Shown piece by piece: positions 1 to 29,112 of a DNA stretch of 29,112 nucleotides. The translations under genes were made by a program, and so were the position numbers. The stretch is from a virus. The notes under the pieces were generated by a model. That model did no database searches, was not told where the DNA came from, and was given only the letters and a program-made list of their open reading frames with translations. How positions within the stretch are numbered: position 1 is the stretch's first letter; the number at the start of each line of letters is the position of its first letter. The stretch covers positions 1 to 29,112 of the IMG/VR virus record IMGVR_UViG_3300032116_000997; one strand, 5' to 3'.

Positions 1-915
1 GCCGCATCTAAATTTAGTATTCAACAAAATGCAGGTGCAGTTACACCACCAGCAGGTTTTAGCAATTATCTTGGCGTTACATCATTGTCTGCGTATTCTG
101 TTGGTGCAGGAGAAGTGTTTGCTATATTCCAGCCAATAGAAGGGTTTAATACGGCAGACTTAGACCTTGGAAAAGCAACAGCTAAAACATTTACACTTAG
201 TTTTTTTGTGCGCAGTTCTTTAACTGGAACTTTTGGTGGTTCATTAACTAATAGTGCCTACAATCGTTCATACCCATTCAGCTATACAATATCTGCCGCA
301 AACACTTGGGAACAAAAATCAATTACTGTTGTTGGCGATACTGCTGGAACTTGGGTAGGGGCTACAAACGGAACAGGCTTAAATGTTCAATTTAGTTTAG
401 GAACAGGCACAACCCTTAGTGGAACTGCTGGTGCATGGGCAGCTGCTAACTATCTTTCTGCCACAGGCGCAACATCCGTAGTCGGTACAAACGGTGCTAC
501 ATGGTATGTAACTGGAGTTCAGCTAGAGGTAGGAAGTAGTGCTACTGGATTTGAATATAGACAGTATGGTACTGAGTTTGCTTTGTGTCAACGCTATCTA
601 CAAGTTTGGGGTGGTGCTTCTTCTCAAATGTTAGGAACTGCTTGGTCACCTTCAACTACAGCTACAGTCGTTTCAGCTTTAAGACCAGTAACAATGAGAA
701 CTTCTCCTACGCTTACATCTTCAACAGTAGGCGATTGGACTGTATTTAGTGGCGGTGCTGGTTCAATAACAGCAACATCTATTGCACAAAATAGACCCTC
801 TCCTTTTTCTACAAGTATAGAATTTGGTGTTGCTAGTGGATTAACTAGTGGACAAGCTGGAGCAGTATTTACTGCAAACGCAAATGCTCGCATCTACGAA
901 TCTGCGGAGTTATAA
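1..915 (+). CDS. tail-fibre-like structural protein, 5' partial
   Basis: The frame is open from base 1, so the gene starts outside the window; an internal TTG at 85 is not a convincing start. The visible 304 residues are rich in Gly, Thr, Ser, Ala and aromatic residues with alternating beta-strand patterns, as in carbohydrate-binding or jelly-roll modules of phage fibres. The segment WYVTGVQLEVGSSATGFEYR, followed by an ALCQRYLQ stretch, is a pattern I recognise from many environmental phage fibre or receptor-binding proteins. It is followed at once by small fibre-associated genes, which fits a distal tail protein. The role (host surface binding) is inferred from composition and context; no catalytic motif is visible. 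Confidence 0.72.
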   Translation, partial: AASKFSIQQNAGAVTPPAGFSNYLGVTSLSAYSVGAGEVFAIFQPIEGFNTADLDLGKATAKTFTLSFFVRSSLTGTFGGSLTNSAYNRSYPFSYTISAANTWEQKSITVVGDTAGTWVGATNGTGLNVQFSLGTGTTLSGTAGAWAAANYLSATGATSVVGTNGATWYVTGVQLEVGSSATGFEYRQYGTEFALCQRYLQVWGGASSQMLGTAWSPSTTATVVSALRPVTMRTSPTLTSSTVGDWTVFSGGAGSITATSIAQNRPSPFSTSIEFGVASGLTSGQAGAVFTANANARIYESAEL

Positions 916-916
916 A

Positions 917-1075
917 ATGTATAAACTATATAGAAATTGTTTTGGTGATATAAATGTTGTTGAAAGATTAACAGATAACGCATACATTCCTTTTGACCCA
1001 ACCAACACAGACTACCAAGCCTACCTTGCATGGTTAGCTGAAGGCAACACACCATTACCAGCGGAGAATACATAA
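917..1075 (+). CDS. small tail-fibre-associated protein
   Basis: A 52-aa protein beginning MYKLYRNCFGD and ending with an AYLAWLAEGNTP motif. The frame is open upstream to 848, but the ATG at 917, one base after the upstream stop, gives the compact gene expected here. Short proteins ending in a YLAWLAEGNTP-like motif often sit next to phage fibre genes, where they are thought to be fibre-assembly or attachment factors; that function is inference. The stop overlaps the next start (TAATG), suggesting translational coupling. Confidence 0.7.
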   Translation: MYKLYRNCFGDINVVERLTDNAYIPFDPTNTDYQAYLAWLAEGNTPLPAENT

Positions 1076-1572
1076 TGCCTATTACGATTGACGGAACAGG
1101 AACAATATCAGGCGTTAGTGCTACTGGTATTACTACTGTACAAAACTTACCAGCAACAGGTACTATTACAAATTTAACTAGCACTACTGCGACAATAACA
1201 ACTTTAAACACACCAACTGACGTTCTTGCAACACAAAACGGCATGACTGGTATTGCTAAAGCATGGGTAAATTTTAACGGTACAGGTACGGTAGCTATTC
1301 GTAGTGCATTTAATGTATCTAGCATTACAGATAACGGCACAGGTGACTATACAGTTAATTTTACAACTGCAATGCCTAATGCTAATTATTCAGCATTAGC
1401 AACCACAAGAAGAAGTGGTGGTAACGACAATCAAGGATTGGCAACTGTTTATCCAAATGCAACTTATTCTAACGCTATTAGCACCACTTTTGTTAGAGTA
1501 GTAACTGGAACTTCATCAAATGGTGCTTTATCTGATTTTGATTATGTTGCAGTTTCAGTATTTAGTTCATAA
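1075..1572 (+). CDS. tail fibre / distal structural protein
   Basis: A 165-aa protein. The N-terminus (MPITIDGTGTISGVSATGIT) and a Thr/Ile/Asn-rich repeat-like section up to about residue 45 look like the beta-helical shaft of a fibre. The C-terminal 100 residues (from about WVNFNGTGTVAIRSAFNVSS) resemble a small beta-sandwich tip domain common in phage fibre proteins, with a YTVNFTTAMPNANYS stretch. Start is the ATG overlapping the preceding stop. Probably a virion surface protein. No reverse transcriptase or template/variable repeat is seen, so there is no evidence for diversification. Confidence 0.7.
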   Translation: MPITIDGTGTISGVSATGITTVQNLPATGTITNLTSTTATITTLNTPTDVLATQNGMTGIAKAWVNFNGTGTVAIRSAFNVSSITDNGTGDYTVNFTTAMPNANYSALATTRRSGGNDNQGLATVYPNATYSNAISTTFVRVVTGTSSNGALSDFDYVAVSVFSS

Positions 1573-1581
1573 GGATAAATC

Positions 1582-1899
1582 ATGTCACAAGTAATTATTT
1601 TTAAAAACGACAATGGCGGTGTATCAGTTTGCATTCCTACTGGTGAAATTAGCATTGAAGCTGTACTTGCTAAAGACTGCCCAGCAGGTGCAATCATCGT
1701 TGATAATTCAGAACTTCCTATTGATACAGAATACTTTAATGCTTGGGAATTAGTAGACGGCAAAGTTGTTGTTAATGAAGCTAAAAAACAAGCCATTATT
1801 GACGCAATTCAAGCCCCAATAGATACAAAGGCATCTGCACTAGCTAAACTAGCTGCACTTGGTTTAACTGAAGATGAAGTAAAGGCTTTGGTAGGATGA
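1582..1899 (+). CDS. phage protein, possible fibre assembly partner
   Basis: A 105-aa protein preceded by AAGGATAAATC before its ATG. The N-terminus (MSQVIIFKNDNGGVSVCIP) is followed by a small acidic alpha/beta region containing an AWELVDGKVVVN stretch. The C-terminal helix ALAKLAALGLTEDEVKALVG resembles an end motif frequent in small tail-fibre-associated phage proteins. It lies directly after the fibre genes and overlaps the next gene by ATGA. I cannot assign a biochemical activity; a chaperone or attachment role is inference from position. Confidence 0.62.
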   Translation: MSQVIIFKNDNGGVSVCIPTGEISIEAVLAKDCPAGAIIVDNSELPIDTEYFNAWELVDGKVVVNEAKKQAIIDAIQAPIDTKASALAKLAALGLTEDEVKALVG

Positions 1900-2108
1900 A
1901 ACAGACTATTCCAGCCCGAACACTAGAAGGTGGACTAATTGAGCCGCACCACGAAATAGAAGTGGTGTGTTTGGTTTGTGGTTACGACTTAGATGAAGCC
2001 GAATTGCAAGCCGATGTCTGCTCAGACTGTAACGCTCCCTTAAACCTGAAACAACATATATCCATCCATGCGACATCTGTTCCTGCCGCTGGTGGCGGAG
2101 TAATGTAA
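1896..2108 (+). CDS. small zinc-ribbon protein
   Basis: A 70-aa protein with two CxxC pairs (VCLVCGY near residues 24-30 and VCSDCNA near residues 41-47). The 12-residue spacing fits a rubredoxin-like or zinc-ribbon knuckle binding one metal ion. The rest is short and low in hydrophobic residues, with no membrane segment. Start overlaps the upstream stop (ATGA). Its place between fibre genes and the lysis cassette gives no firm functional clue; it could be a structural mini-protein or a regulator of late expression. Confidence 0.62.
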   Translation: MKQTIPARTLEGGLIEPHHEIEVVCLVCGYDLDEAELQADVCSDCNAPLNLKQHISIHATSVPAAGGGVM

Positions 2109-2117
2109 GGTGAAGGT

Positions 2118-2564
2118 ATGCCTGATCCATTCGGAATTACCGAGGGCGTTAAAGCTGTCACCAGCAGTATTAATGAGTCGGTAAAGGCAAGCAAAGAATT
2201 ATCTAAAGCAATTGACGGGGTATTAGAGTTAGCAGATTCAGCAGCAAAAGAAAGAACTGAGACAAGAAAAAAAGCTAGGCAAGTTAACCCTGATACCGCA
2301 ACGATTATTGAAGCAGTAGACGAATGGCAACGACTTTTAATAGCACGGCAGTCAGAAGCAAAGATTCAAGAGCAAATTACCAATAAATACGGTAGTAAGG
2401 CTTGGGATGAAATACAAGGTATTAAAGCAAGAAAGCAATGGGAAGAACGGCAAGATAGGTATTTAGAACAGCATGACAGGCGGGTTATGAAAAGCGTAAT
2501 GTTGCTCTGTTACATATTGGCTGCTTGGATTGCTTACGAATGTACTTGGGGAATATGGAGATAA
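2118..2564 (+). CDS. C-tail-anchored membrane protein next to lysis genes
   Basis: A 148-aa protein, mostly charged and helical. Residues 15-55 and 65-120 look like long amphipathic or coiled-coil helices. A single hydrophobic segment lies at the C-terminus (about residues 124-144, VMLLCYILAAWIAYECTW), so the bulk would face the cytoplasm or periplasm with a tail anchor. It sits one base upstream of the holin, so a lysis accessory role (antiholin, or an unusual spanin-like protein) is plausible. Typical i-spanins carry the membrane segment at the N-terminus, which argues against a simple spanin call. Confidence 0.62.
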   Translation: MPDPFGITEGVKAVTSSINESVKASKELSKAIDGVLELADSAAKERTETRKKARQVNPDTATIIEAVDEWQRLLIARQSEAKIQEQITNKYGSKAWDEIQGIKARKQWEERQDRYLEQHDRRVMKSVMLLCYILAAWIAYECTWGIWR

Positions 2565-2565
2565 T

Positions 2566-2976
2566 ATGTTACCGTTAATGGCACTGTTTGATGTTGGGAT
2601 GAAAGTTCTAGATAAGTTTGTTCCTGACCCTGAAGCTAAGGCAAAGGCTCAAAAAGAGTTGCTACAGATGCAGCAAGAAGGCAGGTTGGCTGAACTTAAT
2701 GCCGATAACATTGAAGCCCAAGAATTAACTAAACGCCAGCAAGCTGATATGTCTAGTGATAGCTGGTTGTCTAAGAACATCCGTCCAGGTACGCTAGTAT
2801 TTATTTTGGTTGTATATACATCATTTGCAATTATGAGTGCGTTTGAAATGAATGTGCATCAACCCTATGTAGAACTGCTTGGGCAGTGGGGTATGCTGAT
2901 TATGTCGTTCTACTTTGGTGGTCGCACCCTTGAGAAGATTATGGACATGAAGAGGTCAAAAGATGAGTCTAAGTAA
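2566..2976 (+). CDS. holin, 3TM-type family
   Basis: A 136-aa protein. The frame is open from 2530, but the ATG at 2566, preceded by a good ribosome site (TGGAGATAAT) and one base after the upstream stop, is the natural start. The N-terminal amphipathic region contains FVPDPEAKAKAQ, then a charged helix, then two clear hydrophobic segments (about residues 76-94 and 104-118), and a basic C-terminus. This layout matches the phage holin family described as holin of 3TMs. It would form the inner-membrane lesion that releases the endolysin. The next gene, an M15 peptidase overlapping by 14 bases, supports this strongly. Confidence 0.82.
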   Translation: MLPLMALFDVGMKVLDKFVPDPEAKAKAQKELLQMQQEGRLAELNADNIEAQELTKRQQADMSSDSWLSKNIRPGTLVFILVVYTSFAIMSAFEMNVHQPYVELLGQWGMLIMSFYFGGRTLEKIMDMKRSKDESK

Positions 2977-3391
2977 ACACTTTACCTTTGAAGAGCTAAC
3001 GCACACAGACCATCGTGAGTTTGACAACACCCCAAATGTAGAAGAAACCGAAAATTTGACTCGATTGGCAGAGTTCTTAGAGCAAGTTAAAGAGGTGTTA
3101 GGTGGTAAGCCAATTATGGTTAACTCCGCCTTTAGGTCAGAAGCCGTGAATAATGCCGTTGGAAGTCGCAACACCTCACAACATCGCATAGGATGTGCTG
3201 CTGATATTAGAGTACCAGGCATGACCCCAGATGAAGTTGTTAAAGCAGTGATTGCATCAGGGATCGGATACGATCAGATTATTCGTGAATTTGACAGGTG
3301 GACACATATATCTATCCCAAATAAACCCAAAGATAAACCTCGCCAACAGGCACTCATTATCGATAAAATGGGTACACGACAATACGCCTAA
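2963..3391 (+). CDS. endolysin, M15-family D-Ala-D-Ala type peptidase
   Basis: A 142-aa protein matching the usual size of the small M15A (Peptidase_M15_3) phage endolysins. It shows SAFRSE (residues 55-60), the zinc-binding signature [11 protein letters not shown] (residues 72-82; H74 and D81 as ligands) and WTHIS (residues 113-117; H115 as third ligand). Members cleave peptide bonds in the peptidoglycan stem or cross-link. There is no signal peptide, so export would depend on the holin encoded just upstream. The ATG lies inside the holin gene. Confidence 0.9.
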
Positions 3392-3392
3392 T

Positions 3393-5438
3393 ATGCCACT
3401 CCAAAAACTACAATTTAAGCCAGGTTTAAACAGGGATCAAACTAACTACACCAACGAAGGTGGGTTCTTTGAGTGCAATAAAGTGCGCTTTCGTTCTGGT
3501 TATCCTCAAAAGATTGGCGGCTGGCTTCGTTACGGTACCTCTACTGTAGCTGGCATCTGTCGGCAGGTATTTAACTGGATTACCACGGCTTCAGATAACT
3601 ACTTAGCCCTAGGAACATCAAAAAAACTTTATATTGAGGCAGGACAGACTTTATACGACATCACGCCTATACAAGCTACTTTTGTTTCTCCAGCAACAAA
3701 TAACTGCTTTACCACTGTAAACGGGTCTAAAACCGTCACTGTGACTATAACGGCTCACGGAGCTTCAGATGGAGATTACGTTACTTTTTCGGGTGCGGTA
3801 GCAGTAGGCGGAATCTTAGCGGTTACTCTAAATACAGAGTTTATTGTTGATCAAGTAACGTCAAGCACCTTTACGATTACCGCTGCGACTGCGGCTACGT
3901 CTTCTACTTCTGGAGGCGGTACTGGAATTACAGCCGCTATTCAAATACCTATTGGTAACAACAATGCTTCGGCAGGATATGGCTGGAGTGCGGGCACATG
4001 GAGCCGTTTGTCTTGGGGTTCTGGTAATCCTACACCTGTAGTCAACCCTCAGCGGGACTGGTTCTTGCAGAACTTTGATAACGACCTTGTGGCTAATATT
4101 CGTAATGGCGCAATTTACTATTGGCAATATTCAGGTGGTGTGGGAGTTAGAGCTACTTTACTTTCTGCAACGACTATAGACAGCGTAGCCCCAGCAGACG
4201 TTCCTACGCAGGCAATGCAGGTTCTAGTCTCCCAGAACGATAAACATCTTATTTGTTTTGGTGCTACCCCTTATGGGGGAGGATCATTTGACCCCCTATT
4301 AATCCGCTGGGCTACCCAAGATCAGCCTAATGTCTGGACACCTTTAGTCACTAATTCGGCAGGTTTTATACGGGTTTCCCGTGGTTCAGCCATTGTCTGT
4401 GCGGTAGCAACTCGTCAAGAAATCCTTGTATATACAGAGGGAACCTTAAATTCTCTCCAGTTCGTAGGCACCACAGACGTCTTTAGTCTTAATGAGCTTT
4501 CGGACAATATTTCTATTATTGGTCCTCGTGCTGTCGTAGCCGTTAATAACACCGCCTATTGGATGGGGCATGATAAGTTCTATGCCTACACAGGACGGGT
4601 TGAAACTTTGCCTTGTACCCTAAGAAACCACGTTTTTCAAAACTTTAACTACGACCAAGCCGACCAAGTTATTTCAGGAACTAATGAAGGCTGGAACGAG
4701 GTCTGGTGGTTCTATCCAACGGCAACTAGTCAAGTCAATGACGCCTATGTTATTTACAACCATTTAGAGAAGATTTGGTACTACGGCACAATAGATCGTA
4801 CTGCGTGGTCGGACTCGTCTTTAAGGGAATACCCTCAAGCGCTTACAGGAACCTACGTTACAGGTTCTATTACCTCTACGACTTTAACAGTCACTGCGGT
4901 CTCGGTAGGCATTTTACAAGTAGGTTCAGTCATTACTGGCACAGGCATTTCTGTAGGAACCACAATAACGGCTCTAGGCACTGGCACTGGCGGGATTGGA
5001 ACTTACACCGTTAATATCTCTCAAAGTGTCGTATCAACTGCTATAACGGCTGATAGTATTATTTACAACCACGAAGAAGGACTGAATGACGGCACGGATG
5101 CGATGACCTCGTTTATTGCGTCTTCGGACTTTGACCTAGTAGACGGAGATCAGTTTATCTTGACCAAACGGATTATCCCTGACCTCAATTTTGCTGGATC
5201 GACTGCCGCCCTACCTGCGGTCACAATGTACATAAAACCACGGAACTTCCCTGGCAATGCCTATTCCAACGTAGATTCTGAACAAGTCATCGAGACCTCG
5301 GTAGACGTCTATACCGAACAGATCTTTATGAGGGCTAGGGCACGGCAGATGGCAATCGAGATTGAATCAACCGATTTAGATGTCCAATGGCAGTTAGGTA
5401 GTCCAAGATTGGATGGTAGACCAGATGGGCGCAGATAA
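3393..5438 (+). CDS. tail hub / DNA-stabilisation-type structural protein with inserted beta modules
   Basis: A 681-aa protein; start chosen at the ATG two bases after the endolysin stop (the frame is open further upstream). The N-terminus ([20 protein letters not shown], then [15 protein letters not shown]) is a recurring start of podoviral tail or stabilisation proteins. The middle (roughly 200-480) has repeated aromatic beta motifs ([27 protein letters not shown]) suggestive of a propeller-like fold. Two Thr/Ser/Gly-rich modules look inserted: residues about 97-185 and about 485-552, the latter with a [15 protein letters not shown] motif seen in many phage structural genes. It probably plugs or extends the portal; that is inference from family resemblance. 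Confidence 0.7.
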
Positions 5439-5734
5439 TGGGAATGCAACGATTTCGGGCGCCAGCTCTTCCGCTTGCAACACCAGATTACGACCAACAG
5501 CAACTGTCTCAGTTAATCGGGGTTTTACGGCTTTACTTTACCCAGTTAGACTCCAACGTGCCTTTACAGGCAGACGGGATCAGGCTATTAAATCTACCAA
5601 CATCAGGGTACAATTTGCCAAACGGCACTGTATTTCAGGTTGGGGAAGACTTAAGGATTGTAGTACCTAATATTTCTTATCTATTTGGAGTATCTGCCAC
5701 AGCTAGTGTGGGGACGGTAACGGTAACAGTATGA
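5438..5734 (+). CDS. small virion-associated protein
   Basis: A 98-aa protein whose ATG overlaps the upstream stop (TAATG). Pattern: a short N-terminal arm (RAPALPLATPDYD), a helix (QQQLSQLIGVLRLYFTQLDS) and a C-terminal beta half ending in VGTVTVTV. A protein with this helix-then-beta pattern recurs beside the hub-type gene in environmental phages, so it is probably a structural adaptor; its exact role is unknown to me. The C-terminal beta strands resemble the inserted Thr/Val-rich modules in the preceding protein. Confidence 0.65.
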   Translation: MGMQRFRAPALPLATPDYDQQQLSQLIGVLRLYFTQLDSNVPLQADGIRLLNLPTSGYNLPNGTVFQVGEDLRIVVPNISYLFGVSATASVGTVTVTV

Positions 5735-5753
5735 ACTATTTTGCGAGGCGTTT

Positions 5754-7367
5754 ATGAGCTATGCTGCAGCACAACATTTAGCCTCTTATGGTCGTGGGGG
5801 TGATACCGAATTAGTCCACATGACTAAAGGTGAAATAAAAGGTCTCCAAGCTTTAGCTATGGCTCGTGGCGGTTCGCTCACAATTAACCCTGATACAGGT
5901 CTAGTAGAAGCGGGCTTCTTAAAAAGAATGCTCCCTATGGTAGCAGGTGCAGCCCTTGCAGCTACTGGCGTAGGTGCACCAATGGCAGCTTTAATAGTTG
6001 GTGGTGGCTATGGCTTGGCTACAGGCAGTGTTACCAAAGGTCTCATGGCAGGTCTGAGTGCTTATGGCGGTGCTGGGTTAACTAGCAGTCTAGGGGCTTT
6101 AGGTGGAGAAGCTTTAGCAACTCAAGGGGGTGACGCTGCTTTAAATGTGTTTAACGAAACTCAACGACAAGCAGTTACATCAGGACTTGAAAATCTTCCT
6201 GTTGGTAGCGGTGGTGTTGGTATACCTACAGAATCTGGGATGTATTTTCCTGGAGCAACACCAGGAGCTAGCACTGAAGTAGCAGGGGCGGCGGGTACTA
6301 ATTATTATCAACAAGCTGCTCAAAACTTTTTAGAAAACCCAAATAACTTTGACAAGTTAACTCCACAAACTTTACAGGATTATCAAGGTGCATTAAAGGC
6401 TCCTGGAGCTAACCCCCAAGATATTATTAGTGCCGCTGGTAGGGCGCAAGGCGCTGCTGGTGCTACTACAACAGGTAATGTAACTAAAGGAATTGGAGAA
6501 GTATTTAGTAGTCCAAGTGCTGCTGGAACTTTTGCTAAAGATAATGCACTTACTATAGGCAGCGCGTTTCTTCCTGAATTTCTTAATAAAGAACAAAAAG
6601 CACCTGTTGGTTATACCGAAGATGAATACGATAGACAGTTAAAAGGCTATCGTATGAGTCCTGATTACAAAGCGTACGAAGCTCCAAGACCTAATCCATA
6701 CTATCAAGCCACTTATGCAGCAGAGGGTGGCGTAATGAATTCTTTTGATGATGAGAGCGGTGTCGACATGGCTTCTGGCGGTATTGCGCGCTATAGAAGT
6801 AAGGGTCAAGTTAATGTGTTACAAGATTACTTGGATAGACAAGGGCAACAGCAATTAAGCCCATTACCAGAAAGTGTTGGGGTTCCACGCACAGGTATCT
6901 TTAGGGATACTGATGTAGATACAGCAAAAAAAGATGCATTGACTGCTTCTATGATTCGTTTAGGTAAAGCAGGTAGGGGTGCTGGTATTAAGCCAATTGC
7001 TCTCCCTAAAACCTCAATTAAAGGTCTAGGCGATATTAGAGGCGCTACTCCTGAAATAGAAGAAGCTGCTGCTGGTGGCACTATGCGTTACAACCTAGGA
7101 GGGTACTCTGATGGCGGAAGGATGCTTAAAGGACCTGGTGATGGTATGTCTGATTCTATTCCTGCTACTATTGCTGGAAAGCAACCAGCACGGTTGGCTG
7201 ATGGAGAGTTTGTTGTCCCAGCTGATGTTGTTTCGCATTTAGGTAATGGCTCTACGGACGCTGGTGCTAAAAAGTTATATAGCATGATGGATAAAATTCG
7301 CAAGGCTAGAACTGGTAAAAGAAAACAAGCCCCTGCGGTTAAAGCTAATAGATATATGCCCGCATGA
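5754..7367 (+). CDS. virion protein, possibly internal/ejection protein
   Basis: A 537-aa protein. Residues about 56-120 form a long Gly/Ala-rich hydrophobic stretch (LPMVAGAALAATGVGAPMAA onward) that could be membrane-active, as in DNA-ejection proteins. The second half carries Gly-rich motifs (YAAEGGVMNSF, MASGGIARYRSKGQV), then a conserved-looking tail with GPGDGMSDSIPATI and ARLADGEFVVPADVVSHLG before a basic C-terminus. That GDGMSDSIPA/ADGEFVVPA block is common in phage virion proteins of this type. The GGI-type motifs recur in the 774-aa protein two genes downstream, which suggests the two work together. Function is inferred from position and composition. Confidence 0.66.
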   Translation: MSYAAAQHLASYGRGGDTELVHMTKGEIKGLQALAMARGGSLTINPDTGLVEAGFLKRMLPMVAGAALAATGVGAPMAALIVGGGYGLATGSVTKGLMAGLSAYGGAGLTSSLGALGGEALATQGGDAALNVFNETQRQAVTSGLENLPVGSGGVGIPTESGMYFPGATPGASTEVAGAAGTNYYQQAAQNFLENPNNFDKLTPQTLQDYQGALKAPGANPQDIISAAGRAQGAAGATTTGNVTKGIGEVFSSPSAAGTFAKDNALTIGSAFLPEFLNKEQKAPVGYTEDEYDRQLKGYRMSPDYKAYEAPRPNPYYQATYAAEGGVMNSFDDESGVDMASGGIARYRSKGQVNVLQDYLDRQGQQQLSPLPESVGVPRTGIFRDTDVDTAKKDALTASMIRLGKAGRGAGIKPIALPKTSIKGLGDIRGATPEIEEAAAGGTMRYNLGGYSDGGRMLKGPGDGMSDSIPATIAGKQPARLADGEFVVPADVVSHLGNGSTDAGAKKLYSMMDKIRKARTGKRKQAPAVKANRYMPA

Positions 7368-7816
7368 CAACACTTACGTATGAAGACGTCAATGGGCTTG
7401 ACTTTATACCAGAGTTTGAAAAGCTATTTCCTGAGCATTATGATGAGTTATGTGTAACAAAAGATTACCCTGCCAATCCAAATTATGATGCTTATAGGCA
7501 GATGGGGGAAGCAGGTTTATTAAGGACTATTACTTGTAGGGCAGATGGTGAATTAGTTGGGTATGTTATTTTTTATATCCAGCCTCATTTGCATTACAAA
7601 GATTGTTTAACGGCTTTTGAAGATTTGTATTTTGTTAAAAAAGAATACAGAAAAGGTCGAGTAGGAATTAGATTGTTTCAATACGCTGAACAAGTTTTAA
7701 AAGAGCGTGGAGTAAATAGAGTTGTAATACATACTAAAGTGCATTTAGACAACTCTAAGTTGTTTGAGTATTTAGGGTACAAGCATACAGATAAAATATT
7801 TACTAAGATGTTGTAA
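7364..7816 (+). CDS. GNAT-family N-acetyltransferase
   Basis: A 150-aa protein overlapping the previous gene by ATGA. GNAT motifs: a beta strand ELVGYVIFYI (residues 63-72), FEDLYFVKKEYR (85-96), the acetyl-CoA pyrophosphate loop RKGRVGIRLF (96-105), then helix YAEQVLKERG and the C-terminal NSKLFEYLGYKHTDKIFTKM, which matches the motif B region. The length is normal for the family. It would transfer an acetyl group from acetyl-CoA to an amine; the substrate is unknown. Its position inside the virion operon suggests late expression and action on a virion or host protein. Confidence 0.85.
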   Translation: MTTLTYEDVNGLDFIPEFEKLFPEHYDELCVTKDYPANPNYDAYRQMGEAGLLRTITCRADGELVGYVIFYIQPHLHYKDCLTAFEDLYFVKKEYRKGRVGIRLFQYAEQVLKERGVNRVVIHTKVHLDNSKLFEYLGYKHTDKIFTKML

Positions 7817-7825
7817 GGGAAAATT

Positions 7826-10150
7826 ATGAATTATTCACGTCGCCAGTTATATGCCTTAGGAGAACCCCTAGGAGATTCCGTTACCACTAAAAAAGTGAGT
7901 GGAGGACGTATTTATGGTGGTGGCGGCGGTGGTGGTGGTAGTAGTGCACCCCAACAGTCAACAACTTATAACACTAATGTTCCTGAATATGCAAAACCTT
8001 ATGTAACCACAATGCTGGGTGCTACCCAGAAACAATTATTTGAAGGCACTCCTACTGGAGAAGGTGGTTTTGATATCACTGGGTTTAAACCGTATAGACC
8101 CTACAGCACAGACGTAAACAATTATTTTGCTGGTTTTTCTCCATTACAACAACAAGCACAAACTAGTGTGAGAGGGTTACAAACTCCAGGACAATTTGGA
8201 GATGCTACTACTTTAGCTGGTGCTGCTGGTTTAGGTTCGTTAGGTGCAGGGCAACAATATAACCAAAACGTAACTGACCCTGCAAGAATGCAAGCATTTA
8301 TGTCGCCGTATCAACAAAGTGTTACGGATATTGCCAAAACTGCTGCTGTACGTGAAGCTCAAATGGCACAAAACGCTCAAAACTTAGGTGCTGCTCGTCA
8401 AGGTACTTACGGCGGTGCACGTCAGGCTTTGATGCAAAGTGAGCGTGAAAAGAATTTATTATCTAACCTGTCTAATATCCAAGCACAAGGGTCACAGTCT
8501 GCGTTTGATAGAGCAATGCAAGCACAACAGTTTGGTTCTACTTTAGGTATGCAAGGTTATGGGCAGGCAGGACAAGCTGCGTCTACTTTAGGTCAGTTAG
8601 GTGGTGCTCAATTAGGCGCTCAAAAAGATATTATTGGTTTGCAAAATCAAATGGGCGGGCAGCAACAAGCCCTTGAGCAGGCTAAGATTAATCAATCAAT
8701 TCAAGATTACGCAACACAACAACAATATCCGCTCATGCAATTAGGCATGATGTCCAATATGCTTCGTGGTTTGCCATTACAAGCAACTACAACTCAGACT
8801 TATCAAGCTCAACCTTCTAACCTTAATCAAGGTCTTGGTCTTTTGGCTGGAGCTGCTGGCGCTAAGCAAGCTGGTTTATTTGCAGAAGGGGGAACTATCA
8901 AGGGTTTAGCAGAGGGCGGTGTTACAGGCTACGCCAACCGAGGTTTGGCTCAAGCTAATCCTAGAAGCGCAGCGGTTCAAGGTATTAAAGCTAAATTAGA
9001 AATGATGCCTATAGACCAGTTGCAGCAAGTGGCTCAAAGTAGCTCTAGTGAAGAAGTACGCACTATGGCATTAGAGGTGTTACAAGAAAAGAAAATACGG
9101 GCGCAAGCTGAGCAACAAGCTCAACAATCTATTGCCCAAGATCAACAAGCTATGCCTACTCCAGTATCAGAAAGAGCTGGTTTACCTGCCGCACCTGCTG
9201 GTGCTATGGATACATTAAATGCCGCTAGTGGCGGTATTGTAGCTTTTGCTAATGAGGGTGAAGTTGAGTTAGACCCAGAAGAAGCAGCTCGCTTACAACA
9301 AGAGTTTCTTTCACGTCAAAAATACGAGAACTTTGCTAGAAAACAACGTGAGGCTGCTGGTGTTGGTGCGCCCAAGGCTGCATTAGGTGAGTTTTATGCA
9401 AAAGAACAAGCTGCCTTGGGAGATGCTGAGAAACAAGCTAGAGGGTATGACTTGTTAAACTTTGGTATTAACTTAGCTACTCAAGCAGGCCCTTTAGCGC
9501 AAGCAGGTGCTAGAGCAGGTCAAGCAACATTGCCTGGAATGATAGCCCGCCAAGAAGGACTTAGAGAGCGTCGTGGTGGTGTTGCTAAAGGTCTTGCTGA
9601 AGTTGCTGAAGGTGAACGCCTAATGAAGCTAGGTGATATTACTGGTGGCAATGCTATGTTTGAGAAAGCGGAAGAACGTCTCAGTAAAGAAAAAGTTGCA
9701 AGTACAAGAGCTTCTGTAGCAGATAGAGCAGATAATCACGCTAGGGGTTATTTAGCAGATGCAAGGGCTAAGGGTGATAAAAGACCTGAGGAAATTGTTC
9801 TTCTTGAAGGTAGGAACGATTATTTAAATAAAGTGCAGCAAGCTCAAATGGCACGTGCAGGTGTTGCAGCGCAACAAGTAAATATTACTGGACAAAATCT
9901 TACTAGGGATGATGCTAATAAAGAGATTAGAGAAGTGGGTACTCCTGGAAACGATAGATTTAAAGCTGAACTTAAAAAAGCACAAAGTGATCCTAATTAC
10001 AAAAACCTTTCTCCCGCTGAAAAGAAAAAAATTAAAGCAGATATTAAAGAGCGGGTAAGGGACGAAATAATGACTAAAAATCAATCTGGTGGGGGCAGTA
10101 GTAAGCCAAAAACTAGTAGTAAAGCAAACCCTGCTGATTTTGATAGTTAA
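7826..10150 (+). CDS. large virion protein, probable internal/ejection protein
   Basis: A 774-aa protein with a good ribosome site (AAGGGAAAATT) before its ATG. After a short N-terminus comes an eight-glycine tract (about residues 31-40), then a Gln/Ala/Gly-rich helical region (about 100-340; QQQAQTSVRGLQ, QQSVTDIAKTAAVREAQM) typical of phage internal proteins. Motifs FAEGGTIKGLAEGGVTGYAN and AASGGIVAFANEGEVELDPE echo those of the 537-aa protein. The C-terminal third is charged and helical, ending Lys/Ser-rich. I infer a structural role within the capsid or tail; no enzymatic motif is visible. Confidence 0.66.
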   Translation: MNYSRRQLYALGEPLGDSVTTKKVSGGRIYGGGGGGGGSSAPQQSTTYNTNVPEYAKPYVTTMLGATQKQLFEGTPTGEGGFDITGFKPYRPYSTDVNNYFAGFSPLQQQAQTSVRGLQTPGQFGDATTLAGAAGLGSLGAGQQYNQNVTDPARMQAFMSPYQQSVTDIAKTAAVREAQMAQNAQNLGAARQGTYGGARQALMQSEREKNLLSNLSNIQAQGSQSAFDRAMQAQQFGSTLGMQGYGQAGQAASTLGQLGGAQLGAQKDIIGLQNQMGGQQQALEQAKINQSIQDYATQQQYPLMQLGMMSNMLRGLPLQATTTQTYQAQPSNLNQGLGLLAGAAGAKQAGLFAEGGTIKGLAEGGVTGYANRGLAQANPRSAAVQGIKAKLEMMPIDQLQQVAQSSSSEEVRTMALEVLQEKKIRAQAEQQAQQSIAQDQQAMPTPVSERAGLPAAPAGAMDTLNAASGGIVAFANEGEVELDPEEAARLQQEFLSRQKYENFARKQREAAGVGAPKAALGEFYAKEQAALGDAEKQARGYDLLNFGINLATQAGPLAQAGARAGQATLPGMIARQEGLRERRGGVAKGLAEVAEGERLMKLGDITGGNAMFEKAEERLSKEKVASTRASVADRADNHARGYLADARAKGDKRPEEIVLLEGRNDYLNKVQQAQMARAGVAAQQVNITGQNLTRDDANKEIREVGTPGNDRFKAELKKAQSDPNYKNLSPAEKKKIKADIKERVRDEIMTKNQSGGGSSKPKTSSKANPADFDS

Positions 10151-10153
10151 ATA

Positions 10154-13100
10154 ATGGCATATGACGTCGAAGGTGCAAGGAAAGCAGGTCTTAGCGATGC
10201 TGAGATTAATAACTACCTTGCCAACAAATACAAATACAACCTAGCAGGTGCTAGGGAAGCGGGTCTTGCTGATACCGATATATTGACTCATCTGATTACA
10301 AAAGATAAACCTGTAGCTAAAGCAGTTGCCCCTACAGTAGCAACAACAGAAGTCACCCCTATAAGCAGCCCTGAAGAAGTAACTTCACAAATGGAAACCC
10401 CTAGAGGGGCATTTGCAGCGCAGCCAGGTGCGGGTCTAACTGAGCAACAAAAGAAACAACTAGCAGACGCAACCGCAAAGTACGAAGCGGAAGTGCCATT
10501 CCTGCAGCGGCAGACTGATCCAATAAAAGCAGGGGTCAAAGGGTTAGCAACTGTTGTTCCAAACTTAGAAATTACTAGTCTTCAAAAAGAAATTAATGCA
10601 ATACGAGAAGGCAAGGTTGGTCCACGGGATCCACTAACTGGAGAGATGACCCCTCTTCAACCAGAAGAAGCTGAAGCCGCAATTAAATCATTGCAGGCAC
10701 GGCAAGCAGAAGCACAAAAGAAAGTAATGGGCGTTCAAACAGAAATTAGTAAAATTAAAAAAAGACCAGCCGTTGAACTATTAAATGATGTAACAACTGC
10801 ACGGCAAGCATTCCAAGCATTCCAAGCTGATCCTTTAGGGGTTATGGCTAGTGTATCTTTAGAAAGCTTGCCACAGGTTGCTCCTGCTCTTGTACTAGGT
10901 GCTATAACACGTAACCCTACTGTGGGTGCGTTGGCTATGGGTAGTACTAGCTTTGCTAGTGAGTTGTCTTCTGGGGTTATGGAGTACTTTCAAGATAACG
11001 GAATTAATACTGGAGACCCTATAGCGGTTAACAAAGCATTAAACGATCCTACACTATTTGCTAAAGCGTATGAACATGCTTTAGCACGGGGTTCTATTAT
11101 TGCCATTGCAGATACCGCCGCTGCTGGTTTGGCTAGCAAAATGCTTGTACCTAAAGGGGTAATAAAAAATCAATTTGCAAAAGAAGCAGTCAATATTGGG
11201 GTGGCCCAACCTGTTGCGCAAATGGTTAGTGGTGCTGGCGGTGAAATACTTGCACAGCTTGCTACTGAAGGTGAGGTTAAAAAACCTGGTCGAGCAGTTT
11301 TAGAAGCTGCGGGTGAAGGTCCATCTAGCTTATTAGAGACAGGAGCATTTGGCGGGCAACAAGCCTATGAACGCTTACCATCTACCATTGCAAAAAGAGA
11401 AGCGGAAGCTAAATCTGTTGAAGATCAAAAGAAAATACTTGATAAGCTCAATGCACCTGGGGCTATGGATGCTTTGGGGCAACAGTTTAACGATGAAGTT
11501 GAAAGATTAAAGAATACAATAAACCCTAAAACACAAAAGAAAGGGTCAGCTGGACGTCTTTATACTGAAGAAGAAGCTTTTGCCCTTGCTGGTGATGCCA
11601 TACTGCAGGAAGGTGGACTAGATGGACTTGAATCAATTATCGGTGGAGCAAATAAACCAGGCGTTTCTGTGCCTAGCGGAACAAGCGGAACCGACACAGG
11701 AACTACGGACACTACCCAAGGAAACTTGGCAGCAACTGGCACGACTACTACTGCTACTGGAAGCGGAGAAGGAACTGAACTCAATACACTAGTTGCTGAA
11801 CTAAAAGCTAAGTATCCACAAATGACGGATGAGCAAGTAACTGCTCTTGCCACAGAAAGCCTACGTCAAAAACAAATGGCGGCTGATACGGGTGCACCTG
11901 CTGCGCTTACTGAAGAAAACAAACCCAATGTATTAGATACAGGTTTTGTCTGGAGAAAAGATGGTGTTGATATACCTATTCAAGTTGTAGCAGAAAGACT
12001 TGCATCTGATAGCGGGGAAAGAGAAGTTGTTGCATTGGTTGACGGTGAAGAAGTAAATATCCCAATTAGCCAAATTGCTCGTAGCCCAGACTTTAAATCA
12101 ACAACACCCCCAGTTAAAATTGGTAAGCCAAGAGGTAGACCAAAAGCGGACAAGACTCCAGAGCAAATAGCTGCTGCTGCTGAATATCGCAAACAACGTC
12201 AGGATATAGGTAAAAATGCTATTACTGAAGTTACTAAAGCTGAGAAGGTTCTAAACAGAGTAGTTGATGAGCAAGCCATTATTGAGAATTCTGGCACTGA
12301 GAAAGAAGCTCAGGATACTTTGTTTGGTCTAAGAGAAGAACGCATAGGCGCTCTTGCAGTTGCGCATGGTTTAGCTACAAATCCAGACCAAAAGAATAAA
12401 ACTGCGGGTAAAAGAGCTACTACCCTATTAGAAAAAGCTGATCCTCAAGAACGTGAGCTTGGTAAACAAAGACACGAAGCCAAGCAAAAATTGGGCACAC
12501 CTAGCCGTTCTGAAATTATTGAGTCCACTAATGGACAAGACAACGCAGCGTTTGAAAAGTTTTCTTTTGCTAAAGGTGCAGTTAATTACATAGCTAACTC
12601 AAAAAGTAGCAACGCATTTGAAAAAGTGCTAGCTAAGCGTCTTGCGCCGTTTCTTAATGGGGTTAAGTTTGTCATAGTAGACAGCGAGGCAGATATGCCT
12701 ACTCCTAAACTACAAAGGTTTATGAAAGACTCAGCAGGTCTTTTTGATCCCGAGACAAACACTATTTACGTACTGCGTAAAGGCGGTATCAACAATACTG
12801 TTGTGTTACACGAGGCTTTGCATGCTGCAACGGTTGCTCGTATTATTGCATTTGATTTTTTAAAAAACGCCAAACGACCCATCCCTGCTGCTTTACGAGT
12901 TCCTGTTCAAGAACTGTACGACACCATGGAGGATGCTAAGAAAATATACGACGAACTTGCTGATGCGGGTATGCTTCCTCCTCAGATGTTAAAAATTCCA
13001 AAAGAAGCATTTACTGACCTTAGAGAATTTGTAGCATATGGTCTGTCTTTACCTTTGATGCAGGACTTTCTCCTATTAGCCCCTGGTGAGTACGCTGGTG

Positions 13101-16100
13101 AAGCCCCTGGGTTTATTAGCAAAATTTTTACTCGATTTGTACAGAGCTTACGTAAGATGTTTAGTATGGGCAAAGAGCATATGTCCGCTTTGCAAGATTT
13201 AATAATTGTTACTGATAAGTTATTAAGTACGCCTGTGACTCCAGAAGAAATTGAACTGAATGAATTACTGGGTGAACCGTCAGCGGCTAAAGCACCTAAG
13301 TCACCCAAAGCACCTAAGCCCCCCAAAGCGCCTAAGCAGTTAAAAACGGTGGAGAACGTACTTAGAAAACTTAGGTTATCTCATAGCAGTACTGACATGA
13401 ATACTTCAATCGGTCAGTTAATGATGCAAACTAGAAATGCTAGTGATGCTATTCGACTAATGAAGGCTGTTTATAGCACTATAAGCGTAGCTAAGTTAAA
13501 GTTTGTAATGCGCGCTTTTGATACAGGGGATATTACCCGCATAGCAGGGGATAAGCTTACCAACCTAAAAGTTATTAACGCTGCTGTAAATGACATGGCT
13601 GGTATGCGTACCCGCATGATTCGTGAGCTATCAGAAAAAGTTCCCGCTTGGATTAACTTTAACCAAAAATATAAAAAGGGTGGCAAAGCATTAGCTGATG
13701 TAATAAATGCAGCTACTCTCTTACAGGTTGACCCTGCTAAATATTCTGATGCGGCAACTGCTATAAAAAATGATCCAAAATTAAAACAAATAGAAAACGA
13801 TATTCTTAACCCGTCTACAGACCCTAAAAGTTTGCCTAGACTTAAAGGTGAAAGAAGTAAACGTACCGAGGCTATAAAACTATTGTATGGGGGTGGGATT
13901 TTAAATAACCCTATTACAGGTGAAAAATTTACTATGCTTGGCTGGGATGCCTTGGGTAAATTTGGAAACGGCGAAGGGCATGCTATATACAAGATGGCTA
14001 GAGATAGCTACAAGCAAACGTTTGACTTGCATGAAAAGCTACTAAAAGAAAAGATTGCATCTTCTAACGTACCTGGAGATATTAATGATGCATCTACTCC
14101 AAAAGGTAAGTTGATTGCGGCTATTACTAAGACCTTCCAAGAAGCCCGATTGTTAGATATTTACTTTCCATTAATGCGTTACGGTAATTTTTTCTATAGT
14201 GTAGGTAAAGGCGCAAGTGGTGAGTTCTATATGTTTGAAAGCGCTACTGCCCGCAATGCTGCTGTTGAAGCCCGTGTTGCTGAACTTAATAAAGCTAGAG
14301 GTACTAATCGTAGCTTAGCTAAAATGATTGAAGATGGGGATATAGACGTTGGCGATGACATACGCAAACTAAGAGAGAAGCATGTTGAGTCTAGCGACAT
14401 GCTTAAAGAAATCTTTGCAATGCTAGATAGCAATAAAATGTCGGATATAGAGGCTGTTAAAGACAATATCTACCAAATGTATCTGATGACCCTACCAGAT
14501 AAGGACATTCGCCGTAAGTTTGTACACCGCCAAGGCAAGACTGGTTTTAGTGCCGATGTAATCCGCAACTTTATTACTAGCCAACATACAGCTGCTAATC
14601 AACTAGCTCGTCTAAGCTACGCAGATAAGATTCGTAACGGCATAGCAGCTGCGTATGCAGAGATAGCACAGAACCCAGACAAGCTAAAGCTATCCGTACT
14701 TATTAGAGAAATTAGCGCTAGAGCGCTTGATGAGATTACACCTAGCGTCCCTGATGACGGCATAGACTGGAATCAAGTTGCGGCAGCAGGTAACAAGTTT
14801 GTGTTCTATTGGTTGCTAACCTCTCCTAAGTCTGCATTAATACAGATGACACAACTACCAATAGTAGGTTTACCAACCCTTGGAGCTGAGTTTGGTGTAG
14901 CAAAAGCAGGTGCAACTGCTCTTAGGTATAGTGCCCTGTGGAATAAATTTAGCACAACTAAAACAGATGACAATGGGAACGTAACTACTAACTGGGGGCA
15001 GCCTTCTATCGGTGACTCTAAGTATGTTACTGAGCACAAAGATCCAGCGTATAGAAAAACGTTAAAAGATGCTTGGAACTTTGCTAACGACAAAGATATA
15101 TTTATGTCTACCTATGCAGGAGATATGACTGCAATGTCTGCAGTTCCTACTGGGCAGTATCACAATGTAGTTAGCAAAGCGACTAGAGGTGTATTTAATT
15201 TTATGGGTGGTGCATTCCACCACGCTGAGCGCATATCTCGTGAGATTATGTTTATGTCATCTTTTGAATTAGCCTATGCTGATTACAAGCAAAAGGGTAT
15301 GGATGATAAAGCTGCTTTCGATGCTGCTACTGAAAAAGCCTTAAGTCTAACGTACGATGCTTTGTTTAATTACACACAGTACAACAAGCCTAGGTTGATG
15401 AAGGGTAGCCCAGGAGCTAAGCTAGCTACACAGTTCTTAACTTACCCATTGCAAATGACATCGTACTTAGTACGTAACTTTTACGGTATGTTGCCGTTTC
15501 TAAATAAAGAGGAAAAAAAAGAAGCAGCAATTAAGTTCTTTGGTACTTTAGGTATGACTGGTTTGTTTGCTGGTGTTACAGGATTTCCTTTATATAGTTT
15601 TATCATGGGTGTAGCAGAAGGCGTACGTGAGTTAATGCGGGATGAAGATGATGAAGACTATGATGAAGATGATGAAGGAAACCCACTTGGTAAACGTAAT
15701 TTAGATTTATGGTTTAGAAATTGGTTTATTCCTACCTATTTTGGTCCCGACAGTAACCTAGCTAGCGTTTTAGGATTGACTGAAGAAGACGCTGCAACCT
15801 TAGCTCGTAGTGTTGAAATGGGCCCACTATCTGCAGTTACAGGTTTAAATCTTGGTGCATCTACTTCGTTAGACGGATTATGGTTTAGAGACGATACTCC
15901 TGGAAATACTTCTAAAGAGGCTTTCCAAAACTTTGTGTTTGGTTTTACTGGTCCTATAGGTAGCATAGGTGTAAACATAGCGGGTGCTTTTGATGACTTT
16001 AATAATGGGCAAATAAATAGAGGCTTTGAAAAACTTTCTCCAGCGTGGCTTAGAGGCAGTTTAACTTCATATAGGCTAAGTAAAGAAGGTGCTACTACCA

Positions 16101-16504
16101 CCAAAGGCGACGAGATTATGGATGCGGAGTTTTATACAACAGGCAAATTAGCTGCGCAAGCTCTAGGGTTTGGAAATACTGAAGTAGCACAAATACAAAA
16201 GTCTAACTTTATGGCTAAACAAATAGTTACAAAGATAGAAAAAGAAAAGGCTACGTTGCTTAATCGTTTAGATATAGCAGTACGTAATGATGACGATGAT
16301 AAAGTTGATTCAATACTAGAACAAGTAGACAAATTTAATACCAAAAACTCTATGTTACCTATCAGCGGTGAAACAATTAATAACTCCTTGCAATCTCGTG
16401 AGGAACGCCGTGGCAAATCGTCCCAAGGCTTATCTGTAACAGATGCACAAGCTCCATTTGTTTATCCTCTAGTAGAGGGTACTCGTTCTGTAGACAAGAG
16501 ATAA
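10154..16504 (+). CDS. giant polyvalent internal virion protein with zincin motif
   Basis: A 2116-aa protein. The N-terminus has two copies of a GAR(K/E)AGL(S/A)D-type repeat (about residues 7-18 and 32-43). A hydrophobic Ala/Gly-rich stretch follows at about 230-270. Residues 886-890 are HEALH in the context NNTVVLHEALHAAT, a zinc-metallopeptidase (HExxH) signature. A Lys/Pro hinge (about 1046-1061) separates this from the C-terminal half, where QMTQLPIVGLPTL, AERISREIMFMSSFELAYAD and LATQFLTYPLQMTSYL resemble the LPD38-type domain of phage polyvalent proteins (my recollection, not verified). A hydrophobic segment (about 1794-1824) precedes an Asp/Glu-rich run. Likely ejected with DNA; the activity is inferred. 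Start is the ATG three bases after the upstream stop. Confidence 0.75.
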   Translation: MAYDVEGARKAGLSDAEINNYLANKYKYNLAGAREAGLADTDILTHLITKDKPVAKAVAPTVATTEVTPISSPEEVTSQMETPRGAFAAQPGAGLTEQQKKQLADATAKYEAEVPFLQRQTDPIKAGVKGLATVVPNLEITSLQKEINAIREGKVGPRDPLTGEMTPLQPEEAEAAIKSLQARQAEAQKKVMGVQTEISKIKKRPAVELLNDVTTARQAFQAFQADPLGVMASVSLESLPQVAPALVLGAITRNPTVGALAMGSTSFASELSSGVMEYFQDNGINTGDPIAVNKALNDPTLFAKAYEHALARGSIIAIADTAAAGLASKMLVPKGVIKNQFAKEAVNIGVAQPVAQMVSGAGGEILAQLATEGEVKKPGRAVLEAAGEGPSSLLETGAFGGQQAYERLPSTIAKREAEAKSVEDQKKILDKLNAPGAMDALGQQFNDEVERLKNTINPKTQKKGSAGRLYTEEEAFALAGDAILQEGGLDGLESIIGGANKPGVSVPSGTSGTDTGTTDTTQGNLAATGTTTTATGSGEGTELNTLVAELKAKYPQMTDEQVTALATESLRQKQMAADTGAPAALTEENKPNVLDTGFVWRKDGVDIPIQVVAERLASDSGEREVVALVDGEEVNIPISQIARSPDFKSTTPPVKIGKPRGRPKADKTPEQIAAAAEYRKQRQDIGKNAITEVTKAEKVLNRVVDEQAIIENSGTEKEAQDTLFGLREERIGALAVAHGLATNPDQKNKTAGKRATTLLEKADPQERELGKQRHEAKQKLGTPSRSEIIESTNGQDNAAFEKFSFAKGAVNYIANSKSSNAFEKVLAKRLAPFLNGVKFVIVDSEADMPTPKLQRFMKDSAGLFDPETNTIYVLRKGGINNTVVLHEALHAATVARIIAFDFLKNAKRPIPAALRVPVQELYDTMEDAKKIYDELADAGMLPPQMLKIPKEAFTDLREFVAYGLSLPLMQDFLLLAPGEYAGEAPGFISKIFTRFVQSLRKMFSMGKEHMSALQDLIIVTDKLLSTPVTPEEIELNELLGEPSAAKAPKSPKAPKPPKAPKQLKTVENVLRKLRLSHSSTDMNTSIGQLMMQTRNASDAIRLMKAVYSTISVAKLKFVMRAFDTGDITRIAGDKLTNLKVINAAVNDMAGMRTRMIRELSEKVPAWINFNQKYKKGGKALADVINAATLLQVDPAKYSDAATAIKNDPKLKQIENDILNPSTDPKSLPRLKGERSKRTEAIKLLYGGGILNNPITGEKFTMLGWDALGKFGNGEGHAIYKMARDSYKQTFDLHEKLLKEKIASSNVPGDINDASTPKGKLIAAITKTFQEARLLDIYFPLMRYGNFFYSVGKGASGEFYMFESATARNAAVEARVAELNKARGTNRSLAKMIEDGDIDVGDDIRKLREKHVESSDMLKEIFAMLDSNKMSDIEAVKDNIYQMYLMTLPDKDIRRKFVHRQGKTGFSADVIRNFITSQHTAANQLARLSYADKIRNGIAAAYAEIAQNPDKLKLSVLIREISARALDEITPSVPDDGIDWNQVAAAGNKFVFYWLLTSPKSALIQMTQLPIVGLPTLGAEFGVAKAGATALRYSALWNKFSTTKTDDNGNVTTNWGQPSIGDSKYVTEHKDPAYRKTLKDAWNFANDKDIFMSTYAGDMTAMSAVPTGQYHNVVSKATRGVFNFMGGAFHHAERISREIMFMSSFELAYADYKQKGMDDKAAFDAATEKALSLTYDALFNYTQYNKPRLMKGSPGAKLATQFLTYPLQMTSYLVRNFYGMLPFLNKEEKKEAAIKFFGTLGMTGLFAGVTGFPLYSFIMGVAEGVRELMRDEDDEDYDEDDEGNPLGKRNLDLWFRNWFIPTYFGPDSNLASVLGLTEEDAATLARSVEMGPLSAVTGLNLGASTSLDGLWFRDDTPGNTSKEAFQNFVFGFTGPIGSIGVNIAGAFDDFNNGQINRGFEKLSPAWLRGSLTSYRLSKEGATTTKGDEIMDAEFYTTGKLAAQALGFGNTEVAQIQKSNFMAKQIVTKIEKEKATLLNRLDIAVRNDDDDKVDSILEQVDKFNTKNSMLPISGETINNSLQSREERRGKSSQGLSVTDAQAPFVYPLVEGTRSVDKR
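13289..13336 (+). repeat. in-frame 18-bp repeats encoding a Lys/Pro hinge
   Basis: Three near-identical units, AAAGCACCTAAG followed by a six-base spacer, repeat every 18 bases (13289, 13307, 13325; the third has one change, and the last unit ends at 13336). They encode KAPK followed by Ser-Pro or Pro-Pro, giving a proline-lysine linker between the zincin-containing half and the C-terminal half of the giant virion protein. Repeat copy number could vary between relatives by slippage. Confidence 0.85.
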
Positions 16505-16529
16505 AAAAGACCCCGCACTAGGCGGGGTT
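16503..16529 (-). terminator. intrinsic terminator for leftward transcription in the convergent gap
   Basis: CCCCGC (16511-16516) pairs with GCGGGG (16522-16527) across a five-base loop; an outer A-T pair extends it. Read on the - strand the stem is followed by six T residues (16508-16503), the layout of a strong Rho-independent terminator. On the + strand the stem is followed by TTCAAGAGG and would be weak. It therefore mainly stops early (leftward) transcripts before they run antisense into the virion operon. Confidence 0.8.
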
Positions 16530-16595
16530 CAAGAGGGTTGGAAGGAGCTAACTTCCGAGGAGAAACAGACGAGCTGTTCTGTGCTTGAGTATAGG
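16530..16595. other. short non-coding stretch between the converging arms
   Basis: No gene is visible here. It contains a small inverted repeat (GGAAG 16540-16544 with CTTCC 16552-16556), which could form a weak second hairpin in the rightward transcript after the giant virion gene, and a second short one (AACAG/CTGTT). No T-tract follows either of them. Confidence 0.4.
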
Positions 16596-16790
16596 TTAAA
16601 TTCTCCATATGCGTAAGCCTCTTACGCCCTCTTCAATAACTAATTTTGTAATTACTTCTATTTTTAATCTTTTTGTAACACGTAGGATATCCTGCTTAGC
16701 TACACTGGTGTCAATGCAGGGTATGAAAATCGAATACCCCACTTTAAAATTTTTCCAGTTAACGTTGTAACTAATCTTCTCTACTAGCAT
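16596..16790 (-). CDS. small phage protein of unknown function
   Basis: A 64-aa protein, last gene of the early arm, overlapping the end of the primase-helicase by 20 bases. The ATG at 16790 is preferred; a TTG at 16796 is possible. It has the pattern NWKNFKVGYSIFIPCIDT, then a basic helix, then IEEGVRGLRIWRI. A short protein with a W..F..G.SFFIPC start and a GLRVWR-type end is a recurrent pattern I associate with phages, so I take this as a real gene rather than a shadow. A 7-bp inverted repeat with a 3-base loop (16611-16627) lies within the coding sequence. Activity unknown. Confidence 0.55.
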   Translation of the reverse strand: MLVEKISYNVNWKNFKVGYSIFIPCIDTSVAKQDILRVTKRLKIEVITKLVIEEGVRGLRIWRI

Positions 16791-19611
16791 TCTCAACTAT
16801 AGGCGCAACCATCGCATCTATATTAATAAAGTCCGTTACAGAACAATCAAATATTAACGCATAGACTCCAGGTGATGTAACCCGCATGCCTTTTGACATC
16901 TGCTTGGTATCCCCCTTAAGGAAGATGCCCTTGGTCTTAAGCTCATGCAATGTGTCTTTGTATGATGCTTGTGACTCCACACAATCCTTTTTAAAGTGTT
17001 TAGCAACGATATACATTAGCTTTGTATCAGGCTCGTAACGGATATACAACTCACCCCGTGGTTCTTGTATTGGCAATGCATGCATATTGGTACGCTTATC
17101 TGTATCGTTGTTTACAACCAACATGTTTTGTATATGACGATTAAGGTAGTCACCAATTACAGAAGAGGAGTTGTTAGCTGGCGGTGCAATATCTTGGCGT
17201 ACTGTGGTTAACATCTGCATAGACCATGCGTAGATAGCTTTCATATCGTAGTCGTGTAGACCTAGCATACGGGCAATCAAACCTCCTGTCAGGTTACAAG
17301 CAATAACTGCAGACCAGAAGCGCTCCTTGTTGGTTAGGCGCATCTCTTTATCAATTTTCTGTTGGATAGCTAACATGTTGCTCTTAGCATCTTCTAAATT
17401 ATTGACTAAATAAGAACAGTAAATATCTCCAGCATGACCGTAGTTTTCCTTGAGCTGGTGGTCAAACATGTGCTTAGCTACATGCGTTGGAATAATATTA
17501 CTTGGGTGGATTTGATACTCTAGCAAGCGCATCATCTCCCCGTCAGGACTATTTTTATGCACACCCATTTTCTCGTAGAAGCTAGCGTTAGAACTAGCTA
17601 AGGATATGGTCTGCCAAGTAGTCTTGTTAATGCGCATCTCATTTTTGTCTGACCTAGACCTATTTGCTCCACGACCTTGTGACATGCTATACGCTAGGGT
17701 AGAGAAGTCCGCAGGGCTAAGATTGGTAATCTCATCCACAGTAAACGGTAAGTTATTCATAATACCTAGGTGAAGCACCTTAGCAGCTAGGGTATCTTTC
17801 CAAATAGCCGCTAGTTTATCGGGGTGTCCGTACACGCTATTGCACATATACAACGCCGTAGATTTACCTGTGCCTGAATCCTTGTGGATTAGGTTTATGA
17901 TTGCTCCGCTATGACCAGTGAATTTAAGAAGCGGCGCGCCAAACGCAGTAAGCGCAGCGAACGCATGGGGTTCTAGACCAGGCGCCCCGTACATATTAAA
18001 TACTTCTTTCCACTTCTCCATTGTCCCCATAGGATGCATGCTTTCTGCAAACTGTTGTGTAACTGTGGATGGAGGGCTATGGAATGCACCATCCTTACTA
18101 ACCTCTCTGTCACCAATAATAAACTTGCTGTCTTTATCTACCCAGCCAAATTGTGTCCTCATAAGTTCCGCTTTCTTTTTATATTGCAATTCTTTAATGA
18201 ACGTCATTAAGAACGCCATTAATTGATCCATTTGTTTTGGCATTCCTGCCACACCCTTGGTAGAAAGAGCTTCACGCAATCTTTCTTTAACTGCCACCGT
18301 AGAAAGGGGTATTGTAAATTCTCGTACACCGTCTTGAGGTAAATGCAAACGTAACAGTACTAACTCACCCACAGAAGGGTCAGGGTCATTCATGCGCTTT
18401 ACTACATACAAGTCATGCTCATACACGCAGATAGGTTCTGTTTCTTCCTCGCTGCTAACAGTTATGTAAATGCCACCATTCTTACCACGGAAATAAGGGT
18501 AGGGGTAAGACGGTATCTTGTGTGTTGCAAAGTCATCTAACTCTTCGGTCTCGTGAACCTCTGTTTCTTCTGCCTTTACTATTTCTCTACCTAATGCAAT
18601 GGGAGAACCAATACGACCCTTCCATTGACAACCATCACAACCTCCTGGATTATTTTTCTCAAACGTAGCGCATCGTTGTGCAAACGCAGTGTGGCTAGCT
18701 TTGTTCTCTGTATCTTCGGGTGAGTACTCAGGATGCCGTTCTGAAATCTTGTGGATTGCAGTTTCTCTGTCTACGCAACGGTGAGCAATAGATAAGGCAT
18801 TGAACCACATAGGTTCGGATACAGAGTCTTGATTTTGAAACTGGTACAACAACTGTGCACAACCTTCGTTGTTGGCACTGCGAATCATAATCTTACTAAA
18901 CCGTGATACGGTATTAGCAGCCATGGCTTTTTGTAATTCACTTAATTCTTTTGGTGCGGAAGGTTTTGTTGGCGCTTCTTTTACGCCTAGTAAATTTTTA
19001 AATGTTTCGTACTCTACATCTGGTGCATCACTGATTAGCTCTACTGGCTTAGGTGGATTATCTTTAAAATTCAGTGTGCCTGGTACTCTAAGAACACGGG
19101 CTATTTCAAATACGCTTGCGTCGACATAAAGGTTGTGCAATACACACAACTCGTTCAAACGATTAGCAACTGGCTCCCATTCCTCTTTACTTACAGGATT
19201 AGTAAGGGGCCAATACGCATGGATGCCTCTACCTGAGTTAACAAGTAATGGTCTGGGTAATCCGATTAGTTTGCAAAACTTTTGTAGTTCTTGTAATCCA
19301 GTAGCTTGATCAATGTATCCGTCGGGGCGACCTGTCTTTTGGTTTACTTCTGCTTTAGACTCGCCACAATCTAAATCGAGCCAAAAAGATTTAAGGTCTT
19401 TTACATTTTCCTTTTTGCGGTTTAAATTGGTTTCAAACTTAGCTACGCCAAAATAAACATCCCTACCTTTTTCTAAAAACTCTGCTACATACTTATCAAA
19501 TTCTTCTCGTGTTTGAACAAGCTCTTGTATAGCAGACTTACCCTTTAAGCCGAGCACGGTAAGCCACCCATCGGGGCTTTGCACTCTGTTTAATAGGTCA
19601 ATATTTGCCAT
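16771..19611 (-). CDS. bifunctional primase-helicase (AEP primase + DUF927-like helicase)
   Basis: A 946-aa protein starting at the ATG at 19611 (MANIDLL); an upstream in-frame start at 19656 would lie inside the terminator hairpin and is rejected. N-terminal primase motifs of the archaeo-eukaryotic type: FWLDLDCG (metal-binding D79 and D81), SGRGIHAYW (126-134), and DASVFEIARVLRVPGT (from about 164). A CxxxxxxxxxxCxxC cluster (C314, C325, C328) may bind zinc. C-terminal ATPase: Walker A SGTGKST (579-585), Walker B FTVDE (about 623-627), and an arginine-containing GRGANR (646-651), as in DUF927-type replicative helicases. It would unwind and prime the phage DNA for the family A polymerase encoded upstream in the same arm. 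Confidence 0.88.
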   Translation of the reverse strand: MANIDLLNRVQSPDGWLTVLGLKGKSAIQELVQTREEFDKYVAEFLEKGRDVYFGVAKFETNLNRKKENVKDLKSFWLDLDCGESKAEVNQKTGRPDGYIDQATGLQELQKFCKLIGLPRPLLVNSGRGIHAYWPLTNPVSKEEWEPVANRLNELCVLHNLYVDASVFEIARVLRVPGTLNFKDNPPKPVELISDAPDVEYETFKNLLGVKEAPTKPSAPKELSELQKAMAANTVSRFSKIMIRSANNEGCAQLLYQFQNQDSVSEPMWFNALSIAHRCVDRETAIHKISERHPEYSPEDTENKASHTAFAQRCATFEKNNPGGCDGCQWKGRIGSPIALGREIVKAEETEVHETEELDDFATHKIPSYPYPYFRGKNGGIYITVSSEEETEPICVYEHDLYVVKRMNDPDPSVGELVLLRLHLPQDGVREFTIPLSTVAVKERLREALSTKGVAGMPKQMDQLMAFLMTFIKELQYKKKAELMRTQFGWVDKDSKFIIGDREVSKDGAFHSPPSTVTQQFAESMHPMGTMEKWKEVFNMYGAPGLEPHAFAALTAFGAPLLKFTGHSGAIINLIHKDSGTGKSTALYMCNSVYGHPDKLAAIWKDTLAAKVLHLGIMNNLPFTVDEITNLSPADFSTLAYSMSQGRGANRSRSDKNEMRINKTTWQTISLASSNASFYEKMGVHKNSPDGEMMRLLEYQIHPSNIIPTHVAKHMFDHQLKENYGHAGDIYCSYLVNNLEDAKSNMLAIQQKIDKEMRLTNKERFWSAVIACNLTGGLIARMLGLHDYDMKAIYAWSMQMLTTVRQDIAPPANNSSSVIGDYLNRHIQNMLVVNNDTDKRTNMHALPIQEPRGELYIRYEPDTKLMYIVAKHFKKDCVESQASYKDTLHELKTKGIFLKGDTKQMSKGMRVTSPGVYALIFDCSVTDFINIDAMVAPIVENASRED

Positions 19612-19630
19612 CGTTGTCTCATTGTTAGGG

Positions 19631-19654
19631 AAAAAAGGGGGGACTACTCCCCCC
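19631..19654 (-). terminator. strong intrinsic terminator upstream of primase-helicase
   Basis: GGGGGG (19637-19642) pairs with CCCCCC (19649-19654) across a six-base loop, and on the - strand is followed by six T residues (19636-19631). It lies 20 bases after the HTH gene and 20 bases before the primase start. It would end the promoter-21.2 kb transcript or act as a partial terminator or attenuator ahead of primase-helicase. Confidence 0.85.
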
Positions 19655-19673
19655 AAACCTCCGTTAATAGGTT

Positions 19674-19931
19674 TTACTTAAGCTTTGATTCTTTGATGTG
19701 CTTGTTAAAACTATTGAGTAATCTAGTTACGTCTTTAGTAACACTGTCCTTTGGTGTATACGCCCCAACGAACCAGTTATAGACGGTCTGACGGCTAACC
19801 CTAAGCGTAGCGGCTACATCTGCAACCGATATACCTAGTTTGATAGCCGCCCTACCCAACGCAACTCCAAGCCCACTGCTATCAGCTCTTTTGTTTAACT
19901 GAATAGTCTTGGCACTATAGCCGTAACTCAT
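19674..19931 (-). CDS. small helix-turn-helix transcriptional regulator
   Basis: An 85-aa protein. Residues 35-55 (SVADVAATLRVSRQTVYNWF) form a clear HTH: a first helix, a turn after ATLRV, and a recognition helix SRQTVYNW. GAYTPKDSVTKDVTRLL follows, as in Cro/XRE-type or similar phage regulators. It begins two bases after the stop of the ssDNA-binding candidate and is the last gene before a strong terminator. As the only clear classical HTH in the window it is the best candidate to bind the palindromes at the early promoters, including its own; that is inference. Confidence 0.78.
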   Translation of the reverse strand: MSYGYSAKTIQLNKRADSSGLGVALGRAAIKLGISVADVAATLRVSRQTVYNWFVGAYTPKDSVTKDVTRLLNSFNKHIKESKLK

Positions 19932-19933
19932 TA

Positions 19934-20815
19934 TTAACTATCCGACCAAGCACTGACAACGTCAGCTAGATTTGCCTTTGGTGCTGTAGGAGGCGCTTCA
20001 GCCTTCTTAGACCGTTTAACAACAGGCTCTTCAATAACTTCTTCAGTTTCTACAAACGCTGGCACTGCTTTAGCTGCTGGCGGTAACTTAACAACACCAT
20101 CTTGCTGAGCTACGGTTAACTGAATTACAGTCTTAGACTCTGGTGTTGCCTGAGCAGCTTCTACTACATCAATCTCTTCATCAGTTAGATGACGCACAGG
20201 AGTAAACTTTAATACATCGGCAGTCTCGTTCTCATCAAATGCAATCTGAGTAACGATGCGGTCAATGCTTTCTCCATTAGCTGGTAAGAACTTAATGTAG
20301 CTTTCAAACGGATGTGTATTACCAGTGCCCTTACCAAACAATGACTTAGCTGGGATATTGAACTGGTATATATCACCACTCATATCGCCTTCGAGTACCA
20401 TGGCTACACGACGATTAAAACGACATGCACGACCTTTGCCATTAGTGCCTGAGCCGTCAATGTTTTGTGAGCAGCTAGCGCAGTTTGCTGATTGTGCATT
20501 AGCAGCTTTAGGGTCAGGTACATCACCTAAGTTTGACCAGCAGTCTGGCAGAGTAGGAGCCGCATCAGGATCAAATGCAGTTGCATAGAATTGACGGGAT
20601 ACTTTAGGTAAGGCATTGATAACGATGACGTTCATATGACCGTCTTTAATCTTACCTGCTTCCTTACCGTTAATGATACGACGGAATACACCCTTAGACA
20701 TAGTGATACGACGGGATGTATTACTGTTTGCACCTGCTAATGCTTTAGATAAATCACTAACTTCACGACCTGCTACTGGTGCTGATTTTTGTTGAAAAAT
20801 AGAAATGCTACTCAT
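19934..20815 (-). CDS. putative zinc-containing ssDNA-binding protein
   Basis: A 293-aa protein; its ATG overlaps the upstream stop (TAATG) behind an AGGAG site. A beta-rich core contains four cysteines (C92, C112, C115, C131; CWSNLG, NCASCSQN, RACRFNRR) that could bind one zinc, as in some phage ssDNA-binding proteins. From about residue 230 the chain turns Ala/Pro/Glu-rich and ends in ADVVSAWSDS, short and acidic like the protein-interaction tails of SSBs. Its place in a replication cassette with polymerase, SNF2 helicase and nucleases matches the slot usually held by DUF2815-type ssDNA-binding proteins. The DNA-binding role is inferred, not proven by a diagnostic motif. Confidence 0.58.
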   Translation of the reverse strand: MSSISIFQQKSAPVAGREVSDLSKALAGANSNTSRRITMSKGVFRRIINGKEAGKIKDGHMNVIVINALPKVSRQFYATAFDPDAAPTLPDCWSNLGDVPDPKAANAQSANCASCSQNIDGSGTNGKGRACRFNRRVAMVLEGDMSGDIYQFNIPAKSLFGKGTGNTHPFESYIKFLPANGESIDRIVTQIAFDENETADVLKFTPVRHLTDEEIDVVEAAQATPESKTVIQLTVAQQDGVVKLPPAAKAVPAFVETEEVIEEPVVKRSKKAEAPPTAPKANLADVVSAWSDS

Positions 20816-21213
20816 TATTTGCTCCTTCTAACGACCACGGTGTATTTTCTGTCTGCTTGTAAACCAGCAGGTAACAGTTCGGGATTCTCTTCGAGAAACT
20901 GCTTGAGGTTAGTTTGATGTATCCTCTTCTCGAGCAGGGGGTATGCATCATGTTCTTCTATAAACTGATACATAGAATCCCAATCAGTCGTCCAGTACCG
21001 TGTATCCACTTTACGAATGATTGTCCCTGCTGGTGTTTTGATGCTGTCAGCGTTGTTGTCCCTGCATATATCTAGCATCTTCTCCGCTAGCAGTTCTTGC
21101 TGGGCTTTCAAGCCTTCGTCTTGTACCTCAAATTGCTCTTTTAATTCTGCTCGTTTGTCACGAATCTTTATGTAAACTTCGGCGAGTTTATCTGTTGTAA
21201 AATCTTCCATCAT
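20815..21213 (-). CDS. conserved phage protein in replication operon, unknown function
   Basis: A 132-aa protein, first gene after the strong promoter at 21.24-21.27 kb, with an AAGGAG ribosome site and two tandem ATGs. The N-terminal half is a charged helix (LAEVYIKIRDKRAELKEQFE and onward), probably a coiled coil. Then come DSIKTPAGTIIRKVDTRYWT and DWDSMYQFIEEH, and a C-terminal LLPAGLQADRKYTVVVRRSK. This arrangement recurs in many phages next to ssDNA-binding or nuclease genes. A role in protecting DNA ends (Gam-like) is conceivable from the coiled coil and position, but I see no decisive motif. Confidence 0.6.
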   Translation of the reverse strand: MMEDFTTDKLAEVYIKIRDKRAELKEQFEVQDEGLKAQQELLAEKMLDICRDNNADSIKTPAGTIIRKVDTRYWTTDWDSMYQFIEEHDAYPLLEKRIHQTNLKQFLEENPELLPAGLQADRKYTVVVRRSK

Positions 21214-21240
21214 TTAGCTCCTTCAAACTACGAACTTTTT

Positions 21241-21268
21241 ATTATACAGATGACTTTGACAATGTCAA
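21241..21268 (-). promoter_or_regulatory. sigma70-type promoter with consensus -35 and -10
   Basis: On the - strand: TTGACA (21268-21263), a 16-base spacer, and TATAAT (21246-21241). Both boxes match the consensus exactly; the spacer is one base shorter than optimal. Transcription should start near 21235 and run into the 132-aa gene at 21213, then the ssDNA-binding candidate and the HTH gene, ending at the 19.65 kb terminator. The -35 box overlaps the stop of the SNF2 helicase gene. Confidence 0.85.
21256..21268. promoter_or_regulatory. 13-bp palindrome covering the -35 box, candidate operator
   Basis: TTGACAATGTCAA is a perfect inverted repeat around a central base. One arm is the -35 box itself and the other lies in the spacer, so a bound dimer would block RNA polymerase. 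The core ACAATGT is shared with the two 15-bp palindromes near 28.4 and 28.9 kb. Confidence 0.6.
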
Positions 21269-22659
21269 GCTATATTTTCTATTTCTTGTCTATATAAGTC
21301 AATTATTTTTGTATGACTGTCTATGTTACTTTGTAACATTTTGTATAGCTTTGCTTCTACTTCACTTCCTTTGATATGTACAATGGTCATAGGGTTCTTT
21401 TGCCCAGGACGATTAATACGAGCATTAGCTTGTAAGTACGTCTCTACGCTGGTCATAGGAGCATACCAAATGATTACGTTAGCGGCAGTCAGTGTTAACC
21501 CGTGCGATGCTGCTTGTGGTTGGATGATAAGTACACGAATGTTTTCTGTTGTTTGAAAGTCGTTGATTATGTTGTGCCTTTTGTTTACAGGGACTTGCCC
21601 GTTAATAATTGCACAAGGTATATTAGCTGCTGTTAAATATTTGTTTAGTAGTTCTATAGTATGAGTAAATGGAACAAACACCAGGACCTTATGCGACGCT
21701 TCGTTAATAACTTCTTCAATGACCCGTAATCGGTTGGATACATCAAACTCTATGACTTCTCTAGTATCGGTATAGACCGCACCGCCAGATATCTGCAGTA
21801 GCTTGTTGATGTTAGTGGCTGCATTTACGGAAGTTACTTGTTCCCCATCTGCTGACATAGTCATCTGCCGTTTGAGTAATTTGTAATACTTCATTTGCTG
21901 GGCAGTTAGAGGTGCATCACGCTCTACAAAGGTAACGTCAGGTAAGTCTAGGCATTGATCTTTTTCAAATCGAATAGCTGGTTGTAGCACTTTATGTACG
22001 ATGTCTTGAGCAGTAGCTTTAGGTAGCCAACGATACATACCGACTTTGTACATAACTTGGTCACGGAACTGACCATAGAATTTGGGTGTGCCAGTTGGAT
22101 TAATAAGCTTGGCTAGGCCAAACGCATCTATGGGCGATTGTGCTGCTGGAGTACCAGTAAGCATCCACATACCCTTAACTTGGGCCGCTATGTCTCTGAG
22201 TGTCTTCCAACGAGTTGTCTGCGCATTCTTATAGGCACTTGCTTCGTCTACTACGATTAGGTCAAAGCCCCCGTTCAAGATGTCCTGCTTAACAATATCT
22301 ACCCCATCAAAGTTAATGATGACAAACTCAGCGTTGTTAGCAAATATCTTTTTGCGTTGGGCTGGGCTACCATGAGCTACATCGCATGTGCGATGGATAG
22401 CAAACTTAAATAAGTCCTGTTGCCATGCTGACTTCATAATAGATAGAGGGCAGATAACCAGCACACGACGGACTACACCCAACTTCATTAGGTAGTCTGT
22501 TGCCCATATTACGCTAGCTGTTTTACCAGTACCCTGCTCGTTAAAGCAAAATGCTTTACGGTTTAATGTTAAAAACTCAGAGGTTAGCTTTTGATGGTCA
22601 AACGGTTTAAATTTTCCAGGCCAGTTATAGTCCGTTAGGATACTATTTTTTCGAGACAT
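21265..22659 (-). CDS. SNF2/DEAD-like superfamily II helicase
   Basis: The frame is open to 22809, but the ATG at 22659 is chosen because it overlaps the HNH gene by only 17 bases and leaves a normal N-terminus just before the first helicase motif; starts at 22809 or 22788 would overlap it by 146-167 bases. The 464-aa product shows the Q-like FDHQ, Walker A NEQGTGKT (40-47), motif II VVDEAS (136-141), motif III LTGTPA (167-172), and motif VI QANARINRPGQ (410-420), the SNF2 hallmark. Phage SNF2 proteins of this length are common in replication cassettes and probably remodel or unwind DNA during replication or recombination. Confidence 0.88.
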   Translation of the reverse strand: MSRKNSILTDYNWPGKFKPFDHQKLTSEFLTLNRKAFCFNEQGTGKTASVIWATDYLMKLGVVRRVLVICPLSIMKSAWQQDLFKFAIHRTCDVAHGSPAQRKKIFANNAEFVIINFDGVDIVKQDILNGGFDLIVVDEASAYKNAQTTRWKTLRDIAAQVKGMWMLTGTPAAQSPIDAFGLAKLINPTGTPKFYGQFRDQVMYKVGMYRWLPKATAQDIVHKVLQPAIRFEKDQCLDLPDVTFVERDAPLTAQQMKYYKLLKRQMTMSADGEQVTSVNAATNINKLLQISGGAVYTDTREVIEFDVSNRLRVIEEVINEASHKVLVFVPFTHTIELLNKYLTAANIPCAIINGQVPVNKRHNIINDFQTTENIRVLIIQPQAASHGLTLTAANVIIWYAPMTSVETYLQANARINRPGQKNPMTIVHIKGSEVEAKLYKMLQSNIDSHTKIIDLYRQEIENIA

Positions 22660-22927
22660 TCCGCTTAACGGTGTGATCTGAGTTTCTACTGAACGACCTA
22701 TTGCTGCTAGCGGATTTAACCTTGAGATTGCTTTTAGCACTTGTGCCCCCTTTGCTGAGAGGCTTTGAGTGGTCGACGTCTTTTCCATCACCTTTTGATA
22801 CCTTTCCATCTTTCATTAGCTCCGCACGGGCACTATTACGCTTTGCCCTGTTCTTTATTTGTTCGGGTTTACCCTGATACTGTTCGTATTCTTTTTTGTA
22901 TGGTCTAGGTTTGTTCACGTATGGCAT
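22643..22927 (-). CDS. HNH-type endonuclease-like protein
   Basis: A 94-aa, very basic protein. The N-terminus is MPYVNKPRPYKKEYEQYQGK; the core VDHSKPLSKGGTSAKSNLKV (residues 51-70) followed by SSNRSF resembles the beta-beta-alpha metal HNH fold, with H53 in the first strand and N67 and N76 as the HNH Asn positions. The zinc-knuckle cysteines of larger HNH proteins are absent. It overlaps both neighbours (23 bases upstream, 17 downstream). It may nick DNA in packaging or replication; a structural DNA-binding role is the alternative. Confidence 0.7.
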   Translation of the reverse strand: MPYVNKPRPYKKEYEQYQGKPEQIKNRAKRNSARAELMKDGKVSKGDGKDVDHSKPLSKGGTSAKSNLKVKSASSNRSFSRNSDHTVKRNVSKK

Positions 22928-23291
22928 ATTTTTTGTTCCATTCTTCTTCGTGTTCTTCGGCAGTCTTCATTTTGCCGTAAAAAGGCAAAGTCAACAAGCC
23001 AGTATGTTGTAATGCCGTTATAAATCCACCCCTTTCGTAGTCCCCCCTAATCTTTATCCTTACCGCAGTAGATTCAAGGGTATGCCACTCGTTCTTTATT
23101 TTAACTGCTACGTGTAGTTCATAGGCACTACCCATATCAGCGTTTACATCTATATAGCTTTCGCATTCATATTTGTACCCACCCTTACCAACTCCAAACT
23201 CAACCTCTAAGTTAGACGCTGGTTCGTAGTAAGAATGCTTAAATTCTGGAGGTTTTACTTCTAATGGGCACTCGTCAAAAGTCTCGCTCAT
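22905..23291 (-). CDS. early phage protein of unknown function
   Basis: A 128-aa protein starting at the ATG that overlaps the upstream stop (ATGA), preceded by GAGAGAAGGAA; an in-frame start at 23318 lies inside the previous gene. Acidic N-terminus (MSETFDECPLEVKPPEF), then alternating beta strands (YKYECESYIDVNAD, YELHVAVKIKNEW, AVRIKIRGDY) and a charged helical C-terminus (EEHEEEWNKKYAIREQT). It looks like a compact beta-rich domain; I recognise no family. It sits between two nuclease genes, so it may modulate DNA processing. Confidence 0.6.
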   Translation of the reverse strand: MSETFDECPLEVKPPEFKHSYYEPASNLEVEFGVGKGGYKYECESYIDVNADMGSAYELHVAVKIKNEWHTLESTAVRIKIRGDYERGGFITALQHTGLLTLPFYGKMKTAEEHEEEWNKKYAIREQT

Positions 23292-23959
23292 TTCCTTCTC
23301 TCCCGATAGTTGTGGCATGTTTTAACAGGACACCAACCGCATAAAGGGCTTGATACTGCGTTCCAAACCCCTGTTTTCATAGCCGTTTCAAGGCGCTCTA
23401 GGTCAAACCGCACATGCTCAAAGTAGGCTAGCTTGTGCATTGAACTGTGTTCTTTATTAACAAATTCGTTACTAACTACGAATATCAAAGCAGACTTAAG
23501 ACTAGTAAGCTCAGGAAAATGGATAAACACCGCCGCCGCCAATAAATCCAACTGCTTGAGATCAGCATACTTGGCATTCTTACTGCTCTTGTAGTCAACC
23601 AAATACCCTTTGTTGCCATTGATGATTAGTAAGTCCGCAATACCCCGATACCACGCATTTTTATCGTTGAACCCACAAGGATTAAGCCTGCCACCTTTGT
23701 TAGATACACCTAGTTCAATCTCAGTATGCTTCTTACCTGGGATGTTCTTAAGCGCATCTATGGTTTTTTGAATAAAGGCAAACTGAGGTGGTATTGGTAC
23801 GTTATCACGTACGTAATCTTCAGCCGCTTTATGTAGCTCCTTGCCGTATATTGTAGCTTCACTGCCATCGTCTTTTACATCCTTAACGACCTTTAAGTGA
23901 TAATACTTTTTAGGGCATTGTTGGAATGTTTTTAAACTACTGTATGACCATGCATTCAT
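23288..23959 (-). CDS. PD-(D/E)XK exonuclease, Cas4/RecB-like with Fe-S cysteines
   Basis: A 223-aa protein; start set at MNAWSYSSLK (23959), which is seven bases after the RHH gene's stop, rather than the in-frame ATG at 24007. Nuclease motifs: ELHKA (H43), YRGIADLL (D109), and VDYKSSK (D122, K124). One N-terminal cysteine (C15 in FQQCPKKYY) and a C-terminal CGWCPVKTC (C207, C210, C215) match the four-cysteine iron-sulphur arrangement of Cas4/AddB-type nucleases. No CRISPR is present; in phages such genes occupy the DUF2800-like slot of replication-recombination cassettes and probably resect DNA ends. Confidence 0.87.
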   Translation of the reverse strand: MNAWSYSSLKTFQQCPKKYYHLKVVKDVKDDGSEATIYGKELHKAAEDYVRDNVPIPPQFAFIQKTIDALKNIPGKKHTEIELGVSNKGGRLNPCGFNDKNAWYRGIADLLIINGNKGYLVDYKSSKNAKYADLKQLDLLAAAVFIHFPELTSLKSALIFVVSNEFVNKEHSSMHKLAYFEHVRFDLERLETAMKTGVWNAVSSPLCGWCPVKTCHNYRERRK

Positions 23960-23966
23960 TTTTTGT

Positions 23967-24140
23967 TCATTTTTTATATACCTGCTGTAATTTAATTTCA
24001 ATCTCACCGTTTGCTATTTTTGTTAAATACATTCTTAGAACGGAAGATACAGTCAAACCATTTGCTTTAAATATTTTTTGAGCATCATTAAATACTTTCT
24101 TATCAATCCTAACCCTGACCATTGCATCTAACTGTTTCAT
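23967..24140 (-). CDS. RelB/DinJ-like ribbon-helix-helix protein
   Basis: A 57-aa protein overlapping the upstream lipoprotein gene by ATGA. AMVRVRIDKKVFNDAQKIF (from residue 6) gives the N-terminal strand and first helix, and NGLTVSSVLRMYLTKIANGE gives the second helix with the LTxSxxLRxxL pattern of RelB/DinJ antitoxins and related RHH regulators. No RelE/YafQ-type toxin gene is next to it, so it is either an orphan antitoxin or a DNA-binding regulator of the early operon. The small size and perfect fit into the gap support it as real. Confidence 0.8.
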   Translation of the reverse strand: MKQLDAMVRVRIDKKVFNDAQKIFKANGLTVSSVLRMYLTKIANGEIEIKLQQVYKK

Positions 24141-24394
24141 TTGCCATACCTAGGTAAACAAGTTACATCAACTGGAACATCTGACAAGTATCCGTTTATT
24201 TTACGACGAGACATAACCATAACAGGTCTAAGCCCACTAGACTCGCACTCTTGAACCGCTATGATGACTTGGTTTCGGCTCATTTGTGTAAGTTCTTTCT
24301 CTACCAATAACGTAGTATCAGGTAACTTAGAGTTGTCTACATAGGGTGAAGAACATGCCCCCAAGAATCCTGTAAGTAATAATATTTTTTTCAT
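24137..24394 (-). CDS. small predicted lipoprotein in the early operon
   Basis: An 85-aa protein. MKKILLLTGFLGACSS is a short signal peptide ending in a lipobox (LGAC, cysteine at about residue 14), so the mature protein should be lipid-anchored in the envelope. The mature part has a helix (SRNQVIIAVQECESSG) and two more cysteines that could form a disulphide. The ATG directly follows the upstream stop, behind a GGAGGA site. An early-expressed lipoprotein suggests a role at the host envelope, such as blocking superinfection; this is inference. Confidence 0.72.
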   Translation of the reverse strand: MKKILLLTGFLGACSSPYVDNSKLPDTTLLVEKELTQMSRNQVIIAVQECESSGLRPVMVMSRRKINGYLSDVPVDVTCLPRYGK

Positions 24395-24601
24395 TTAATC
24401 CTCCTTTTTACTACTGTATCTACGTTTAGGTTTAACTGCTGCAATTCCAATCTCGGGTTCTTGTTTATCTTTAGCATCTATCAGGGCATCTGCCATACCC
24501 CAAATCGTTCTTGGATCAACATCTTCATATTTCATAATCATCCCACATGCAATAAACCCTGCAAATAAGATACGCATATGTTCTTTATCTTGATCGTTCA
24601 T
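24395..24601 (-). CDS. small early protein of unknown function
   Basis: A 68-aa protein overlapping the upstream gene by ATGA. A helical N-terminus with a hydrophobic patch (ILFAGFIACGMIM, too short and interrupted to be a sure membrane segment) is followed by DPRTIWGMADALIDAKD and a basic, Lys/Arg-rich end (KPKRRYSSKKED). The WGMADALIDA pattern is typical of small soluble phage proteins. I can assign no activity. Confidence 0.55.
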   Translation of the reverse strand: MNDQDKEHMRILFAGFIACGMIMKYEDVDPRTIWGMADALIDAKDKQEPEIGIAAVKPKRRYSSKKED

Positions 24602-25077
24602 AATTGTTTACTCGGTCTTTTAAGTTTCATTTTGTTTTTAGCAAGCTCTTCTTTTATTTCCTTCAAAGTTAGCTTACCCATATTAGGTATCTTTATTAGT
24701 TCATTTTCTGTCTTGCTAAGTAAGTCTTTTAAAGTAAAAATATTCTCTGCTTTTAAGCAGTTCAAAGCACGTGCGCCTAATTCTAAACTGTTTTCGACGG
24801 CTTCTTTTTTAATTTTTTCTCTTTCATCCCATGCTTTAGCATTCTTTTTTATCTCTTCTTGTTTAAGAATTTCAACTATTTTTGGGTGGCTATTAATTTC
24901 TCTGAGCCTTTCGTAGGCACGTTCAAGATTAGCTTCCGTTCTTTCATACTTAGCTTTATACGCATCGTCTGATTGTTGCTGATTATTAGATAGAGGTACC
25001 TGTACTAAGTCATTACCTGCAAACTTACTAAAGTTCACCATCTCTGCTATTGAATTAAACTCCACGTGAATTTTCAT
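24598..25077 (-). CDS. protein with RNA polymerase alpha-subunit C-terminal domain
   Basis: A 159-aa protein. Residues 1-35 are a short beta-like start (MKIHVEFNSIAEMV); residues 36-96 are a long charged helix or coiled coil. Residues 97-147 match the bacterial RpoA C-terminal domain: LELGARALNCLKAENIFTLK, then SKTENELIKIPNMGK. The segment NCLKAE is identical to E. coli, and the DNA-contact positions R265, N268, N294, G296 and E302 (E. coli numbering) are kept as R103, N106, N132, G134 and E140; K298 is Leu and S299 is Thr. The alpha N-terminal (assembly) domain is absent. It could bind UP-element-like DNA or activators, recruiting or competing with host polymerase. Confidence 0.85.
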   Translation of the reverse strand: MKIHVEFNSIAEMVNFSKFAGNDLVQVPLSNNQQQSDDAYKAKYERTEANLERAYERLREINSHPKIVEILKQEEIKKNAKAWDEREKIKKEAVENSLELGARALNCLKAENIFTLKDLLSKTENELIKIPNMGKLTLKEIKEELAKNKMKLKRPSKQL

Positions 25078-25079
25078 TT

Positions 25080-26126
25080 TTATTTTCCTGTTGTCTGCGT
25101 TAATATTTTAAAAGTACCGTCGGGGTTACGTTCCCTTAAGTGCCAAGGTACTGTAGTTTTCTTTCTTTCGTTACTGTAATGAGCGTCTCTACAAGTTGCA
25201 CAGCAATACATTGCTCTACCCATTGGTGTAGACTGCGTGAACGTTGTATTACACCCCTTACATACACGTTGTGGGCCTGTACCAATAAATATCCTAGCTT
25301 TTTTGCGATGCTCTTTAGCTTCGTTAGATACGTATGATCTTATTGAACTTGACCCTTTCATCTTACGCATGTTTTCTAGTTTATATGGGTTGTGTACTGC
25401 CACACCAACCTTGGCTCTCTTACTCATTGTTTCTGATAAATCTTTTGATACAACACCAGTGCCTTTGTTAAAGCCAGCGGCTCTTTTAAAATCTTTCGCT
25501 TGGATACCATGCGCTATATTCATGTGCGTAGACAAATGTTTGCCTGTCCACTCGCACCCTTCTACTAAACAGTTAAGCGCAAGTCTATTTAGAAAGCCAT
25601 CGTAGCCTTGTGGAAGCGCCATTTTATCGGGGTTAGCTATTTGCCTATCAAAACGCTTATCCATGTACGAGCGATAGCATACTCGAGTGCAAAACTTTTT
25701 AATACCGAGTTGTTTTAGCGGTAAGTAAAAGAATTGTTTGCATTCTAAACACTCAATTTCAGCACCAGTTTTTAACAACATAGCTCTTTTGGCTATTGAC
25801 TCCGCACTGTAAGACTTCTCTCTAGCTAGTCTTGCCATAGCTTTAAACTGATTTGATTTTGTGTAGCAATCTATTCCACAAAACTGCGGATTGTTTCTGC
25901 GTGTAAAGAAAGTATTGTTGCACTGCTTACACACGCTATTTGGTATAGGTTTGCTAAATTTGTTTTTTAAATAAGCATACCTACAAACATTCGAACAAAA
26001 TAAGTTGCTATTTTTATACACGTGATGTTCAGCTTGTTTTTGTGTACCAACAAACATAGCTTTGCAATGAGCGCAAACTAATTTGTCTTTGATTGAAGTA
26101 GCGTACGCACGTTTACTTGTTTTCAT
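25080..26126 (-). CDS. multi-zinc-finger protein with Ros/MucR-like finger
   Basis: A 348-aa protein; the ATG at 26126 overlaps the polymerase stop (TAATG) and is preferred over one two codons upstream. Four CxxC...CxxxC knuckles (C18/C21/C44/C48; C66/C69/C83/C87; C126/C129/C146/C150; C289/C292/C308/C312) alternate with basic linkers, like duplicated treble-clef fingers. Between the third and fourth lies a C2H2 finger with the Ros/MucR layout: CLVEGCEWTGKHLSTHMNIAH (C186, C191, H201, H206) followed by KDFKRAAGF. MucR proteins bind AT-rich promoters. It is probably a DNA-binding protein; an HNH-like nuclease role for the treble clefs cannot be excluded. Confidence 0.7.
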   Translation of the reverse strand: MKTSKRAYATSIKDKLVCAHCKAMFVGTQKQAEHHVYKNSNLFCSNVCRYAYLKNKFSKPIPNSVCKQCNNTFFTRRNNPQFCGIDCYTKSNQFKAMARLAREKSYSAESIAKRAMLLKTGAEIECLECKQFFYLPLKQLGIKKFCTRVCYRSYMDKRFDRQIANPDKMALPQGYDGFLNRLALNCLVEGCEWTGKHLSTHMNIAHGIQAKDFKRAAGFNKGTGVVSKDLSETMSKRAKVGVAVHNPYKLENMRKMKGSSSIRSYVSNEAKEHRKKARIFIGTGPQRVCKGCNTTFTQSTPMGRAMYCCATCRDAHYSNERKKTTVPWHLRERNPDGTFKILTQTTGK

Positions 26127-27958
26127 TAGCATTCACCATAACTTTTACCCACACCTGATTCACAATTTAACGGCAACTCCTGTGCCCACTTAGGTCGCAT
26201 CCGCATGCACATCTCAACATACTCTTGCCCTGTCTGCGCTTCTTGCTCAGGTATTACACAAGCAATCGCATCATGCACAGTCATTACCACTTTGTACTTC
26301 TTAGCCACCTGCAACATCTGCTCACCAATAATAATTCGAGCTAACGCTTGGCAGACATTCTCAATAACCTTCCCACCATATATCCTGTTAGGGACAACGG
26401 CTTTACCTTTTTTAGTGTCGTACACATACTCGTCTTTACCTTGCTCATTGCGTATCTTGCGTAGGTTGGGGTACTTTACATACAGTCCGTTTGGTAAACG
26501 AATACCTTTAGTGCCCTCAACAACTAATATTCCATTACGACCTAACGTAGTAGTTTGATTAGCAAACATCGCATCTAAAGCTACTCCCGCTTGCCTCCAA
26601 AGTTGAGGTATCCAGTCATAAGTCTCCCGATAGACTTTGATAATACGATTGGCTTCCCCATCCTCAATTTCCACATTGAAAGTTTTGAGTTGCGCTTTGA
26701 ATTTCGCACTCCCCATGCCGTAGCCACATCCCAATATTGTTGTCTTACCGACGAATCTCTCATCTTTGCTAATTTCTTCTTGCGCCTTAACATAGATAGA
26801 CGATGCCATGATTTTGTATACATCCTCACCTCTTTCAAATGCGTCAACCAAATCGTTCTGTTCAGCGAGCCACGCTAAGGTTCTTGCTTCTATTTGGCTA
26901 GAGTCAGAGTCCACAATCACCGATCCAGGCGGAGCCATAATCGCATCCTTAAGTCTGCTTTGTCTTGGCAAGTTTTGTAAGTTTACTTTGTCGTCACCAC
27001 CCCAACGACCTGTATGAGCCGCATAGTAGCGTAGTGGTATGGGAAATAAGCCTCGCTGCGCTATCTCAATAAAACGTTCAGTCCTTGTTTCTTCAAGCGT
27101 GGACTTTACTCCAAGTCGTGAGCAAGCTAGTAACTGAACCGATTCTTCTTCGTGTTCAAGCAAAGCTTTAAAGCCTTCGTCTGTCTTAGCAAATGCCCAA
27201 GTTTCTTTTCCTGTTGCTGGACTTATTTTAGTGGGGGGAGTTACACCAAGAGAATTTAGAAGTTGAGCAAACTTGTCGTTGCTCATCAAATCTTCCTTCA
27301 TGTATTTGTTTAAGTACACTTCTTTTGCCCTACGAACACTACCTAAATGGTCATGTAACATATTGCCATCAAGCCATAGGCTAGGTTCAGAGAACATACG
27401 GATGGTCAGGTCAATAAGCCGTAGCTCAATAGGAGGAAAGCCTGCACTTAGTTGCTCAAACAAAGCCATCGTAAGCACCACATCGTTCTTGCAGTACTCA
27501 CCGTACTGTGCCAAGTCTTGTGTATTAAAGTCAATCCGACGCTTGCCTAAAGCATTAAGCACCTCTGTGCCTTTTACTCCTAGCCCATAGTGTTCGGCTA
27601 ACTTAGCTAGGCTACCGCCAACTTCCGTGCCGTGTATTGCTCTTGCCATAGATAAAGTATCAGCAATACCCTTGGGCTTTATATCAAACTGCCAGTTAAG
27701 GATAGCCATGTCAAACATAGCGTTATGGGCTACCACGAGATGCTTATCGAGTTTATATTTATCCAACACAGTCTTTAAGTATGCTCTAGTACCACTATAC
27801 CAATGCGGTTCCCCACCATCTTCTTGTCTTGAGAGGCATTGGATAGCAAACCCAATCGTCTCAAACTCATCAGACCGAATGTATTCCTCTGTAGTCATTT
27901 TGCTAAGGGAGTAGGTTTGAGAGTAGTAAGTCTCAAAGTCCAAACAAAAGATTTTCAA
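26126..27958 (-). CDS. family A DNA polymerase with 3'-5' exonuclease
   Basis: A 610-aa protein starting at TTG (27958), which overlaps the previous stop as TTGA. Exonuclease: DFET (D7, E9), HNAMFDM (N79, D83), YCKND (Y155, D159). Polymerase: TGRWGGDDKVNLQNLPR (316-332), motif A DSSQIEAR (D352-R359), motif B R401-K405-L409-Y413, motif C TVHDAIA (H562, D563, A564). There is no 5'-3' nuclease domain, as usual for phage enzymes. Position 762 of E. coli Pol I corresponds to Leu409, and the acidic residue after the motif C Asp is Ala. It replicates the phage genome with the primase-helicase at 16.8-19.6 kb. Confidence 0.95.
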   Translation of the reverse strand: MKIFCLDFETYYSQTYSLSKMTTEEYIRSDEFETIGFAIQCLSRQEDGGEPHWYSGTRAYLKTVLDKYKLDKHLVVAHNAMFDMAILNWQFDIKPKGIADTLSMARAIHGTEVGGSLAKLAEHYGLGVKGTEVLNALGKRRIDFNTQDLAQYGEYCKNDVVLTMALFEQLSAGFPPIELRLIDLTIRMFSEPSLWLDGNMLHDHLGSVRRAKEVYLNKYMKEDLMSNDKFAQLLNSLGVTPPTKISPATGKETWAFAKTDEGFKALLEHEEESVQLLACSRLGVKSTLEETRTERFIEIAQRGLFPIPLRYYAAHTGRWGGDDKVNLQNLPRQSRLKDAIMAPPGSVIVDSDSSQIEARTLAWLAEQNDLVDAFERGEDVYKIMASSIYVKAQEEISKDERFVGKTTILGCGYGMGSAKFKAQLKTFNVEIEDGEANRIIKVYRETYDWIPQLWRQAGVALDAMFANQTTTLGRNGILVVEGTKGIRLPNGLYVKYPNLRKIRNEQGKDEYVYDTKKGKAVVPNRIYGGKVIENVCQALARIIIGEQMLQVAKKYKVVMTVHDAIACVIPEQEAQTGQEYVEMCMRMRPKWAQELPLNCESGVGKSYGEC

Positions 27959-28389
27959 AGTTTAGTCCTTGGGCTACCGCCTGCAACTTGCCGAGAAAGC
28001 GATGATAGTTCTTCTTGTTGTCTAGGAGAAAGATTGTTAAGTGTTGCCATCAACTCAGTAGCAGTAAGAGAAGAGGGTAGGGTAGTAGGTACATCTGAGA
28101 GCCGAAATTCATGGGACTCTCTTAGCAAAGTATTCATAACTCGTTTAGTAAATAGCTCGCCTTGTAGACTCTGCATCTTGTCCCATAGGGCTTTGATTTC
28201 TTTGTCGTTTAGGAACGGCAACTGATCTTTGCAGTCCTTACCCCCATTAGTTCGCATGTCAATAGCGTAAAGAATGTCTCGCCATTTTGCAGGATACCCA
28301 TCTCGCAGGGTAGGGACAAACTCATCAGGGTTACTGCTCATGCGTTCAAGTAATATCTGAACACCTTTATTCATTTCAACATCTGCCAT
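27955..28389 (-). CDS. early phage protein of unknown function
   Basis: A 144-aa protein. The ATG at 28389 is chosen because GGAGGATATTG precedes it; the in-frame start at 28407 has no such site. It overlaps the VRR-NUC gene's end by 14 bases and its stop overlaps the polymerase TTG. Largely helical and charged: VQILLERMSSNPDEFVPT, then WRDILYAID and KDQLPFLNDKEIKALWDKMQ, then a Ser/Thr/Leu-rich C-terminus (LNNLSPRQQEELSSLSRQ). Tight coupling to polymerase suggests a replication accessory factor; no family recognised. Confidence 0.6.
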   Translation of the reverse strand: MADVEMNKGVQILLERMSSNPDEFVPTLRDGYPAKWRDILYAIDMRTNGGKDCKDQLPFLNDKEIKALWDKMQSLQGELFTKRVMNTLLRESHEFRLSDVPTTLPSSLTATELMATLNNLSPRQQEELSSLSRQVAGGSPRTKL

Positions 28390-28696
28390 CAATATCCTCC
28401 TCGTCAAGTAAGCTCCTTAAGGTTGCACCTAACAATGTTAGGCTTTCCTCGTTTACTACATAGGCAATTCCACCCGCATTACGGATGTCTGCCATTTCTT
28501 TTTCTTGTAGTGCAGTAGGCTTATTAGTCCCTGCTTTGCATTCTATGGCAATGAACTTACCCTTAGCACAGCATATGATATCAGGCACACCGCTTCTGCC
28601 GTATCCATGTGTCGCAGGGAAAAAATAATAAATGCCGTAAGCCTTGATTAGCTTAACGACTTTATCTTTAACTTTCTTTTCGGGAGTAGATGCCAT
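28376..28696 (-). CDS. VRR-NUC domain nuclease
   Basis: A 106-aa protein of the usual single-domain phage VRR-NUC size. The PD-(D/E)XK core is seen as SGVPDIICC (D39) and FIAIECKAG (E52, K54), followed by PTALQ (Q64), and a basic N-terminal helix (KKVKDKVVKLIKAYG). Family members cut DNA, including branched or Holliday junction-like structures, in phage replication and repair. Its ATG coincides with the expected transcription start of the promoter just upstream, so the message may be leaderless. Confidence 0.88.
   Translation of the reverse strand: MASTPEKKVKDKVVKLIKAYGIYYFFPATHGYGRSGVPDIICCAKGKFIAIECKAGTNKPTALQEKEMADIRNAGGIAYVVNEESLTLLGATLRSLLDEEDIDGRC
28428..28442. repeat. 15-bp palindrome, copy 1, inside VRR-NUC gene
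   Basis: CCTAACAATGTTAGG: two perfect 7-bp arms around a central A. The identical sequence, reverse-complemented, recurs at 28892-28906. It lies within coding sequence, about 255 bases downstream of the promoter. Confidence 0.8.
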
Positions 28697-28901
28697 GCCA
28701 CCATACTAACATGATGTTGGACTTTGTCAAGGGGAATTTAAAATATATTTGGGAGGGGTTGGGGGGATATGTAGATTATCCGCCCCCCTCGGATTTTGGG
28801 TTCAGCTAGCGTAAGAAATCACGGGGCAACTAGCTGATAATAAAATCGTTTGCATCTACAAGGCTAATAGGTTCTATCGTAATCAAATGCCCCTAACATT
28901 G
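28697..28901. other. 205-base intergenic control region between DUF3310 and VRR-NUC genes
   Basis: No gene is visible. It holds the leftward promoter (28703-28730), a G6/C6 inverted repeat (28761-28766 with 28783-28788, a 16-base loop, no T-tract on either strand and so not a standard terminator), a perfect CAGCTAG/CTAGCTG inverted repeat (28803-28809 with 28830-28836, a 20-base gap), and part of the 15-bp palindrome at its right edge. The density of symmetric elements is much higher than elsewhere in the window. Confidence 0.6.
28703..28730 (-). promoter_or_regulatory. sigma70-type promoter for the VRR-NUC/polymerase operon
   Basis: On the - strand: TTGACA (28730-28725), a 16-base spacer and TAGTAT (28708-28703; four of six -10 matches). 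The predicted start of transcription is close to 28696, the first base of the VRR-NUC ATG. The -35 box lies in an imperfect inverted repeat TTGAC-AAA-GTCCAA, similar to that at the 21.25 kb promoter. Confidence 0.68.
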
Positions 28902-28906
28902 TTAGG
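28892..28906. repeat. 15-bp palindrome, copy 2, at DUF3310 stop codon
   Basis: CCTAACATTGTTAGG, the reverse complement of the copy at 28428-28442, with two perfect 7-bp arms. It overlaps the DUF3310 stop and lies about 160 bases upstream of the VRR-NUC promoter, a plausible place for a dimeric regulator. Confidence 0.8.
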
Positions 28907-29112
28907 TCTTGCTTAGGTTTGCAACCACACGATTGAGATACCATTGTGCTTTCTTTAGGTTCTCTAGCTTATCGTCTTTGTGGTCAGCACGACTAATGTA
29001 TTTGACTACATTACCTAAATGATAATCCAACTGCTTAGCTTCGATAAAGTCGATAGTCTCAATACCACCCACCTTATAGTGGCTCGGGCTATTCACCACA
29101 TCATCTGCATAC
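28902..29112 (-). CDS. DUF3310 protein, possibly 5' partial
   Basis: At least 65 residues: VNSPSHYKVGGIETIDFIEA, then YHLGNVVKYISRADHKDDKL and LKKAQWYLNRVV, the full signature of the DUF3310 family of small phage proteins (sometimes annotated as nucleotide kinase-like, function unproven). A GTG at 29099 is possible, but the frame stays open to the window end (YADDVVNSP...), and relatives usually have a few residues before the NxPSHY motif, so the true start may lie outside. It opens the early arm visible here. Confidence 0.85.
   Translation of the reverse strand, partial: YADDVVNSPSHYKVGGIETIDFIEAKQLDYHLGNVVKYISRADHKDDKLENLKKAQWYLNRVVANLSKT

Follow-up and report, generated by a model that had tools for sequence, protein, structure and literature searches.

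Analysis of the window, the whole 29,112-nt stretch studied here (IMG/VR virus record IMGVR_UViG_3300032116_000997), raised the question of what use a phage might have for a detached piece of bacterial RNA polymerase. The piece lies in a 159-aa protein encoded on the minus strand, and the plus strand of the same interval is packed with stop codons.

24598..25077, minus strand: 159-aa phage protein (open frame; full-length relatives in IMG/VR with 45-100% identity; dN/dS well below 1)
24622..24792, minus strand: alpha-subunit C-terminal domain of RpoA (alpha-CTD), residues 96-152 (PF03118, AF2 and Foldseek)

Purifying selection acts on this gene, which is real and belongs to the accessory genes of a single uncultured phage lineage; it lies 3' of the phage DNA polymerase gene. 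The deduced protein consists of a conserved N-terminal segment, a long helix and the alpha-CTD, in this order. The label "early" attached to it in the original prediction is a reading of its position only.

The C-terminal domain is an RpoA alpha-CTD

Searching Pfam with the 159-aa protein revealed a match of residues 96 to 146 to RNA_pol_A_CTD (PF03118) with 64 bits (E=1e-17), 40 bits over the curated cut-off of 23.8 bits. The helix-hairpin-helix (HhH) profile HHH_5 reached 25.4 bits (2e-5), which is under its own 27-bit cut-off and far under the alpha-CTD score. RpoA models ranked first in the NCBIfam search. In the PDB search, the best match was RpoA (4e-12), and every match to E=0.0024 was an RNA polymerase alpha subunit. 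The AlphaFold2 model had a pLDDT of about 88 across the domain and the expected order of four helices. Superposition by Foldseek gave an rmsd of 0.5-0.6 to 8y5t and 1lb2_E; the matches listed were alpha-CTDs or alpha-containing polymerase structures, and the top ones were all alpha-CTDs. These results confirm residues 96-152 as a genuine alpha-CTD of the RpoA type, as had been predicted for the last ~60 residues. Neither a generic HhH profile outscoring the RpoA CTD nor a missing CTD fold, the two outcomes named beforehand as speaking against this assignment, was observed. The absence of the alpha assembly domain was likewise predicted correctly. Pfam gave no match to any alpha N-terminal assembly/dimerisation domain, and full-length RpoA models scored only 60.8 bits, with cut-offs of at least 228.

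Comparison of the DNA-contact residues with those of E. coli RpoA revealed that R265, N268, C269, N294, G296 and E302 are kept in the window protein (as R103, N106, C107, N132, G134 and E140), whereas K298 is changed to Leu (L136) and S299 to Thr (T137). The identity of the NCLKAE stretch to E. coli, the retention of R265, N268, N294, G296 and E302 and the K298 exchange had all been stated in the original prediction and agree with the residue alignment; the S299 exchange had not been mentioned. Apart from K298L and S299T, which are common to the whole window subgroup, the 265 determinant of the window protein is identical (6 of 8 residues), with fewer identical residues in the relatives L007-L009. 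E302 is lost in L004 and L005, and N294, G296 and E302 are all lost in L007-L009, so DNA binding may not hold across the family. R265 was present in all 13 sampled phage or prophage alpha-CTDs, and N268, N294 and G296 in 12 of them. Since R265 of RpoA is a DNA contact, its invariance in the phage copies argues, at the level of sequence, that DNA binding may often be retained. Regarding the surfaces for protein partners, T285 and E286 of the 287 determinant are retained in most phage copies, and the TENEL motif of the window protein is the same as in beta-proteobacterial RpoA; D259 of the 261 determinant is not retained.

In summary, the domain resembles the bacterial RpoA CTD (PF03118) in its fold, most DNA-contact residues, the NCLKAEN motif and the TENEL stretch. 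It differs from bacterial RpoA in being phage encoded, in the lack of the alpha assembly domain, in the K298L and S299T exchanges and in its other N-terminal arm.

Conserved N-terminal segment and diverging alpha-CTD

The part of the protein in front of the alpha-CTD comprises two features.

25000..25077, minus strand: near-invariant residues 1-26, MKIHVEFNSIAEMVNFSKFAGNDLVQ (100% amino-acid identity to L007 at dS 1.14)
24889..24987, minus strand: long predicted helix, possible coiled coil, residues 31-63 (AF2; 7-residue indel; weak heptad signal)

IMG/VR yielded nine full-length relatives, one of them (L001) on a near-identical contig; they range in identity from 100% to 45% and score 29-63 bits against PF03118. 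Three of them (L007-L009) carry a diverged CTD that is still above the Pfam cut-off. The L007 version is predicted to retain the alpha-CTD fold (Foldseek rmsd of 1.0 or less over 54-55 columns, with alpha-CTDs as top matches). The window and L007 CTDs are only 42% identical (dN 0.57), compared with 84% (dN 0.12) for the neighboring polymerases, and the first 26 residues are identical. The N-terminal segment therefore looks constant and the alpha-CTD variable. Residues 1-26 showed a dN of 0.00-0.05 at a dS of about 1.1-1.6 in every pair except the closest. The CTD evolves much faster than the polymerase among the more distant relatives, and its dN/dS of about 0.2-0.4 in closer pairs indicates purifying selection. 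A homolog of residues 1-26 lacking an alpha-CTD was looked for, and none was found.

The helix region of the relatives differs in length by exactly 7 residues, and the heptad statistic was weak (shuffle p of 0.09 for the window protein and 0.03 for the relatives over a longer stretch). The coiled-coil-like N-terminus of the original prediction thus agrees with the long AlphaFold2 helix and the indel but finds little backing in the heptad statistic. Based on these three features, dimerisation of the 159-aa protein is probable.

The nearest bacterial RpoA proteins were beta/gamma-proteobacterial, with about 54% identity, in a list whose bias stems from scanning the genomes for the exact NCLKAENI stretch. 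In a 57-column tree, the window family formed a group (92/83) with the alpha-CTDs of L026 and L203, next to the beta/gamma RpoA rows. With respect to clustering with one bacterial host group, which the original prediction had proposed to examine, most forks of this tree were unresolved and accommodate a single as well as a multiple origin.

The residue pattern and the rates of change bear on the explanation that the free alpha-CTD is a decoy which ties up UP-element DNA, sigma region 4 or activators of the host and shuts off host genes with no recruitment to phage promoters. The retained T285 and E286, the beta-proteobacterial TENEL motif and the lack of a visible link to core polymerase in the sequence would agree with such a decoy, and a CTD that diverges fast relative to the polymerase would fit the tracking of variable host partners. 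However, it is not obvious why a decoy would require 26 N-terminal residues that hardly vary, and D259 is not kept. This explanation is considered unlikely.

The gene lies in a variable slot behind a phage DNA polymerase

Analysis of the genomic localization revealed the following neighbors.

26126..27958, minus strand: family A DNA polymerase, anchor upstream of the slot (DNA_pol_A 1.8e-32; synteny in 7 records)
25080..26132, minus strand: 350-aa zinc-finger/HNH-like gene (PHROG HNH endonuclease 1.8e-10)
24395..24601, minus strand: 68-aa gene that bounds the variable slot on its 3' side (found downstream of it in relatives)

The gene order polymerase, alpha-CTD protein, small genes, exonuclease, helicase and primase is common to 7 records, and in the relatives, the polymerase stop codon precedes or overlaps the start codon of the alpha-CTD gene. 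Only in the window and the near-identical contig are the two genes split by the 350-aa gene, which is absent from the other relatives and is homing-endonuclease-like. Two further observations concern the window. A 57-aa RelB-like antitoxin (positions 23967-24140; PF04221, 8e-8) with no obvious toxin partner is confined, among the records compared, to the window and the near-identical contig, and an LPD39 polyvalent-protein domain is part of the 2,116-aa protein encoded at 10154-16504. A T7-type or single-subunit RNA polymerase was not found in the 7 partial records by a family search in which no positive control rang; the host polymerase is presumably used.

The slot was surveyed by collecting relatives of the polymerase and inspecting what lies behind this gene in each of them. 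In sister phages with polymerases 83-87% identical, the alpha-CTD gene is altogether missing. In L129, a 201-aa protein encoded directly behind the polymerase (5045-5647) carries a host-like sigma70 region 4 at its C terminus (Sigma70_r4 in Pfam, E=1.6e-18; RpoD in PDB, 8e-21). The same sequence is present in L271. L272 encodes a protein 84% identical to that of L129 (4001-4597; Sigma70_r4, E=2.3e-15), whose gene lies behind inserted genes and directly before a 65-aa homolog of the 68-aa gene of the window. An 81-aa gene of L139 showed weak region 4 similarity under the cut-off. The alpha-CTD is absent from the L129, L271, L272 and L139 records, and in the wider lineage, where the domain is rare, it was found in 0 of 10 further records tested. 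Since there are only two distinct strong region 4 sequences, mutual exclusion with the alpha-CTD is suggestive only. Elsewhere in several records, some of them with an alpha-CTD, there are short Sigma70_r4 matches (about 60-90 aa, mostly partial) that look like small HTH proteins.

The L129/L271 and L272 proteins resemble the window protein in being small phage proteins encoded in the polymerase-exonuclease interval with a C-terminal promoter-recognition domain; they differ in having sigma region 4 in place of the alpha-CTD, and the N-termini are unrelated. Possibly, and we propose this tentatively, the locus beside the DNA polymerase of this lineage captures host-derived promoter-recognition domains (alpha-CTD or sigma70 region 4) on phage arms and exchanges them between relatives, a plug-in redirection of host RNA polymerase by domain mimicry. 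As unrelated genes occupy the slot as well, chance may account for part of the co-location of alpha-CTD and sigma region 4 genes.

This other cargo includes methyltransferase, glycosyltransferase-like and nuclease-like genes and 334-411 aa proteins of unknown function. Such diversity would suit a hypervariable accessory site whose role lies in conflict between phage and bacterium, or between phages, and not in promoter choice, and BREX PglW models are similar to the CTD. This similarity is weak (1.7e-6 to 7e-5) and limited to the alpha-CTD and its surroundings in the C-terminal half, and no defense partner genes were seen; a conflict role is regarded as highly improbable. Membership in BREX PglW or a defense system was rejected, as the PglW kinase has ~1,400 aa compared with 159 aa here and only a short stretch is similar. 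Independently of this, the matches of PglW models to the alpha-CTD stretch (7e-5 in NCBIfam, 1.7e-6 in PADLOC) suggest that PglW may hold an alpha-CTD-like HhH domain.

The position next to the polymerase may point to a role in replication instead. Because of this neighborhood, the main rival is a replication accessory protein whose alpha-CTD serves only as a generic HhH minor-groove module and anchors the DNA polymerase, or some other replication factor, on phage DNA, with no involvement of host RNA polymerase. HhH folds are generic non-specific DNA binders. Consistent with tethering, alpha-CTD genes lie beside a family A polymerase in three architectures, and the sequence-divergent L007 version keeps the fold and loses specific contacts. 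However, the polymerases that are 83-87% identical do without the alpha-CTD gene and so do not need it, the host-like sigma region 4 as slot alternative points to transcription, and generic HhH profiles score far under the alpha-CTD. A replication tether is therefore held to be rather doubtful.

Alpha-CTDs on other phage proteins

A profile search over viral loci, complemented by Pfam, revealed further non-RpoA alpha-CTDs above the Pfam cut-off on unrelated N-termini (L024, L026, L203, L025, L027, L029 and L127). The alpha-CTD genes of L024 and L026 are positioned directly upstream of a related polymerase, and that of L203 is downstream of one; alpha-CTDs on another N-terminus thus occur beside the polymerase in two lineages. 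The faecal scaffold L127 (1856-2851) combines HTH_17, Sigma70_r4 (9e-6) and an alpha-CTD (2e-14) in a single chain. Within 50,697 annotated phage records, Ruegeria phage vB_RpoS-V16 (L126, NC_052969 gp23; PF03118, 1.2e-10 near the N-terminus; annotated pyrophosphatase) was the only cultivated phage, among the records opened, confirmed to carry a non-RpoA alpha-CTD. All these proteins resemble the window protein in placing an alpha-CTD in a non-RpoA frame.

Several other matches were rejected. Those in Salmonella and Acinetobacter phage records are annotated rpoA, and two faecal "Bacteriophage sp." records (L124 and L125) encode full-length RpoA and represent host DNA. A plasmid match in a C. 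difficile record lies on a ribosomal-operon contig with ordinary rpoA, and the other plasmid matches listed are mostly annotated rpoA or chromosome sized. A sigma region 4 in L025 received no support from Pfam. No alpha-CTD was found in the polymerase neighborhoods of Rhizobium phage TM3_14A, KPP25 and Rollin. Among 249 sampled proteobacterial genomes, the alpha-CTD is usually single and corresponds to rpoA, with a minority having extra matches; two to five PF03118 matches were present in G098, G118, G134, G174, G194 and others. No published account of phage-encoded alpha-CTD fusions was found in the open literature, a scope that excludes subscription journals and preprints, and PF03118 together with "phage" retrieved no paper there.

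Proposed role in host transcription

The function put forward in the original prediction, in which the 159-aa protein would steer host RNA polymerase towards phage UP elements or titrate activators, is plausible. It gains support from the recurrence of the alpha-CTD beside phage polymerases and from sigma70 region 4 in the sister-phage slot. The presence of diverged alpha-CTD versions, or of a host sigma piece in the same neighborhood, among the relatives suggests that the locus manipulates host transcription. We give slightly better than even chances to the reading that the protein is a modulator of host transcription, in which a detached host-derived alpha-CTD on a phage arm alters promoter choice in favor of the phage. 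The exchanged or lost DNA-contact residues and the rarity of the domain in the wider lineage speak against this reading. The host-derived domain would have lost its connection to the assembly domain and would now be carried by a long helix and a short N-terminal segment specific to the phage. A probable dimer would then display the alpha-CTDs, which may bind A/T-rich, UP-element-like minor-groove DNA, their usual partners (sigma region 4 and activators) or both, and the near-invariant residues 1-26 would contact a constant partner. Through contact of the protein with host RNA polymerase, promoter choice would be shifted to the benefit of the phage; the features observed would agree with recruitment as well as with a decoy.

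Phages are known to modify, cleave or block the alpha and sigma subunits of host RNA polymerase, and T4 Alt, ModA, AsiA and MotA act on the host alpha-CTD or sigma region 4. The same holds for Rac of phiKMV-like phages (PMC7552054) and P7 of Xp10 (PMC3985653). The window protein would target the same part of host RNA polymerase as Rac, P7 and the T4 proteins; unlike these, which modify, cleave or bind alpha or sigma, it is itself a copy of the domain. By carrying the polymerase's own promoter-recognition domain in detached form, a phage would follow a different strategy. In addition, the alpha-CTD emerges as a domain employed repeatedly, on several phage proteins, and the natural series of canonical version, diverged version and sigma region 4 replacement constitutes ready comparative material.
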